The translations under genes and the position numbers were made by a program. A stretch of DNA of 64,000 bases from the NCBI RefSeq assembly GCF_016861975.1, contig NZ_BOMB01000014.1, positions 1 to 64,000 of the forward strand, read 5' to 3'. Positions within the stretch are counted from its first letter, which is position 1, and each line of letters begins with the position of its first letter. Source of the DNA: Actinocatenispora rupis. GTDB taxonomy: Bacteria > Actinomycetota > Actinomycetes > Mycobacteriales > Micromonosporaceae. Of this stretch, positions 1 through 64,000 are shown one piece after another. Under the pieces are notes generated by a model. The model searched no databases and was not told the origin of the DNA. It saw nothing but the letters and a program-made list of their open reading frames with translations.

Positions 1-131
1 GGGGACGGAAGCGAGCCGAGCCTGATTCGTTCGCTGGCAAGCCGAGATTCGGCGCCGTGCGCGTCAGCACACAAGCCGGAGATCGGCGCAGTCCAGCGGG
101 CGAACCAGGCCGGCGCAGCGCCCTAAACCCA
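1..131. repeat. Dispersed repeat, copy A (reaches window edge)
   Basis: This stretch aligns without gaps to a second copy near 17.0 kb; by hand I count about 112 identical positions of 131. The shared core includes GATTCGTTCGCTGGCAAGCC and CGGCGCAGTCCAGCGGGCGA. The copy begins at the window edge, so its true left end is unknown. Its last bases overlap the stop codon of the neighbouring psd-like gene. I see no convincing protein in it. Confidence 0.75.
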
Positions 132-1358
132 CCGAGCGATGGGGGTGGCGCCGCCGGCGACCTTTTCGCCGGGGGCGACGAGGGCTTCGGCGGCGTCGGC
201 GGGGAGGTACACGTCGGTGCGGGAGCCGAAGCGGATGAGGCCGAAGCGTTCGCCGCGGGAGAGGAGCGCACCGGCGGGGGCACGGTGCACGATGCGGCGG
301 GCGACGAGGCCGGTGCGTTGGGCGACGGCGACGGGTCCGCGCGGGGTGTCGAGCACCGTGTACGCGGCGACGTTGTGTTCGGCGGCTTCCTTCATCGCCG
401 GCGCGTACCCACCGGATTCGCGGAAGACCTCGATGACGCGGCCGGCGACGGGCGCCCGGTTGATGTGGACGTCGAGGACGGACAGGAAGACGGCGATGCG
501 CAGCCATTCGCCGGTACCGACGCCGAAACGGTCGTCGCTGAGCCGTTCGACGCTGAGTACGGTGCCGTCGCTGGCGGCGACGACGAGCGACTCGTCGTCC
601 GGTACGGCACGCTCGGGGTCGCGGAAGAACGCGGCGACGGGGAGCGCGGCGAGCGCCGGTACGAGCCAGAGTTTCGACTGGGGGCGGGCGCGCTTGGTGA
701 GCAGCGCCAGGCCGAGCATGGCGGCCCCGGCGACCACGCCGTTCGAGTCGAGGTGCATGCCGCCGGCGAGCGGGACGCTGCTGGGGCGGGTCGCGGGCGC
801 GAGGGTCGCGGCGAGCGCGGGCTCGGCCGCCGTGAACCGCAGCCGGTGTACGCGCATCGGCGGGAGGTGCCGCAGCACCAGGTCGCTGCCCACCCCGTAC
901 TCCTCGGCGAGCTCGCGGAGTTCGACGTCGGCCGGGTCGCCGGGCCGGGCAGCGGCGGCGGCGACGAGGACGCCGCCGGGCGCGACCAGTTCGCGGAGGT
1001 CGGCGAGAAAGGTGGCGACCTCGTCGGCCGGGCCGGACAGCGGGGCGGCGACGACGACCACGTCGCACGGCTTGGCGTCGGCGAGCGAGGTGACGACCTC
1101 GGCCCGGCCGGCGACCTCGTCCCGTACGGCGGCGGGGGCGTCGACCGAGCCGGCGTCGGGCAGCACGGTCAGGGTGTCGCCGTCGCGGAGGCCGGCGAGG
1201 GCCCCGGCGAGCACCGGCGAGGCCGCCGGTACGCCGACCAGCAGTGCGGTCTTCGGTCCGGTGTGCCGGGCCAGCTCGCCCAGCAGCTGCGCGGCGACGC
1301 GGCCGCCCAGCTTGCCGGATCGCAGTGGCAGCACCGTACGGCTCGCGGGTTGCGTCAT
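123..1358 (-). CDS. psd: Phosphatidylserine decarboxylase with extra N-terminal domain
   Basis: The C-terminal half has the decarboxylase hallmarks: FFRDPER, SVLDVHINRAPV and, near residue 379, RFGSRTDVYLP, whose Gly-Ser is the expected self-cleavage site producing the pyruvoyl cofactor. The enzyme would convert phosphatidylserine to phosphatidylethanolamine at the membrane. About 200 residues precede this domain and look like a Rossmann or methyltransferase-like fold (LLVGVPAASPVLAGAL, then CDVVVVAAPL), so the protein (411 aa) is longer than a typical psd of 200-300 aa. I chose the ATG at 1358; a GTG at 1403 would add 15 residues. The usual partner, a phosphatidylserine synthase, would lie beyond the left edge. 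Function confident; role of the N-terminal part unknown. Confidence 0.85.
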   Translation of the reverse strand: MTQPASRTVLPLRSGKLGGRVAAQLLGELARHTGPKTALLVGVPAASPVLAGALAGLRDGDTLTVLPDAGSVDAPAAVRDEVAGRAEVVTSLADAKPCDVVVVAAPLSGPADEVATFLADLRELVAPGGVLVAAAAARPGDPADVELRELAEEYGVGSDLVLRHLPPMRVHRLRFTAAEPALAATLAPATRPSSVPLAGGMHLDSNGVVAGAAMLGLALLTKRARPQSKLWLVPALAALPVAAFFRDPERAVPDDESLVVAASDGTVLSVERLSDDRFGVGTGEWLRIAVFLSVLDVHINRAPVAGRVIEVFRESGGYAPAMKEAAEHNVAAYTVLDTPRGPVAVAQRTGLVARRIVHRAPAGALLSRGERFGLIRFGSRTDVYLPADAAEALVAPGEKVAGGATPIARWV

Positions 1359-1443
1359 CGCGGGGCCTGCTCCGTCTTCCTCGGCGGGTGTGTCCACTGC
1401 CACGGTAACCCGGCGTACCGGACGGACCGGCGCGCCCCCGCGC

Positions 1444-1674
1444 TCAGGACGACGGCGGGGAGCCGCGGCGGCCGGAACGGATCGCGGCCACCAGGCCGAT
1501 CACGCCGATCACGATCAGCGACCCGGCCGCCAACCAGCCGAACGGCACGGTCACGGTGGCGACCGCGGCGACCAGCCACCAACCGCCCATACCGAGGAAG
1601 ATCAGGCCGAAGACCAGCGACAGTACGTCGGTCGCGTGCGGCTTCAGGGTGCGCCTGCGCTCGTCGTCGCTCAC
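1444..1674 (-). CDS. Small two-helix membrane protein
   Basis: A 76-residue protein with two hydrophobic segments (about residues 17-38 and 44-65) and a basic, serine-rich tail (RSGRRGSPPSS). Its GTG start overlaps the stop of the upstream PspC-domain gene by four bases (GTGA), so the two are translationally coupled and probably work together in the envelope. I recognise no named family. The start GTG is at 1674. Confidence 0.75.
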   Translation of the reverse strand: MSDDERRRTLKPHATDVLSLVFGLIFLGMGGWWLVAAVATVTVPFGWLAAGSLIVIGVIGLVAAIRSGRRGSPPSS

Positions 1675-3842
1675 CGGGCCACCTCCACGTTGCCGACGCC
1701 GGACTGTACGTCGAGGGTCACGGTCCCGCCGCCGGGCCCGTCCGGGCCGTCGTCGGTGACGCGCTGCATGCCGGGCTGGTGCCCGTCGTACTGCTTGCCG
1801 AAGAGGGTCGCGTCGCCGGCGCCGCCCTGGAGTTCCACGGTCGCGTCCACGTTCCTGGGGAGGAGCACCTTCACGTCACCGACCTCCGCGCTGATCCGTA
1901 CCGGGGGGATGGGGCCCTCGGGCGGCTGACCGGCGGCGCTGGTGCGCGCGAAGTCCACGTGGGTCAGGTCGAGCGTCGCGTCACCGACCCCGGTGTGGTA
2001 GTCGGACTGGATCTCGTCGACCGTCAGCGGCGTCCACGTCATGTCGCGTACGGTCGCCGGCCCCGGCTGCGGGATCCGGTCCCAGTCGGCCCGCTCGGAC
2101 ACCCACGAGATCGGCAGCGCCAGCGCGAACACGCAGCCCAGCGCGATCAGCCAGCGGGCCCGGCCGCGCCACGCGCCGACCACCAGGCCGGTACCGAGCA
2201 CCGCGAGGCCCAGGGCGAAGAACCCGGACGCCGGCACGTGCAGGCCGAGTACGGCCAGGACGGCGAGCCCGCCGAGCGCCAGGCACAGCGCGAAGAACGT
2301 GAGGCGGCCCAGCGCCGACTTCTCCCGCGGCGGCTTCGGCGGCCGCGGCGGCTTCGACGGGCGGGCGTGGAACTGCGGCGGCGGAGGCGGGGGCGGCAGC
2401 GTGCCGGTGCCCGCCGGACCGTACGGTCCGTGCGGCGCGAACGCCTGCCGGTAGCCCGGCTGCTGCGGCCCCGTCGGCGGCACCGTGTACCCGGCGGCCG
2501 GCGCGACGCGCGTCGGCTCGGGCCGCTGCGTACCGACCGACCAGTCGGCGTTCGGTCCCGGCGGAGCGGTCGCGGGGGCCGGCGCGGCACCGTCACCGGC
2601 CGCGGTACCGGTCGCGGACCGCGCCTGGCTGCGCCGGGTCAGGACGACCGCGACGGTGGCCGCGACGGCCGCCGCCAGTACGGTGAACCGGAAGCTGTCG
2701 TTCAGGACGAAGAACACCAGCGCGACGCCGGCGACCCCGAGCAGTACGGTCACGGCCGGGTTCGTGCTCGACCGGCCCCGCCCGATCAGCGACTCCACCG
2801 GAGCCACCTGGTCGTCCTCGCGCGGCATCATCAGCCAGCCCACCACGTACGCGAGCAGGCCGACGCCGCCGAAGAACGCGGTCACCGTGAGTACGACCCG
2901 CCACAGCACCGGATCGGTGTCCGTGGCCCGCGCGAACGCGCCGCACACCCCGGCGATCTTCTTCCCGTGTACGGGACGTACCAGTCGGTGCCGGCGCGCG
3001 AACGCGGTGATCGGCGGCAGGTCGCCGTTCGCCCCGGGCCCGGGCTGTCCGGCCCCACCGGGCGGCATCCCCGCGCCGGGCGGCACCGATCCACCGGGCG
3101 GCACCGATCCACCGGGAGGCACGGATCCGCCCGGTGGCACCGATCCACCCGGTGGCACCGATCCGCCAGGAGGCATCGAGTCGCCGGGTGGCACCGATCC
3201 GCCAGGAGGCGTCGGGTCGCCGGGCGGCATCGGGGTGTCGGCGGGCGGCGGCGCGTCGGCCGCGGAGTACGTGGTGGTGTCGACGAACTCGGTCGGGCTC
3301 TCGTCCGCGGCCGGGCCGGCGTCCAGATCCACCGTCCGGTCCGGGTACGCGGCGACCGGCACGGTGTCCGACTCCGCGTCGACCCGCCGGGTGTCCGGCT
3401 CCGCGTCGACCGGCACGGTACGGTCCGCGTCCGGTTCGGCGCCGCCGTCGCCCGGTGCCGGGTCCGGGGCCGCGTCCGCCGTCGGGTCGGAGCCCGCGTC
3501 CGCGGCTGGAGCTGCCGCGCCGCCCGTGCCCGCTGTGCCGTCCGTACCCGGAACGGCGGCGGATTCCGCGAACGGCGTATCCACCGCCGACCCGCCCGCG
3601 ACGTCAGCGTCCGTACCGTCCACGGCCGGTGCGTCCACGCTGTCCGCCGCCGGACCGGGCGGCGTGTCCGTGCCGTCCGCGGACGGTGCGGGCGGTACGT
3701 CCGGGTCGGGTGTGGTGCGGGCAGCGTCCGGGTCGGGCGCGGCGGCTGGCGTGGGGTCGCCGGGTGCGTCGGACCGCCGGGCCGGGTCCGTCCGGTCCGC
3801 GCGCTCCTCGCCGCCGGTACCCGGGGCGGTGTCGCTGGTCAT
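1671..3842 (-). CDS. PspC-domain envelope protein with Pro/Gly repeats
   Basis: About 723 residues. The first 200 are Asp/Pro/Ala-rich and probably disordered; residues about 203-260 are hexapeptide repeats of the PPGGSV type; a PspC domain follows around residues 275-345 (KKIAGVCGAFARATDTDP, then a membrane helix ending VVGWLMMPRED). Several further membrane helices lead to a soluble C-terminal beta-rich part (about 600-723) resembling the LiaF-type sensor fold. PspC and LiaF proteins sense cell-envelope stress. It is divergent from a PspC-domain histidine kinase, which fits a partner-sensor role. Starts at 3842 (MTSD) or 3878 (MTWP) are both possible; neither has a strong ribosome site. Confidence 0.82.
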   Translation of the reverse strand: MTSDTAPGTGGEERADRTDPARRSDAPGDPTPAAAPDPDAARTTPDPDVPPAPSADGTDTPPGPAADSVDAPAVDGTDADVAGGSAVDTPFAESAAVPGTDGTAGTGGAAAPAADAGSDPTADAAPDPAPGDGGAEPDADRTVPVDAEPDTRRVDAESDTVPVAAYPDRTVDLDAGPAADESPTEFVDTTTYSAADAPPPADTPMPPGDPTPPGGSVPPGDSMPPGGSVPPGGSVPPGGSVPPGGSVPPGGSVPPGAGMPPGGAGQPGPGANGDLPPITAFARRHRLVRPVHGKKIAGVCGAFARATDTDPVLWRVVLTVTAFFGGVGLLAYVVGWLMMPREDDQVAPVESLIGRGRSSTNPAVTVLLGVAGVALVFFVLNDSFRFTVLAAAVAATVAVVLTRRSQARSATGTAAGDGAAPAPATAPPGPNADWSVGTQRPEPTRVAPAAGYTVPPTGPQQPGYRQAFAPHGPYGPAGTGTLPPPPPPPQFHARPSKPPRPPKPPREKSALGRLTFFALCLALGGLAVLAVLGLHVPASGFFALGLAVLGTGLVVGAWRGRARWLIALGCVFALALPISWVSERADWDRIPQPGPATVRDMTWTPLTVDEIQSDYHTGVGDATLDLTHVDFARTSAAGQPPEGPIPPVRISAEVGDVKVLLPRNVDATVELQGGAGDATLFGKQYDGHQPGMQRVTDDGPDGPGGGTVTLDVQSGVGNVEVAR
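3060..3235. repeat. In-gene tandem 18-bp repeats encoding PPGGSV units
   Basis: Roughly nine imperfect 18-base units around CACCGATCCACCGGGCGG encode the Pro-Pro-Gly-Gly-Ser-Val linker of the PspC-domain protein. Some units vary to PPGDSM or PPGDPT. Such perfect-to-imperfect tandem arrays are prone to copy-number change between strains. Confidence 0.8.
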
Positions 3843-3971
3843 GACACGATCGTGCCCAGGCGGGGGCGGCCACGTCATCGGGCGTCGACCCTGAGTCGAC
3901 CCTGAGCCCGGACGGGGCGAAGCTCCGGGGTGCGTCCGGTGGTCCGGCGGCCGCGCCGCGTGTGACGATCG

Positions 3972-5576
3972 ATGCGGACGGATGGGCCGTCCCCGCACGT
4001 GAGGAGCGCCGCGATCAGCACGCCGACCGGACCCGTACCCGAGCCGACGGGGTCAGGGCAGCAGCCCGGCAGCGCCGCGCCGTCGACCGGTGCCCGGCCG
4101 GGGCCGTTCCCGCCGCGCATCCTGCGCCCCATGGCGACCGCCCCGCCGCACCAGCTTCCGCCGTATCCGCCGCCGCGGCCTTACCAGCCGGGCCCGGCGT
4201 ACGCGCCGCCCGGGTACGTGCCGCCGGGTGCGACGGGCCGCCCGCGTGGCCGGGCGTACGCGCCGCCAGGGCCGGTGCCGCCGGTCGCGCCGCGCCCGAC
4301 CCCGCAGCCGCCGGTACCGGCGGGGCCTCGGCTCAGTCGCGCCACGAACGGCCGGGCGCTGGCGGGTGTCGCCGCGGGCATCGCGCACCACCTGCGCGTA
4401 CCGGTGATCGCGGTGCGGCTGGTCTTCGTCGTCCTGATCGTGGCGTACGGGCTGGGCGCGATCCTGTACGCGGCGTTCTGGGCGGTGCTGCCGGTGGACG
4501 GCGCGCCGAAGACGTCCCGCCGTGACCTGGGCCAGCTGGCCGCGCTCGCCGCGGTCGGGGTGGGCCTGCTCGTACTGTTCGGCATGGTCGGCTGGGGCGG
4601 TACGGCCCTGCTGGTCGGTCTGCTCACCGCGGTCGTCGCGATGGGCGCCGGGGTGATCTGGCACCAGGCCGATCCGGACCGGCGCCGGCGGATGGAGGAG
4701 GCCGGCGTACCGGATCTGTCGTTCCTGGGGCGGATCGGGGACCGGGTCGGCGACCGGCGGGCGATGATCCTGCGGTTCGGCGGCGGCGCCTTGCTGGTGG
4801 CGGTCGGCATCATCGGCCTGGTCGCGATCACGACGGCGACGGGGCCGATCCGGTCGGCGGGATCGGGGGTCGGCTGGAACGCCATCCTGAACGGGCTGCT
4901 CTTCGCGCTGATCGCGGTCGCCGGCATCACGGTCGTGTTCGGGCCGCTGCTGTGGCGTTCGATGGGCCAGCTGCGTACGGAGCGGGAGGCCCGGATCCGG
5001 GAGACGGAGCGCGCCGAGATCGCCGCGATGGTGCACGACCAGGTGCTGCACACGCTGGCCCTGATCCAGCGGAACGCGCAGGACTCGCGCGAGGTGCAGC
5101 GGCTGGCCCGCGGCCAGGAACGTACCCTGCGCAACTGGCTGTACAAGCCGACCGCGTCGCCGGCGGAGAAGCTGGGCGCCGCGCTGGAGGAGGCGTCGGC
5201 GGAGGTCGAGGACTCGTTCGCGCTGAGCGTGGACACCGTCGTGGTCGGCGACTGCGACGTCGACTCGGACATCGCGGCGCTGGCCGCCGCCGCCCGCGAG
5301 GCCATGGTCAACGCGGGCAAGCACGCCGGCGTCGAGACCGTCTCGCTGTACGCGGAGGTCGAGCCCGAGCAGGTCAGCGTGTTCGTACGGGACCGGGGCG
5401 TCGGGTTCGACCCCGCCGCCGTACGGGATGATCGGCACGGGGTGCAGGGTTCGATCATCGGCCGGATGGAACGCCACGGCGGCCGCGCCGAGATCCGCAG
5501 CACCCCGGGCGAGGGCACCGAGATCCGGCTGTTCATGCCGCGGAAGGCCGAGGACTCCAAGGGTGACCGGCCGTGA
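3972..5576 (+). CDS. PspC-domain sensor histidine kinase (LiaS/NarL family)
   Basis: The N-terminus is Pro-rich, followed by a PspC domain (RALAGVAAGIAHHLRVPVI) and several membrane helices. The cytoplasmic part has a HisKA_3 dimerisation segment with the phospho-accepting histidine in IAAMVHDQVLHTL and a C-terminal ATPase lid (AAREAMVNAGKHAG, VRDRGVGFDP). It should autophosphorylate and pass phosphate to the LuxR-type regulator 46 bases downstream. The divergent PspC protein is the likely co-sensor. The upstream-most ATG is used here; the ATG at 4131 (MATAPPHQ) is an equally plausible start and would remove 53 low-complexity residues. Confidence 0.87.
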   Translation: MRTDGPSPHVRSAAISTPTGPVPEPTGSGQQPGSAAPSTGARPGPFPPRILRPMATAPPHQLPPYPPPRPYQPGPAYAPPGYVPPGATGRPRGRAYAPPGPVPPVAPRPTPQPPVPAGPRLSRATNGRALAGVAAGIAHHLRVPVIAVRLVFVVLIVAYGLGAILYAAFWAVLPVDGAPKTSRRDLGQLAALAAVGVGLLVLFGMVGWGGTALLVGLLTAVVAMGAGVIWHQADPDRRRRMEEAGVPDLSFLGRIGDRVGDRRAMILRFGGGALLVAVGIIGLVAITTATGPIRSAGSGVGWNAILNGLLFALIAVAGITVVFGPLLWRSMGQLRTEREARIRETERAEIAAMVHDQVLHTLALIQRNAQDSREVQRLARGQERTLRNWLYKPTASPAEKLGAALEEASAEVEDSFALSVDTVVVGDCDVDSDIAALAAAAREAMVNAGKHAGVETVSLYAEVEPEQVSVFVRDRGVGFDPAAVRDDRHGVQGSIIGRMERHGGRAEIRSTPGEGTEIRLFMPRKAEDSKGDRP

Positions 5577-5622
5577 GGCGGTGCATGATGGTCGGGGAAT
5601 CCACCAGCGCGGAGGCGAGGAC

Positions 5623-6282
5623 ATGACGGACGAGACGCCGGCCCGGCCGTTGCGGGTCTTCCTGGTCGACGACCACGCCATGTTCCGCGCCGGCGTACGG
5701 GCGGAGCTGGGGCCGCGGGTGTCGGTGATCGGTGAGGCGGCCACGGTCGCCGAGGCGATCTCGGCGATCGCCGCGCACGAGCCGGACGTGGTCCTGCTGG
5801 ACGTGCACATGCCGGACGGCGGTGGCCGCGCCGTACTGGAGGCGATGCGCAAGACGCATCCGCACGTCAAGTTCCTGGCGCTGTCGGTGTCGGACGCGGC
5901 GGAGGACGTGATCGGGCTGATCCGCGCCGGCGCCCGGGGGTACGTGACGAAGACGATCTCGGCGGACGAGCTGGCCGACGCGATCCGCCGGGTGGCCGAC
6001 GGCGACGCGGTGTTCAGCCCGCGGCTGGCCGGGTTCGTGCTGGACGCGTTCGCGTCCCGGCCGGACCAGCCGGTCAGCGACCCGGAGCTGGACCAGCTGA
6101 CGAACCGCGAGCGCGAGGTGCTGCGGCTGCTGGCCCGCGGCTACGCGTACAAGGAGATCGCGAAGGAGCTGTTCATCTCGATCAAGACGGTCGAGACGCA
6201 CGTGTCGAACGTGCTGCGCAAGCTCCAGATGTCCAACCGGTACGAGTTGTCCCGCTGGGCGGCCGACCGCCGCCTGGTGTGA
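5623..6282 (+). CDS. LuxR/NarL-family response regulator
   Basis: A 219-residue protein with an N-terminal receiver domain (acidic pocket in FLVDDHAMF, phosphorylated Asp in VVLLDVHMPDG, Lys in YVTKTIS) and a C-terminal LuxR helix-turn-helix (LTNREREVLRLLARG, KEIAKELFISIKTVETHVSN). A good ribosome site, GGAGG, lies seven bases before the ATG. It pairs with the upstream PspC-domain kinase and its targets probably include the divergent PspC protein, as in Lia- and MacRS-type systems (inference). Confidence 0.92.
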   Translation: MTDETPARPLRVFLVDDHAMFRAGVRAELGPRVSVIGEAATVAEAISAIAAHEPDVVLLDVHMPDGGGRAVLEAMRKTHPHVKFLALSVSDAAEDVIGLIRAGARGYVTKTISADELADAIRRVADGDAVFSPRLAGFVLDAFASRPDQPVSDPELDQLTNREREVLRLLARGYAYKEIAKELFISIKTVETHVSNVLRKLQMSNRYELSRWAADRRLV

Positions 6283-6869
6283 CCGGCTACTACGACCGCG
6301 AGGCCGTCCGGTACGACGCGACCCGCGGTGGCCGGCCCCGTGCCCGTGCCGCGGCGACCGCGCTGGCCGGGTTGCTGGGGCCGCCGTCCGGCCCGGTGCT
6401 CGACCTCGCCGGCGGTACGGGTTCGGTGGCGGCGGAGCTGACCGCGGCCGGCCACCGGGTCCTCGTACTCGACGGCTCGGCGGGCATGCTCCGCCTTGCC
6501 GCGCAACGGATCCCGGGCCGGGTGGTACGCGGTTCGCTGGCCGCGCTGCCGGTGCGTACCGGGTCGGTGTCGGCGGTGGTGGCGGTCTGGGTGCTGCACC
6601 TGCTGCCGCCGGAGCTGGTCGCGGCGACGATGGCCGAGGTGGCCCGGTGTCTCGCCCCGGGCGGACGGTTCGTGTCCACTGTGGACAAACGGGCCGCCAA
6701 CCACGGGACGCCGCGCGATCCGGACGCCACCGACTGCCGCGACACCGTCACCCGCCTCGCCGTCCACAATGGACTCACCCGGTACGCCGACGGCGGCTTC
6801 GCCGGGCACGGCCAACGTACCGACGCCGGCGCGACCCCCTGGTACCCCTTGCTCTGTCTGGGTCGTTGA
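6279..6869 (+). CDS. Class I SAM-dependent methyltransferase
   Basis: A 196-residue protein with the S-adenosylmethionine motif VLDLAGGTGSVAAEL, an acidic strand end (VLVLDGSAGML) and a post-motif region RCLAPGGRFVSTVDK. The GTG start overlaps the regulator stop codon (GTGA), indicating coupled translation with the two-component system. The substrate cannot be told from the sequence. Its length is normal for the Methyltransf_11 group. Confidence 0.83.
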   Translation: MTGYYDREAVRYDATRGGRPRARAAATALAGLLGPPSGPVLDLAGGTGSVAAELTAAGHRVLVLDGSAGMLRLAAQRIPGRVVRGSLAALPVRTGSVSAVVAVWVLHLLPPELVAATMAEVARCLAPGGRFVSTVDKRAANHGTPRDPDATDCRDTVTRLAVHNGLTRYADGGFAGHGQRTDAGATPWYPLLCLGR

Positions 6870-6908
6870 CCGGGCAACGGTTTCGTTTTCGGTTGCCGGG
6901 AATTGTGT

Positions 6909-6960
6909 GAACAAGATCCCGGCAAGTGGGCTTGTTCCCTCCGCGCGGTTCGCATAGAGT
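6909..6960 (+). promoter_or_regulatory. Promoter with overlapping inverted repeat for the thioester protein
   Basis: TTGTTC (6932-6937) and TAGAGT (6955-6960) are 17 bases apart, a good sigma-70-type promoter. A perfect 7-bp inverted repeat, GAACAAG (6909-6915) and CTTGTTC (6931-6937), covers the -35 element and could be an operator. A leader of about 170 bases then precedes the GTG start. No gene is seen between 6870 and 7138. Confidence 0.5.
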
Positions 6961-7138
6961 CTGCCTCTGCATTTCCTTTGGTAACTGTCGCACTCCTTGA
7001 TGTTTGAAAGTCCTGGGGCGAGGATTCGTGCGCATTGCGGGGAAACCGCCGTTGCAGGGACTTCTCCTCCGGGCACTTCTTCGCGCGGCCCGTCACCTTC
7101 GGTGGGCTGCCGGTCACCCCCCAGCAGGAAGGCATTCC

Positions 7139-8338
7139 GTGTTCGCAGGAAAGAACCGGCGTAGAGGTCTGGGCCTCCGTGCCGCGGTGGTCGTCGCCGC
7201 GACCGGCGCGCTCGTCCTCGGCGGCGCGAGCAGCGCGTTCGCCAAGAGCGACAGCGACAAGGCGGTCAGCCCCAAGGCCGCCTCCGAACTGCCGTCCGGC
7301 GGTGCCGTCATCGGCCGCGAGGACCGCATCGCGTTCGTCGAGGACAACCAGCCGACCAAGGCCGCACCGATCGCCGAGTTCACGCTGAAGTTCAGCGACG
7401 GCAGCGTCAAGAAGGCGTACTGCATCGATTTCCACCACGACGCCGACTCCAGCGGCACCGAGTACGACCCGGGCCAGTGGAACGAGTCGACGGTGAAGAA
7501 CCTGCCGAAGATCCAGTGGATCCTCACCAACAGCTTCCCGCACGAGAGCGCCACCGAGCTGCTCAACCAGGCCGGCGTCAGCGACACCGCCGGCATCGAC
7601 ACCGAGTTCGTGGCGTACTCGGCGACCCAGACCGCGATCTGGCACTTCAGCGACGGCGTCGAGATCACCGGTAACTCGTCGAGGTCCGGCGGCCGGGTCA
7701 AGCCGTTCTCCGACAAGGAGTACGCGGCGCTCACCAAGGTCCGGGAGTACCTGGTGGGCAAGGCGGGCACCACGCCCGAGCCGCCGGCGCCGAGCCTGAG
7801 CATCGACCCGCAGCAGGCGTCCGGCCACGCGGGCGACAAGATCGGCCCGTTCACCGTGCAGGGCACCGGCACCGTCGACCACGTCAAGCTGACGGTCAAC
7901 GGCGACGCCGAGGCGGTCGACGCGGACGGCAACGCGGTGTCCTCGCCGGCCGTGGGCAGCAAGTTCTGGCTGGTGGGCAAGTCGGCCTCCAGCGTCACGG
8001 TGTCCGCCGACGGGGTCGGCGTGCTGCCGACCGGCTCGGTCTACCTGGCCAAGGCCGGCCCGCACAAGTTCCAGCAGCTGATCCTGGCCGACACCGCCAC
8101 GAAGAACGTCGGGGCCCAGGCCACGGTGACCGTCACGACCAAGCCGTCGCCGAGCCCGACGCCGTCCAGCGCCTCGCCGAGCGCGCCGGCCGCGTCCCCG
8201 AGCGCCTCCGGTACCGCGGGCGGCGGCCTGCCCGTCACCGGTACCTCGCTGCCGATCATCGTCGGGGTGGCGCTGGTGCTGCTCGCCGGTGGTGGCGCCG
8301 CGGTGGTGTTCGCCCGCCGTCGCCGGGTGACCCAGTGA
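7139..8338 (+). CDS. Thioester-domain, LPXTG-anchored surface protein
   Basis: A 399-residue secreted protein. It begins with a signal peptide ending near AFA-KS (residue 35). Residues about 55-250 match a thioester (TED) adhesin domain: Cys95 in KKAYCID and Gln164 in SATQTAIWHF are placed to form an internal Cys-Gln thioester bond, a reactive group that in known TED proteins binds surfaces covalently. An immunoglobulin-like part and a Pro/Ser/Thr stalk follow, then LPVTG at 364-368, a membrane helix and Arg-rich tail: a sortase signal. No sortase gene is in the window. The GTG start at 7139 has AGGAAGG eight bases upstream. The thioester assignment rests on residue placement, not a search. 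Confidence 0.87.
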   Translation: MFAGKNRRRGLGLRAAVVVAATGALVLGGASSAFAKSDSDKAVSPKAASELPSGGAVIGREDRIAFVEDNQPTKAAPIAEFTLKFSDGSVKKAYCIDFHHDADSSGTEYDPGQWNESTVKNLPKIQWILTNSFPHESATELLNQAGVSDTAGIDTEFVAYSATQTAIWHFSDGVEITGNSSRSGGRVKPFSDKEYAALTKVREYLVGKAGTTPEPPAPSLSIDPQQASGHAGDKIGPFTVQGTGTVDHVKLTVNGDAEAVDADGNAVSSPAVGSKFWLVGKSASSVTVSADGVGVLPTGSVYLAKAGPHKFQQLILADTATKNVGAQATVTVTTKPSPSPTPSSASPSAPAASPSASGTAGGGLPVTGTSLPIIVGVALVLLAGGGAAVVFARRRRVTQ

Positions 8339-8358
8339 CCCGCTGAACCACGAAGAAA

Positions 8359-8390
8359 CGGCGCCCCCGGGGACATCCCCGGGGGCGCCG
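8359..8390 (+). terminator. Strong hairpin terminator
   Basis: Perfect 14-bp arms (CGGCGCCCCCGGGG and its complement) flank an ACAT loop, just past the LPXTG protein and before the convergent deacetylase. It probably stops transcription in both directions. Confidence 0.85.
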
Positions 8391-8444
8391 TCCTGTCCGG
8401 CCCGCGAATCGTTGCGGTACAAGCGAATCGCGGGCCCGGTGTGG

Positions 8445-9155
8445 TCAGTCGCGGGCGATCGCGAACGCCTCGGCGATCCGCCCCTCGCCGAACCCCGCCG
8501 TACGGCCCAGCTCGGTGAACCGGTCGCGCATGAACGCGACGGTCGCGTCCGGGTCGGTCAGCTGGCTGGCGTGCGCCCGCAGCGCCGTCACCTTCCGCTC
8601 GAACGTGTCGGTCACGTCCACGTAGTGGTCCGGCTCGGGACATCCCGAGTACCAGACCTCGGGGACGGTCCACGCGTCGAGGCCGAGATCGGTGTGCGCG
8701 AACGGATTCCGCGCGTCCGGATACACCGCGTACGTGGTGGCCTGGCCGACCGCCTGGTGGTCCGGATGGTTCGGGCCGCCCAGCCTGGACCAGTCGCGGA
8801 CCGGCGAGTTCGTGAGGACCCGGTCCGGCCGGAACTCGCGGATCCGGCGCGTGATGTCGCGCCGCAGCTGATGCGTCACGTACACCGCGCCGTCCTGGTG
8901 ACCGTCCAGGAACGCCACGTCGCTGACCCCCACCGCCGCCGCGGCCGCCCGCTGCTCCGCCTCCCGGATCCGCGGCATCTCCTCCCGCGGCGTGTCGTCG
9001 AACCCGCCCGCATCGCCCCGCGTGACCAGCAGGTACGCCACCTCGATGCCGGCGTCGGTCCACGTGGCGATCGTGCCGGCCGCGCCGAAGTCGATGTCGT
9101 CGGGGTGCGCGAAGACCGCGAGTACGCGCTTGACCTCGTTGTCGTGTTGGCTCAC
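8445..9155 (-). CDS. PIG-L/LmbE-family zinc deacetylase
   Basis: A 236-residue protein with the family zinc motif AHPDDIDFGAAG at the N-terminus and a second metal-binding stretch PNHPDHQAVG in the middle. Members remove acetyl groups from N-acetylglucosaminyl compounds; in actinobacteria they include the mycothiol enzymes MshB and Mca, but this one cannot be assigned to a specific substrate. I chose GTG at 9155 (MSQHDNEVKRV), which starts right before the conserved first strand. It stands alone on this strand. Confidence 0.87.
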   Translation of the reverse strand: MSQHDNEVKRVLAVFAHPDDIDFGAAGTIATWTDAGIEVAYLLVTRGDAGGFDDTPREEMPRIREAEQRAAAAAVGVSDVAFLDGHQDGAVYVTHQLRRDITRRIREFRPDRVLTNSPVRDWSRLGGPNHPDHQAVGQATTYAVYPDARNPFAHTDLGLDAWTVPEVWYSGCPEPDHYVDVTDTFERKVTALRAHASQLTDPDATVAFMRDRFTELGRTAGFGEGRIAEAFAIARD

Positions 9156-9363
9156 GGCGGAATCGTATGCGCCGCCAGCGAATCCGGCACCCACCCGCAC
9201 CCCCCCGCGCCGCGTCTGCGGACCCGAGCGTGTCGACGAACTCGCCCGCCGCTTGCCCACACCGCAACCGCGTACGAGTCGCGAGCGGCCGGCCCGGTAC
9301 GGGCGCCGTTCCGCGCATCCGCCGATTCGGCGCGGAACGGCTCCGTACGGCCGGTTCCGGGTG

Positions 9364-9672
9364 TCAGGCGTCGTCGATGCCGCCGAGCGGCCCGCGCCCG
9401 GCGCGGAGTACGAGCAGGGCGACCTGGGTGCCGTCGGGGCCGAGACCCTGGCGGTAGCGTTCCATGATCTCGCGTTCGCGGGAGAGGACGAGCCGGGTGC
9501 CGCCGGAGGCGATGCGGGTGGCGCCGACCTCGCGGGACGCGGCGGCGCGTTCCTGCCAGAGGTCGATGATCTGGCCGTCGATCTCGTCGATGCGGCGGCG
9601 CAGCTGCTGGATGCGGTCGCTGGCGGCGGGCTGGCTGGTACCGGTGTCCGGACCGTTGTCGGCGGAAGTCAT
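9364..9672 (-). CDS. Chorismate mutase (AroQ type)
   Basis: A 102-residue protein with an AroQ-like helical pattern: IQQLRRRIDEIDGQIIDLWQ, then a second helix AASREVGATRI and LSREREIMERYRQ. It would convert chorismate to prephenate, the first step towards phenylalanine and tyrosine. No signal peptide is seen, so it is cytosolic. The ATG has AGGAG six bases upstream. It is a lone gene with an unusually structured region upstream (described separately). Confidence 0.88.
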   Translation of the reverse strand: MTSADNGPDTGTSQPAASDRIQQLRRRIDEIDGQIIDLWQERAAASREVGATRIASGGTRLVLSREREIMERYRQGLGPDGTQVALLVLRAGRGPLGGIDDA

Positions 9673-9853
9673 GGCGCTCTCCTGTGGTCGTCGCGGCCGG
9701 GTGCTCCGTTGCCGTCCCGGGACAGCGAAAACGCCCCGGGCTCGGAGGAGCCCGGGGCGTCTGCGTCGGTCTGGTGTGCGCTCAGGCGCGACCTACGGTC
9801 ACCGGGTCTCCGGTGCCATAAAATCGCCCGCCGAACGTCACGGCCCGACTATA
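9673..9853 (-). promoter_or_regulatory. Structured leader of chorismate mutase
   Basis: Reading on the minus strand, TATAGT (9853-9848) could be a -10 box, though no good -35 is seen. The following leader holds three hairpins: CACCGG-AGAC-CCGGTG (9815-9800), GCGC-CTGA-GCGC (9789-9778) and a terminator hairpin (9760-9731), then the ribosome site. A very short reading frame (9819-9799, MAPETR) overlaps hairpin one. The arrangement looks like a riboswitch or attenuator but matches none I know. Confidence 0.4.
9731..9760 (-). terminator. Hairpin terminator, possibly an attenuator
   Basis: Thirteen-bp arms (ACGCCCCGGGCTC and complement) with a GGAG loop, followed on the minus strand by TTTTCGCT. 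It may simply end the protease transcript that runs into it, or act as an attenuator inside the chorismate mutase leader. Confidence 0.8.
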
Positions 9854-9905
9854 CACAGGGCTGCAGCTGGCACAGCAGCTCGCGCCGTGTTCGGTGGTGC
9901 GCCGG

Positions 9906-11882
9906 TCAGAAGGTGACCGACCAGGAGTTCAGCGTGCCCGTGTCGCCCGAGTACACGTCGGTCACCTTGAGCTTCCAGGTGCCGTTGCGGGTCTCGTCCG
10001 ACGCGTTCACCGTGTACGTCGCGTTGACGTCCGCGGCGCTGTCGTACGGGTTGGCGTTCTTCAGCCGTGCCGTGTCACCCTTCGGCGAGATGAGGTCGAT
10101 CTGCAGATCGCCCCGGTACGAGTGGGTGATGTGCACGGTGATCTTGGTCTGCGCGGTGGCGTTCGCCGAGCAGCCGGTGACCGCGATGGAGCTGGTGACC
10201 GAGCTGGCGTCCGGGATCGCCTGGGCCGCGCTGCTCGTCACCGCGTCGCAACTGCCGCCCTGGGTGGGAGTCGGCGTCGGCGAGGTCGGCGTGGGCGTCG
10301 GCGACGAACCGTCGCACGGCGTGTCCGAGCCGGTGACGGCCACCGCGGTCCACGCGGCCTGCGTCGCCTTGTACTCCGCGCTGCACTGGCCGTACAGGTC
10401 GGTCGCGGACTTCAGGGTGTCCTGCCGGGCCTGCGCGTACGACTCGGTGCTGACCATGTACGCGTCGAGCGCGTGGTACCAGATGTTCGCGGCCTTGTCG
10501 CGGCCGATGCCGGTGACGGTCGAACCGTCGCAGGTCGGGCTGGTGCCGTACTGCGTGTTCCCGCTGCCCTCGGCGAGCAGGAAGAACAGGTGGTTCCCGA
10601 CGCCCGACGAGTAGTGCGGGTCGGCCTGCGGTACCGCCGACGACCAGCAGTCGAAGGACGCGCCGTCCTTGGACGGCTGGTACATGTAGCGCAGCGGGGT
10701 GCCGTCGCCGTTGATGTTGATCTCTTCGCCGATGTCGTAGTCGCCCGGGTCGTTCGGGTTGTTGGCGTAGAACTCGACCATCGTGCCGAAGATGTCGCTG
10801 TTGGCCTCGTTGATGCCGCCGACGTCACCGGAGTAGCCCAGGTCGGCGAGCGCCTCGGAGACGCCGTGGGACATCTCGTGGCCGGCGACGTCGATCTCGA
10901 CGAGCGGGGCGTTGTCGCCCTCGCCGTCGCCGTACGTCATCTGCTGGCCGTCCCAGAAGGCGTTGACGTACCCGCTGCCGTAGTGCACGCGGGACGGCAC
11001 ACCCTTGCCGTCGCCGAAGATGCCGTTACGGCCCTGCTTCTCCTTGTAGTAGTCGAAGGTCATGGCCGCGCCGTAGTGCGCGTCCACGGCCGCCGACGCC
11101 CGGTCGGAGTTGGCACCCGTACCCCACGCGTTGTCCGCGTCGGTGAACTTCGTGCACGTGCCGCTCTCGGTGTTTTTCATGTCGCACGTGTAGCCGTTGC
11201 CGTGCGACGGGTCGGTCATCTCGTAGCCGCCGCTGGCCTGGGTGGTGTCCAGGTTGACGTCGCCGACGAAGATGCCCTTGCCGGTACCGGCCACTTCCTC
11301 GACGGTGTCCCAGCTGCGGATGGTCTTGCCGGTGTCGGCGTTGACCAGCACGTGCTCCTTGCTGGGGGTCTGGCCGTCCTGCTTGAAGCCGGTGACGATC
11401 GCCTCGTACGCGAGGACCGGGGCGCCGTCGGCGGCGTCGACGAGCAGGGTCGGGGTGTCGACCGAGGTGACCTTGCCCTTGTGCGCGGTACGGGCGGTGC
11501 GCGCGGCGCTCGACGCGGGGATCTTCGCCGTGGTGCCGACGCCGATCGTCTGGTGCTGCGCGACGGTCACGCCCTCGTACGACCCGCCGGGGGCGTTGTG
11601 CACGACGAAGTCGCCGCCGTACACGGGCAGGCCGTGGTAGGTGCGGGTGTAGCGGACGTGGGTGGCGCCGTCGGAGTCGGTCACGACCCGGTGGACCTTG
11701 AACGCGTCGGAGCTGGACGCGTGGATCGCGCTGCGGTGTGCGGACAGCGCGGTGTTGGCAGCGGAGATCGCCTGCGCCCGGCTGGGGGTCACCGGCCCTG
11801 CTTGTGCGGTCGCCGCGAGCCCGACGCCGATACCTCCGGCGACGAGTACTGCTGCGCCCGCGGCGGCGAGGGTCTTTTTCAC
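9906..11882 (-). CDS. Secreted M4 (thermolysin-like) metalloprotease with P-domain
   Basis: A 658-residue exported pre-pro-enzyme. A signal peptide (residues 1-28) is followed by a propeptide of the FTP type (about 30-200), then the M4 catalytic domain with zinc ligands in HEMSH (335-339) and Glu359 in GGINEANSD. After the catalytic part comes a Thr-Pro linker (PTPTPTSPTPTPT) and a C-terminal proprotein-convertase P-domain (about 560-658). It should digest proteins outside the cell. The GTG start has GGGAGG eight bases upstream and a good promoter further up. Family length and domain order are normal. Confidence 0.95.
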   Translation of the reverse strand: MKKTLAAAGAAVLVAGGIGVGLAATAQAGPVTPSRAQAISAANTALSAHRSAIHASSSDAFKVHRVVTDSDGATHVRYTRTYHGLPVYGGDFVVHNAPGGSYEGVTVAQHQTIGVGTTAKIPASSAARTARTAHKGKVTSVDTPTLLVDAADGAPVLAYEAIVTGFKQDGQTPSKEHVLVNADTGKTIRSWDTVEEVAGTGKGIFVGDVNLDTTQASGGYEMTDPSHGNGYTCDMKNTESGTCTKFTDADNAWGTGANSDRASAAVDAHYGAAMTFDYYKEKQGRNGIFGDGKGVPSRVHYGSGYVNAFWDGQQMTYGDGEGDNAPLVEIDVAGHEMSHGVSEALADLGYSGDVGGINEANSDIFGTMVEFYANNPNDPGDYDIGEEININGDGTPLRYMYQPSKDGASFDCWSSAVPQADPHYSSGVGNHLFFLLAEGSGNTQYGTSPTCDGSTVTGIGRDKAANIWYHALDAYMVSTESYAQARQDTLKSATDLYGQCSAEYKATQAAWTAVAVTGSDTPCDGSSPTPTPTSPTPTPTQGGSCDAVTSSAAQAIPDASSVTSSIAVTGCSANATAQTKITVHITHSYRGDLQIDLISPKGDTARLKNANPYDSAADVNATYTVNASDETRNGTWKLKVTDVYSGDTGTLNSWSVTF

Positions 11883-11931
11883 CCTGAGCCTCCCTGACTT
11901 GAGGGGTACGTGACTGTTGTCACGGAAGCGG

Positions 11932-11960
11932 GTATAACAGGGCAGCTACCGGCCAGTAAA
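11932..11960 (-). promoter_or_regulatory. Promoter of the M4 protease gene
   Basis: On the minus strand TTTACT (11960-11955) and TTATAC (11937-11932) are separated by 17 bases. Transcription would begin about 45 bases before the GTG start. This is one of the best sigma-70-like matches in the window. Confidence 0.6.
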
Positions 11961-11992
11961 GAGGTACTTAAGCGACCATTAAGATTGATCGC

Positions 11993-12012
11993 GGTAATTG
12001 GGCAGAATTACC
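11993..12012. promoter_or_regulatory. Inverted repeat between protease and pcrA
   Basis: Perfect 7-bp arms GGTAATT and AATTACC around GGGCAG, in an AT-richer patch between the two divergent genes. It could be an operator for either; nothing else gene-like is seen between 11961 and 12184. Confidence 0.35.
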
Positions 12013-12198
12013 CAGCGGATAGCCGCCACCTGGCGGTATTGCGACCCACAGCGCGGTCTGTGGACTCCGGGACCGCGCCGGCGCGGGCGACCTTCCGCGA
12101 CACCGTGCCGGGCCCGGGTACCTCCGCCGGTTCGGGGCGGTCCGTGGGCGCCGCGTCGCCGATCGAACTGTCGGTGCCCCGGAATAGACTTTGCCGCG

Positions 12199-14637
12199 AT
12201 GCACGCACTCTTTGAGATCCCGCCGGTCAACCCCAGCGCGCAGCGAACGGGACGGCCGCACGGGCCCGACCCCGACGACCTGCTCCGCGGGCTGAACGCG
12301 CAGCAGCGCGCCGCCGTGACCCACACCGGTTCGCCGCTGCTCATCGTCGCCGGCGCCGGGTCCGGCAAGACCCGCGTCCTCACCCACCGCATCGCGTACC
12401 TGCTGGCCGCGCGCGACGTGACGCCCGGCCAGATCATGGCGATCACGTTCACCAACAAGGCCGCGGGCGAGATGAAGGAGCGGGTCGGCGCGCTGGTCGG
12501 GCCGCGCGCCCGGCGGATGTGGGTGTCCACGTTCCACTCCGCGTGCGTGCGGATCCTGCGCGCCGAGCACGAGCACGCCGGGCTGAAGTCCACCTTCTCG
12601 ATCTACGACGCGGACGACTCGCGCCGGCTCATGCAGCTCGTCGCCCGCGAGCTGGACCTCGACCCGAAGCGGTACCCGGCGCGGTCGCTCGCCGCCCAGG
12701 TGTCGAACCTGAAGAACGAGCTGGTCGATGCGGAGACGTTCGCGGCGCGGGCGTCCGGTCCGGCGGAGCGCGCGCTCGCCGAGGCGTACACGATGTACCA
12801 GCAGCGGTTGCGTGAGGCGCACGCGCTGGACTTCGACGACCTGATCATGACGACGGTGCACCTGCTGCAGGCGTTCCCGGCGGTCGCCGAGCACTACCAC
12901 CGGCGGTTCCGGCACATCCTCGTCGACGAGTACCAGGACACCAACCACGCGCAGTACGTGCTGGTCAAGGAGCTTGTCGGGGGCGGGGTGGGCAGCGCGC
13001 CCGAGGTGATCGCGGAAGGCGAGCCGCTGGGGCCGGCGGAGCTGTGCGTCGTCGGCGACGCCGACCAGTCGATCTACGCGTTCCGCGGCGCGACGATCCG
13101 CAACATCATGGAGTTCGAGCGCGACTTCCCGGACGCCGAGACCATCCTGCTGGAGCAGAACTACCGCTCCACCCAGACGATCCTCAACGCCGCCAACCAG
13201 GTCATCGCCCGCAACACCGAGCGCAAGCCGAAGAACCTGTGGTCCGACTCGGGCACCGGCGAGAAGATCGTGGGCTACGTCGCGGACAACGAGCATGACG
13301 AGGCCGACTGGGTCGCGCGCGAGATCGACCGCCTCGTCGACGACGACGGTGTCAAGCCGAGCGACGTCGCCGTCTTCTACCGCACCAACGCGCAGTCCCG
13401 CGTGTTCGAGGACATCTTCATCCGGGTCGGCCTGCCGTACAAGGTGGTCGGTGGGGTGCGGTTCTACGAGCGCAAGGAGGTCCGCGACGCGCTGGCGTAC
13501 CTGCGGGCGATCGCGAACTCCGACGACGTGGTGAGCGTCCGCCGGATCCTGAACACGCCGCGCCGGGGCATCGGCGACCGGGCGGAGGCGTGCCTGGAAG
13601 CGTTGGCGGCCAAGGAGAAGATCTCGTTCGGTGCCGCGCTCGAAGAGGTCGGCGACGCAGCGGCGAGCGGTGGTCGCAAGCACGCACCGGCAGGCATCTC
13701 GTCGCGCGCGGTCAACGGGATCGGCGACTTCGTCGCGATGATGGCCGAGCTGCGCACCATGGCCGCGACCGAGCCGCCCGAGGACGTACTGGAGGCGGTG
13801 CTCGCGCGCTCCGGATACCTGGCCGAGCTGGAGGCCAGCGAGGACCCGCAGGACGCCGGCCGGGTGGAGAACCTGCAGGAGCTCGTCAGCGTGGCCCGGG
13901 AGTACACGGAGCGGATCGAGCGGGCGGCGGCGGCCGGGGACACCGACGACGCCGACGCGGAGGAGACCCCGTCGCTGGCCGGGTTCCTGGAGCAGGTCGC
14001 GCTGGTCGCCGACGCCGACGAGATCCCCGAGGGCGACGAGGAACACGCCGGGGTCGTCACGCTGATGACGCTGCACACGGCGAAGGGGCTGGAGTTCCCG
14101 GTGGTGTTCCTGACCGGGATGGAGGACGGCGTCTTCCCGCACCTGCGTTCGATGGGCGACAAGCGGGAGCTGGAGGAGGAGCGCCGCCTGGCGTACGTGG
14201 GGATCACCCGCGCGCGGCAGCGGCTGTACATCTCGCGTGCCGTCACGCGTTCCGCGTGGGGGCAGCCGCAGTACAACCCGGAGTCGCGGTTCGTGGGCGA
14301 GTTGCCGAGCGACCACCTCGACTGGAAGCGCACCGCCGACGCGTACACGACGTGGACGCGTGGCGGGGTGGGTCGCGGCGAGACGGTGGCGGCGCAAGGG
14401 CCCAAGGGCAAGGCGCTGGCCGACAAGCTCGGCCTGGACCCGCGGCTGGTCGGCGCGGCGAGCGAGATGCGGCAGGTGCCGTCGCTCGCGCCCGGTGACC
14501 GGGTCAACCACGACCGGCACGGCCTCGGCCGCGTCGTCGCGGTGCAGGGTTCCGGCCCGCGTGCCCAGGCGCAGATCGACTTCGGCAGCCAGACCATGTG
14601 GATCGTGCTGCGGCACGCCCCGGTCGAGAAGCTCTGA
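12199..14637 (+). CDS. pcrA: ATP-dependent DNA helicase PcrA/UvrD
   Basis: An 812-residue superfamily 1A helicase. Visible motifs: Q-motif LNAQQRAAV, Walker A VAGAGSGKTRVL, motif Ia ITFTNKAAGEMKERV, Walker B HILVDEYQDTN, motif III GDADQSIYAFRGA, motif IV QNYRST, motif V TLHTAKGLEFPVVF and motif VI RRLAYVGITRARQRLY. The C-terminus has the Tudor-like tail (DRVNHDRHGLGRVVAV) that contacts RNA polymerase in PcrA. It unwinds DNA in repair and clears transcription-replication conflicts. A TAGACT box lies only nine bases before the ATG and no ribosome site is visible, so the message may be leaderless. Confidence 0.97.
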   Translation: MHALFEIPPVNPSAQRTGRPHGPDPDDLLRGLNAQQRAAVTHTGSPLLIVAGAGSGKTRVLTHRIAYLLAARDVTPGQIMAITFTNKAAGEMKERVGALVGPRARRMWVSTFHSACVRILRAEHEHAGLKSTFSIYDADDSRRLMQLVARELDLDPKRYPARSLAAQVSNLKNELVDAETFAARASGPAERALAEAYTMYQQRLREAHALDFDDLIMTTVHLLQAFPAVAEHYHRRFRHILVDEYQDTNHAQYVLVKELVGGGVGSAPEVIAEGEPLGPAELCVVGDADQSIYAFRGATIRNIMEFERDFPDAETILLEQNYRSTQTILNAANQVIARNTERKPKNLWSDSGTGEKIVGYVADNEHDEADWVAREIDRLVDDDGVKPSDVAVFYRTNAQSRVFEDIFIRVGLPYKVVGGVRFYERKEVRDALAYLRAIANSDDVVSVRRILNTPRRGIGDRAEACLEALAAKEKISFGAALEEVGDAAASGGRKHAPAGISSRAVNGIGDFVAMMAELRTMAATEPPEDVLEAVLARSGYLAELEASEDPQDAGRVENLQELVSVAREYTERIERAAAAGDTDDADAEETPSLAGFLEQVALVADADEIPEGDEEHAGVVTLMTLHTAKGLEFPVVFLTGMEDGVFPHLRSMGDKRELEEERRLAYVGITRARQRLYISRAVTRSAWGQPQYNPESRFVGELPSDHLDWKRTADAYTTWTRGGVGRGETVAAQGPKGKALADKLGLDPRLVGAASEMRQVPSLAPGDRVNHDRHGLGRVVAVQGSGPRAQAQIDFGSQTMWIVLRHAPVEKL

Positions 14638-14664
14638 CCCCCCGCCGTCTGGTGCGCGGCCGGG

Positions 14665-15405
14665 TCAGCCGCCGGCGAGGATGTTCAGACCGCGCGCCTT
14701 CAGGTACGGCACGGGGTCGAACGCGGTGCCGTTGAGCCGGAGTTCGAAGTGCACGTGCGGGCCGGTGGCGTCGCCGGTGGCCCCGGCGTACGCGATGAGC
14801 TGGCCGCGCTTGACGTACTGGCCGGGCGACACCGCGACGGACGAGTTGTGCCCGTACACGACGGTGATGCCGCCGCCGAGGTTCATCTCGACGCCGTTGC
14901 CGTAGCCGCCGTCCCAGCCGGCGAGGGTGACGGTGCCGGAGTGCGCGGCGTACACCGGGGTGCCGGTGGGGACGGCGAGGTCGACGCCCGGGTGGTTGGT
15001 GCCCCAGCGCGGCCCGAACTCCGACGTCACCGTGTACCCGTGCACGGGGACGCTCCAGGTCACGGCCGGTTTCTTCGTCTTCGACGGCGACGGGCTGGGG
15101 CTCGCCGACCGGCTGCGGCTCGGGCTCGGGCTGGTGCTGTGGCTGGGACTCGGGCTCGTCGTACGGATCTTGCTGCGGTTGGCGCGCTGGGACGCGTCGG
15201 CGCGGCGCGCGTCGTCGACAGACCCGCTCGGGGTCGCCGGGCGCGCGCCGGACGCGGCCTCGTCGTGCCCGGTCGCGGCGTACGCGGCGCCCGCGCCACC
15301 GATGCCCAGGACCGCGACGGCGGACGCGGCGATCACGATCCGGCGTACCGGTCGGGCCGGCTGATGGTGCCGGCCGGTGCTGCGGAAGCGCTTCGGCAGT
15401 ACCAC
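14665..15405 (-). CDS. M23-family peptidase (LytM-type cell-wall hydrolase)
   Basis: A 246-residue exported protein: one N-terminal membrane or signal helix (about residues 21-44), a long Ser/Pro/Lys linker ([17 protein letters not shown]), then an M23 domain with zinc-binding residues in WGTNHPGVDLAVPTGTP and TGPHVHFEL. It would cut peptide cross-bridges in peptidoglycan or act as an amidase activator; both catalytic motifs look intact. The GTG start has GGAGGGA upstream. A possible -10, TATATG, lies about 95 bases upstream. It converges on pcrA with only 27 bases between. Confidence 0.92.
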   Translation of the reverse strand: MVLPKRFRSTGRHHQPARPVRRIVIAASAVAVLGIGGAGAAYAATGHDEAASGARPATPSGSVDDARRADASQRANRSKIRTTSPSPSHSTSPSPSRSRSASPSPSPSKTKKPAVTWSVPVHGYTVTSEFGPRWGTNHPGVDLAVPTGTPVYAAHSGTVTLAGWDGGYGNGVEMNLGGGITVVYGHNSSVAVSPGQYVKRGQLIAYAGATGDATGPHVHFELRLNGTAFDPVPYLKARGLNILAGG

Positions 15406-15572
15406 GGCTCGTCCCTCCGACTCGTGAACGACACGCCGGGTGGCGCGCGCCGGTCACCGTAAGCGGAACGTGAGCGGCGCCGGGTCACGCTTCGCCGCAT
15501 ATACCGGGTCTCGCCGAAACTGCGTACTTCGCTTTGCCCGCAATGGAAATACTTTGCCCACTGCGGGCTGTG

Positions 15573-16331
15573 TCACAACGTGACGGCGCCCTCGTCGGCG
15601 CGGTCGGGGGTGAGCGCTGTGTACACAGCGGTGAGGACCGTGGGGTGCACCAGCAGCGCCTGGTGGCCGACGGCCGGCACCTCGACGCTGCGGCAGTCCA
15701 GGTCCGGATGGTCCAGCCGGGCCGACCGCCCCGGTACGACGATCTCGTCGACCGGGCTCCACACCGCCACGAACCGGGTCGCGCAGTCGGTCGGCCCGGC
15801 CAGGTCGTGCAGCAGCCGGGAACCGGGCCGCAACTGCCGCCCCAGCCGTACCGGGAAGAGACGGGCGAGATGGGTGCCGCCGTGCGGGCTGCCGAGCGTG
15901 ACGAGCACGTCGACCCGGCCGTCGCCGCCGAGCCGCTGCACGTAGTACCGGGCGATGAGGCCGCCGAGGCTGTGCCCGACCAGGCGGATCCGGCGGTGCC
16001 CCGTCATCACGCACAACCGCTCCACGTACGCGCCGAGCACCGCCGCGGCGCCTCGTACGTCGTTGGTGAGCAGGCCGTAGTTCATCGTCACGACCTGGCG
16101 GAAACCGCGCCGCCGCAGCGCACGCCGGAGTACCGCGAAGATCGAACGGTTGTCGCCGAAGCCGTGCACCAGCAGGACGGGGACGTCGCCGTCGTCGGCC
16201 GGCGCGGGCGCGAACGGGCGCGGATCGGTGTGCGTCGCCACGAAACCGAACGGCCAGAGCGCGGCGTGCAAGCCGGTCCAGGCCGCCTCAACCGCCGCAC
16301 CGCGTACCAGAGCGCTCGCCGTCCGCCACAT
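15573..16331 (-). CDS. Alpha/beta-hydrolase lipase or esterase
   Basis: A 252-residue hydrolase of the triacylglycerol lipase type. The oxyanion strand is [11 protein letters not shown], the nucleophile serine sits in [16 protein letters not shown], the acid is probably Asp in [11 protein letters not shown] and the histidine is in [14 protein letters not shown] hydrophobic N-terminal stretch may tether it to the membrane, but there is no clear cleavable signal. Natural substrate unknown. It is divergent from the B12-binding gene, with about 107 bases between. Confidence 0.87.
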
Positions 16332-16438
16332 CCGACCGCCTCCCCGGCCCGACTATCGGCCAGCTCGCCATGGCTTGTCCACACCTGCCGGCCCACCCCT
16401 TAGTATTCGTTCAGTTGCCGGGTGCGGAGGGACTGACG

Positions 16439-16843
16439 ATGACTGGACGGATCCGCGTGGTGGTCGCCAAGCCGGGCCTCGACGGCCACGACCGCGGCGC
16501 GAAGGTGGTCGCCCGCGCGCTGCGCGACGCCGGCATGGAGGTCGTGTACACCGGGCTGCACCAGACGCCCGAACAGATCGTCGCCACCGCGCTCCAGGAG
16601 GACGCCGACGCCATCGGCCTGTCCGTACTCTCCGGCGCCCACATGACCCTGTTCCGCCGCCTCGTCGAACTGCTCACCGAACAGCACGCCGGCGACATCG
16701 TCGTGTTCGGCGGCGGCATCATCCCCGACGCCGACATCCCCGAGCTGGAACAGATCGGCGTCGCCAAGATCTTCACCCCCGGCGCCAGTACGCAGGCCAT
16801 CGTCGACTGGGTCACCGAACACGTCCCCGCCCACGCCGCCTAG
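16439..16843 (+). CDS. Stand-alone cobalamin-binding subunit (acyl-CoA mutase small subunit type)
   Basis: A 134-residue protein made only of a B12-binding domain: [19 protein letters not shown] contains the DxHxxG signature whose histidine is the lower axial cobalt ligand, and the end has the [13 protein letters not shown] and IFTPGAS stretches typical of methylmalonyl-CoA mutase C-domains. It resembles separate small subunits such as isobutyryl-CoA mutase IcmB. No large subunit is in the window, so its partner must be encoded elsewhere. GGAGG precedes the ATG by a normal distance. Confidence 0.88.
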
Positions 16844-16875
16844 CCCGGATCCCCAACCACGGCACCATTTCCGCC

Positions 16876-16986
16876 CGCGCTGCGAAGCAGCCGCGGCCCC
16901 GCACGAAATCGGATTGCCGCGCCGCGAAGCGGTCGCGACTCACGGCCTGCCTGTTGGTTCGCCGCGCCGCGAAGCGGCCGCGGCCC
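16876..16986. repeat. Three spaced 21-24-bp palindromic repeats
   Basis: Three copies related to CGCGCCGCGAAGCGGCCGCG start at about 16876, 16918 and 16963. Each contains the small stem GCCGC-GAA-GCGGC. The intervals of 42 and 45 bases are unlike each other in sequence. They sit directly upstream of the longer dispersed repeat and may form one repeat cluster with it. No gene is visible from 16844 to 17480. Confidence 0.65.
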
Positions 16987-16999
16987 ATCGTCACCTACG

Positions 17000-17130
17000 G
17001 GGGACGTGAGCGAGCCGAGCGTGATTCGTTCGCTGGCAAGCCGAGGCGAGGCGCCGTGTGCGTCAGCACACAAGTCTCGAATCGGCGCAGTCCAGCGGGC
17101 GAATCCCGCCGGCGCAGCGCCACCAACCCA
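17000..17130. repeat. Dispersed repeat, copy B
   Basis: Second copy of the element at the left window edge, about 85% identical and without gaps. It follows the three short palindromic repeats and precedes a terminator. All frames are open at some point, as expected from the high GC, but none looks like a protein. Confidence 0.75.
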
Positions 17131-17134
17131 AGTG

Positions 17135-17169
17135 AAGGGCCGGGTGCACCCCTCAGACACCCGGCCCTT
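17135..17169. terminator. Hairpin terminator after the repeat cluster
   Basis: Twelve-bp arms AAGGGCCGGGTG and CACCCGGCCCTT with an 11-base loop. Probably ends the transcript of the B12-binding gene. Between here and 17480 I see no gene. Confidence 0.7.
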
Positions 17170-17480
17170 CCTGTGCACGATGCCCCGCCGCCACCCCTCG
17201 ACCGACAGGGCATCGGCCGTCTGTGTTGCTTGTCGGTTCCGGCTGTACCGGCGCCGACGTCCCGTTCAACGACGGCCCGTGACCGAGGTAACGCCCGGTC
17301 GTGAGGAGTTTTACGGAGAGTCCCGGACAGACCGGGGTGGCGTTGATGACTCGGCGCGGGTGGCGGTTTCCCTTTCCGTACGTTTGCTGGCAAGGTGAGG
17401 GGCCTACCGAACGCGCCGGGCCGCGCCGCCGGTCGGATCCGGCTGAGATCGCAACTGGCCAGCACAGGAGAATCGCTGTC

Positions 17481-18086
17481 GTGAACGACGCCCCTCGGTA
17501 CACGACCCGGGTACCGGCCGGTCGACCGGTCGTGGTTGAGCCCGACATGAAACGCATCGCCCGGCGGTACAGCCGACGGTTGGCGGTGGGGGTCGCGATG
17601 CTCGCGCTGTGGATCGCCCTCGCCGTGCTCGGCGTGGCGCGCGGCGCGTTGGACGTGGACACCCCGACGTTGATCGCGTGGATTCTCGGCGCTGTCGTCG
17701 TGGTCATCGCGGTGATGCTGGTGATCCAGCGGTGGCGGGCGGAGTCCCGCGGTCCGCTGCTGGTCGCCGACGAGTCCGGGGTGTGGCTGCGGATGGGCGG
17801 CACGATCAAGGTGCGCGGCCTGTTCCTGCCGTGGGACACCGTCGACAACGTCGAGATGGTGGAGTACAGGCGGGCCAGGGTGCTGTGCGTGCGCAGCGAG
17901 CTGGGCGAGGCGACGGTGCGGCAGAAGTCCGACGACCTGCTCATGGAGGTACGTCGGCGGCGCCGCTGGTGTGACAGCTCGTTCGCGGTGCACGACTGGT
18001 ACACGCGGGCGTCGCTCCCGGAGACCCTGGAGAAGCTGTACGTGTTGGGTGGCGAGCGGGTGAAGGTCGACAACGCGTCGGCGTGA
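17481..18086 (+). CDS. Unrecognised two-helix membrane protein
   Basis: A 201-residue protein with two membrane helices (about residues 34-56 and 63-85) and a cytoplasmic beta-rich tail (LLVADESGVWLRMGG, FLPWDTVDNVEMVEYRRARVL) that recalls bacterial PH-like domains, although I cannot name the family. The GTG at 17481 has AGGAGA about nine bases upstream; longer starts would add residues that look non-coding. It precedes the sucCD operon by 129 bases. Confidence 0.7.
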   Translation: MNDAPRYTTRVPAGRPVVVEPDMKRIARRYSRRLAVGVAMLALWIALAVLGVARGALDVDTPTLIAWILGAVVVVIAVMLVIQRWRAESRGPLLVADESGVWLRMGGTIKVRGLFLPWDTVDNVEMVEYRRARVLCVRSELGEATVRQKSDDLLMEVRRRRRWCDSSFAVHDWYTRASLPETLEKLYVLGGERVKVDNASA

Positions 18087-18215
18087 CCTATCAGCCAGCC
18101 GCGGTACCCCACGGCGCCGAGTGGCCGGCATCTCGCTACCCTGCGCCGGTAGGCCCGCTGGGAAGCAGCGGGGAATGACGACATCACGTCAAGGACGACG
18201 GAACGGGACGCGCAC

Positions 18216-19394
18216 GTGGACCTGTACGAGTACCAGGCGCGGGAGCTGTTCGCACGGCACGGTGTGCCGGTGTTGGACGGCGGAGTCGCTAGCACCCCGG
18301 AAGAGGCCCGGAAGGTGGCCGAGCAGCTCGGCGGCCGGGTCGTGGTGAAGGCCCAGGTGAAGACCGGTGGCCGTGGCAAGGCCGGCGGGGTCAAGCTCGC
18401 CGACACCGTGGCGGACGCGCAGGCCCGCGCGACCGACATCCTCGGGATGGACATCAAGGGCCACACCGTGCACAAGGTGATGCTGGCGGTGACCGCCGAC
18501 ATCGCCGACGAGTACTACTTCTCGTTCCTGCTGGACCGGGCCAACCGCACCTTCCTGGCGATGTCCAGCGTGCAGGGCGGCATGGAGATCGAGCAGGTCG
18601 CCGAGGAGAGCCCGGAGAAGGTCGCGAAGGTCGCCATCGACGCGAACGTCGGGGTCGACCGCGCGAAGGCCGACGAGATCGTCGCCGCGACCGGCTTCCC
18701 GGCGGAGGTGGCCGACCAGACCGCCGAGCTGATCGTGAAGCTGTGGGCGGCGTTCGTGGCGGAGGACGCCACGCTGGTCGAGGTCAACCCGCTGGCCAAG
18801 ACGCCGGACGGCCGGGTGCTCGCGCTCGACGCGAAGGTCACCCTGGACGAGAACGCGGCGTTCCGGCACCCGGAGCAGGCCGAGCTGGTCGACTCCAGCG
18901 CGGTGGACCCGCTGGAGCAGCGCGCCAAGGAGAAGCACCTCAACTACGTCAAGCTCGACGGCGAGGTCGGCATCATCGGCAACGGCGCCGGTCTCGTGAT
19001 GTCCACCCTCGACGTCGTTGCGTACGCGGGGGAGGAGTTCGGCGGGAAGAAGCCGGCGAACTTCCTCGACATCGGCGGCGGTGCGAGCGCCGAGGTGATG
19101 GCGAACGGGCTGGAGATCATCCTGTCCGACCCGGCCGTGCAGTCGGTCTTCGTGAACGTCTTCGGCGGCATCACCGCGTGCGACGCGGTCGCCAACGGCA
19201 TCGTGCAGGCGCTCGGCGTGCTCGCCGAGCGGGGCGAGGACGTCAGCAAGCCGCTGGTCGTACGGTTGGACGGGAACAACGCCGACGAGGGTCGCCGGAT
19301 CCTGACCGAGGCGAACCACCCGCTGGTCGAGCAGGTGGACACGATGGACGGTGCGGCCCGGCGCGCCGCCGAGCTCGCCGCGCAGGGGGCATGA
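18216..19394 (+). CDS. sucC: Succinyl-CoA synthetase beta subunit
   Basis: A 392-residue ATP-grasp subunit beginning [19 protein letters not shown]. Family features include [19 protein letters not shown] (nucleotide-binding loop), [19 protein letters not shown] (metal site) and the C-terminal CoA-ligase part with [11 protein letters not shown] and [15 protein letters not shown]. With SucD it converts succinyl-CoA to succinate with nucleotide triphosphate formation in the citric-acid cycle. The start is GTG. sucD starts one base after the stop codon. Confidence 0.97.
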
Positions 19395-19395
19395 G

Positions 19396-20280
19396 ATGGC
19401 GATCTTCCTGACCGAGAACAGCAAGGTCATCGTCCAGGGCATCACCGGCTCGGAGGGCACCAAGCACACCCGCCGCATGCTCGCCGCCGGTACGAACGTG
19501 GTCGGTGGCGTGAACCCCCGCAAGGCGGGCCAGAAGGTCGACTTCGACGGTCAGCAGCTGCCGGTGTTCGGTACGGTCGCCGAGGCGATGGCCGAGACCG
19601 GCGCGGACACGACGGTCATCTTCGTACCGCCGAAGTTCGCCAAGGACGCGATCATCGAGGCGGTCGACGCGGCGATCCCGCTGGCCGTGGTGATCACCGA
19701 GGGCATCCCGGTGCACGACAGCACCGCCGCCTGGGCGTACGCGAAGTCGAAGGGCAACGCGACCCGCATCGTCGGGCCGAACTGCCCCGGCGTGGCGAGC
19801 CCCGGCAAGTCGAACGCGGGCATCATCCCGGACACGATCACCGGCCCCGGCCGGATCGGTCTGGTCTCGAAGTCCGGCACGTTGACGTACCAGATGATGT
19901 ACGAGCTGCGGGACATCGGCTTCTCGACCGCGGTCGGCATCGGCGGTGACCCGGTCATCGGGACGACGCACATCGACTGCCTGGCGGCGTTCGAGGCGGA
20001 CCCGGAGACCGACGCGATCGTGATGATCGGCGAGATCGGCGGCGACGCCGAGGAGCGCGCGGCCGACTACATCGCGGCGCACGTGACCAAGCCGGTCGTG
20101 GCGTACGTCGCGGGCTTCACCGCGCCGCCCGGCAAGACCATGGGGCACGCCGGCGCGATCATCTCCGGTTCGTCCGGCACCGCCGCGGCGAAGAAGGAGG
20201 CGCTGGAGGCCGCCGGCGTCAAGGTCGGCAAGACGCCGACCGAGACCGCGAACCTGATGCGCGAGCTGATGAGCAAGTAG
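19396..20280 (+). CDS. sucD: Succinyl-CoA synthetase alpha subunit
   Basis: A 294-residue CoA-binding subunit ([20 protein letters not shown]). The Rossmann part carries GVNPRKAGQ and [18 protein letters not shown], and the phosphorylated active-site histidine is in [17 protein letters not shown]. It forms the catalytic heterodimer or heterotetramer with SucC. A strong terminator follows, so sucC-sucD is a complete unit. Confidence 0.97.
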
Positions 20281-20292
20281 TTCCACCGGTAC

Positions 20293-20332
20293 GACAGTGG
20301 GGGCACACCGTTGGCGGTGTGCCCCCACTGTC
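20293..20332 (+). terminator. Terminator of sucCD
   Basis: A perfect 18-bp stem (GACAGTGGGGGCACACCG and its complement) with a TTGG loop, 12 bases past sucD. Confidence 0.92.
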
Positions 20333-20522
20333 GCGTCGTGGCCGGTCGCTCGGTAGCCACCGCCGTCGAGGCCGTCGCTCGCGTCCTTGGCGGCCGTCAT
20401 GGCGCCGCAGCCGCGGTGTCGATGACGCGTCGTGCCGCCCCGGTACGCGCCGGGTGACGTCGGGCCCGACCCGCGTGTCGTGTAGGGACTTCGGACGCCG
20501 GATGGTGTTCGGTGGAGGGGAG

Positions 20523-21776
20523 ATGTCCGTGACCGAACCCCCGACCACCCCCACCGAGGACCCGCCGCCGGTCGCCGAGTCGCCGGCCGGCGGCCCTTCG
20601 CGTACCCCGGTGGCGTCGCCGCGTGCCGGGGTCTCCGTGTTCGTCGCCGCGGCGGCCACCGCGGGGTGGGCCGCCCTGGTCTCGTTCGTACCGTTGCTGG
20701 TGCTCGTCGTACTCGGGTGGCTGGTGGACGGGCGCGGCGCGAGTTCGGCGGTGACGGCGCTGCGGTTCGCCGGGGCGGGCTGGCTCGCCGGCCACGCCGT
20801 ACCGGTCGGGACGGTCGCCGGGCCGTTCGCGTTGACGCCGCTGGCGTTGACCGCCCTCATCGTGTGGCGACTCGTACGGGCCGGCGCGCACACCGCGCGG
20901 GCGGTCGGCGGCGACCGGCGTACCGCGCTGTCCGGTGCGCTCGGCGTCGCCGTGGGATACGGGGTGCTCGCCGCGATCGTCGCGCTTCTGGTGTCCACCA
21001 AGGGAATCGTGGTGTCGCCGCTGCGGGCGTTCCTGACCGCGGGCCTCATCGCGCTCGTCGCCGCCGTCGCCGGCGCCGTCCGCGAGAACGGCATGGCCGC
21101 GCACGTCGCCGGCCAACTCTCCCCGGCCGTACGCGCCGGGTTGCGCGGCGGGACGTTCGCCGCGCTCGCCCTGCTGGCCCTCGGCGCGCTGGCCGCCGGC
21201 GCGTCCCTCGCCTGGCACGCCGACAGCGCCGCCGACACGCTTCGCGCGTACCAGGCGGGGCCGGTGGGCGACATCGGCATCACCCTGCTCTGCCTGGTGT
21301 ACGCGCCGACCGTGTCGGTGTGGGCCCTCAGCTACCTCGCCGGCCCCGGCTTCGCCGTCGGCGTCGGCACCTCCGTCGGCATCGCCGACGTCCACCTCGG
21401 ACCGCTGCCGGCGGTACCGGTGCTCGCCGCGCTGCCGACCGGGGCCGCACCCGCCGCCGGCGCGCTGCTGCTCGGCCTGCCGCTCCTGGTCGGTGTCGGT
21501 ACCGGATGGTTGACCGCGCGGCGCGACACGGGCGCCGGACTGACGCCGTTGTTGCTGGCCACCGCGCTGTCCGGCGGTGTCGCGGGCGCGCTGACGGCGG
21601 TCGCCGGCGTACTCTCCGCCGGCAGCCTCGGCGGCGGCCGGCTCGCCGTGATCGGACCCGTCTGGTGGCAGCTCGGGCTCGCCGTCGCCGGACTCATCGG
21701 GGTCGGCGCGATGGTCGCCGGCGTCGTCGCCCGTACGTTCGGCCACGTGGCGCCCCGCCCCGACCAGGAACCCTGA
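20523..21776 (+). CDS. DUF6350-family multi-helix membrane protein
   Basis: A 417-residue protein with a short soluble N-terminus and about ten membrane helices with many small residues. The composition and its place between sucCD and purN match the actinobacterial DUF6350 family, which has no known function. GGAGGGGAG precedes the ATG closely. The gene is probably its own unit; the next genes on this strand are purN and purH after two minus-strand genes. Confidence 0.82.
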   Translation: MSVTEPPTTPTEDPPPVAESPAGGPSRTPVASPRAGVSVFVAAAATAGWAALVSFVPLLVLVVLGWLVDGRGASSAVTALRFAGAGWLAGHAVPVGTVAGPFALTPLALTALIVWRLVRAGAHTARAVGGDRRTALSGALGVAVGYGVLAAIVALLVSTKGIVVSPLRAFLTAGLIALVAAVAGAVRENGMAAHVAGQLSPAVRAGLRGGTFAALALLALGALAAGASLAWHADSAADTLRAYQAGPVGDIGITLLCLVYAPTVSVWALSYLAGPGFAVGVGTSVGIADVHLGPLPAVPVLAALPTGAAPAAGALLLGLPLLVGVGTGWLTARRDTGAGLTPLLLATALSGGVAGALTAVAGVLSAGSLGGGRLAVIGPVWWQLGLAVAGLIGVGAMVAGVVARTFGHVAPRPDQEP

Positions 21777-21907
21777 CCCCGCACCGGATGGCGGGCCCGT
21801 GCGCGGCAGGCCGGATTCCCCATGAACTGGGCAGACCGGCCGTACGCACCGGGCGATGAACCGGCCAACAGCGGTGAACCGAGCGGGCCACCGCACGGCC
21901 GGGGAGG

Positions 21908-22396
21908 TCAGCCGAGCAGCCCGAACTTGCGGAGCACCAGGCCGACGCCGCCGCAGCACACCAGCAGCGCCCACGAGACGATGCCGGCGATCAGCGCGAT
22001 CCGGCTCCACCGGCGCGACTCGTTCGCCGCGTCGTCGGCGGCCACCCGGTCACCCGCCTGGTACGCCACGCGCGCCCGGTACGCGTCGATCGTCGCCGGC
22101 AGCGCGAACGGCGGGAAGAGTACGAACATGACGACCGAGGTGGCGAGGTTGCTCGCGAACCCGTCCATCGGGCCCGCGGCGGCCTGCGGTGGTACGGGGG
22201 CGCCGGGCTGGTGCGCGGGAGTACCCGGTGGGGTGGGGGCAGCGGGCGCGGGCTGCTGTGCGGGCGCGGCGGGCGTGGTGCCGAAGCGGAGGCCGTCGGC
22301 CGGTGGCGGCGTCGTCCAGGAACCGGGGCGGTGCCGGGGCTCGGCCGTACGGTCCGGGTCGGGGCGGTCCGGGTCGGGCTGGCCGGGCTGCATCAT
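21908..22396 (-). CDS. CD225/dispanin-like membrane protein
   Basis: A 162-residue protein: a Pro/Gln-rich N-terminal 70 residues, a re-entrant or first helix (SNLATSVVMFVLFPPFALPA), a polar loop with VAYQAGDRVAADDAANESRRWSR, and a final helix containing a CC pair (ALLVCCGGVG). This layout fits the CD225/dispanin superfamily of small membrane proteins. Function in bacteria is unknown. GAGGAG precedes the double-ATG start. Confidence 0.7.
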   Translation of the reverse strand: MMQPGQPDPDRPDPDRTAEPRHRPGSWTTPPPADGLRFGTTPAAPAQQPAPAAPTPPGTPAHQPGAPVPPQAAAGPMDGFASNLATSVVMFVLFPPFALPATIDAYRARVAYQAGDRVAADDAANESRRWSRIALIAGIVSWALLVCCGGVGLVLRKFGLLG

Positions 22397-22484
22397 CCCG
22401 CTCCTCGGCGGCCGGGGACATTCACCCTGTCGGGTGGCTCGAAGAAGCCTAGCGAAGACGTCCCGTCGATGCCCGGATGCGCGT

Positions 22485-22516
22485 CGTGGCCGGCGGAGGG
22501 CGCTCCGCCGGCCACG
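22485..22516 (-). terminator. Terminator after the DUF4190-like gene
   Basis: Fourteen-bp arms CGTGGCCGGCGGAG and complement with a GGCG loop, 14 bases past the stop codon. There is no T-run, so it may allow read-through to the dispanin-like gene. Confidence 0.7.
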
Positions 22517-22529
22517 AATGTCGCGGTAC

Positions 22530-22982
22530 TCAGCTGGTGCTGCTGAAGGTGCTCGGGTTCACGCTCAGGCCGACGATGATGAGGATCAGGTAGATCGCCG
22601 AGAGCGCCGCACCGATGATGCCGAGGATCAGGCCGACCTTGCCCAGGGTCGGGTTGTTGGCCTGACCGGCCTCGGCCTTCTTCTTGCCCTGGATGGACAG
22701 GATGATCGCGGCGACACCCGTGAGGATGCCGAAGCCGTAGAGGCAGCACGCCACGACCGAGACGATGCCGGCGACCAGGGACAGGATGTTGAGCACGTTG
22801 CCGCTGGTGTCGCCACCGGGCTGGCCGCCACCTCCGCCGTACGGCGGGGCGGGCGGCGGAGGAACGCCGGGGCCGCCGGGACCGGGTGCGCCACCGTATC
22901 CCTGGTTGCCGTACGGATCGTTTCCGTAGCCGCCGGGACCGCCAGGTCCGGACGGAGGTGGCGGCGCCGTCGGGTCTGTCAC
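22530..22982 (-). CDS. Small DUF4190-like membrane protein
   Basis: A 150-residue protein with a Pro/Gly/Tyr-rich N-terminus (GGYGNDPYGNQGYGG) and two helices: SLVAGIVSVVACCLYGFGIL and LGKVGLILGIIGAALSAIYL, separated by QGKKKAEAGQANNPT. This matches the DUF4190 pattern (two helices around a short basic loop). The GTG at 22982 has AAGGGGGA eight bases upstream. It lies in the same orientation as the dispanin-like gene and may be expressed with it. Function unknown. Confidence 0.78.
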   Translation of the reverse strand: MTDPTAPPPPSGPGGPGGYGNDPYGNQGYGGAPGPGGPGVPPPPAPPYGGGGGQPGGDTSGNVLNILSLVAGIVSVVACCLYGFGILTGVAAIILSIQGKKKAEAGQANNPTLGKVGLILGIIGAALSAIYLILIIVGLSVNPSTFSSTS

Positions 22983-23007
22983 GTCGAGTTCCCCCTTGCG
23001 TACTGAC

Positions 23008-23027
23008 GGCTTCCAGGGCTGGAAGCC
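23008..23027. promoter_or_regulatory. 20-bp palindrome upstream of the DUF4190-like gene and purN
   Basis: GGCTTCCAG and CTGGAAGCC flank GG, giving a perfect 9-bp inverted repeat in the divergent region. It lies 26 bases before the minus-strand start and could be an operator or a leader hairpin. Confidence 0.45.
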
Positions 23028-23220
23028 TGATAGAGATCTTCGGCGTCCCAGTCTTACCGAGTCAAGCCAACTTCGCTGGGAGAGGCGCGCGATGCGGTCC
23101 GTACGGGACCGTCGGGAGCCGGCGGCCGGGTGGCCCGGCGTACCGGCTATGGTGGTCGCATCGCCCCTGGTAGCAGCCGATGCACGGGCCGTCGCGCGCC
23201 CGGCGTCTGAGGAGTCTGGT

Positions 23221-23829
23221 GTGGCCGCTCGCCTCGTCGTCCTGGTCTCCGGGGCCGGTTCCAACCTGCAGGCCCTGCTCGACGCCTGCGCCGACGAGGC
23301 GTACGGGGCGCGGGTCGTGGCCGTCGGTGCGGACCGGCCGGGCGTCGAGGGCCTGGCCCGGGGCGCGCGGGCCGGCGCCGACACGTTCGTGGCGCGGGTG
23401 GGCGACTACGCCGACCGGGCCGCGTGGGACGTCGCGCTGACCGAGCAGGTCGCCAAGTACGAGCCGGACCTGGTGGTGTCGGCCGGTTTCCTGAAGCTCG
23501 TCGGGCCGGCGTTTCTGGCCCGCTTCACCGGGCGCTACGTCAACACGCACAACGCGCTGCTGCCGGCGTTCCCGGGGATCCACGGGCCGCGGGACGCGCT
23601 GGCGTACGGGGTGAAGATCGCCGGGGCGACGTTGTTCCTGGTGGACGAGGGTGTGGACACCGGAGCGATCATCGCGCAGGTGGCTGTGCCGGTGCTCGAC
23701 GACGACACCGAGGACACCCTGTCCGAGCGCATCAAGCAGGCCGAACGGCCGCAGCTGGTGGAGTACGTCGGCCGGATGGTCCGGAAGGGCTGGACGGTCA
23801 CCGGAAGAAAGGTCACGGTGCCAGAATGA
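23221..23829 (+). CDS. purN: Phosphoribosylglycinamide formyltransferase (PurN)
   Basis: A 202-residue enzyme using 10-formyltetrahydrofolate to formylate GAR in purine synthesis. Seen: [20 protein letters not shown] (phosphate-binding loop), the catalytic Asn and His in [17 protein letters not shown], and the catalytic Asp in [13 protein letters not shown]. Length is standard. The GTG start has GAGGAG upstream; starts further left would add residues without similarity. Its stop overlaps the purH start (ATGA). Confidence 0.96.
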
Positions 23830-25385
23830 CCGCCCCCGCGCAGGACCGTACGCCGGTCCGCCGCGCCCTGATCAGCGTGTACGACAAGACCGGGCTGGTC
23901 GAGCTGGCCCGCGGGCTGGCCGAGGCGGGCGTCGAGCTCGTGTCGACCGGGTCGACCGCGGCGCGGATCGCCGAGGCCGGCCTGACGGTGACCCGGGTCG
24001 AGGAGCTGACCGGATTCCCCGAGTGCCTGGACGGCCGGGTCAAGACGCTGCACCCGAAGGTGCACGCCGGCCTGCTCGCCGACGTACGGCTGGACGCACA
24101 CCGGGCGCAGCTCGCCGAACTGGCCGTGGAGCCGTTCGAACTGCTGGTCAGCAACCTGTACCCGTTCCAGCAGACGGTCGCGTCGGGCGCCGCGCCGGAC
24201 GAGATCATCGAGCAGATCGACATCGGCGGCCCGTCGATGGTGCGCGGCGCGGCGAAGAACCACGCCAACGTCGCCGTCGTCACCGACCCCGGGACGTACG
24301 AGGAGGTGCTGGCGGAGGTCCGCGCCGGCGGCTTCACGTACGGGCGGCGGCGGGCGCTGGCGGCCGAGGCGTTCGCGCACACCGCGCGCTACGACGTGGC
24401 CGTCGCGTCCTGGTTCGCCGCGACGGAGCCGGAGGCCGGCGAGTTCCCCGCGTTCACGGGCGCCACCTGGGACCGCCGCGCCGTCCTGCGGTACGGCGAG
24501 AACCCGCACCAGTCCGCCGCGCTGTACACCGATGGCCGGGGCGGGCTCGCCGACGCGGACCAGTTGCACGGCAAGGAGATGTCGTACAACAACTACACGG
24601 ACACCGAGGCCGCGTGGCGTGCCGCGTGGGACTTCGCCGAACCGTGCGTCGCGATCATCAAGCACGCCAACCCGTGCGGCATCGCGATCGGCGCCGACGT
24701 GGCCGAGGCGCACCGCAAGGCGCACGCCTGCGACCCCGTCTCCGCGTACGGCGGGGTCATCGCGGTCAACCGTGAGGTCACCGTCGCCCTCGCCGAGCAG
24801 ATCGCGCCGATCTTCACCGAGGTCGTCATCGCCCCCGCGTACGAGGACGGTGCCGTCGAGGTCCTCGCCCGCCGCAAGAGCCTCCGCGTACTCCGGTGCG
24901 CGTCACTGCCCGCGTCGGGGCTGGAGTACAAGCCGATCTCGGGCGGGGTGCTCGTGCAGGACGCCGACCGGATCGACGCCGACGGCGACGACCCGGCCAA
25001 CTGGCGGCTCGTCACCGGCAAGCCCGTCGACGAGGCGACACTGCGCGACCTGGCGTTCGCGTGGCGGGCCGTACGCGCCGTCAAGTCCAACGCGATCCTG
25101 CTCGCCGCCGACGGCGCCACCGTCGGTGTCGGCATGGGCCAGGTCAACCGCGTCGACTCCGCGCGGCTCGCCGTCACCCGCGCCGGTACCGAACGGGCCG
25201 CGTCGGCCGTCGGAGCGTCCGACGCCTTCTTCCCGTTCGCCGACGGCCTGGAGGTACTGACCGAGGCCGGCGTACGCGCCGTCGTCGAACCCGGCGGCTC
25301 GAAGAACGACCCCGAGGTCATCGCCGCCGCCGAAGCCGCCGGCATCGCGCTCTACTTCACCGGCACCCGGCACTTCTTCCACTGA
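23826..25385 (+). CDS. purH: Bifunctional AICAR transformylase/IMP cyclohydrolase
   Basis: A 519-residue enzyme for the last two steps to IMP. The N-terminal cyclohydrolase part begins [17 protein letters not shown] and has STGSTAARI and [13 protein letters not shown]; the transformylase half has the catalytic Lys-His in [10 protein letters not shown] and [19 protein letters not shown]. Length and domain order are normal. It is co-translated with purN through a four-base overlap, and uses the same folate cofactor. Confidence 0.97.
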
Positions 25386-25512
25386 CGTACCGGGCGGCGG
25401 CGGGTGCCGGCGCACGTTGGTCGGCGCTGGGGCGCGGCGTTGATGTGGCCGGTTCTTGGCACGTCGACGACGCGCTCGTAGCACGTCGACCTGGCGGTCG
25501 GCAGGTTGTCCA

Positions 25513-25550
25513 CAGCCCGCCCCGGTCTGTCCACAGGCCGGGGCGGGCTG
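25513..25550 (+). terminator. Terminator of purNH
   Basis: Thirteen-bp arms CAGCCCGCCCCGG and complement, 12-base loop, then TTGTGTTT. It lies about 127 bases past purH. Two TGTCCACA words resembling DnaA boxes occur in and next to the loop. Confidence 0.85.
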
Positions 25551-25639
25551 TTGTGTTTGGCCGTAGGATCGTGTCGGGGTGCGCCCCCCAGGGTGGGTGG
25601 GGGTATGACATCCCGCTGTCGCCAGCGCCACCCGTGCGG

Positions 25640-26105
25640 CCCTTCCAGCAGTCCCAGCACGCTTCGGCCGTAGCGCTCTGGCGCCTCCCGGCCGTGCTGC
25701 TCCACCAGTTCCAGCATGTTCCGGCCGTGGCGCTTCAGCGCTTCCGACCGTGCTGCTGCAGCATTCGCGCCGTCAGGTGCCCGCGGCCGGCCGTGCTGCT
25801 CTGGCATTCACGCCATCACGCGCCCGCGTTTCCTGCCGTGCTGCTCCATCACGCGCCCGCGTTCCTGCCGTACTGCGCCGGAACTTCGCGCCGTGACGCG
25901 CTCGCGTTCCCTGCCGTGACGGTTCCCGCGTGCCCCCGGGACGCCTCCCGGTGCCGTCCCCGCGACAGTTCCGGCGCGGCCCCTCCGCCCCTTCCCGCGC
26001 GGCCCCTCCGGCCCTTCCCGTGCCGCCGTGGCGAGCTTCCGGCGTACGCCCCGTGTGCCCTTCTGGCCCTCCCCGTGCCGCCGCGGGGATCTTCCCGCGT
26101 ACGCC
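25640..26105. repeat. Gene-free stretch of degenerate repeats
   Basis: From about 25640 to 25960 a loose unit of roughly 35-40 bases recurs around CCGTGCTGCTCCA and CACGCGCCCGCGTT. It is followed by a 23-26-bp tandem pair (CGGCCCCTCCGCCCCTTCCC, near 25976 and 26001) and a 55-base direct repeat starting CGTGCCGCCG (26019 and 26074). The minus strand reads as repeated EQHGR-like words broken by stop codons. I see no intact gene between 25386 and 26485. Confidence 0.6.
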
Positions 26106-26246
26106 CCGCGCCGCTTACCGCGATTTGCGTACGGCAACGTCCCCGCCACCGTGAACGTCGCGTGTCGTTTCGCGTAAAACGGATGTACGCGCCGGTCAAC
26201 GCCGCAGAGAGCACATCAACGTCCATTCGTTATGTTCGATGGGATC

Positions 26247-26275
26247 TTGAACTCGATAGGTTCGGTCTGTAACAT
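26247..26275 (+). promoter_or_regulatory. Candidate promoter of the large histidine kinase gene
   Basis: TTGAAC (26247-26252) and TAACAT (26270-26275) are 17 bases apart, in a noticeably AT-richer patch. The resulting leader would be about 200 bases. A further TATAAC at 26330 lacks a good -35. Confidence 0.5.
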
Positions 26276-26485
26276 CGGCGCCCGATACGACGAAAGCATG
26301 ATCTTCCAGGGCTTTAACTGAGCGAGGCGTATAACTCTTACTTCGTGCATTTCGTACCGCGCATTGTTTCCGCGGGTTCCGGTTGTCGTGCGGTCGTTGG
26401 CCCGACCGTTTCTCCGCACCGGTGCGGTCGACACCGGTCAGTGTTCTCTCGGTGAGGGAACTGTTGTGCCCCAAGGGAAGTAGCT

Positions 26486-29083
26486 GTGCCGTCGGTACGG
26501 GAGGCACGCACCGGGGAAGGTAGCTCATTGGCTGGGCGTACTCGGAAATCGGCGGGCGGCACGGCGCGCGGAGGCCACCTGCCCTCGCTCCGGAACGTGC
26601 GGGTCAGGTCGAAGCTCGCCGCCCTGTTGGTCATTCCGATCGTGGCGATCCTCGCGCTGGCGGCGATCAGTCTGGGTGAGGTGGCCGGGCAGGGCCTCGA
26701 CGCCAACCGGGTACTGGCGCTCGCCCGGCTGTCGTCGTCGGCGGGTGTGCTGGTGCAGCGGCTTCAGGACGAGCGGGCGGTGTCGGCGACGTACCTGTTC
26801 GCGTCGGCGAAGCGGCAGGACCAGTTGACCCGGCAGCTGGAGACGTCGCGCAGCGCCACCGACCGTGCCGCGACGACGTACGCGTCGCGTCGGGCGGCGG
26901 TGTCCGGTGACGTGTCCGGGCTGGACGCGATCGACGCCGGCGTGGCGAACCTGCGCGACCTGCGACTGTCGATCTCGACGCCGGGGAAGATCGCGCTGTC
27001 CGCGGCGGTGTTCAAGTACCGGATCCTGATTGCGGATCTGATCTCGTTCCGGCAGAAGTTGACGCAGTTGGGCGCGAGTTCTGGCACGTCGGATCTGGCG
27101 GGCGCGTCGGCGTCGATGTCGACGGCGATGGAGAACCTGGCGCTGGAGCAGCTGAACGTGCTGCGTGCGGTGCAGTTCGGCGCGCTGACGCCGGAGTTGC
27201 AGAAGAACTTCGTGGGTGCGACGACGGCGCGCGACGAGGCGCTGCTGGAGTTCGACGGGACGGCCCCGGCGGCGGACCGTTCGCTGTTCAGCCGGTCGAT
27301 GCAGGGTGCCGCGGTGCAGATGGTGCAGCGGGTCGAGGGCACGATGGCGCAGACCGGGCTGGGCCGGCCTTTGTCGCTGCCGACCTCGATCGACGACGTC
27401 GACCAGGCGTACGCGGGGCAGCGGGCGCTGATGCGCAAGGTCGAGGCGCAGACGGACGGCGAGCTGGTGGACCGGCTGACGGCGTACCACGATTCGCGGA
27501 TCGACCAGGCGGCGATCGAGGCCGGCGCGGTGGCGGTGACGCTGGTGCTGGCGATCGGCCTGACGCTGATCGTGGCACGCGGCATGGCGGGGTCGCTGCG
27601 GCGGCTGCGGCAGGGCGCCCTGGACGTGGCGTACCGGGAGCTGCCGGGTTCGGTGGCGCGGCTGCGCGAGGAGGAGGGGCTGGGCGACCGGACCCCGGCC
27701 GAGTTCGCCGAGCAGGTACGGGACGCGGTGCCGGTGTCGGGCCGGGACGAGATCGGTCAGGTCGCGCAGGCGTTCAACGCGGTGCACCGGGAGGCGGTGC
27801 GCGGGGCGGCCGAGCAGGCCGTGATGCGCGCGGGCGTGTCGATGCTGTTCGTCAACCTGGCGCGTCGCAGCCAGGTGATGGTGGACCGGCTGATCGGCCA
27901 GCTCGACGGACTGGAGAGCGGCGAGGAGGACCCGGACCGGCTGGCGCAGCTGTTCCAGCTGGACCACCTGGCCACCCGGATGCGCCGCAACAACGACAAC
28001 CTGCTGGTACTCGCGGGTGCCAACGCGGCGCGGTCCCGGCGGGACGCGGCCCCGCTGTCGGACGTGCTGCGGGCGGCGCAGGGCGAGATCGAGCAGTACA
28101 CGCGGGTCGAGTTCGGGGTGGTGGACCCGGACGTACGGGTGGCGGCCGGTGCGGTCAACGACGTGGTGCACCTGGTCGCGGAGCTGCTGGACAACGCGAC
28201 GGCGTTCTCCCGCCCGGACACGGTCGTACTGCTGGAGGCGTGCCGGGTGGGGCACCGGGCATACGTGACGATCGTGGACCGCGGCATCGGCATCGCCCCG
28301 GAGCAGTTGGCCGAGCTGAACGAGCGGCTGGCGAGTCCGCCGCCGGTGGACGTCGCCGCGTCCCGGATGATGGGTCTGGTCGTGGTGGGCCGGATCGCCC
28401 GCCGGATCGGCGTCACGGTGGAGCTGCGCCCGGCGACCGGCGGCGGCACGCTCGCCGAGGTCGTGATGCCGGGCGACCTGCTCGACGACGACGTCCCGCC
28501 GGCGCGGCGACCGGCCGCGGTCGGCGCCCAGCGTCGTCCCGCGCCGACCCCGGTACCGGTGGCGCCGCGCCGTGCCGTACCGGCGGCCCCGGCCGAGTAC
28601 CCGGTGGCGCCGGTGTCGCGGGGAACCGTTGGGGCGCAAACGACGTACGAGCATCGGACGGTGTCGCCGGTGAGCGACGACACGGTGCACGCCGACCCGG
28701 CGCGGGCCGACGTGATGCACGGCGACACGGTGCATGGCGACGCGGCGCCGGCGGAACCGGTGCGGGCGGACGCGGCGGACGGGGTGTCGGCGTGGCTGCG
28801 GCGGCCGCCGCCGAGCGCCGCGGAGGCACCGGCCGACCAGTGGCGTACGACGGCGGACAGTGGATGGCGGGCGGCGTCGGCGGTGGGTGCGGCCAAGCCC
28901 GCGCCGCCGCCCGCGCCGGGCACCGGGGGGCTGCCGCGCCGGCAGCCGATGGCGGAGCTGGTACCGGGGGCGGTGGAGGGCCCGAAGCCGGTGGCGCGCC
29001 GCTCCCCGGAGTCGGTACGCGGGCTGCTGTCGGCGTACCAGCGGGGCATCGAGCGCGGCCGGGCCGCCGGGCCCGACGCGTGA
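26486..29083 (+). CDS. Nitrate-sensor-type (NIT) HAMP histidine kinase, CvnA-like
   Basis: An 865-residue membrane kinase. After a basic N-terminus comes a helix (about 42-64), an extracytoplasmic NIT-like helical sensor (about 90-330, with VLVQRLQDERAVSATYL), a second helix (about 350-370), HAMP and a linker, then a kinase core: QLDHLATRMRRNNDNLLVLAG supplies the likely phospho-histidine region, and AGAVNDVVHLVAELLDNATAFS plus IVDRGIGIAPEQL the ATPase. The last 200 residues are Pro/Ala/Asp-rich with repeats. This layout matches the CvnA kinases of Streptomyces conservons, but no roadblock, DUF742 or GTPase gene follows. GTG start with AAGGGAAG upstream. Confidence 0.88.
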   Translation: MPSVREARTGEGSSLAGRTRKSAGGTARGGHLPSLRNVRVRSKLAALLVIPIVAILALAAISLGEVAGQGLDANRVLALARLSSSAGVLVQRLQDERAVSATYLFASAKRQDQLTRQLETSRSATDRAATTYASRRAAVSGDVSGLDAIDAGVANLRDLRLSISTPGKIALSAAVFKYRILIADLISFRQKLTQLGASSGTSDLAGASASMSTAMENLALEQLNVLRAVQFGALTPELQKNFVGATTARDEALLEFDGTAPAADRSLFSRSMQGAAVQMVQRVEGTMAQTGLGRPLSLPTSIDDVDQAYAGQRALMRKVEAQTDGELVDRLTAYHDSRIDQAAIEAGAVAVTLVLAIGLTLIVARGMAGSLRRLRQGALDVAYRELPGSVARLREEEGLGDRTPAEFAEQVRDAVPVSGRDEIGQVAQAFNAVHREAVRGAAEQAVMRAGVSMLFVNLARRSQVMVDRLIGQLDGLESGEEDPDRLAQLFQLDHLATRMRRNNDNLLVLAGANAARSRRDAAPLSDVLRAAQGEIEQYTRVEFGVVDPDVRVAAGAVNDVVHLVAELLDNATAFSRPDTVVLLEACRVGHRAYVTIVDRGIGIAPEQLAELNERLASPPPVDVAASRMMGLVVVGRIARRIGVTVELRPATGGGTLAEVVMPGDLLDDDVPPARRPAAVGAQRRPAPTPVPVAPRRAVPAAPAEYPVAPVSRGTVGAQTTYEHRTVSPVSDDTVHADPARADVMHGDTVHGDAAPAEPVRADAADGVSAWLRRPPPSAAEAPADQWRTTADSGWRAASAVGAAKPAPPPAPGTGGLPRRQPMAELVPGAVEGPKPVARRSPESVRGLLSAYQRGIERGRAAGPDA

Positions 29084-29220
29084 CGGCGTCGTCGGCGGTG
29101 CGGCACGGTCCGGCCGCCGGGCCGGGTGCGGGTGTACGGCGCAGCGCCGCGTCGTCCACGCACCTCCGAACGGACGCGCCACCGGTACGGTGCGGCGCGC
29201 TGCGATGTGGAGGACGACAG

Positions 29221-29910
29221 ATGGCGCAGAGTCTGATCGGGTTGACCGTCGACGGGCCCACCGCGGTACTGACCCTGGACCGCTCCGCGAAGCTGAACGC
29301 GCTCAACCGGGAGCTGCTCGCCGATCTCGGCGCGGCGCTGGACCGGGTCGAGCAGGAGCCGGACGTGCGGGTGGTGGTGCTGCGCGGTTCCGGTCGGGCG
29401 TTCAGTGTCGGGCTGGACCTGACGATGGTCGCCGACGAGGGCGTGCCGGCGGACTTCTTCGAACTCCAGGAGCGGGTGTACCGGCGGTTCGAGGCGCTGC
29501 CCGCGGTCACCGTGGCGCTGGTGCACGGGTTCTGCCTGGGCGGCGCGATCCAGCTCGCGCTCACCGCGGACGTACGGATCTGTTGCGAGGACGCGAAACT
29601 GGGCATGCCGGCGGTCGACGAGGGCATGTTCCCCGGCCTGATGCCGTACCGGTTGGCGCGTACGGTCGGCCCCCGGGTCGCGGTGCGGCTGATGCTGGCG
29701 GGCGGCAACCTCACCCCGGCCGAGGCGTACGAGGCGGGTCTCGTCGACCACGTGGTACCGGACGCGGACGCGGCCGAGGCGTTGATCGCGCCGTACCGGA
29801 CGGCGTTGCACGCGGTACCGCTGACGAAGCGGCTGATCGGGCACGGGCTGACCGGCACCTACCGCGAGGCGTACGACGACTGCCTCGCCACACTGAAGGC
29901 AGACAGGTGA
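29221..29910 (+). CDS. Enoyl-CoA hydratase/isomerase family protein
   Basis: A 229-residue crotonase-fold protein. The CoA-binding and oxyanion segments are LRGSGRAFSVGLDLTMV and VHGFCLGGAIQLALTADVR; KLGMPAVDEGMFPGLMPYRL is the active-site region where hydratases carry a glutamate, so the exact reaction is uncertain. It is slightly shorter than the usual 255-265. The ATG follows a GGAGG site. Its stop overlaps the next gene start (GTGA), linking it to a solute-binding protein. Confidence 0.88.
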   Translation: MAQSLIGLTVDGPTAVLTLDRSAKLNALNRELLADLGAALDRVEQEPDVRVVVLRGSGRAFSVGLDLTMVADEGVPADFFELQERVYRRFEALPAVTVALVHGFCLGGAIQLALTADVRICCEDAKLGMPAVDEGMFPGLMPYRLARTVGPRVAVRLMLAGGNLTPAEAYEAGLVDHVVPDADAAEALIAPYRTALHAVPLTKRLIGHGLTGTYREAYDDCLATLKADR

Positions 29911-31094
29911 CACGACAACCCTTGAGCCGCAGGCGTTTCCTCGGTCTCGGCGCCGCGCTGGCCGGCACCGCGCTGGCCGGATCCGGCTGTACGACGACCG
30001 AGACGGTGCAGCGCGACCCGATCCGCGTCGGGCTGATCCTGCCGAAGGTCGGGCCGTACCTGCCGATCGGCGCCGACGAGCTGAAGGGCTTCACGCTGTA
30101 CCTGAAGCTCAACGGCAACAAGGTCGGCGGCCGGCCGGTGCAGCTGTTCCACGCGGACGAGGGCGTGACGCAGGAGAGCGCCGCCGCGGCGGCGAAGAAG
30201 CTGATCGACCAGGACCGGGTGCACGTCATCACCGGCTGCATCAGTTCGCTGGGCATCGGCGGCGCGGCCGAGGTGGCGCCGAAGTCGAAGGTCCCGCTGC
30301 TCGGCTCGTGCGCGAACTCGTCGGCCACCCAGGGCCGGGACTACGTGCGCAGCACCGGTTTCATCAACGCGCACTCCGGCATCTCGCTCGGCCGGTACGT
30401 CGCCGCCGCGCACAAGTCCGACAAGGTGTTCCTGATCGGGCCGGACTACCAGGCCGGTCACGACTACCTGAACAGTTTCAAGACGACGTTCGTCCCGGCG
30501 GGCGGGAAGATCGCCGGCACGGTGTACACGCCGTTCCCGGGGACGAAGGACTTCCGCTCGGCGTTCGACCAGGTGCGCAACTCCGACGCGGACGCGGTCT
30601 ACGCGTTCTACGCCGGCGCCGACGCGGTCAACTTCGTGCAGCAGTACCAGAAGTACGGGGTGGCGGACGACTACCAGCTCTACGCGCCGGGGTTCATGAC
30701 CGAGGGCAGCAACACGTTGAAGCAGGAGGGTTCCGCCGCGACCGGCCTCCTCAACGCCATGTACTACTCGCCCGACCTCGACAGCCCCGCCAACCGCTCG
30801 TACGTCGCGGCCTACCAGGACGAGTACGATGCGCTGCCCAACGCGTTCTCGGTGTCCGCGCACGACGCCTTCGCCGTACTCGACCGGGCGGTCACCGCGG
30901 CCGGGTCGGATCTGAGCGGGCCGCGGCTGTTCGACGCGATCGCCGCGGTGGGCCAGGTGGACAGCCCGCGCGGCGCGTGGACGTTCGGCCGCAACGGCGT
31001 ACCCGTGCAGAAGTGGTACCTGCGCAAGGTCCAGCGGGACGGCGAGGTGCTGTCCAACGTGGTCGTGCAGGACCTCGGCACCCTCGGCGACTAG
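29907..31094 (+). CDS. Branched-chain-type ABC solute-binding lipoprotein (Tat)
   Basis: A 395-residue periplasmic-type binding protein of the LivJ/amide family (DPIRVGLILPKVGPYLPIGA). The start has a twin-arginine signal SRRRFLG and a lipobox ending at Cys28 (LAGSGC), so it should be exported folded and anchored by lipid. Two lobes follow in the usual order. No permease or ATPase gene is nearby, so its transporter, if any, is elsewhere; it could instead act as a sensor subunit. Ligand unknown. Confidence 0.87.
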   Translation: MTRQPLSRRRFLGLGAALAGTALAGSGCTTTETVQRDPIRVGLILPKVGPYLPIGADELKGFTLYLKLNGNKVGGRPVQLFHADEGVTQESAAAAAKKLIDQDRVHVITGCISSLGIGGAAEVAPKSKVPLLGSCANSSATQGRDYVRSTGFINAHSGISLGRYVAAAHKSDKVFLIGPDYQAGHDYLNSFKTTFVPAGGKIAGTVYTPFPGTKDFRSAFDQVRNSDADAVYAFYAGADAVNFVQQYQKYGVADDYQLYAPGFMTEGSNTLKQEGSAATGLLNAMYYSPDLDSPANRSYVAAYQDEYDALPNAFSVSAHDAFAVLDRAVTAAGSDLSGPRLFDAIAAVGQVDSPRGAWTFGRNGVPVQKWYLRKVQRDGEVLSNVVVQDLGTLGD

Positions 31095-31106
31095 GAGGCA
31101 GAAGAA

Positions 31107-31895
31107 GTGCCCGAGTACGTGTTCGACAACTCCGGGGAGCAGACCGTCGACCGGTTCGCCGCGCTGGAGTCCTTGTACGACAAGGTGACCGTGGCCCGGC
31201 TCGGTGAGCTGGGTGTCGCCGCGGGCTGGCACTGCCTGGAGGTCGGCGGCGGTGGCGGCTCGGTCGCGCGCTGGCTCGCCGGCGCCGTCGGCCCGACCGG
31301 TTCGGTACTGGCCACCGACATCGATCCGTCCAGAATGGACAGTTCGGCGCCGGGAGTGACCGTACGGCAGCACGACATCGTCACCGATCCGTTGCCGGAG
31401 GCCGGGTTCGACCTCGTGCACGCCCGGCTCGTCCTGCTGCACCTGCCCGGCCGGTTGCGCGCGCTGGAGCGCATCCGGACCGCGCTGAAGCCCGGCGGGT
31501 GGCTGCTGCTCGACGAGTTCGACTGCTCGTACCTGCCGCTGCTGGCGGCGCCGGACGAGGCGAGCCGGGAGCTGTTCGCGGCGGTGAGCGGCGGCGTGCA
31601 CCGGCTCATCGACGACATCGGCGGCGACTCGGCGTGGGGCCGCAACGCGCTGGCCGCGATGCGCGACAAGGGCTTCGCCGACTGCGCCAGCACCGCGTAC
31701 TGCGAGTCGTGGCCGGGCGGGTCGCCGGGCGCGCGGCTGCACCGGGCGAACGCCGTACAGGTGCGGGATCAGTTGGTGGGCAAGGGAATCGTGACAGCCG
31801 AGCAGTTCGGCGCGTTCCTCGACCTGATCGACGACCCGTCGCTGGTGATGAACTCCTACCTGATGCACTCGGTCCGCGGCCGCCGCCCGGAGTGA
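31107..31895 (+). CDS. Class I SAM-dependent methyltransferase
   Basis: A 262-residue protein with SAM motif HCLEVGGGGGSVARWLA, acidic LATDIDPSRM, and DLVHARLVLLHLPGR with TALKPGGWLLLDEF. The ribosome site AGGAGG overlaps the stop of the binding-protein gene, so the two are probably one operon with the hydratase. Substrate unknown; its N-terminus (DNSGEQTVDRFAALESLYD) resembles other actinobacterial methyltransferases of unknown target. Confidence 0.84.
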   Translation: MPEYVFDNSGEQTVDRFAALESLYDKVTVARLGELGVAAGWHCLEVGGGGGSVARWLAGAVGPTGSVLATDIDPSRMDSSAPGVTVRQHDIVTDPLPEAGFDLVHARLVLLHLPGRLRALERIRTALKPGGWLLLDEFDCSYLPLLAAPDEASRELFAAVSGGVHRLIDDIGGDSAWGRNALAAMRDKGFADCASTAYCESWPGGSPGARLHRANAVQVRDQLVGKGIVTAEQFGAFLDLIDDPSLVMNSYLMHSVRGRRPE

Positions 31896-31904
31896 CCCCC
31901 GCGT

Positions 31905-31932
31905 ACGCCCCGGGCGGCCGGCCCCGGGGCGT
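31905..31932. terminator. Bidirectional terminator between convergent genes
   Basis: Ten-bp arms ACGCCCCGGG and CCCGGGGCGT around an 8-base loop, located between the ends of the methyltransferase and the flavin oxidoreductase. Confidence 0.75.
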
Positions 31933-31938
31933 CGCCGG

Positions 31939-33300
31939 TCAGGGGACGATCGGCCGGTCGCCGCCGAACATGCCGGCCGGGTCGTACTCGGACTTGAGCG
32001 CGGCGAGGCGCTCGTAGTACCAGGGGGCGAAGACGCCGCGCACGCGCTCGGCCATGTCGACCGGCCCGGGCGGCGCCAGCAGGAACGACATCAGGTTCCG
32101 CGGGGCGAGGTGGTCGGCGGTCGCCGCGGTGAGCGCGGCGGCGAACTCCTCGGCCCCGCGTACGGCGGCGTCGTCCGGGGTGACCGCCATCGTGAACAGC
32201 AGGAACCCGGCCCCGTCGTACCCGAGGCCGGGGTCGTCGTGGGCGTGCGCGCCGCCCGCGTGCCGCAGCTCCAGCGCGCCGTACGTGGCGCCCGGATGGG
32301 CCGCGTCGACGAGCCGGCCGGTCAGTTTGTCGTCCACATCGGACAGTCCGCGGGAGTAGCCGATGCGGGGCAGCGGGGCGGTCGAGTCGTTCGTGATGGA
32401 ACCGATGTCGGTCACCGGCATCGTCCGGTACGAGTCGGTCAGCTCGCCCGGCAGCGCCCGCAGCGGCGCCAGCACGTCGGGGCCGCCGGGGCCGAGGTGC
32501 ACCGCGCGGACCCCGACGACCGCCTTGCCGCGCAACGGTTCCGGCAGCTTGGGGCTCGCCGGGAACTGCATGAACGCGACCGACGAGGTCGTGTCGTCGG
32601 GCACCGTGCCGGTCCACTCCCGGTACCGGCCGATGATCTCGGCCGCGCGCTCGATCGGCCAGTAGCGCGCGCCGCCGTAGATCTCGGCGATCGGGAACAG
32701 CCGCAGGCGCAGCCGGGTCACGATGCCGAGGTTGTCGTCCGCGCCGCGCAGCCCGCGGAACAGTTCGGGCTCGGAATCGCCGTCCACCCAACGGATCCGG
32801 CCGTCGGCGGTGACCACCTCGGCGGCCAGTACGCTGTCCGAACACAGCCCGTACCGCCGGGCGAACCAGCCGGCGCCGCCGCCCAGCGCGTATCCGGTGA
32901 CGCCGACGCTGGGGGCGGGCGGGGTGAGCCCGGCCAACCCGTACGGTGCGGCGGCGGCGAGCACGTCCTGCCACCGCGTCCCGGCGCCGACGGTCACCGT
33001 ACGGCCGGCGGGATCGACCGTGGCGCCGCCGATCCGGGTCGCCACGAGCACCCCGCCGTACTGCGGCAGCAGCGCGCCGTGCCCGGTGCCCTGCACCCGG
33101 ACGGACAGCCCGAAGGCACCGGCCAGCCGCACCGCGGCGGCCACGTCGGCCGGGTCGGTGGCGGCGACCGCCAGGTCCGGCCGGTGCCGCACCCGGCTGT
33201 TCCACCCGGAGCACAGCTCGTCGTACCCCGGGTCGCCGGGCCGGAACCCCTTGCCGTGCAACGCTTCCGGCAGCGTCTCGATCCGACCGGTGTCCGCCAT
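31939..33300 (-). CDS. FAD-linked oxidoreductase (BBE family)
   Basis: A 453-residue flavoprotein of the PCMH/berberine-bridge type. The FAD-linking histidine is in VRVQGTGHGALLP; the second FAD segment reads APSVGVTGYALGGGAGWFARRYG, without the cysteine that bicovalent members use, so the flavin is probably linked only through histidine. The usual GGGGNFG turn is GADDNLG here. The C-terminal BBE segment YYERLAALKSEYDPAGMF is present. Such enzymes oxidise sugars or natural-product intermediates; the substrate is unknown. It sits 73 bases after the MFS exporter in the same direction and is probably in its operon. Confidence 0.9.
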   Translation of the reverse strand: MADTGRIETLPEALHGKGFRPGDPGYDELCSGWNSRVRHRPDLAVAATDPADVAAAVRLAGAFGLSVRVQGTGHGALLPQYGGVLVATRIGGATVDPAGRTVTVGAGTRWQDVLAAAAPYGLAGLTPPAPSVGVTGYALGGGAGWFARRYGLCSDSVLAAEVVTADGRIRWVDGDSEPELFRGLRGADDNLGIVTRLRLRLFPIAEIYGGARYWPIERAAEIIGRYREWTGTVPDDTTSSVAFMQFPASPKLPEPLRGKAVVGVRAVHLGPGGPDVLAPLRALPGELTDSYRTMPVTDIGSITNDSTAPLPRIGYSRGLSDVDDKLTGRLVDAAHPGATYGALELRHAGGAHAHDDPGLGYDGAGFLLFTMAVTPDDAAVRGAEEFAAALTAATADHLAPRNLMSFLLAPPGPVDMAERVRGVFAPWYYERLAALKSEYDPAGMFGGDRPIVP

Positions 33301-33373
33301 CGACTCCTCCGTCGCTCGCCGTCCCGCCGACCGTATCGGATCGTGCCCAGCCGTGCGGGGCGGCGACCGGCCG

Positions 33374-34834
33374 TCAGCCCGCGCCGGCGGCGGCCCGCTT
33401 CGGCAACAGGTACACCAGGGCGAAGCTGACCGCGACGACCGCGATCACCACGGGCAGCACCACCCGCACCGCCCCCGTGTACGCGGTGGCGTCGGGGTGC
33501 GTGCCCGCGACGGTGAAGAACAGCGTGCCGACGACGGCGGCGCCCGTGGCGTTCGCGACCTGCTGCACCGCGTTGAGTACGCCGGAGCCGGCGCCGACCT
33601 CGTCACCCGCCACCTCGCCCAGTACGAAACCGAACAGCGGTGCGAACACCAGCCCCAGGCCGACGCCGACGACGAGCAGCGGGGCCGTGAAGTACCAGGG
33701 GGTGAGGGTGGTGCCGACCAGGGTGACCAGCACGGTCAGGCCGGTGAGCCCGACGGCGATGACGGCGAGGCCGAGGTGCAGCGCGCGACGGCCGAGGCGG
33801 GCGGAGAGGGTGCCGGCGAGGATGCTGCCGACGACGATCCCGAACGCGTTCGGCGCGGTGGTGAGGCTCGCCCGGACCGGCGTGTACCCCAGCCCGAGCT
33901 GCAGGTACAGCCCGAGCGTCAGCAGCATGCCCATCACCGCGGTGAAGAACACGACGCCGAGGACGAGCCCGCCGGTGAACGACCGTCGCCGGAACAGCGC
34001 CGGCGGTACGAGCGGGTCGCGGCCGGCGCGCGCCCGGCGTACCTGGTGGCCGGCGAACGCGACGAGCAGCGCGACCCCGAGGCCGAGCAGCGCGAAGCCC
34101 CACCACGGCCAGCCCAGCTCACGCCCCTGCACCAGCGGGTACAGCAGGGCGACGAGGCCGCCGCCGACGAGCAGCACGCCGAGCGGGTCGAGCCGCTGAC
34201 CGCGTACGGCGGGGACCGTCGGCAGGAACAGCGCGGCGCCGAGCACCGCGGCGAGCCCGATCGGCAGGTTGATGAGGAAGATGGCGCGCCACCCGGTGCC
34301 GTACAGGTCGGCGTCGATGAGGACGCCGGCGAGGATCGGCCCGCCGACCGCGGACAGCCCCATCACCGGGCCGAACGCGCCGAACGCCCGGCCGGTCTCC
34401 TCGGGCGGGAACATCTCCTTCAGCAGGCCGAAGCCCTGCGGGATGAGCACCGCGCCGAACACGCCCTGGAGTACGCGGGCGGCGACGAGGGTGCCGGGGC
34501 CGGTGGCGAGCCCGCACGCGACGGACGCGGCGGTGAAGCCGGCCGCGCCGACGAGGAACATTCGGCGCCGCCCGAACAGGTCGCCGAGCCGCCCGCCGGT
34601 GATCAGCCCCAGCGCGAACGCCAGCGTGTACGCCGCGGTCAGCCACTGCATGAGCGCCGTACCGCCGCCGAGCGAACGCCGTACGGTCGGCGCCGCGACG
34701 GTCGTGACGGTGCTGTCGAGCAGGTCCATCACCTCGGCGCACAGCACCACGGCGAGGCCGAGCCACCGGTACCGGTAGCCCGGTGGTCCGGGGGGTTTCG
34801 TGTCCTGCGTCGTGGGGTGGGCGGTGGCCGTCAC
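33374..34834 (-). CDS. MFS drug exporter (DHA2/EmrB-QacA type, about 14 helices)
   Basis: A 486-residue transporter with many membrane helices and the family motifs LDSTVTTVAAPTVRRSLG, LITGGRLGDLFGRRRMF (motif A) and GPILAGVLI. It is expected to export small hydrophobic compounds using the proton gradient. I chose the GTG at 34834, which has GGGAGG five bases upstream; an ATG at 34879 would place the start inside the promoter and operator. The divergent TetR gene is its likely repressor. Confidence 0.9.
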   Translation of the reverse strand: MTATAHPTTQDTKPPGPPGYRYRWLGLAVVLCAEVMDLLDSTVTTVAAPTVRRSLGGGTALMQWLTAAYTLAFALGLITGGRLGDLFGRRRMFLVGAAGFTAASVACGLATGPGTLVAARVLQGVFGAVLIPQGFGLLKEMFPPEETGRAFGAFGPVMGLSAVGGPILAGVLIDADLYGTGWRAIFLINLPIGLAAVLGAALFLPTVPAVRGQRLDPLGVLLVGGGLVALLYPLVQGRELGWPWWGFALLGLGVALLVAFAGHQVRRARAGRDPLVPPALFRRRSFTGGLVLGVVFFTAVMGMLLTLGLYLQLGLGYTPVRASLTTAPNAFGIVVGSILAGTLSARLGRRALHLGLAVIAVGLTGLTVLVTLVGTTLTPWYFTAPLLVVGVGLGLVFAPLFGFVLGEVAGDEVGAGSGVLNAVQQVANATGAAVVGTLFFTVAGTHPDATAYTGAVRVVLPVVIAVVAVSFALVYLLPKRAAAGAG

Positions 34835-34860
34835 GGCGCCTCCCGTACGTTGATCGCTTG

Positions 34861-34917
34861 ACGAACGGTGTTCGTTCATAAGACGGTGTTCTACAGTGCG
34901 AATGGCGATCGGGTCAA
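34861..34917 (-). promoter_or_regulatory. Promoter and TetR operator for the exporter
   Basis: On the minus strand TTGACC (34917-34912) and TAGAAC (34893-34888) are 18 bases apart. Just downstream lies a 15-base palindrome, ACGAAC-GGT-GTTCGT (34861-34875), and the half-site CGGTGTTC recurs 19 bases away. This is a likely binding site for the divergent TetR protein. Confidence 0.6.
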
Positions 34918-34968
34918 GTGCTACCGTTCGACGTGCCCGCCCGACGCGCGGCGGCGAAGGAGGACGCG

Positions 34969-35691
34969 GTGACCAGGCGCACGACCGACATCCCGGCGCC
35001 GCCGTGGCGTACCGGGAAACGGCCGGTACGGCAGCCGCTCAGCCAGGACGCGATCGTCGCCGCAGCGCTGCGCCTGCTCGACGCCGAAGGGCTCGACGCG
35101 GTGTCGATGCGCCGGGTCGCGCAGGACCTCGGCACCGGCCCCGCCTCGCTCTACGCGCACGTCGCGAACAAGGACGAACTCATCGAACTCGTCCTCGACG
35201 AGGTGCTCGGCGAGGTCGTCGACGAGGCCGAACGGGTCGCCGCCGCCAGCGACCTCGACTGGCGCGACGCGGTCCGCACCGTGACCCGTACGTCCCGGCG
35301 TGCGATGCAGCGGCACCGGGACATCGCCCGCGCCGCCATGGTCGGCGTACCGCTCGGGCCGAACGGGTTGCGCGTCTCCGAGGCGTACCTGGGGATCCTC
35401 ACCGGCGCGGGGCTGCCCGACCAGATCGTCGCCTGGGGCGTCGACCGCCTCTCCCTGTACGTCACGGCCGACGTGCTGGAGGGCGCGTTCTACCGCAACC
35501 GCGGCTTCCGCAACGAGTCCGACGCCCGTCGGTACTGGACGCAGGTCGGTGACTACCTGCGCAGCCTGCCGCCGGACCGGTTCCCGCACACGGTGCGGAT
35601 GGTCGACGCGATGATGACCGGCGACTCCGACGAACGGTTCGAGCACGGCCTCGACATGATCCTCGACGGGCTGGCGCGCCACCTGCCGTGA
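34969..35691 (+). CDS. TetR/AcrR-family repressor
   Basis: A 240-residue regulator. The DNA-binding domain is near residues 27-72: SQDAIVAAALRLLDAEGLDA, VSMRRVAQDLGTGPASLYAHV, ANKDELIELVLDEV. The C-terminal ligand domain resembles the TetR_C group that contains drug-binding repressors. GTG at 34969 follows AAGGAGG closely; an upstream GTG at 34918 has no ribosome site. It is divergent from, and presumably represses, the MFS exporter. Confidence 0.92.
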   Translation: MTRRTTDIPAPPWRTGKRPVRQPLSQDAIVAAALRLLDAEGLDAVSMRRVAQDLGTGPASLYAHVANKDELIELVLDEVLGEVVDEAERVAAASDLDWRDAVRTVTRTSRRAMQRHRDIARAAMVGVPLGPNGLRVSEAYLGILTGAGLPDQIVAWGVDRLSLYVTADVLEGAFYRNRGFRNESDARRYWTQVGDYLRSLPPDRFPHTVRMVDAMMTGDSDERFEHGLDMILDGLARHLP

Positions 35692-35770
35692 CCCGGGTTG
35701 GGACGAGCCGGCGTGCGTCCCCCGGCCGGCACGTACGCTCGTTGACCGTGGAACGCGGGGGAGAGGTCTC

Positions 35771-37327
35771 GTGAGCGAGCTGGAGACGATCGTTCTGCTC
35801 GCCGTGGTCGTGACCGCGGTGTACGCCGTGGCCAAGCGGATCCGGCTGCTCGCCCCGATCCTCCTGGTACTGGTCGGCATCGCCATCTCGGTGCTCCCCG
35901 GCGTACTGGAGGTGCGCCTCGACCCGGAGATCGTGCTCGTCGGCATCCTCCCGCCCCTGCTGTACGTGGCGGCGATCGAGACGTCGGTCCAGGCGTTCCG
36001 GCTGCACCTGCGGCCGATCCTGCTGCTGGCGATCGGGCTGACGCTGTTCACCACGTTCGCCGTGGGGTTCGCGCTGCACGCCGTCGTACCGGCGCTGCCG
36101 CTCGCGGCGACCTGCGCGCTCGGCGCGATCGTCGCCCCGCCGGACGCGGTCGCCGCCACCGCCGTCGCCCGGCGTATCGGGCTGCCGCGGTCCGTCGTGA
36201 CGATCCTGGAGGGCGAGAGCCTGATCAACGACGCGACCGCGCTGGTCACCCTGCGCGTCGCGATCGGCGCGACGGTCGGCGCCTCGGTCGGCGCCGTCAA
36301 CATCGGCTGGCACGCGGTCCTCGCCGCCGGCGGCGGCCTCGCCGTGGGCCTGGTCGTCGCGGTCGTCGTCGCGTTCCTGCACCGGCGTACCACCGATCCG
36401 CTGCTGGACAACTCGCTGTCGCTGCTCACCCCGTTCGTGGCGTTCTTCCCGGCCGAGGCGATCGACGCGTCCGGCGTGGTCGCCGTCGTCACCGCCGGCC
36501 TGTACCTGGGGCACCGCTGGCCGTTGCTGATGTCCGCGGCGTCCCGGCTCCAGATGGCCGCGTTCTGGGCGATGGTCCGGTTCCTGCTGGAGGGTGCGGT
36601 CTTCCTGCTGGTCGGCCTCCAGCTGCGGGGCATCCTGGTCGCGCTCAAGGAACCGCCGGCGGTCATCGTCGGCGCCACCGCCGCCGTGGTCGGCACCGTG
36701 ATCCTGGCCCGCTTCGTCTGGATGTACCCGGCGACGTACCTGGCGCGGCTCATCCCCCGGGTACGGGCGCGCGAGCCGCGGCCCGCCGTGGCGAAGCCGA
36801 CCGTACTGGCGTGGGCCGGGATGCGCGGCGTGGTGACGCTGGCCGCGGCGTTCTCGCTGCCTCGGCTGTTCCCCGGGCGGGACCTGTTCCTGTGGCTGGC
36901 GTTCTCGGTGATCGTGGTGACGCTGGTCGGCCAGGGCCTGACCCTGCCCACCCTGGTACGCCGGCTGAAGCTGCCCCCGGACGACCCGACGCAGGACGCG
37001 CTGGCCGAGGCCGCCGTCCAGCACGCCGCGACCCGGGCGGCCCTCGACCGGCTGGAGGAGGCGTCCGCCGACACCGAGGTACCGGAGCACGTCATGAAGC
37101 GGCTGCGCGGTCTCGCCCAGACCCGGACGAACACCGCATGGGAACGGCTGGGTGATCCTGGTCGCGCCCCATCCGCGGTGTACCGGCGGCTGCGACAGGA
37201 GATGATCGATGCGGAGCGCATCGTGTTCCGCGAGGCGCGCGACGCGGGCCGGATCCCCGAGGAGGTCCTCCGCCGCGCCCAGCGCGACCTGGACCTCGAA
37301 GAGTCCATGCTCAGCCGAGAGGAATGA
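35771..37327 (+). CDS. Na+/H+ antiporter (CPA1 family)
   Basis: A 518-residue protein with about 12 membrane helices followed by a cytoplasmic helical tail of about 120 residues. The conserved core is AIVAPPDAVAATAVARRIGLP and LEGESLINDATALVTL, where the Asp residues carry ions; GMRGVVTLAAAFSLP is also typical. It exchanges sodium for protons for pH and salt control. GTG start with GGGGGAGAGG upstream. The zinc-finger gene starts four bases after its stop. Confidence 0.93.
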   Translation: MSELETIVLLAVVVTAVYAVAKRIRLLAPILLVLVGIAISVLPGVLEVRLDPEIVLVGILPPLLYVAAIETSVQAFRLHLRPILLLAIGLTLFTTFAVGFALHAVVPALPLAATCALGAIVAPPDAVAATAVARRIGLPRSVVTILEGESLINDATALVTLRVAIGATVGASVGAVNIGWHAVLAAGGGLAVGLVVAVVVAFLHRRTTDPLLDNSLSLLTPFVAFFPAEAIDASGVVAVVTAGLYLGHRWPLLMSAASRLQMAAFWAMVRFLLEGAVFLLVGLQLRGILVALKEPPAVIVGATAAVVGTVILARFVWMYPATYLARLIPRVRAREPRPAVAKPTVLAWAGMRGVVTLAAAFSLPRLFPGRDLFLWLAFSVIVVTLVGQGLTLPTLVRRLKLPPDDPTQDALAEAAVQHAATRAALDRLEEASADTEVPEHVMKRLRGLAQTRTNTAWERLGDPGRAPSAVYRRLRQEMIDAERIVFREARDAGRIPEEVLRRAQRDLDLEESMLSREE

Positions 37328-37331
37328 CCCG

Positions 37332-37598
37332 ATGACCTGCGAGCACCTGGTGAAGATCGCCGACCTGCCGGACCCCGCGCCGCAGAGTACCGACGGGTGC
37401 GTCGGCTGCCTGGCGGAGGGCCGGCACGACTGGGTGCACCTGCGGCTCTGCCTGGACTGCGGGTACGTCGGCTGCTGTGACTCGTCCCCGCGCAAGCACG
37501 CCAGCCTGCACTTCGGCGAGACCGCGCACCCGGTGATGCGCTCGTTCGAGCCGCACGAGTCGTGGCGCTGGTGCTTCGTCGACGAGACCGTCGGCTGA
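37332..37598 (+). CDS. UBP-type zinc-finger protein
   Basis: An 88-residue protein consisting of one ZnF-UBP domain. Metal ligands are visible: CEHL, CVGCLAEGRHDWVHLRLCLDCGYVGCCDSS, then HASLHF and HPVMRSF (shown here as short separate motifs of one continuous fold). In eukaryotes this domain binds the free C-terminus of ubiquitin; bacteria lack ubiquitin, so the partner is unknown. Its tight spacing to the antiporter suggests it acts on or with that transporter. Confidence 0.87.
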   Translation: MTCEHLVKIADLPDPAPQSTDGCVGCLAEGRHDWVHLRLCLDCGYVGCCDSSPRKHASLHFGETAHPVMRSFEPHESWRWCFVDETVG

Positions 37599-37706
37599 CC
37601 CTCGCGTACCCGGCGGTCCGTCCGGTCGGCTGACGTGCCGCGGGGCCGGCGTGAAAGACTGCGGGCACCGGCTTTCCACCACGCGTACCCCTGGGAGGGC
37701 GCCTCG

Positions 37707-38570
37707 ATGACCGCGACGATCCTGGACGGCAAGGCCACCGCGGCGGCGATCAAGGACGAGCTGCGGGCCAGGGTCAAGGCGCTGTCCGAGCGCGGCGTCA
37801 CGCCCGGCCTGGGCACCATCCTGGTCGGCGACGACCCCGGCTCCCACGCGTACGTGGCGGGCAAGCACCGGGACTGCGCCGAGGTCGGCATCACGTCGCT
37901 CCGGCGGGACCTGCCGGCCGACGCCACCCAGCCCGACGTGGAGCGCGCCGTCGACGAGCTGAACGCCGACCCGGCCTGCACGGGATACATCGTGCAGCTA
38001 CCGCTGCCGGCGCAGATCGACACGCAGGCGATCCTGGAGCGCATCGACCCGGCGAAGGACGCCGACGGGCTGCACCCGGTGAGCCTCGGCCGTCTCGTAC
38101 TCGGGGAGGCCGGTGCGCTGCCGTGCACGCCGCGCGGCATCGTCGAGCTGCTCACCCGGTACGGGGTGGGTCTGCGCGGCGCGGAGGTCACGATCATCGG
38201 CCGCGGTACGACGGTCGGCCGCCCGCTGGGCCTGCTGCTGACCCGCCGCTCGGAGAACGCCACGGTCACCCTCTGCCACACCGGTACCCGGGACGTGGCG
38301 GCGCACACCCGCGGCGCGGACGTGGTGGTCGTCGCGGCGGGCCGCCCGCACCTGCTCACCCCGGACATGGTCAAGCCGGGCGCCGCGGTCCTCGACGTCG
38401 GCATCACCCGGGTACCGCAGGAGTCCGGCAGGGCGAAGCTGGTCGGCGACGTGCACCCGGACGTGGCGGAGGTGGCCGGTCACCTGGCGCCGATGCCGGG
38501 CGGGGTCGGCCCGATGACCCGCGCCATGCTGCTGTCGAACGTGGTGGAGGCGGCCGAGGCCGCGAGCTGA
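37707..38570 (+). CDS. folD: Methylenetetrahydrofolate dehydrogenase/cyclohydrolase
   Basis: A 287-residue bifunctional enzyme that interconverts methylene-, methenyl- and 10-formyl-tetrahydrofolate, feeding PurN and PurH. The catalytic Tyr and Lys are in [25 protein letters not shown], the Rossmann motif [13 protein letters not shown] and the end motif [14 protein letters not shown] are all present. The ATG has GGGAGGG upstream. The malate dehydrogenase gene follows 40 bases later. Confidence 0.96.
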
Positions 38571-38610
38571 CCGGAGGCCCGCGGGGCCCGGACCCGACAG
38601 GGGGTACGCC

Positions 38611-39561
38611 ATGGCTGGCAAGGTCGCGGTGATCGGTGCCGGATTCTACGGGTCGACGACCGCGCAGCGGCTCGCCGAGTCCGGCGCGTTCGACACGGTG
38701 GTGCTGACCGACGTGATCGAGGGCCGGGCCGAGGGGCTGGCGCTGGACATCGGCCAGGCGAGGCCGATCGAGGGTTTCGAGACGCGGCTGGTGGGCCGCA
38801 CCACCGGCCCCTCCGGCGAGGGGTACGAGGCGGTCGACGGCGCGGACGTCGTGGTGGTCACCGCGGGGTTGCCGCGCAAGCCGGGGATGAGCCGGCTGGA
38901 CCTGTTGGAGACGAACGCGAAGATCGTCCGCCAGGTGTCGGAGAACGTCGCGCGCCACGCCCCGGACGCGGTCGTGATCGTCGTGTCCAACCCGCTGGAC
39001 GAGATGACCGCGCTGGCCCGGCTGGCGACCGGGTTCCCGCCGCAGCGGGTGATCGGCCAGGCCGGCATTCTCGACACGGCGCGGTTCGCCACATTCGTCG
39101 CCGACGAGCTGGGCGTACCGTGCTCGTCGGTTCGTACGCTGACGCTCGGCTCGCACGGCGACACGATGGTCCCGGTACCCTCTCGGTCCACTGTGGACGG
39201 TCGGCCGCTGGTCGAGCTGCTCGACGCCGAGACGCTGGACGAGATCGTGGAGCGCACCCGGTCCGGCGGCGGTGAGATCGTCGCCCTGCTCAAGACCGGT
39301 TCCGCGTACTACGCGCCCTCGGCCGCGGCGGCGCAGATGGCCCGCGCGGTCGTCGAGGACAGCGGCGTGGTGCTGCCGGTCTGCGCCTGGCTGGACGGGG
39401 AGTACGGGCTGTCCGGGGTGTACCTGGGGGTCGAGGCCGAGCTGGGCGCCGGTGGCGTACGCCGGGTGGTGCCGACGCCGCTGACCGACGACGAGCTGGC
39501 CGCGCTGCGGGAGGCCGCCGAGACGGTCCGGGCGAAGCAGGAGCAGATCGCCGGTCTGTGA
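38611..39561 (+). CDS. mdh: Malate dehydrogenase (LDH-like type)
   Basis: A 316-residue NAD-dependent enzyme. Seen: the NAD loop VAVIGAGFYGSTTA, substrate-binding arginines in TAGLPRKPGMSRLDLL, VSNPLDEM, GQAGILDTARF, and the catalytic His in TLGSHGDTMVPV. An Arg-containing active-site loop (rather than Gln) supports malate rather than lactate as substrate. It acts in the citric-acid cycle together with the nearby icd and sucCD products. One copy of the iterated palindrome GTCCACTGTGGAC is inside the gene. Confidence 0.94.
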   Translation: MAGKVAVIGAGFYGSTTAQRLAESGAFDTVVLTDVIEGRAEGLALDIGQARPIEGFETRLVGRTTGPSGEGYEAVDGADVVVVTAGLPRKPGMSRLDLLETNAKIVRQVSENVARHAPDAVVIVVSNPLDEMTALARLATGFPPQRVIGQAGILDTARFATFVADELGVPCSSVRTLTLGSHGDTMVPVPSRSTVDGRPLVELLDAETLDEIVERTRSGGGEIVALLKTGSAYYAPSAAAAQMARAVVEDSGVVLPVCAWLDGEYGLSGVYLGVEAELGAGGVRRVVPTPLTDDELAALREAAETVRAKQEQIAGL

Positions 39562-39589
39562 CCGCGGGTTCCCCGGTGGTGGCGGGCGG

Positions 39590-40030
39590 TCAGTGGTGCG
39601 CCGCGTGCAGCACCCGGGCGGTACGCCGCGGCGTCTCGGCCACCCACCACAGTGCGGTCACGATGACGGCCCCGACCGCCGCGGACCACAGCCACCACGG
39701 TGTGTCCCAGCCGCCGACCAGCCCGATCGACGCCCACACCACCACCTGTACGGCGGTGGACACGAGGCACAGCGCGGCGAGTACGCGGACGAGGGTGGTC
39801 AGGCCGGACGCGGGGCGGACGGCGCCGGGCAGGTCACCGACGCCGGCGTCCAGCTCGTCCCGGGTACGGGCGTCGGCGACGGCGGCGCGGGCGAGTCCGG
39901 CGCGTTCCTGGTCGATCAGGCCGCGGGCGTACGCCTGGTCGACGACGCGGGTCGCGATCTCCCGGTCGATCTGGTCCACCCGGACCTGGCCCGGACGGAA
40001 CAGGTGCGTGGTGACGGTCGCGATACCCAT
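39590..40030 (-). CDS. DUF1707-like membrane protein
   Basis: A 146-residue protein. Residues about 15-65 resemble DUF1707 (VRVDQIDREIATRVVDQAY, ARTRDELDAGVGDLPG), followed by two membrane helices (about 83-103 and 110-130). DUF1707 domains are common at the start of small actinobacterial membrane proteins of unknown role. GGAGG precedes the ATG by five bases. It is oriented against mdh and divergent from icd. Confidence 0.75.
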   Translation of the reverse strand: MGIATVTTHLFRPGQVRVDQIDREIATRVVDQAYARGLIDQERAGLARAAVADARTRDELDAGVGDLPGAVRPASGLTTLVRVLAALCLVSTAVQVVVWASIGLVGGWDTPWWLWSAAVGAVIVTALWWVAETPRRTARVLHAAHH

Positions 40031-40174
40031 GACTACCTCCGCTGACGCCCGGCGGTAGGTCCGCCGGCTGCTGGGTACCCACTCTCCTGTGCGGGCCGTT
40101 CGGGGGCGATCCGGACGGCAGGTCGATCGGTGTTGGGGCTGGCACCCGGTGGCCCTGGTGCTGTCCCCATCCGC

Positions 40175-40221
40175 GACCGTGGTCGCCCGGGCCGTGGTGA
40201 CCGTGGTCGCCCCGGGCTGTG
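40175..40221. repeat. Direct repeat upstream of icd
   Basis: Two copies, period 24 bases, of GACCGTGGTCGCCCGGGC plus a few bases, differing by one insertion and one substitution. They lie about 60-110 bases before icd, in an otherwise gene-free gap. Confidence 0.55.
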
Positions 40222-40237
40222 CGGCGGCCACCGTCTC

Positions 40238-40253
40238 CAGTACGCTCGTACTG
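40238..40253 (+). promoter_or_regulatory. Palindrome in the icd promoter region
   Basis: CAGTACG-CT-CGTACTG is a perfect 7-bp inverted repeat, directly followed by TTAATGAC, about 30 bases before the icd start. It could be an operator overlapping the promoter. Confidence 0.45.
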
Positions 40254-40282
40254 TTAATGACAGTGAGAGGAGAGCCCGGCCG

Positions 40283-41494
40283 ATGGCCAAGATCAAGGTA
40301 GCCAACCCGGTCGTCGAGCTCGACGGCGACGAGATGACCCGGATCATCTGGAAGCAGATCAAGGACCAGCTGATCCTGCCGTATCTCGACGTCGATCTTG
40401 AGTACTACGACCTGGGCATCGAGCACCGCGACGCGACCGACGACCAGGTCACGATCGACGCGGCGCACGCGATCAAGAAGCACGGCGTCGGCGTCAAGTG
40501 CGCGACGATCACCCCGGACGAGGCCCGGGTCGAGGAGTTCGGCCTCAAGAAGATGTGGCGCTCGCCGAACGGCACGATCCGTAACATCCTCGGCGGCGTG
40601 ATCTTCCGCGAGCCGATCGTCATGTCCAACATCCCGCGGTACGTGCCGGGTTGGACCAAGCCGATCGTCATCGGCCGCCACGCGCACGGCGACCAGTACA
40701 AGGCGAGCGACTTCGTGGTGCCGGGGCCGGGCAAGGTGACGATCACCTACACCCCGACCGACGGTTCGCCGATGGAGTTCGAGGTCGCCGACTTCACCGG
40801 CGGCGGCGTCGCCGTCGGCATGTACAACTTCGACGACTCGATCCGCGACTTCGCGCGCGCCTCGTTCCGGTACGGGCTGGAGCGCAAGTTCCCGGTGTAC
40901 CTGTCGACGAAGAACACGATCCTCAAGGCGTACGACGGCCGGTTCAAGGACATCTTCGCCGAGGTGTTCGAGGCCGAGTTCAAGGCGGAGTTCGACGCCG
41001 CCGGCATCTGGTACGAGCACCGGCTGATCGACGACATGGTGGCGCAGGCCATCAAGGGCGACGGCGGGTACGTGTGGGCCTGCAAGAACTACGACGGTGA
41101 CGTGCAGTCCGACGTGGTGGCGCAGGGCTTCGGTTCGCTGGGCCTGATGACCTCGGTGCTGATGACCCCCGACGGCCGTACGGTCGAGGCCGAGGCCGCG
41201 CACGGCACCGTGACCCGGCACTACCGGCGCTGGCAGAAGGGCGAGAAGACGTCGACCAACCCGGTCGCGTCGATCTTCGCGTGGAGCCGGGGCCTGGAGC
41301 ACCGGGGCAAGCTGGACAACACCCCCGAGCTGATCGACTTCGCGCACCAGATCGAGGCCGCCTGCGTCGAGACCGTCGAGTCCGGCCAGATGACCAAGGA
41401 CCTGGCGCTGCTGATCGGCAAGGACGCGCCGTGGCAGACGACCGACGAGTTCATGTCGTCGGTGTCCGACCGGCTGGCGGGCAAGCGCGCCTGA
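40283..41494 (+). CDS. icd: NADP-dependent isocitrate dehydrogenase
   Basis: A 403-residue enzyme of the homodimeric, eukaryote-like class ([19 protein letters not shown]). Substrate residues appear in [15 protein letters not shown] and the metal/NADP region in [28 protein letters not shown] and [12 protein letters not shown]. It oxidises isocitrate to 2-oxoglutarate, giving NADPH. GAGAGGAGA lies before the ATG. A terminator follows. Confidence 0.96.
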
Positions 41495-41507
41495 GGAGTA
41501 CCACCGC

Positions 41508-41540
41508 GAACGGCCCGGACCAGTACGGTTCGGGCCGTTC
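41508..41540 (+). terminator. Terminator of icd
   Basis: A 14-bp stem (GAACGGCCCGGACC, with one G-U pair) and 5-base loop AGTAC, followed by TGCG; 13 bases past icd. Confidence 0.8.
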
Positions 41541-41600
41541 TGCGTACGCGGTGTGGCCAAATGCCTTGCCGCGGGCGGGATTCCGTGCTCGACTGCCGGC

Positions 41601-42416
41601 GTGATCGAACTGGACACGTCGGCCGAGGCGCTGCGCCTCCGCGCCGAGTACGACAGGCAGGTGCGGGGTCGCGCGGGCAACACGTTCGGCCGGCCGGTGG
41701 AGCGGGTCGGGCCGCTGATCCGCAAGACGGACGTCAACGGCCCTGGCTTCGTCATGTACCGGGATCTCGGCGGGCTCGACGGCGCGGAGCTGGACGAGCT
41801 GATCGCCGACCAGGTGCGGCACTTCGCCGCGCTGGGGCAGCCGTTCGAGTGGAAGTGGCACAGCCACGACCTGCCCGCCGACCTGCCGGACCGGTTGCGG
41901 GCGCACGGTTTCGTCCCCGACGAGGACGAGACGGTACACGTGGGCCCGGTGGCGCCGCTCGCCGTCGACGCGCCCGTACCGGATGGTGTGGTGGTGCGGG
42001 AGGCGACCGGTCGGCCGGACCTGGAACGCATCCGGGTGATGGAGGAGGCCGTCTGGGGCTTCGACCACGGCTGGCTGCCGGACGCGCTGGAACGCGAGAT
42101 GTCCGGCGCCGACAGCGATCCCGGCGTCGTCGTGTACGCCGAGGCCGGCGGCGAGGTGGTCAGCGCGTCGTGGATCCGGTTCCACACCGGCACCGAGTTC
42201 GCGTCGCTGTGGGGCGGGTCGACGCTGGAGAAGTGGCGGGGCCGCGGCATCTACCGGGCGCTGGTGGCGTACCGGGCGCGGCTTGCCGCGGCGCGCGGCG
42301 TGCGGTACCTCCAGGTGGACGCGTCGCCGGACAGCCGGCCGATCCTGACGCGGCTGGGGTTGCGCCCGGTCGCCGTCACCGTCCCGTACATGTGGCGGCC
42401 GGCGAGCGCCGGGTAG
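41601..42416 (+). CDS. GNAT-family N-acetyltransferase
   Basis: About 271 residues. The C-terminal half carries the acetyl-CoA site: VSASWIRFHTGTEFASLWGGSTLEKWRGRGIYRALV contains the R-G-x-G-x-Y/A pattern (here WRGRGIYRAL). The N-terminal half looks like a second, degenerate GNAT-like fold. Substrate unknown. I chose GTG at 41601; a GTG at 41553 would add 16 residues. No ribosome site is evident for either. Confidence 0.82.
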   Translation: MIELDTSAEALRLRAEYDRQVRGRAGNTFGRPVERVGPLIRKTDVNGPGFVMYRDLGGLDGAELDELIADQVRHFAALGQPFEWKWHSHDLPADLPDRLRAHGFVPDEDETVHVGPVAPLAVDAPVPDGVVVREATGRPDLERIRVMEEAVWGFDHGWLPDALEREMSGADSDPGVVVYAEAGGEVVSASWIRFHTGTEFASLWGGSTLEKWRGRGIYRALVAYRARLAAARGVRYLQVDASPDSRPILTRLGLRPVAVTVPYMWRPASAG

Positions 42417-42452
42417 GACCGCCTCGTCTGTCCACTGTGGAAACGGGCGGGT

Positions 42453-42479
42453 GGGCCGCGGTCCCGCGGACCGCGGCCC
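42453..42479. terminator. Bidirectional terminator between GNAT gene and galK
   Basis: Twelve-bp arms GGGCCGCGGTCC and complement with a CGC loop, between the two convergent genes. The palindrome TCCACTGTGGA (42431-42441) lies just before it. Confidence 0.8.
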
Positions 42480-42485
42480 GGACCG

Positions 42486-43637
42486 TCAGGCGAGCCGGCC
42501 GGCGCCCTGCGACGGTACGCCGATGAACGCCACCGGCTGGTCGAAACCGTTGCTGGCAAAGGCATCCCGGATCGCGCCGGCGACCGTGTCCACGGCGTCG
42601 GCGTCGACCAGGGCGAGGACGCAGCCGCCGAAACCGCCGCCGGTCATGCGCGCCCCGTACGCCCCGGCGCGCAGCGCGGTCTCCACCGCGATGTCCACCT
42701 GCGCGACGGTGATCTCGTAGTCGTCGCGCATGGACGCGTGCGACGCCGTCAGCAGCGGCCCGATCGCGCGTACCTCACCGACGCGCAGCAGCGCCACGGT
42801 GTCGAGTACGCGCTGGTTCTCGGTGACGATGTGGCGGACCCGGCGGCGCGTCACGTCGTCGGGCAGCGCGGCGAGCGCGTCGTCCAGCCGGTCCTGCCCG
42901 ATGTCCCGCAGCGCCGGTACGCCGAGCGTCGCGGTGGCGGCCTCGCACGTGGCGCGGCGCTTCGCGTACTCGCCGTCGGAGTGCCGGTGCGGCGAGCGGG
43001 TGTCCACGACCAGCAGGGCGAGGCCGTCGCCGGCGAGGTCGAACGGCACCTGCTCGCCGGTCATGTCGCGGCAGTCCAGGAACAGCGCGTGCCCGGCCTG
43101 GCACAGGATCGACGCGGACTGGTCGAGGATCCCCGTCGGCGCCCCGACGTACTCGTTCTCCGCGCGCTGCACCAGCCGCGGCCGGCGCGCCACCGGTACG
43201 TCCACGGCGGACAGGTCGGCGAGCGCGCCGAGTACCGCGCACTCCATCGCGTGCGACGAGGACAGCCCGGCACCCAGCGGTACGTCCGAGTCGACGTACA
43301 GCTCCGCTCCGCCCACCTCGAACCCGTCGGTACGCAGCGCGTACACCACACCGGCGACGTACGCCGCCCAGCCGGTGACGGCGCCCGGCGCCAGCTCGTC
43401 CACGCCGAACGAGACGGTCTCGTCCGTGAGTACGGAATGGACAGTCCACTGTGGACTGTCCAGCCGCCGGCCCGCCACCGTGGTGCGCTGCGCGAGCGCG
43501 AACGGCAGGACGAAACCGTCGTTGTAGTCGGTGTGCTCCCCGATCAGGTTGACCCGACCCGGCGCGTACCACACGCCGTCGGGCGCCCCGCCGAACACCG
43601 CGGCGAAACCGCCGCCCGGTACCGGATCCGCGCTCAC
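42486..43637 (-). CDS. galK: Galactokinase
   Basis: A 383-residue GHMP kinase phosphorylating galactose at C1. The galactokinase signature GRVNLIGEHTDYNDGFVLP, the ATP loop GAGLSSSHAMECAV, and MTGGGFGGCVLAL are all intact. It is the last gene of deoR-galT-galE-galK; its GTG start overlaps the galE stop by four bases. A long palindrome of the iterated family is inside the gene at 43438-43462. Confidence 0.97.
   Translation of the reverse strand: MSADPVPGGGFAAVFGGAPDGVWYAPGRVNLIGEHTDYNDGFVLPFALAQRTTVAGRRLDSPQWTVHSVLTDETVSFGVDELAPGAVTGWAAYVAGVVYALRTDGFEVGGAELYVDSDVPLGAGLSSSHAMECAVLGALADLSAVDVPVARRPRLVQRAENEYVGAPTGILDQSASILCQAGHALFLDCRDMTGEQVPFDLAGDGLALLVVDTRSPHRHSDGEYAKRRATCEAATATLGVPALRDIGQDRLDDALAALPDDVTRRRVRHIVTENQRVLDTVALLRVGEVRAIGPLLTASHASMRDDYEITVAQVDIAVETALRAGAYGARMTGGGFGGCVLALVDADAVDTVAGAIRDAFASNGFDQPVAFIGVPSQGAGRLA
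43438..43462. repeat. 25-bp member of the iterated TCCACTGTGGA palindrome
   Basis: TGGACAGTCCAC and GTGGACTGTCCA flank a single T: perfect 12-bp arms within galK. Shorter versions occur at 6673-6687, 39186-39198 and 42431-42441. Confidence 0.7.
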
Positions 43638-44632
43638 GACCGTCCCTTGTCGTACTGGTAGAAGGCCCAGGCGTCGGCGATGATGGCGGCCAGGTCCGGC
43701 TTCGCGGGCGCCCAGCCCAGCTCGCGCCGCGCCTTCTCGGCCGACGCGACCACGACGACCGCGTCGCCGTCCCGCCGCGGCGCCAGCGTGACCGGCAGCT
43801 TCGCCCCGGTCACCTCCCGCACCACCTCGACGACCTGCTTGTTGCTGTACCCGTTGCCGTTGCCCAGGTTGTAGATCTTGTGCGTGCCCGCCTCGGCGCT
43901 GTCGAGCGCCAGCAGGTGCGCCGTCGCCAGGTCCTCGACGTGGATGTAGTCGCGGATGCAGGTGCCGTCCGGCGTGTCGTAGTCGTCGCCGTACAGCAGG
44001 AACTCGGCGCGGTCGCCGGCCGCGGCCTGCAACGCGATCGGGATCAGGTGCGTCTCCGGGTCGTGCCGCTCACCCAGGAACGCCGCCGACGAACCCTCCG
44101 CCGGGACCGACGCGCCGGCCGCGTTGAAGTACCGCAGGCTGACGGCGCCGAGGTCGGACGCGCCGGTCGCCGCCGTGATCATCATGTCCACGGCCAGCTT
44201 GCTCGACCCGTACGGGTTGGTCGGCGCGGGCGGGGTGGTCTCGGTGATCAGCTCGTCGGTGCCCGGACCGTCGCCGTACACGGCGGCCGTGGAGGAGAAC
44301 ACCAGCCTCCGCACACCGGCCGCGCGGATCGCCTCCAGCAGCGCGAGCGAGCCGCGGATGTTGACGTCCCAGTACAGCTCGGGCTTGACGACCGACTCGC
44401 CGGCCGCGATCTTGGCGCCGAAGTGCAGCACCCCGTCGAACCCGGCGCCCGGCGTCAGCACCTGCGCGACGTCGTGGATGGACAGCTCGTGGAACGGCAC
44501 CTCGGCCGGTACGTTGTCGCGGTGTCCGGTCGACAGGTCGTCGAGGATCTCGACCTGGTGGCCGGCGGCCAGCAACTGCCGCGTGACGATACTGCCGATG
44601 TACCCGGCGCCGCCGGTGACGAGAAGCTTCAC
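43634..44632 (-). CDS. galE: UDP-glucose 4-epimerase
   Basis: A 332-residue short-chain dehydrogenase family enzyme. NAD loop KLLVTGGAGYIGSIVTRQLL, catalytic Ser in FSSTAAVYG, Tyr and Lys in NPYGSSKLAVD, and the family segments LRYFNAAGA and DGTCIRDYIHVEDLA are visible. It interconverts UDP-galactose and UDP-glucose. The GTG start overlaps the galT stop (GTGA), and its own stop overlaps galK. Confidence 0.97.
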   Translation of the reverse strand: MKLLVTGGAGYIGSIVTRQLLAAGHQVEILDDLSTGHRDNVPAEVPFHELSIHDVAQVLTPGAGFDGVLHFGAKIAAGESVVKPELYWDVNIRGSLALLEAIRAAGVRRLVFSSTAAVYGDGPGTDELITETTPPAPTNPYGSSKLAVDMMITAATGASDLGAVSLRYFNAAGASVPAEGSSAAFLGERHDPETHLIPIALQAAAGDRAEFLLYGDDYDTPDGTCIRDYIHVEDLATAHLLALDSAEAGTHKIYNLGNGNGYSNKQVVEVVREVTGAKLPVTLAPRRDGDAVVVVASAEKARRELGWAPAKPDLAAIIADAWAFYQYDKGRS

Positions 44633-45723
44633 TGTTGGTTCGACTCCCTCAGCATCTGTGCCGCCTGCTCCGGGCGGATGTCGTTGACGAATGCCCCCAT
44701 CGCCGACTCCGATCCTGCCAGGTACTTGAGCTTGCCCGCCGCGCGGCGGACGGAGAACAGCCGAAGATGCAGGTACGCGAGGTGCCGGTCGGCGTGTACC
44801 GGGGCCTGGTCCCACGCCGCGATGTACGGCATCGGCGCGTCGAACAGCCCGTCGAAACGCCCCAGTACGTCCAGGTACAGTGCCGCGAACGCGTCCCGCT
44901 CGGTGGAGTCCAGCGCCGGGATGTCCGCCACCTGCCGGTGCGGGTACAGGTGCACCTCGAACGGCCAGCGCGCCGCCGCGGGTACGAACGCCGTCCAGTA
45001 CTCGTTGGCGGCGACGACCCGCTCGCCGCCGGCACGTTCCGCCGCGAGCAGGTCGGCGAACAGGTTCCCGCCACCGGTCCGGTGCGCGTACCGCCGGGCC
45101 GAGTCGAGCATCGTCGCGGTCTGCGGCGTCACGTACGGGTAGCCGTAGATCTGGCCGTGCGGGTGGTGCAGCGTGACGCCGATCTCCTCGCCGCGGTTCT
45201 CGAAGCAGAACACCTGGGCGATGCCGGGCAGCGCGGACAGCTCGGTGGTGCGGTCCGCCCACGCCTCCACGACCGTACGCACCCGCGCCGGTGACAGCCG
45301 CGCGAACGCCGAGTCGTGGTCGGCGGTGAAACACACCAGCTCGCAGCGGCCGCGCCCGGGCACCGTCGGTACCAGCCCGGCGTCGAGGGCGCCCGGCCCG
45401 CCGTCCGGCCCGATCCGGTGGCTGAACGACGGGAACCGGTTCTCGAACACCACCACGTCGTAGTCGTACGCGGGGATCTCGCTGGACCGGGCCGGCGTGG
45501 ACGGGCACAGCGGGCACTCGTCCGACGGTGGCAGGAACGTACGGTCCTGGCGGTGCGCGGCGACGGCGACCCACTCGTCCATGACCGCGTCGTACCGCAG
45601 CTCGGAGGCGGGGGGCGGCTCGGGCAGCGAGCGCCGGTCGGGCATGGACCGGTCGGCGTCGTCGCGCTCGTCGAAGTAGATCAGCTCGCGGCCGTCGGCG
45701 AGCAGGATCGGCGTGCGCTTCAT
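44629..45723 (-). CDS. galT: Galactose-1-phosphate uridylyltransferase
   Basis: A 364-residue HIT-superfamily enzyme with zinc-site cysteines in DECPLCPS and the active-site HxHxQ motif in VTLHHPHGQIYGYPYV, whose histidine is uridylylated. FENRFPSFSH and WPFEVHLYPHRQ are also conserved. It exchanges UMP between UDP-glucose and galactose-1-phosphate. Its ATG overlaps the end of deoR by four bases. Confidence 0.97.
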   Translation of the reverse strand: MKRTPILLADGRELIYFDERDDADRSMPDRRSLPEPPPASELRYDAVMDEWVAVAAHRQDRTFLPPSDECPLCPSTPARSSEIPAYDYDVVVFENRFPSFSHRIGPDGGPGALDAGLVPTVPGRGRCELVCFTADHDSAFARLSPARVRTVVEAWADRTTELSALPGIAQVFCFENRGEEIGVTLHHPHGQIYGYPYVTPQTATMLDSARRYAHRTGGGNLFADLLAAERAGGERVVAANEYWTAFVPAAARWPFEVHLYPHRQVADIPALDSTERDAFAALYLDVLGRFDGLFDAPMPYIAAWDQAPVHADRHLAYLHLRLFSVRRAAGKLKYLAGSESAMGAFVNDIRPEQAAQMLRESNQQ

Positions 45724-46514
45724 CGGGCGGCCCCGTCGTTCTCCTCGCCGGCGATGAGCAGCTGGCCGACCAGCCCGTCGAGCGCGGCCCGGGCACTCGC
45801 GGGCAGCCCGGCGTCGCTGACCACCACGTCGGCCTCGTCGAGCCGGGCGATCGTGGAGATGCCGACCGTCTCCCACTTGGTGTGGTCGGCGAGTACGACC
45901 AGGCGGCGGGCCGCGGCGACCAGCGCCTGGTCGGTCTCCGCCTCCATCAGGTTCGGGGTGGTGAAGCCGGACCGCTCGTTGATCCCGTGTACGCCGAGGA
46001 ACAGCTGGTCCAGGTTGAGCGACCGGATCGCCGTCACCGCGAACGGCCCGACCAGCGCGTCCGACGGCGTACGGATGCCGCCGGTGAGTACGACGGTCTG
46101 GTCGACGCGCCCGTTGTGGTAGAACACCTCGGCCACCGGTACGGAGTTCGTCACCACCGTCAACCCCGGTACGTCCAGGAGCTGGTGCGCGAGCGTCCAC
46201 GTCGTCGTACCGGCGGACAGGGCGATCGCGGTGCCGGGGGAGACGAGGGACGCGGCGCGGCGGGCGATCGCCTCCTTCTCCGCCTGCTGGCGTACGGACT
46301 TGGCGGCGAAACCCGGCTCGTCGGTCGAGCCGGGCGCGAGGGTGGTGGCGCCGCCGTGCACCTTGGCGAGCAACCCGCGTTGGGCCAGGTTCTCCAGGTC
46401 GCGCCGGATCGTCATGTCCGACACGCTGAACTCGCGGACGAGGTCGGACACCCGGACTCCGCCGTGCCGACGTACCAGGTCCAGGATGGCGGTCTGGCGT
46501 TGCTGTGCGAGCAT
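45720..46514 (-). CDS. DeoR/GlpR-family repressor of the gal operon
   Basis: A 264-residue regulator with an N-terminal DeoR helix-turn-helix (RQTAILDLVRRHGGVRVSDL, FSVSDMTIRRDLENLAQRGL) and a sugar-phosphate sensor domain (IALSAGTTTWTLAHQLLD, LTGGIRTPSDALVG, LFLGVHGINERSGFTTPN). DeoR proteins usually respond to a phosphorylated sugar; galactose-1-phosphate or a related compound is likely here. The ATG at 46514 follows GGAGG. As first gene of the operon it probably represses itself and galTEK, and perhaps the divergent transporter. Confidence 0.92.
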   Translation of the reverse strand: MLAQQRQTAILDLVRRHGGVRVSDLVREFSVSDMTIRRDLENLAQRGLLAKVHGGATTLAPGSTDEPGFAAKSVRQQAEKEAIARRAASLVSPGTAIALSAGTTTWTLAHQLLDVPGLTVVTNSVPVAEVFYHNGRVDQTVVLTGGIRTPSDALVGPFAVTAIRSLNLDQLFLGVHGINERSGFTTPNLMEAETDQALVAAARRLVVLADHTKWETVGISTIARLDEADVVVSDAGLPASARAALDGLVGQLLIAGEENDGAAR

Positions 46515-46628
46515 CAGGCCTCCTGCGTCGGGTGTGCCGACCACTCGCGGCGCCACCGGATGCCCGGTCGTCCCGGTGCGTTCGGGCAGGTGCGCCGCTG
46601 CACCCACCTTCGTTCCAGACCGACCAAG

Positions 46629-46646
46629 AGTCAACACGTTCGAACG
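46629..46646 (-). promoter_or_regulatory. Promoter -35 and operator of deoR-galTEK
   Basis: TTGACT on the minus strand (46634-46629) is a good -35, while the -10 is poor. The 10-bp palindrome CGTTCGAACG (46637-46646), extended by TTTCGTTCGAACG, lies directly upstream and is a candidate DeoR-type site. Confidence 0.45.
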
Positions 46647-46812
46647 AAAGTGTGGCACACCCGTGCCGCGGCGGGCCCAGCCGGGTGACGCGGTCGCCGC
46701 GGCAGGTTTCGGGTCCATTGCCGCGCCGCGGTCGATGCGTGACCGGCCCGTGGCGTACGCGTATCCGCGGGTCGGCCCGGGTTTCGCATCGATAAGGCCA
46801 CGAGCCTGGTGA

Positions 46813-46846
46813 AGGGCTTGACAGCCCTCATCCAGGGCGATGGAAT
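46813..46846 (+). promoter_or_regulatory. Promoter of the sugar transporter operon
   Basis: TTGACA (46818-46823) and TGGAAT (46841-46846) are 17 bases apart. An inverted repeat AGGGCT-TGAC-AGCCCT (46813-46828) overlaps the -35, suggesting repressor control. The start codon follows 57 bases after the -10. Confidence 0.6.
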
Positions 46847-46903
46847 GTGGGGACTTTTGAAAGGTCGCGTTTGATTCTTCGTACTTTCCTGTAGGGGGTT
46901 CCG

Positions 46904-48241
46904 ATGGCCCAGTCTCCGACCGGCCCGGGTCCGCACCTGTCCCGGCGTGGCCTGCTGCGCGGTGCCGCGTTCGGCGCGGGCGCGCTCGCCGTGCCCGGCC
47001 TGCTCGCGGCCTGCGGTGGCGGCAACAGCAGCAGCAGTGGCACCACGAAGAGCGGCGGGAGCGGTACCAACATCTCGTTCGGCTCGAACTACTCCGACCC
47101 GGCGCCGAAGTCCGCGTTCGCCGGGCTGATCAACGACGCGAAGGCGGCGACCGGCGTCACCACGAAGATCAACACCACGGACCACAACACGTTCCAGAAC
47201 AACATCACGTCGTACCTGCAGGGCACGCCCGACGACCTCGCGACCTGGTTCGCCGGCTTCCGCCTGCAGTACTTCGCGGCGCAGGGCCTGCTGTCGCCGA
47301 TCGACGACGTCTGGGACAAGATCGGCAAGAACTTCAACGACGCGGCCAAGTCGCTGTCGAAGGGCGCCGACGGGCACTACTACCTGGTGCCGCTGTACAA
47401 CTACCCGTGGGTCGTGCACTACAACAAGAGCACGTTCGCGCAGAAGGGCTACGAGGTCCCGACCACGTGGGACTCGTTCATCGCCCTGGCCAAGAAGATG
47501 AAGAAGGACGGCCTGACGCCGCTGGCGTTCGCGGACAAGGACCTGTGGCCCGCGCTCGGCACGTTCGACATCCTCAACATGCGCATCAACGGCTTCGACT
47601 ACCACATGAAGCTGATGCAGAACAAGGGCGCGGCGTACACCGACAAGGAGATCACCGCGGTCTTCGACCACTGGCGCGAGCTGATGCCGTACCTGCAGTC
47701 CGGGGCGAACGGGCGGATCTGGCAGGACGCGGCGAAGACGCTGGAGGCCAAGCAGGCCGGGATGATGTTCCAGGGCACCAACCAGGTCGCCGCGCAGTAC
47801 GCGACCGACAAGAAGGACGTCAAGGACCTCGACTTCTTCGCGTACCCGGAGATCAACTCGGCGTACGGCCAGGACTACATGGACGCGCCGGCCGACGGGT
47901 TCATCATGCCGAAGAAGGCGAAGAACACGAAGGGCGCCAAGAAGGTCCTGGAGTACATCGGCACGCCGGAGGCCGAGACGTCGTACCTGAAGGGCGACTC
48001 CTGGGACGTCGGTCTCGCCACCGGGCTCGTCGCGCCGACGTACAACGACATCCAGAAGAAGTCGGCCACGATGATCGCGAAGCAGAAGGCCGTCGCGCAG
48101 TTCGGCGACCGGGACACCGACCCGGCCATGGCGACCGCGCTGGAGCACGCGATCCAGGACTTCATCGGCAACCCGACCGCGTCCAACGTCCAGTCCCTGC
48201 AGAAGAGCCTGGCCAAGCAGGCCAAGTCCATCTTCGGCTGA
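46904..48241 (+). CDS. Sugar ABC transporter solute-binding lipoprotein (CUT1 type)
   Basis: A 445-residue binding protein with a Tat-like signal (SRRGLLRG) and lipobox cysteine at residue 37 (LLAACG). The mature part is typical of extracellular family 1 binding proteins (YNYPWVVHYNKSTFAQKGYEVPTTWDSF is the sugar-binding lobe, given here as one known segment in short). It is followed by two permease genes. The divergent gal operon makes galactose or a galactoside the likely ligand (inference). Confidence 0.93.
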   Translation: MAQSPTGPGPHLSRRGLLRGAAFGAGALAVPGLLAACGGGNSSSSGTTKSGGSGTNISFGSNYSDPAPKSAFAGLINDAKAATGVTTKINTTDHNTFQNNITSYLQGTPDDLATWFAGFRLQYFAAQGLLSPIDDVWDKIGKNFNDAAKSLSKGADGHYYLVPLYNYPWVVHYNKSTFAQKGYEVPTTWDSFIALAKKMKKDGLTPLAFADKDLWPALGTFDILNMRINGFDYHMKLMQNKGAAYTDKEITAVFDHWRELMPYLQSGANGRIWQDAAKTLEAKQAGMMFQGTNQVAAQYATDKKDVKDLDFFAYPEINSAYGQDYMDAPADGFIMPKKAKNTKGAKKVLEYIGTPEAETSYLKGDSWDVGLATGLVAPTYNDIQKKSATMIAKQKAVAQFGDRDTDPAMATALEHAIQDFIGNPTASNVQSLQKSLAKQAKSIFG

Positions 48242-48256
48242 GCGGTTCGCACGGCA

Positions 48257-48291
48257 GGCTGCCGGTACGACGAGGGGTCGTGCCGGCAGCC
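48257..48291 (+). terminator. Intercistronic hairpin between binding protein and permease
   Basis: A 15-bp stem (GGCTGCCGGTACGAC, one G-U pair) with a 5-base loop in the gap between the binding-protein and first permease genes. It has no T-run; it probably reduces read-through or protects the upstream message, giving more binding protein than permease. Confidence 0.65.
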
Positions 48292-48317
48292 CCACGAGTA
48301 CGGGAGGAGCCCGGCAC

Positions 48318-49322
48318 ATGGCTTCGACGGTGACCGACGCGGCGGACGACGCCGCACCGTCGCCGGTGACACCGCGGCGCCGGAAGCACCGGGTCGGCCG
48401 GCTCACGCGGGGCGAGAAGATCGTCGTCCTGGTGATGCTGGCGATCCCGGTGATCGTGGACCTGGCGTTCGTGTGGGGTCCGGCGCTCGCCTCGGTGTTC
48501 CTGTCGTTCTTCAAGTGGAGCGGCATCGGCGGGCTGGCGCTGCGGCACTGCCGGGCGCCGGGTGGCCTGCTGCCGGACAACGGCTGCTTCATCGGCGGGG
48601 ACAACTACACGCAGGCGGCGACGAACTACCCGCCGTTCTGGCCGGCGGTCGAGCACAACGTCATCTGGCTCGTCGTGTTCATCGTGTTCGCGACGCCGCT
48701 GGGGATGCTGTTCGCGGTGGTCATCGACCGCGGAATCAAGGGCAGCCGGATCTACCAGAGCGCGCTGTTCCTGCCGGTCATGCTGTCGCTGGCGCTGATC
48801 GGGATCATGTGGGAGTTCGTCTACTCGCCGAACTACGGCCTGATCAACACCCTCACCGGCCACAACACCAACGGCAACCTCGTCGACTGGCTCGGCGACC
48901 CGCACCTCAACCTCTGGGCCGTACTCGTCGAGGCGACCTGGCGGCAGGCCGGGTACGTGATGGTGCTCTACCTGGCCGGGCTGAAGGCGGCGGACCCGTT
49001 GCTGCGGGAGGCCGCCACGGTCGACGGGGCGAACGCGTGGCAGACGTTCTGGCGGGTCATCTTCCCGACCCTGAAGCCGATCAACATCGTCATCCTGGTC
49101 GTCACGGTGATCGAGTCGCTCCGCGCGTTCGACCTGGTGTACATCACGAACCGCGGGTCGAACGGCCTGGAGATGCTGTCGGTGCTGGTCACCAACAACA
49201 TCGTCGGTGAGACGTCGCGGATCGGATTCGGCTCGGCGCTCGGCGTCGTGCTGCTGGTCATCTCGCTCGTCCCGATCTCGATCTTCCTGTACCAGAACTT
49301 CAAGCGGAAGGCGGAGCGATGA
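48318..49322 (+). CDS. Sugar ABC transporter permease 1
   Basis: A 334-residue inner-membrane permease with six core helices and the ATPase-docking EAA loop EAATVDGANAWQTFWRVIFP. GGGAGGAG precedes the ATG. It overlaps the second permease by four bases. A polar insertion with two cysteines (RHCRAPGGLLPDNGCFIGG) after the first helix is unusual and would face outside. Confidence 0.93.
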   Translation: MASTVTDAADDAAPSPVTPRRRKHRVGRLTRGEKIVVLVMLAIPVIVDLAFVWGPALASVFLSFFKWSGIGGLALRHCRAPGGLLPDNGCFIGGDNYTQAATNYPPFWPAVEHNVIWLVVFIVFATPLGMLFAVVIDRGIKGSRIYQSALFLPVMLSLALIGIMWEFVYSPNYGLINTLTGHNTNGNLVDWLGDPHLNLWAVLVEATWRQAGYVMVLYLAGLKAADPLLREAATVDGANAWQTFWRVIFPTLKPINIVILVVTVIESLRAFDLVYITNRGSNGLEMLSVLVTNNIVGETSRIGFGSALGVVLLVISLVPISIFLYQNFKRKAER

Positions 49323-50230
49323 CCGCGGCTGCCGTGTCCGAGCGGGTGCGGCCCGCGCGCGCGTCGGGTACCGGCCGGGCCCGCGTCGGACGGATCCTGT
49401 CGTACGTGCTGATGATCGGCGCGACGGTCCTGTGGATCACCCCGATCGTGTTCACGCTGTACGTGTCGCTCCGGCCGTACTCGGAGACCTCGAAGCTGGG
49501 GTACGTGTCGCTGCCGCGCAGCCTCACGTTCGACAACTATCGCCAGGCGTGGACGCAGTCGGACATGCTCCACTTCTTCCTGAACTCGGTGGCCATCACG
49601 GTGCCGGCGGTGATCCTGACGCTGTTCTTCGCTTCGCTGGTGGCGTTCGTGGTGGCGAAGGTCAACATCAAGATCAACGTGGCGCTGCTGATCGTGTTCA
49701 CGGCCGGCAACCTGCTGCCGCAGCAGGTCATCATCACCCCGCTGTACCGGTTGTACCTGCTCATCCCGGTGCCGGGTTTCCTGTCCGAGAGCGGCCTGCT
49801 GTACAACTCGATCATCGGCCTGGTCGCCATCAACGTGGCGTTCCAGCTCGGCTTCTGCGTCTTCGTGCTCAGCAACTTCATGCGCACGGTGCCCGACGAG
49901 ATGTACGAGGCGGCCGTGGTGGACGGCGCCTCCCTCTGGACCCGGTACTGGCGGCTCACCATGCCGCTGTGCCGGCCCGCGCTGGCCGCCCTCGCCACCC
50001 TGCTCACGACCTGGATCTACAACGACTTCTTCTGGGCGATCACGCTGATCGAGACGGGCAGCCGGCGGCCGGTCACCTCGGCGCTGGCGAACCTGCAGGG
50101 ACAGTTCGTGTCGAACCAGAACCTGATCGCCGCGGCCGCGATGATGGTCGCCATCCCCACCCTCGTCGTGTACGTCCTGCTCCAGCGACAGTTCATCTCG
50201 GGGCTGACGCTGGGTTCCACCAAGGGCTGA
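49319..50230 (+). CDS. Sugar ABC transporter permease 2
   Basis: A 303-residue MalG-like permease with six helices and EAA loop EAAVVDGASLWTRYWRLTMP. Its start overlaps the stop of permease 1 (ATGA). No ATPase gene follows, which is common for CUT1 systems of actinobacteria that share a multi-purpose ATPase such as MsiK encoded elsewhere. Confidence 0.93.
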   Translation: MTAAAVSERVRPARASGTGRARVGRILSYVLMIGATVLWITPIVFTLYVSLRPYSETSKLGYVSLPRSLTFDNYRQAWTQSDMLHFFLNSVAITVPAVILTLFFASLVAFVVAKVNIKINVALLIVFTAGNLLPQQVIITPLYRLYLLIPVPGFLSESGLLYNSIIGLVAINVAFQLGFCVFVLSNFMRTVPDEMYEAAVVDGASLWTRYWRLTMPLCRPALAALATLLTTWIYNDFFWAITLIETGSRRPVTSALANLQGQFVSNQNLIAAAAMMVAIPTLVVYVLLQRQFISGLTLGSTKG

Positions 50231-50297
50231 GCCCGCCGCGCCCGCGCGGTCCGACCGGTGCAGGGGGTCGGCGCGCGGGCCCGGGCGTACCTGCTGA

Positions 50298-51320
<1,023 letters not shown>

Positions 51321-51408
51321 GCCGGCGGGGCTGTACGGGAAACGTTCCGGCCGGTTAGGGTGCTGGCGCTTGGTGCCGGCGGTACCGACGCGGTCATGTG
51401 GAGGCGCG

Positions 51409-51933
51409 ATGCGGGTCATCGGGGTGGCGATCGACGTACCCGAGCCCTGGGGCAGCTATCTGAACCGCTGCCGGGCGCGGACCGGCGACCCGCAGGCCGC
51501 GTACGTGCCGACCCATCTGACGCTGCTGCCGCCGACCGAGATATCCGACGAATCCGAGCCGGAGGTCGAGCGGCACCTGGCCCGGGTGGCCACCGCGCAT
51601 CCCGCGTTCGGCCTGCTGCTGCGCGGTACCGGCACGTTCCGGCCGATCACCGACGTGGTGTTCGTGACCGTCGCGGCGGGGATCAGCGAGTGCGAGCGGC
51701 TCGCCGCCGACGTACGGTCCGGGCCACTCGCCCGCGAGCTGAGCTACCCGTACCACCCGCACATCACGGTGGCCCAGGACGTACCGGAGATGGAGCTGGA
51801 CCGGGTGTTCGCCGAGCTGGCGGACTTCGAGGTGCGGTTCGACGCGGTACGGTTCCGGCTGTTCGCGCACAACGGCGACCGGCGCTGGCGACCCTGCCGC
51901 GACTTCGCGCTCACCGGCCCGACCCGGTCCTGA
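51409..51933 (+). CDS. 2'-5' RNA ligase-family (2H) phosphoesterase
   Basis: A 174-residue protein with the two HxT/S motifs that define the 2H superfamily: PTHLTLLPP near residue 36 and PYHPHITVAQD near residue 125. Related proteins open cyclic phosphates or act on RNA ends; the physiological substrate here is unknown. GGAGG precedes the ATG. It lies 88 bases downstream of trpS and may be transcribed with it. Confidence 0.87.
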   Translation: MRVIGVAIDVPEPWGSYLNRCRARTGDPQAAYVPTHLTLLPPTEISDESEPEVERHLARVATAHPAFGLLLRGTGTFRPITDVVFVTVAAGISECERLAADVRSGPLARELSYPYHPHITVAQDVPEMELDRVFAELADFEVRFDAVRFRLFAHNGDRRWRPCRDFALTGPTRS

Positions 51934-52030
51934 GCGGACGACACCGCGGGCCAGGCGGCGGCGACCGCGGGCAGGACAACGGTTTCAGCCTTCCAGCCGC
52001 ACAGGGCTTCGGGCACAGGGCTTCGGGCAT

Positions 52031-52109
52031 AAAAAACGACCCATGGGTGCTTCCTCCCCTGCTGTCGCAGGAAAGGTCCGGGTGGACAAGTCCCGGAACC
52101 CATGGGTCG
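52031..52109 (-). terminator. Branched terminator of the small transcript
   Basis: Outer 12-bp stem, two inner hairpins of 6 and 5 bp, then TTTTTT at 52036-52031. Each outer arm also holds the self-complementary word ACCCATGGGT, so the pair could instead be a protein-binding site. Confidence 0.65.
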
Positions 52110-52214
52110 GATGGTTGTCTGGGATTCACCGGCCGCCACGGTCGTCGCCGCCCACGTGTTGGCGACGATGGCTGCCTCTGGTCGGTAAAAACCAGTCGTC
52201 CGACGTTCGGCGGC

Positions 52215-52253
52215 CTAGCGGACAACCACCTCGTGAGTCCGTTTACCACACAT
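52215..52253 (-). CDS. Possible 12-residue peptide (MCGKRTHEVVVR)
   Basis: An ATG preceded by AAAGGAGGTG, a near-perfect match to the 16S anti-Shine-Dalgarno, opens a 12-codon frame ending in TAG. The ribosome site is the strongest in the window, which makes translation likely although the peptide is too short to classify. It may be a leader or a regulator of the structured RNA that follows. Confidence 0.4.
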   Translation of the reverse strand: MCGKRTHEVVVR

Positions 52254-52286
52254 TGATCGGACCACCTCCTTTCCCACGTGGCTCGA

Positions 52287-52315
52287 ACAGTACTTCGCCG
52301 TCGCGGCGTCGCCAA
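52287..52315 (-). promoter_or_regulatory. Promoter of the small transcript
   Basis: Minus strand: TTGGCG (52315-52310), 17-base spacer, TACTGT (52292-52287). The predicted start is near 52280, 27 bases before the short reading frame. Confidence 0.55.
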
Positions 52316-52402
52316 GGTCTTTTCCCGCCGGTACCGGGACGGCGTCGGCCGTACGCGGGGGCAGCTTCGACCGTACGTAGAAGGATGGTCATACTCGGCG
52401 GT

Positions 52403-52666
52403 GTGAAGCTGTCTCGGTTGACGTCGACCCTGCTCGTCGCGTTCGGTGTGTGGTCGTGGGTGATCTGGCCGCGGTTCGCGGTGGCGATCTGGCAGGACGA
52501 CCGGTCCTGGCACGGCGGTTCGCCCACCTCGTTCCTCTGGGTACACGCGCTGATCGTGGTCGCGTCGGTGGTGTTCGGCACCGCCATCGGGGTGCTCGGG
52601 ATCCGCGGCTGGTGGGCCCGTCGTCCGGTCCGCGGAGACGGTGCCGGAGGCCCGCATTCGAGATAG
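52403..52666 (+). CDS. SCO4848-family membrane protein
   Basis: An 87-residue protein with two membrane helices around a Trp-rich loop: LTSTLLVAFGVWSWVIWPRF, WQDDRSWHGGSPTSFLWVH, then ASVVFGTAIGVLGIRGWWAR. This matches the actinobacterial SCO4848 family of unknown function. No ribosome site suits the GTG at 52403, but CATACT at 52390-52395 would place the transcript start right at it, so the message is probably leaderless. Confidence 0.82.
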   Translation: MKLSRLTSTLLVAFGVWSWVIWPRFAVAIWQDDRSWHGGSPTSFLWVHALIVVASVVFGTAIGVLGIRGWWARRPVRGDGAGGPHSR

Positions 52667-52830
52667 TCGGCTCCGATCGTCGCCCTCCGCCGTGGCCCTC
52701 GTCGTCCTGGCAGGTCACGGCTCGGTGTCGGGAGCCCCTCCGTGTCGGTACCAGCGGGTAGTGCCCGCTACGCTGCCCACCGGTGAAAGCCACCGCGACG
52801 GCGCGGTGGCTGCTGCGGAAGGAGACCGTC

Positions 52831-53913
52831 TTGCGCCGGGTGCGTGGGGTGCGGCTCGTCACGGTGCTCGCGGTCGGAGGGCTCTCGCTCGCCGTGGCCG
52901 CCGGGTGTGGCAAGCCGCCAGCGAAGAATGCCAGCGGTGGTAGTGGCGGCGGGCAGTACAAGGCCTGCATGGTCACCGACACCGGTGGCATCGACGATCA
53001 CTCGTTCAATGCGTCGGCCTGGCAGGGCATGCAGGACGCCAAGGCGGCGGACAGCAGCGTGGTCGTCCAGAACACGCAGTCGTCGAGCGAGCAGGACTAC
53101 GAGCCGAACCTGACGAAGTTCGTACAGGCCAAGTGCGACCTGATCGTCGGGGTCGGCGGCCTGATGGCGGACGCGGTCACGAAGGTCGCGAAGGCGAACC
53201 CCAAGCAGCAGTTCGCGATCATCGACGCCAACGTCGCCCTGTCGAACGTGTACTCGATGCAGTTCAACACGGCGCAGCCGGCGTTCCAGGCCGGGTACCT
53301 GGCCGCGGGCATGTCGAAGACCGGCAAGGTCGCCACGTACGGCGGGCTCAAGATCCCGCCGGTGACGATCTACGAGGACGGCTTCGCCGAGGGCGTCGCG
53401 TACTACAACCAGCAGAAGCACAAGAGCGTCAAGCTCCTGGGCTGGGACGAGAAGAGCCAGAAGGGCGTCTTCGCGAACAGCTTCACCGACCAGAACAAGG
53501 GCCAGTCGATCACCAAGACGTTCCTGTCGCAGGGCGCGGACATCGTCCTGCCGGTGGCCGGCGGTACCGCGCAGGGCACGGCGTCGACGACCGCCGCGTC
53601 GAACGGCAAGCAGTCGACCATCTTCGTGGACTTCGACGGCTGCGTCAGCGCCTCGACGTACTGCAAGACGTTCCTGACCTCGGTGACCAAGGGGATCGCC
53701 GGCTCGGTCAAGGACGCCGTCGTGGCCGGGCAGAAGGGCAAGCCGCTGACCGGGTCGTACATCGGCGACCTGAAGAACAAGGGCGTCGGCCTGGCGCCGT
53801 ACCACGACTGGGACTCGAAGGTTCCCGGTGCGCTGAAGACCGAGGTGACCCAGATCGGCGCGGACATCGAGTCCGGCAAGATCACGGTCAAGTCCACGGC
53901 GCAGCCGAAGTAA
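52831..53913 (+). CDS. BMP-family nucleoside-binding lipoprotein
   Basis: A 360-residue binding protein of the basic membrane protein (PnrA/Med) family. The lipobox cysteine is residue 26 (LAVAAGC); ACMVTDTGGIDDHSFNASAWQG is the hallmark nucleoside-binding start, and GWDEKSQKGVF and FVDFDGCVS follow in order. I chose TTG at 52831 because GGAAGGAGA lies just upstream; GTG at 52783 has no ribosome site and would add a basic stretch before the signal peptide. It starts the uptake and salvage operon. Confidence 0.92.
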   Translation: MRRVRGVRLVTVLAVGGLSLAVAAGCGKPPAKNASGGSGGGQYKACMVTDTGGIDDHSFNASAWQGMQDAKAADSSVVVQNTQSSSEQDYEPNLTKFVQAKCDLIVGVGGLMADAVTKVAKANPKQQFAIIDANVALSNVYSMQFNTAQPAFQAGYLAAGMSKTGKVATYGGLKIPPVTIYEDGFAEGVAYYNQQKHKSVKLLGWDEKSQKGVFANSFTDQNKGQSITKTFLSQGADIVLPVAGGTAQGTASTTAASNGKQSTIFVDFDGCVSASTYCKTFLTSVTKGIAGSVKDAVVAGQKGKPLTGSYIGDLKNKGVGLAPYHDWDSKVPGALKTEVTQIGADIESGKITVKSTAQPK

Positions 53914-53925
53914 CGAAGGGTTGTT

Positions 53926-53955
53926 CGGCGGTGGGGCCCGCGGGCTCCACCGCCG
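53926..53955 (+). terminator. Intercistronic hairpin after the BMP-type binding protein
   Basis: CGGCGGTGGGGCCCG followed at once by a near-perfect complement (one G-U pair), no T-run. Same position relative to its binding-protein gene as the hairpin in the sugar transporter operon. Confidence 0.65.
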
Positions 53956-53976
53956 GCTCGTCAGGGGAGGCGGACG

Positions 53977-55521
53977 CTGAAACTCGAACTGCGCGGCATC
54001 ACCAAGCGGTTCGGCGATCTGGTCGCCAACGACCGCATCGACCTGACGGTGGAGCCGGGAGAGATCCACGCGCTCCTCGGTGAGAACGGCGCCGGCAAGT
54101 CCACCCTGATGAACGTCCTGTACGGCCTGCTGACGCCGGACGAGGGCGAGATCCTGGTGGACGACGTACCGCAGCGGTTCGGTTCGCCGCGGGACGCGAT
54201 CGGCGCCGGGATCGGCATGGTGCACCAGCACTTCATGCTCGTCCCGGTGTTCACCGTCGCCGAGAACGTCATGCTCGGCGCCGAGCACACCACCGGCATC
54301 GGCTGGCTCAACCGGCGCAAGGCGCGCCGGGACGTCGCCGAGGTGTCCGAGCGGTACGGCCTGCGGGTCGACCCGGACGCGCTGGTCGAGGACCTGCCGG
54401 TCGGCATCCAGCAGCGCGTCGAGATCATCAAGGCGCTGGTCCGCGAGGTGGACCTGCTGATCCTGGACGAGCCGACCGCGGTGCTCACCCCGCAGGAGAT
54501 CGACGACCTGCTCGACGTGATGCGTTCGCTCAAGGACGCGGGCAAGTCGATCGTGTTCATCACGCACAAGCTGAAGGAAGTCAAGGCGATCGCCGACCGG
54601 ATCACCGTGATCCGGCGCGGCCAGGTCGTCGGGGCCGCCCAGCCGGACGCGTCCGAGGACGAGCTGGCCGCGCTGATGGTCGGCCGGAGCGTGAAGCTCA
54701 CCGTGGACAAGCTGCCGGCGTCGCCCGGCGACCCGGTCCTCGACGTCGCCGGCCTGGCCGTGGTCGACGACCGCGGCCAGCGCGTCGTCGACGACATCGA
54801 CCTGGAGGTACGCCACGGCGAGATCCTCGGTGTCGCCGGTGTCGAGGGCAACGGCCAGACCGAGCTGATCGAGGCGATCATGGGCCTGCGCCCCGCCATC
54901 GGCGGTACGGTCCGGCTCAACGGTCGCGCCATCCACGACACCCTCGGCCACCAGTACGGGACGACGAGCGACATCCTCGCCCGCGGCGTCGGGTACGTGC
55001 CGGCCGACCGCGGCCACGACGGGCTCGTCGCCGACTTCTCCGTCGCGGAGAACCTGGTGCTCGACACGTACCGGCGCCCGCCGTACGGGAAGGGGCTGTC
55101 GCTGCGGCCGACCGCGATCCGGGAGTCCGCGCGCGAGCGGATCGACGAGTTCGACGTGCGGACCTCGTCGTACACGACGGCGGTGGGCACGCTGTCCGGC
55201 GGCAACCAACAGAAGGTCGTGGTGGCGCGGGAGATGTCCCGCCCGCTGGAACTGCTGATCGCGGCGCAGCCGACCCGCGGTGTCGACGTCGGGTCGACCG
55301 AGTTCATCCACGGGCGGATCGTGGCGGAGCGCGACCGGGGCACCGGCGTCCTGCTGGTGTCGAGCGAGCTGGACGAGATCCTGGCGCTGGCCGACCGGAT
55401 CGCGGTCATGTACCGGGGGAAGGTGCTGGCGGTCGTCGGCCCGGACACCCCACGCGAACGGATCGGCCTGCTCATGGCCGGCGTCACCGGCGAGTCGGCC
55501 GCGGAGGAGACCGATGAGTAG
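53977..55521 (+). CDS. Nucleoside ABC transporter ATPase (two domains), apparent CTG start
   Basis: A 514-residue duplicated ATPase of the sugar/nucleoside import type. Domain 1: Walker [14 protein letters not shown]-loop VHQHFML, signature [11 protein letters not shown], Walker [10 protein letters not shown]. Domain 2: degenerate A-loop [13 protein letters not shown], signature [12 protein letters not shown], and AAQPTRGVD. The first strand [19 protein letters not shown], needed in every ABC domain, starts at CTG 53977, preceded by GGGGAGG; no ATG, GTG or TTG is in frame there. The next usual start, GTG at 54049, would cut into the fold. It energises the two permeases downstream. Confidence 0.9.
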
Positions 55522-56875
55522 CGACGAGGAGCGCCCCGGCGGCGGTCCGGCCGACCCGGACGGCGGGGCCCCCGGCACCGGTACCGAGACGGCCACCGCC
55601 CCGGCGAAGCGGTCCGGGCCCAGGGCCGCGGTGCCCGGCGACGCGAAGCGCACCCGTACCGGGATCGTCATCGACGCGCTGACCACGGCCAACACCTTCA
55701 CCGTCACCGTACTGGCGATCGTGCTGGCGCTGGCGGTCGGCGCGGTCGTGATCGCGCTGTCCGACCAGGCCGTGCTCGACTCGATGAAGTACTTCTTCGC
55801 CCGCCCCGGGGACACGTTCGCGGCGGCCGGGCACGCGATCGGCACCGCGTACGCGGCGCTGTTCACCGGTTCGATCGTCGACCCCGAGACGCTGAACGAG
55901 GCGTGGTGGGGCATGACGAGCTGGTCGTCGGTGCTGAGCCCGATCTCGGAGACCCTGACGTACGCGGCGCCCCTGATCGGTACGGGCCTGGCCGTGGCGC
56001 TGGCGTTCCGGGCCGGCATGTTCAACATCGGCGCGCAGGGCCAGGCGATGATGGGCGCGATCGGCGCCGGGCTGGTCGGGTTCATGGTGCCGTGGCCGCC
56101 GGTGATCGGCGTGATCGCGGCGCTGCTCGGCGGCCTGGTGGGCGGTGGCCTGTGGGGCCTGCTCGCCGGCTGGCTGAAGGCCAAGTTCGGCGCGCACGAG
56201 GTGATCACCACGATCATGCTCAACTACATCGCCGCGCCGAGCTTCGTGACGTGGCTGGTGACGCAGCACGGCGTGCAGCAGCCGGGCCGTAACGACCCGA
56301 TCAGCAAGGCGGTCGAGCCGAACGCGCAGCTGCCGCACCTGTTCGGCAGCGGGTTGCGGGCGAACCTGGCGATCATCCTGGTGGTCGGCGCCGCGCTGGT
56401 GGTGTCGTGGCTGCTGCGCCGCTCGACGCTGGGCTTCGAGTTCCGCGCGGTCGGCTCGAACCCGAACGCCGCGCGTACTGCGGGCATCAGCCTGAACCGG
56501 ACGTACCTGCTGGTCATGCTGTTCGCCGGGGTACTGGCCGGGCTGGGCGGGGCGAGCATCGTGCTCGGCAACACGCCGAACGCGATCACCCCGTCGGTGG
56601 TCGGCTCGATCGGCTTCGACGGCATCACGGTGGCGCTGCTCGGCCGGGGCCGCCCGGTCGGTACGGTCCTGGCCGGCCTGCTGTTCGGCGCGTTGCAGGC
56701 GGGTGCGGGTCAGATGCAGGTGACCTCGCAGGTGCCGATCGAGGTGTCCACGATCATCCAGTCCCTGATCGTGATCTTCGTGGCGGCGCCGGCGCTGGTG
56801 CGGGCGATCTTCCGGCTGCGGGCGCAGCGGGTCGGCGCACTCGGGCAGAACCTGGCGAAGGGATGGAACGGCTGA
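55514..56875 (+). CDS. Nucleoside ABC transporter permease 1
   Basis: A 453-residue permease of the BPD_transp_2 type with a disordered N-terminus of about 50 residues and about ten helices. The motif [20 protein letters not shown] and [15 protein letters not shown] are typical of RbsC/NupP-like proteins. The ATG overlaps the end of the ATPase gene by eight bases. A long periplasmic loop precedes the core helices. Confidence 0.92.
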
Positions 56876-58158
56876 TGGTCGGCCCCGGGCAGGTGATGGT
56901 CTCCGACGTTGTCGCGGAGTCCGTTGCGGTACACGGCTTCTGGACGCGCTCGCGCAAGTCCGGCCTGGTGTACCTGATCGTCGGGCTGTTCGCGGCGGTG
57001 GTGTTCGGGCTGGCGACGAAGGCCGGCGAGACCGCCACGTTCACGCTCTCCACGAAGCCGGGCGGCGCCGGGCTGGACCTGCCGGCGCGGGCGTTCGCGA
57101 TCGGGTTCGGGCTGGTGTGCGCGCTGACCGGCGCGGCGCTGCTGGCCGGCTACTTCCGGCGGCACTTCGGCGCGACGACCGCGGTGGCGATCGTGTCGTT
57201 CGTGCTGTCGTTCCTGTGCTGGCAGGTGGCGGGCAACGACCTGCCGCTGGTCGGGCTGGCCCAGCAGACCCTGTTCCTCGCGGTACCGCTGATCCTCGGG
57301 TCGCTCGCCGGCGTGCTCGGCGAACGGTCCGGCGTGATCAACGTGGCGATCGAGGGGCAGCTGCTGACCGGCGCGTTCTGCGGCGCGCTGTTCGGTTCGA
57401 TCGCGGCGAGCGCCTGGGTGGGCCTGGTCGCCGCGGCCATCGGCGGCGGCCTGATCGGCGCGATCCTCGCCGTCCTCGCCATCCGGTACCTGGTGGACCA
57501 GGTCGTACTCGGCGTCGTGCTCAACGTGTTCGCCATGGGCGTCACCGGCTACCTGTACGACCGGTTCATGCAGCCGAACACGCAGGCGTACAACAACCCG
57601 CCGACGTTCCCGGCGATCCACATCCCGCTGCTGGCCGACATCCCGGTGATCGGCCCGGTGCTGTTCCAGAACACGATCATCACGTACCTGGCGATCGTGC
57701 TGGTGGTGGTCGTGTCGCTGGCGCTGACGAAGACCCGGTGGGGCCTGCGTACCCGGGCGGTCGGCGAGCACCCGACCGCGGCGGACACCCTCGGTATCCG
57801 GGTCCGGCTGGTCCGGTACCGGAACGTGATCATGGGTGGGCTGATCGCCGGGATCGGCGGCGCCGCGCTGACGGTCGGGTCGGTCGGCCAGTTCGGCAAG
57901 GACATGTCGAACGGGCGCGGCTTCATCGCGCTCGCCGCGCTCATCTTCGGCCGGTGGAGCCCGACGGGCGCGCTGCTCGGCGCGCTCCTGTTCGGTTTCG
58001 CCGACGCGCTGCAGTCGAACCTGTCGTCGCTCAACAGCGTGGTTCCGTCGCAGTTCCTGACCATGCTGCCGTACATCGCGACGATCCTGGCGGTGGCCGG
58101 TCTGGTCGGGAAGGTCCGCGCGCCCGCGGCCGACGGAAAGCCGTACGTGAAGAGCTGA
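56875..58158 (+). CDS. Nucleoside ABC transporter permease 2
   Basis: A 427-residue partner permease (NupQ-like), with GVLGERSGVINVAIEGQLLTG and VDQVVLGVVLNVFAMGVTGYL as family segments. The ATG at 56875 shares a base with the stop of permease 1. An upstream ATG at 56863 would add four residues. It ends 15 bases before the cytidine deaminase gene, indicating one operon for uptake and salvage. Confidence 0.92.
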   Translation: MVGPGQVMVSDVVAESVAVHGFWTRSRKSGLVYLIVGLFAAVVFGLATKAGETATFTLSTKPGGAGLDLPARAFAIGFGLVCALTGAALLAGYFRRHFGATTAVAIVSFVLSFLCWQVAGNDLPLVGLAQQTLFLAVPLILGSLAGVLGERSGVINVAIEGQLLTGAFCGALFGSIAASAWVGLVAAAIGGGLIGAILAVLAIRYLVDQVVLGVVLNVFAMGVTGYLYDRFMQPNTQAYNNPPTFPAIHIPLLADIPVIGPVLFQNTIITYLAIVLVVVVSLALTKTRWGLRTRAVGEHPTAADTLGIRVRLVRYRNVIMGGLIAGIGGAALTVGSVGQFGKDMSNGRGFIALAALIFGRWSPTGALLGALLFGFADALQSNLSSLNSVVPSQFLTMLPYIATILAVAGLVGKVRAPAADGKPYVKS

Positions 58159-58173
58159 CGTGAGCGAGTGCGA

Positions 58174-58632
58174 GTGAGTGGGTCGACCGAGGTGTCCGCT
58201 GAGCGGTCCGACGACGGGGGCACGCCCGTACGGGTGGACTGGGACGTGCTGCGCGCAGCCGCGACCGACGTGATGGCCCGCGCGTACGTGCCGTACTCGA
58301 AGTATCCGGTGGGTGCGGCGGCTCTCGTCGACGACGGCCGGGTCGTGGTCGGCTGCAACGTGGAGAACGCGGCGTACGGCGTGGTGCTGTGCGCCGAGTG
58401 CGGCGTGGTGTCCGCGCTGCACGCGAGCGGCGGGGGCCGGCTCGTTGCACTGTCCTGTGTGGACAGTCGCGGTACCGCGCTGATGCCGTGCGGACGCTGC
58501 CGCCAGCTGCTCTGGGAGAACGGCGGGCCGGACTGCCTGGTCGACGCCGCGCCGGCGCCGGTGTCCATGCGGGAGCTGCTGCCGCGGGCGTTCGATGTCG
58601 AGGATCTCGGCCGCGGATCCCTTGCCCCGTAG
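58174..58632 (+). CDS. cdd: Cytidine deaminase
   Basis: A 152-residue zinc enzyme of the short, tetrameric class. Zinc and catalytic residues: the Cys-Ala-Glu in VVLCAECGVVSALH and the two cysteines in MPCGRCRQLLWE; the substrate segment is VGCNVENAAYG. It deaminates cytidine and deoxycytidine to (deoxy)uridine. About 20 extra N-terminal residues precede the usual start; the GTG choice (58174 or 58168) is uncertain. Confidence 0.93.
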   Translation: MSGSTEVSAERSDDGGTPVRVDWDVLRAAATDVMARAYVPYSKYPVGAAALVDDGRVVVGCNVENAAYGVVLCAECGVVSALHASGGGRLVALSCVDSRGTALMPCGRCRQLLWENGGPDCLVDAAPAPVSMRELLPRAFDVEDLGRGSLAP

Positions 58633-58746
58633 GAGAATGGGGACCGCGGGACCGCGCCGGGCACCGGCGCCGGGAAGTACCGTGCGCGCGGGCCGCCGAC
58701 AGCGACCCGCCGCGCCGAGCGCAGTATCCGCCGGAGGTCGGAGCGC

Positions 58747-60030
58747 ATGACACAGGGATTCGCCGCGGTGGACGTCATCCGGGCCAAGCGGGACGGGCAC
58801 GAGCTGTCCGACGCGCAGATCGACTGGGTGATCGACGCGTACACGAGGGGGACGGTCGCCGACGAGCAGATGTCGGCGCTGGCCATGGCGATCCTGCTGA
58901 ACGGCATGACGCCGGCGGAGATCGCCCGCTGGACCGCCGCGATGATCGCGTCCGGGGAGCGGCTGGACCTGTCCGGCGTCGGCCGGCCCACGGTCGACAA
59001 GCACTCCACCGGCGGGGTCGGCGACAAGATCACGCTGCCGCTCGCGCCGCTGGTGGCGAGCTTCGGCGTGGCCGTACCGCAGCTGTCGGGGCGGGGGCTC
59101 GGGCACACCGGCGGCACGCTCGACAAGCTGGAGGCGATCCCCGGCTTCCGGACGCGGCTCGGCGCGGACGAGTTCGCCGACCAGCTGCGTACGGTCGGGG
59201 CCGCGGTGTGCGCCGCGTCCGACGCGCTCGCCCCCGCCGACCGCAAGCTGTACGCGCTGCGCGACGTCACCGGCACCGTCGAGTCGATCCCGCTGATCGC
59301 CAGTTCGATCATGAGCAAGAAGATCGCCGAGGGCACCGGCGCGCTCGTACTGGATGTCAAGGTCGGGTCGGGTGCGTTCATGAAGGACGTCGGGTCGGCG
59401 CGCGAGCTGGCCCGCACCATGGTCGAGCTGGGCGGCGCCGCGGGCGTGCGTACGGTCGCGCTGCTCACCGACATGTCCGTACCGCTGGGGCTGGCCGTGG
59501 GCAACGGGATCGAGGTCGCCGAGTCGGTGCAGGTACTCGCCGGCGGCGGCCCGGCGGACGTGGTGGAGCTGACGCTGGCGCTGGCGCGGGAGATGCTGGC
59601 GGCGGCCGGGCTGCCGGACGCGGACCCGGAGGGTGCGCTGGCCACCGGCAAGGCGATGGACGCGTGGCGGGCGATGGTGGTGGCGCAGGGCGGCGACCCG
59701 GACGCCCCGCTGCCGACCCCGAAGGAGGTCGAGCTGCTGCGCGCCGAGTCGTCCGGCGTGGTCGCCGGCCTGGACGCGTACGGCGTGGGTGTCGCGGCGT
59801 GGCGCGCGGGCGCGGGTCGGGCGCGCAAGGAGGACCCGGTGTCGGCGGCCGCGGGCGTACTGCTGCACCGGCGGCCGGGGGAGTGGGTGGAGCGCGGCGA
59901 CGTACTGGCGGAGCTGCGGGCGGACGATCCGGCGCGGATCCCGGCCGCGCTGGCGGACCTGCGGGCGGCGGTCACGGTCGCGGACGCGGCGCCGGAGCGC
60001 CCGCCGCTGGTGATCGACCGGATCGCGTAG
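58747..60030 (+). CDS. deoA: Thymidine/pyrimidine-nucleoside phosphorylase
   Basis: A 427-residue phosphorylase: VDKHSTGGVGDKITLPLAPL is the phosphate-binding signature and GRGLGHTGGTLDKLEAIPGF the substrate part; the family C-terminal domain is present. It splits thymidine and related pyrimidine nucleosides to base and sugar-phosphate. Its place after transporter and deaminase completes a pyrimidine nucleoside salvage operon. ATG with GGAG upstream. Confidence 0.95.
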   Translation: MTQGFAAVDVIRAKRDGHELSDAQIDWVIDAYTRGTVADEQMSALAMAILLNGMTPAEIARWTAAMIASGERLDLSGVGRPTVDKHSTGGVGDKITLPLAPLVASFGVAVPQLSGRGLGHTGGTLDKLEAIPGFRTRLGADEFADQLRTVGAAVCAASDALAPADRKLYALRDVTGTVESIPLIASSIMSKKIAEGTGALVLDVKVGSGAFMKDVGSARELARTMVELGGAAGVRTVALLTDMSVPLGLAVGNGIEVAESVQVLAGGGPADVVELTLALAREMLAAAGLPDADPEGALATGKAMDAWRAMVVAQGGDPDAPLPTPKEVELLRAESSGVVAGLDAYGVGVAAWRAGAGRARKEDPVSAAAGVLLHRRPGEWVERGDVLAELRADDPARIPAALADLRAAVTVADAAPERPPLVIDRIA

Positions 60031-60054
60031 CGCCGGCGCCCGCGGCACGCGTCG

Positions 60055-60111
60055 CGTCAATCTGTACTTGACGACTGGTCATGCGTCAACTTACCGTTGA
60101 CGCATGACCAG
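60055..60111 (+). promoter_or_regulatory. Promoter with two inverted repeats over the Clp-N gene start
   Basis: CGTCAA-N7-TTGACG (60055-60073) is followed by a perfect 16-bp inverted repeat, 60075-60090 and 60096-60111 (CTGGTCATGCGTCAAC and complement, centre TTACC). TTGACG (60068-60073) and TACCGT (60092-60097) form a promoter that would start transcription at or next to the ATG at 60104, so the operator covers the promoter and the start codon. Confidence 0.75.
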
Positions 60112-60814
60112 ACCGCAGGTGTCCCTCGGGACTCTCATCGACCAGGTGTCCGCCTCCGCCGACGACCCGCTCGATCGGCTCGACAAGGCCGTCCGTACCG
60201 CCGGCGATCTCAGTACGCTCGGCGACCAGCTCGTCAGCCACTTCGTCGACGCCGCCCGCGCGACCGGCGCCTCCTGGGCGCAGATCGGGCAGTACCTCGG
60301 GGGCGTGAGCAAACAGGCCGCGCAGCAACGGTTCTCGCCCGACCTGGCCAAGTTCGACTTCTCCCGCTTCACCGAACGGGCCCGGCGCGTCGTGGTGGGC
60401 GCGCAGAGCGTGGCCGAGCAGCACGAGCACAGCTACATCGGCACCGAGCACCTGCTCCTCGGGCTGTGCGCCGACCCGGACAGCCTGGCCGGCAAGGCGC
60501 TCGCGCAGCTCGGCGGCTCGCTCGACGCGGTGCGTACGGCGACGGAGGGGCGGCTGGCCGGGCCGAGCCCGGTGCAGGCGAAGCCGCGGTTCACCGTCAA
60601 GGGGCGCGCCGCGCTCGCCCGCGCGCTGTCCGAGGCGCTGGACCTCGGCCACAACTACATCGGTACGGAGCACCTCCTGCTCGGTCTCGCCGCCGGCGGC
60701 GGTACCAACGACGAGCCGTCGCTCGCGATGGAGATCCTTGCCGCGCTGGGCATCCGGTACCAGGCGCTGCACGACAACCTGGTCGAGCAGCTCGCCGGGT
60801 ACCAGACCAAGTAG
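60104..60814 (+). CDS. Clp-N repeat protein with helix-turn-helix, probable autoregulator
   Basis: A 236-residue protein. Residues about 50-75 (DAARATGASWAQIGQYLG, GVSKQAAQQRF) look like a helix-turn-helix. Two Clp-N repeats follow: ARRVVVGAQSVAEQHEHSYIG with TEHLLLGLCAD, and ARALSEALDLGHNYIG with TEHLLLGLAAG. Clp-N repeats bind substrates or adaptors in ClpA/ClpC chaperones, but no ATPase part is present. The message seems leaderless. The long palindrome across its start suggests it represses itself, perhaps relieved by unfolded protein or a Clp partner (inference). Confidence 0.88.
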   Translation: MTRPQVSLGTLIDQVSASADDPLDRLDKAVRTAGDLSTLGDQLVSHFVDAARATGASWAQIGQYLGGVSKQAAQQRFSPDLAKFDFSRFTERARRVVVGAQSVAEQHEHSYIGTEHLLLGLCADPDSLAGKALAQLGGSLDAVRTATEGRLAGPSPVQAKPRFTVKGRAALARALSEALDLGHNYIGTEHLLLGLAAGGGTNDEPSLAMEILAALGIRYQALHDNLVEQLAGYQTK

Positions 60815-60823
60815 GGTGCGCGC

Positions 60824-61177
60824 ATGCCCGAACTGATCAGTGCTCCGACGCGGATCCCGGTGCCCGGCGGCAAGCTCATCGACGAGTACGCGGGGCGGGT
60901 CACCACCGGCACCGGGGCCGTGTCCGTCGCCCACATGGTCGCGCCGGCCGGCTGGGAGGAGCCGGCGCAGACCCCCGAGTTCGACGAGTACACGGTGGTG
61001 TTGCGGGGGACGCTGCTGGTGGAGCACGACGGCGGCGTGACCGAGGTGTCGGCGCGACAGGGTGTCGTCACTCGGGCGGGCGAGCGGGTGCGCTACCGCA
61101 CCGGTCCGGACGGCGCGGAGTACGTGGCGGTCTGCCTGCCGGCGTTCGCGCCCGATCTGGCGCACCGCGAGGACTGA
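60824..61177 (+). CDS. Cupin-domain protein
   Basis: A 117-residue single-domain cupin. Motif 1 is weak (FDEYTVVLRGTLLVEHDG) and lacks the usual metal-binding histidines, so it may bind a ligand rather than catalyse. It begins nine bases after the Clp-N gene and is probably in its operon. Function unknown. Confidence 0.82.
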   Translation: MPELISAPTRIPVPGGKLIDEYAGRVTTGTGAVSVAHMVAPAGWEEPAQTPEFDEYTVVLRGTLLVEHDGGVTEVSARQGVVTRAGERVRYRTGPDGAEYVAVCLPAFAPDLAHRED

Positions 61178-61231
61178 CCCCACCAGGGGTACCCGTCGTC
61201 ATCCAACCGCCCGTGGCGCGTTGATCACGCG

Positions 61232-61960
61232 ATGACGACGACGGGGGTGGTTGTGGTGGAACGGGCGGTACTCGACCGGGCGGTGGACGTGCCGGATCCG
61301 GTCACGGTACGGATGGGCACGGTCGAGGAGCTGCGCCGGCTCGGCGTACGGGTGCCGCCGCCGCAGTACCCGCTGGTGTGGGATCCGGGCGACACGGTGC
61401 GGCTCCGCCGGCGCGGTGACCTGGCGGCGCGTGCCGCGATCCTCGGCGTACTGCTGGCCACGCACGACGGTCTGCCGCGGCGGCAGGCGATGCGCTGGCT
61501 GCGGGACGCCCGGCTGCTGGAGCGGGTGACCCCGCGCGAGTGGCGGTTCATCGCCGGCGGAGTCGGCGACGCGGCCCTGATCGACCTGGAACGCGACGCG
61601 CTGCACGGCCTGGCCTGGCTGCTCGGCCTGGTCGACGACCTCGATCCGCGGCTGCCGCGCTCGCCGTACCTGGCGGGTCTGCTGCCCGACCCGCGTACGC
61701 CGGGCGAGGAGTACCCGGCGTGGCGGGCGACGGTGCCGCGGGACGGCCGCGACCCGGTCGAGGCCGCCGTCCTGCTCGACCTGTACTACTGCCTCGACTG
61801 GGCGTACCAGGAGGCGGACCGGCGGCGGGAGGACCCGCCGGGTGCGGTGCCGCCGGTCGCGATCGGTGCCCGCCGGTGGGCGCTGGAGTGGGCCGTGGTG
61901 CTGACCGGCCGGTACCACGAGGATCCGGCCGGCTGGGAGGACGTCGACCTGTCGGTCTGA
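61232..61960 (+). CDS. DUF4272-like protein
   Basis: A 242-residue soluble protein. Segments such as RAAILGVLLATHDGLPRRQA, EWRFIAGG and, near the end, IGARRWALEWAVVLTGRYH resemble the DUF4272 family of unknown function. It follows the cupin gene by 54 bases in the same direction and may be part of that operon. No ribosome site is obvious before the ATG. Confidence 0.78.
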   Translation: MTTTGVVVVERAVLDRAVDVPDPVTVRMGTVEELRRLGVRVPPPQYPLVWDPGDTVRLRRRGDLAARAAILGVLLATHDGLPRRQAMRWLRDARLLERVTPREWRFIAGGVGDAALIDLERDALHGLAWLLGLVDDLDPRLPRSPYLAGLLPDPRTPGEEYPAWRATVPRDGRDPVEAAVLLDLYYCLDWAYQEADRRREDPPGAVPPVAIGARRWALEWAVVLTGRYHEDPAGWEDVDLSV

Positions 61961-62050
61961 CGCCGGCTCGCGTCGGGTGGGAACGGCGGCTCGCGCCGGG
62001 TGGGAACGCCGGCGCCGTTCGCCGGTCGAGCGCGGCGGGAGGCCCGGACG

Positions 62051-62668
62051 TCAGGAGAGGCGGATGAGGCGGCGGCGGACCGCCTCGGCGACCGCCGCGG
62101 TACGGCTGTCGACGCCGAGCTTGGCGAACACGTGCACGAGGTGCGTCTTGACCGTCGCCTCGCTCAGGTAGAGCCGGGCGGCGATGTCGCGGTTGGCGAG
62201 GCCGTCGGCGACGAGCTGGAGGATGTCGGTCTCCCGGTCGGACAGCGTGGTCGCCGGCTCGCGTACGCGGCGCATCAGGCGGGTCGCGACCGCCGGGGCC
62301 AGTGCCGTACCGCCGGCGGCGACGGTACGGATGGCGTGGAACAGGTCGTCCGGCGGCCCGGCCTTCAGCAGGTACCCGTCGGCGCCGGCGTCGAGCACCC
62401 GCGCGAGGTCGGCGTCCGAGTCGTACGTGGTGAGGACGAGGGTGCGGAGGCCGTCGGGGAGCCGGCGGATCACCTCGACCCCGTCGATGCCGGCGCCGAG
62501 CGCGAGGTCGACCACGACCACGTCGGGGCGCAGCGCGGCGGCGAGCGCGAGCGCCTGCTCGCCGTCGGCGGCCTCCCCGGCGACCTCGATGTCGTCGACC
62601 GGGGTGAGCAGCGCGACGAGCCCGGCGCGTACGACGGGGTGGTCGTCGACGAGAAGCACGCGGATCAT
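62051..62668 (-). CDS. LuxR/NarL-family response regulator
   Basis: A 205-residue regulator: receiver domain ([14 protein letters not shown], phosphorylated Asp in [11 protein letters not shown], Lys in GYLLKAGPP) and LuxR helix-turn-helix ([40 protein letters not shown]). Its ATG overlaps the stop of the kinase gene (ATGA), so the pair is co-translated. Targets are unknown. Confidence 0.93.
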
Positions 62669-63849
62669 CGCGCGTCCGGTACGGAGGCGGCGACGACGGT
62701 GCCGCGGCCGGCGCCGCTCTCCACGACGAGGGTGCCGCCGATCTCGGCGAGCCGGTTCCGGGCGAGCCGCAGCCCCTGCCCGCGTACGCCGTCGGGCCGG
62801 GCGCCGGCGGGGTCGAAGCCGACGCCGTCGTCGTACACGTCGAGGGTGGTGCCGTTGTCCACATAGGACAGCGTAAGGACGGCGGTACGGGCCTGCGCGT
62901 GTTCGCGGACGTTGGCGAGGGCGCCCTGCGCGACCCGTAGCAGCGCGGCGGCGACCCGGGGCGCGAGCGGCCACTCCGTGCCGTCCACCCGTACGGTGAC
63001 GGCCAGCCCGGTGCCCGCCCCGGTACGGCTCGCCAGCTCCCGCAACGCCTCCGGCAGCGACCCGGCGGTGTCCAGGTCGGCCGGCGCGAGGTCGTTGATC
63101 ACCCGGCGCGCCTCGGCCAGGTTGTCCGCCGTCGCCTCCTCCGCCAGCGCCAGGTACCGCCGGGCCGCGGCCGGGTCGCTGTCCGCCGACCGCTGCGCCG
63201 CCTGCACCAGCATCCGGGTACTCGAAAAGCCCTGGGCGAGGCTGTCGTGGATCTCCCGGGCGAGCCGGGCGCGTTCGCCGAGGACGCCGGCGGTGCGTTC
63301 GGCGGTGGCGAGCGCGTCGCGGGCGGCGAGCAGGTCGGCGATGAGGCGGCGCTGCCGGCGGGTCTGCGCGGCGAGCGCGGCGTACACGGCGACGGTGATG
63401 CCGGCGACGGCGACCGGGGTCAGCACGACGCTGGCGTCGAGCCGGACGCCGAGACGTACCTGGGCGACGATCACGGCGGCGGTCAGTACGGCGGCGAGGG
63501 CGATCGTGGCGCGCGTGGACAGCAAAGGCAGCGCCACGAAGAACAGCGGTACCGCGCAGATGCCGAAGCTGGGCGCCACCACGACCAGTGCCAGCCACAG
63601 GACGACGACCACCGCGAGCCAGCCCAGCCGTACCCGGTGGTTCTCCGGCAGCACCGTGCCCACCGCGTACGCGAGGGCGAGGGCGGCGACGAGGCCGACG
63701 ACCGTACCGGTGGCGCCGTGCCAGCCGTGGTGCGCGACGAACCGGGCGGCGGACGCGGCGAGCAGCAGGTAGAAGCCGATGTGCATGACCGGGCCGAGCC
63801 AGGGCGGCGTGCCGGCCTCGGCGTCCGTCGGCGTATCGGGAGTGGTCAC
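62665..63849 (-). CDS. Sensor histidine kinase (HisKA_3 type)
   Basis: A 394-residue kinase with about five N-terminal membrane helices and almost no extracytoplasmic domain, so it probably senses the membrane itself. The phospho-histidine is in [15 protein letters not shown]; the ATPase has [17 protein letters not shown] and [21 protein letters not shown] (63861-63856) lies seven bases before the GTG start and no ribosome site is visible, suggesting a leaderless message. Confidence 0.92.
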
Positions 63850-64000
63850 GCCACCACGCTAGCCCCGGTGGCCGGGCCGGCATCGATCAAAAGGTTGAGC
63901 GTGCGGCGCCGCGTGACGCCGCGGTACCGATCGTCCGCGCGATCCGGCGGGGCGGCGCCGGCCGGAGAGTGGAGTCAGCCCGTTCCGCGGCCCCCCGGCG
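63850..64000. other. Gene-free right edge
   Basis: Promoter region of the kinase gene on the minus strand; beyond that I see no supported feature up to the window edge. Confidence 0.5.

Follow-up and report, generated by a model that had tools for sequence, protein, structure and literature searches.

The locus and its features

The window, i.e., the whole 64,000-nt stretch of Actinocatenispora rupis DNA that was analysed, carries on its minus strand a member of the Rfam family RF02471 (Ms_IGR-5), positioned between a 2'-5' RNA ligase-like gene and a gene for a small unknown protein; a tRNA synthetase (W/Y class) and a Bmp lipoprotein gene are located farther out. The covariance-model match spans positions 52031–52279 and model positions 1–184 of 184, with a score of 69.9 bits against a cut-off of 45 (E 2.1e-13), and is the sole above-threshold Rfam match across the 64-kb window; further Rfam hits with scores below the cut-off were regarded as chance. 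An earlier note on this DNA had called the transcript an orphan, which is wrong in view of the full-length match, and had proposed a small RNA, which is borne out by the known family. The features of the locus are as follows.

52310–52315, minus strand: -35 element TTGGCG (sequence)
52287–52292, minus strand: -10 element TACTGT, with a 17-nt spacer to the -35 element (sequence)
52031–52279, minus strand: Ms_IGR-5 small RNA, RF02471 (covariance-model match; minimum-energy fold z -4.2)
52259–52272, minus strand: extended Shine-Dalgarno site AAAGGAGGTGGTCC (16S-tail duplex)
52215–52253, minus strand: 12-codon frame with stop, MCGKRTHEVVVR (fixed start and stop in relatives)
52236–52240, minus strand: predicted pseudoknot 5' strand GGACU, codons 5–6 (sequence comparison)
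52221–52230, minus strand: predicted P1 helix 5' strand GGUGGUUGUC, codons 8–11 (covariation, fold)
52120–52214, minus strand: variable hairpin region P2, ending in conserved unpaired GAAUCC (fold; GAAUCC-like consensus in relatives)
52110–52119, minus strand: predicted P1 helix 3' strand GACAACCAUC (covariation, fold)
52037–52109, minus strand: terminator hairpin, a 12-bp outer stem with two inner hairpins (fold; double changes in relatives)
52084–52088, minus strand: predicted pseudoknot 3' strand UGUCC, a loop segment of the first inner terminator hairpin (fold, sequence comparison)
52031–52036, minus strand: six T 3' of the terminator stem (sequence)

Divergent from the RNA, a small open reading frame at 52388–52668 on the plus strand has a hydrophobic-looking translation without a Pfam match.

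Distribution and earlier reports

The 7.8-Mb genome yielded a single Ms_IGR-5 copy. Matches were obtained in 50 of 61 relatives (47 above the cut-off) and in 249 of 394 genomes sampled from the class (247 above the cut-off), and none of 14 control genomes was matched. Named carriers in a pattern scan were mycobacteria, Streptomyces, Nocardia, Micromonospora, Cellulomonas and Parafrankia. Two genomes (G085 and G342) contain two matches each, the other hit-bearing genomes listed having one each. Families f28, f37 and f39, the first of which includes genomes of ~1.3 Mb, have no RF02471 match among the genomes listed, with 125 of the genomes without a match standing outside that list. The RNA seems to have been lost in some lineages.

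For comparison, loci were anchored on the motif GAGGTG (codons 8–9), and start and stop were read at fixed distances from it. A first set yielded 134 anchored loci out of 135, one (L124) being without the motif; a second set comprised 120 named loci retrieved with a pattern free of start and stop constraint, and species overlap between the two sets is possible. Counts out of 254 below refer to the anchored loci.

Ms_IGR-5 is reportedly an actinobacterial sRNA that was originally described by Li in 2013, first in M. smegmatis. Passages in later papers state that it is transcribed in S. lividans (PMC8079986), that it is a transcription unit in S. avermitilis (PMC8780764) and that it overlaps ncMSMEG15794c in M. 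smegmatis (PMC10454040). Section 9 of PMC4974804 mentions ribosome-protected reads for the homologues in M. abscessus and M. smegmatis, and cautions that protected reads arise from non-coding RNAs too. PMC5521070 describes a survey of sRNA-encoded peptides, S. coelicolor included, and PMC3765725 a screen of Streptomyces RNAs for conserved peptides; the 12-codon frame may already be listed in the supplementary tables of these two papers. The family itself is already known. In the literature searched, no published function of Ms_IGR-5 was found, nor any description of the near-invariant frame, the P1 helix, the pseudoknot or the full-tail ribosome site.

Genomic surroundings

As the earlier note had stated, no larger gene follows on the same strand; the nearest downstream gene in the window, a member of the 2'-5' RNA ligase superfamily, is on the opposite strand. 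Neighbours differ among families, and include a THAP4 heme-binding domain, aminotransferase class IV, an aminomethyltransferase fold, PNP oxidase, citrate synthase, NlpC/P60 and a metallo-beta-lactamase fold, among others. Conserved open reading frames are present at 120 of the 134 anchored loci of the first set; the nearest downstream one is convergent at 53, on the same strand at 34 and of uncalled orientation at 33, and no constant downstream gene was found across the 120.

A leader or attenuator of the neighbouring gene would have the layout seen here, a short frame followed by a terminator, and 11 of the 34 same-strand cases belong to one metallo-beta-lactamase-fold cluster, which is taken for RNase Z on the basis of its sequence. 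Neighbours change, however, and in the window, as at 53 of the 120 loci, the downstream gene is convergent; a cis-acting leader is therefore unlikely. Furthermore, the P1 and terminator strands are separate, and because they do not overlap, no choice between terminator and antiterminator is seen; the pseudoknot contacts the terminator loop and spares its stem. The leader explanation, rejected on the variety and orientation of the neighbours, is given a very low probability, which agrees with the view in the earlier note that this is not an ordinary leader.

Promoter and terminator

The promoter TTGGCG-N17-TACTGT proposed in the earlier note is present on the minus strand. Across the 254 loci, the best promoter-like pair most often has TTGCCG (55) or TTGTCG (47) as its -35 box, the spacer is 17 or 18 nt long in 237, and the called -10 box ends 16 or 17 nt upstream of GG[AG]GGTG in 228, all from a scan that is biased toward such boxes.

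The minimum-energy fold of the window copy (-119.1 kcal/mol; 1 of 200 shuffles equally good) contains the branched terminal stem followed by six T, as well as the CTGGT/ACCAG and GTCGCC/GGCGAC hairpins, all of which had been pointed out from the letters of the window. In the 12-bp terminal stem, 52109–52098 pairs with 52048–52037, and the outer stem displays double changes at most pairs among 56 relatives, i.e., the compensatory changes sought for this stem are present. Both the window fold and the covarying stem in the 56 relatives correspond to the terminal stem-loop of RF02471. The word ACCCATGGGT occurs twice in the window against 0.02 expected, one copy forming each arm of the terminator stem. 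The repeat noticed earlier is therefore real, but the alternative folds that had been tied to it are not indicated by conservation, and the letters of the word differ in most other families.

A full-length match to the 16S tail

The extended Shine-Dalgarno site AAAGGAGGTGGTCC has no other match in the window at up to two mismatches, with 0.17 expected by chance and at least one match to the pattern in 16 of 100 shuffles. Among 1763 overlapping Shine-Dalgarno-like 16-mers of the window, it forms the strongest duplex with the 16S tail (-28.9 kcal/mol, with the next distinct site at -22.5), which confirms an observation of the earlier note; the best value for 115 mechanically listed open reading frames of at least 250 aa is -23.0 kcal/mol, and their median is -13.2. 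Counting G-U, the site and its flanks pair without interruption over 17 positions of the 16S tail of its own genome. Contiguous pairing extends over 15–20 bases in 252 of the 254 loci and over 12 in the remaining two; part of each run, but not its length, follows from the anchor motif. With the 16S tail taken as identical in all genomes, the duplex energy is -23.1 kcal/mol or stronger in 254/254 loci (median -30.8).

Duplexes of this strength at every locus, together with the rank of the site in the window, speak for a decoy, i.e., an abundant RNA that would sequester 30S subunits through the full-length 16S-tail duplex, and whose short frame would let ribosomes leave. A decoy requires very high RNA abundance, however, and leaves the covarying P1 helix and the pseudoknot described below unexplained; we regard it as improbable.

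A 12-codon frame with fixed ends

The 12-codon frame noted earlier, from ATG at 52253 to TAG at 52215 on the minus strand, is present and is kept across the class. Exactly 21 nt upstream of the anchor, a start codon is found in 253/254 loci, and the stop lies exactly 15 nt downstream of the anchor in 253/254. The start place is TTG, ATG or GTG, with ATT/ATC in two loci, and never CTG. In the first set, ATG, GTG or TTG occupies the start place in 132 of 134 loci and ATT or ATC in the two others, and the stop is kept in 133 (TAG 126, TAA 6, TGA 1). Among the other upstream offsets examined (-33 to -9), the highest counts of start-like triplets in this set, 53 and 44 of 134, fall within the ribosome site, and no offset outside it exceeds 39 of 134. 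The second set gives the same picture, with a start in 119/120 (TTG 61, ATG 46, GTG 12) and a stop in 120/120 (TAG 109, TAA 8, TGA 3). One locus (L223) has AGA at the start place. At L087, TGG replaces the stop, and the frame continues to a TGA a few codons on; this is the sole lost stop among the 254. The unanchored locus L124 has 12 codons counted from ATG and 13 from a preceding TTG.

Two or more of ATG, GTG and TTG occur within 5 of 32 families, so exchange of the start codon has happened repeatedly. Spacing between ribosome site and start is variable (15–19 by the measure used in the first set), and that from start to codon 8 is constant, although it is counted from the anchor. No in-frame stop was found in codons 2–5 among 212 distinct sequences, whereas column shuffles contain 22 on average and at least 11, and the other two frames have stops in 18 and 119 of the 212. 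Codons 2–4 are AU-rich (32% G+C vs 69% in codons 5–12), as is expected of an open start region.

These data bear on a further explanation, namely that the RNA is a plain non-coding sRNA, with start and stop as accidental products of RNA conservation. Rfam files the family as an sRNA, and most letters of codons 5–11 are paired. This explanation does not account for a start place that is T, A or G and never C, or for a stop place that may be TAG, TAA or TGA; nor does it account for codons 2–4, which vary and are unpaired in the model, yet contain no in-frame stop. It is accordingly considered the remotest of the explanations discussed here.

The P1 helix

P1 is a predicted 10-bp helix in which codons 8–11 (GGUGGCUGYC) pair with GRCAGYCACC directly 5' of the terminator. 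The 3' strand was located by a sequence profile blind to pairing, and the sample consisted of 234 loci, i.e., the 254 minus four too short downstream and 16 with a weak 3' block, which gave 178 distinct sequences. In these, 1713 of 1780 P1 cells (96.2%) are paired, as compared with 27–61% for partners slid by 1–3, and 81 double-change cells are found at 6 of the 10 pairs (500 shuffles: mean 19, maximum 38), where part of the shuffle excess may stem from relatedness of the sequences. Taken pair by pair, P1 shows more than one Watson-Crick type within as many as five families, from which it follows that the changes recur. In 15 of the 16 weak-block loci (L118 excepted), the best complement of the frame end is still directly before the terminator hairpin, most of these complements being non-significant singly.

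A MAFFT alignment of 56 loci agrees with this result: P1 and the pseudoknot together beat 500/500 shuffles in cells paired, in double-change pairs and cells, and in covariation score, and further pair types show no clear excess in the same alignment (48/500 shuffles as high). P1 and the terminator stem are recovered by RNAalifold unaided, and P1 is part of the minimum-energy fold of the window copy. The covariation in favour of the predicted helix is thus strong.

The structure line of RF02471 instead pairs the ribosome site with the frame end. In this first Rfam helix, 95.5% and 96.4% of cells pair with 0 double changes, and it was rejected as a covariation-proven helix; it may be a transient alternative.

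In two loci of the genus of the window (L126 and L128), the distance from the anchor to the 3' block is 181 and 176 nt, respectively, vs 102 in the window and 93 in L058. There, an insertion bearing a GGGGGCGCAGCCCCC-type hairpin has enlarged P2, and P1 and the frame are intact.

A predicted pseudoknot

The second predicted interaction joins codons 5–6 with the terminator loop. In the window GGAC alone pairs, the fifth position being U-U. A search of the stretch returned GUCC at each of the 232 GGAC loci. The final base of codon 6 (6.3) forms a pair with the nucleotide just 5' of GUCC in 150 of 221 (shuffles 94 ± 7, 0/2000 as high). Position pairs involving codon 7.1 and codon 4.3 show no excess over shuffles, and codon 5.1 a slight excess at most (95/221 vs 86 ± 5; 82/2000 shuffles as high). 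With a structure-based call of the loop, codon 6.3 is paired in 145/210 and codon 5.1 in 90/210 (vs 80, shuffle maximum 95); this call also yields four GGAC loci with AUCC, a non-pairing combination that is supposed to reflect mis-called hairpins. Counted on the alignment, the pseudoknot has 26 double-change cells vs 11.5 ± 4.7, with 3 of 5 pairs invariant.

GGAU replaces GGAC in 7 of 394 genomes. The loop has AUCC in three of them (L256, L258 and L261), and GUCC, which still pairs via G-U, in the other four (L257, L259, L260 and L262); L257, L258 and L259 coincide with L098, L076 and L100, respectively. Because most positions never vary, the support comes mainly from one position and the three GGAU/AUCC loci. 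On comparison of the sequences, a pseudoknot of 4–5 bp between codons 5–6 and the terminator loop appears well supported.

An alternative local hairpin, in which GGAC would pair with the GUCC next to the ribosome site, can form in 56/56 aligned sequences, without double changes. Two of the GGAU loci, L261 and L262, have AUCC beside the ribosome site, and their ribosome site, GGTGATCC, complements 16S exactly, the usual G-U being absent; at these loci the two GUCC partners of GGAC may change in concert.

Residues drift where pairing permits

The codon columns display nonsynonymous drift alongside kept RNA words. GGAC spans codons 5–6, where codon 5 encodes R, W or G and codon 6 is free at its third position; codon 7 encodes R, C, S, G, L or H, and codon 12 R, S, G or H. 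Codons 10–12 vary at first and second positions, codons 2–4 are almost free, and Thr6, Glu8 and Val9 are nearly constant, the invariance of Glu8 and Val9 being imposed by the choice of anchor. No selection on residues of the kind expected for a functional peptide was found in these columns; residues drift where RNA pairing permits, which suggests that translation, and not the peptide, is what is kept.

The columns also speak against a dual-function RNA whose 12-residue peptide is itself functional, beside any RNA role. The frame is kept across the class, and Thr6, Glu8 and Val9 are nearly constant, although Glu8 and Val9 are fixed by the anchor. On the other hand, codons 5, 7 and 12 are variable and codons 2–4 almost unconstrained, and it is the letters engaged in P1 and the pseudoknot that are kept. 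A functional peptide is therefore unlikely, and the peptide is probably not the thing under selection. From the suggestion of a peptide-encoding dual-function RNA in the earlier note, the conserved frame is retained and the peptide is not.

A proposed switch worked by translation

Promoter-like boxes, a predicted terminator, a Shine-Dalgarno site for the 16S tail, a fixed 12-codon frame and the predicted P1 helix all emerge from the comparison of loci. The fixed frame is built from the letters of the fold itself, and an RNA switch worked by translation is therefore likelier than a peptide gene. Our preferred reading, to which we assign a probability of roughly 0.6, is that fold and translation would be mutually exclusive and that the RNA would be a switch set by translation and acting in trans; the peptide and the 30S decoy are its main rivals.

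We infer that the ribosome would open the fold in the following way. An initiating ribosome extends to about +15. Its front would thus meet the pseudoknot strand at +14 to +18, and a ribosome at the stop codon would cover the P1 strand. Every round of translation would then open the pseudoknot and P1 and free the stretch GAAUCC/CAGYCACC, and the RNA would close when there is no initiation. The RNA would be closed, half open or open, according to ribosome traffic, and would report initiation or free 30S subunits. The freed P1 strand with the preceding conserved GAAUCC is a candidate trans-acting seed, which is a guess, and the peptide would be a by-product.

Footprints were masked on the window copy in a crude calculation that is blind to pseudoknots. 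With the terminating footprint masked, P1 is gone at a cost of ~19 kcal/mol; with the initiating footprint masked, P1 stays and the cost is ~7 kcal/mol.

More tentatively, Ms_IGR-5 may be a ribosome-sensing RNA throughout the class, in which the full-length Shine-Dalgarno duplex would capture the 16S tail, the frame would only be traversed, and traversal would open P1 and the pseudoknot and so free the trans-acting strand. If this were true, a sensor and its output would be combined in one small RNA, with initiation of translation as the signal in place of a metabolite or peptide.

Comparison with known systems and implications

SgrS/SgrT and SR1/SR1P are dual-function sRNAs whose peptides, SgrT and SR1P, are functional. 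Both pairs are named as dual-function sRNAs in a passage of PMC11133741. The RNA of the window resembles them as a small RNA that also contains a translated frame, here a predicted one, but differs in that its residues are not kept outside the RNA constraint and in that the coding strand is part of the fold. In leader-peptide attenuators, movement of the ribosome over a short frame selects between folds. Ribosome movement on the short frame would likewise select between folds here; unlike in attenuators, there is no constant downstream gene, and the terminator does not compete with P1. Compared with the Rfam entry for Ms_IGR-5, the window copy shares the terminator hairpin and the ribosome-site consensus, whereas the entry describes an sRNA without a frame, and its structure line lacks both P1 and the pseudoknot.

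P1 and the pseudoknot suggest a corrected structure for RF02471. A near-invariant frame inside a fold made of its own coding letters offers a testable mechanism, and a family filed as non-coding seemingly keeps a short frame for the act of translation and not for the peptide.
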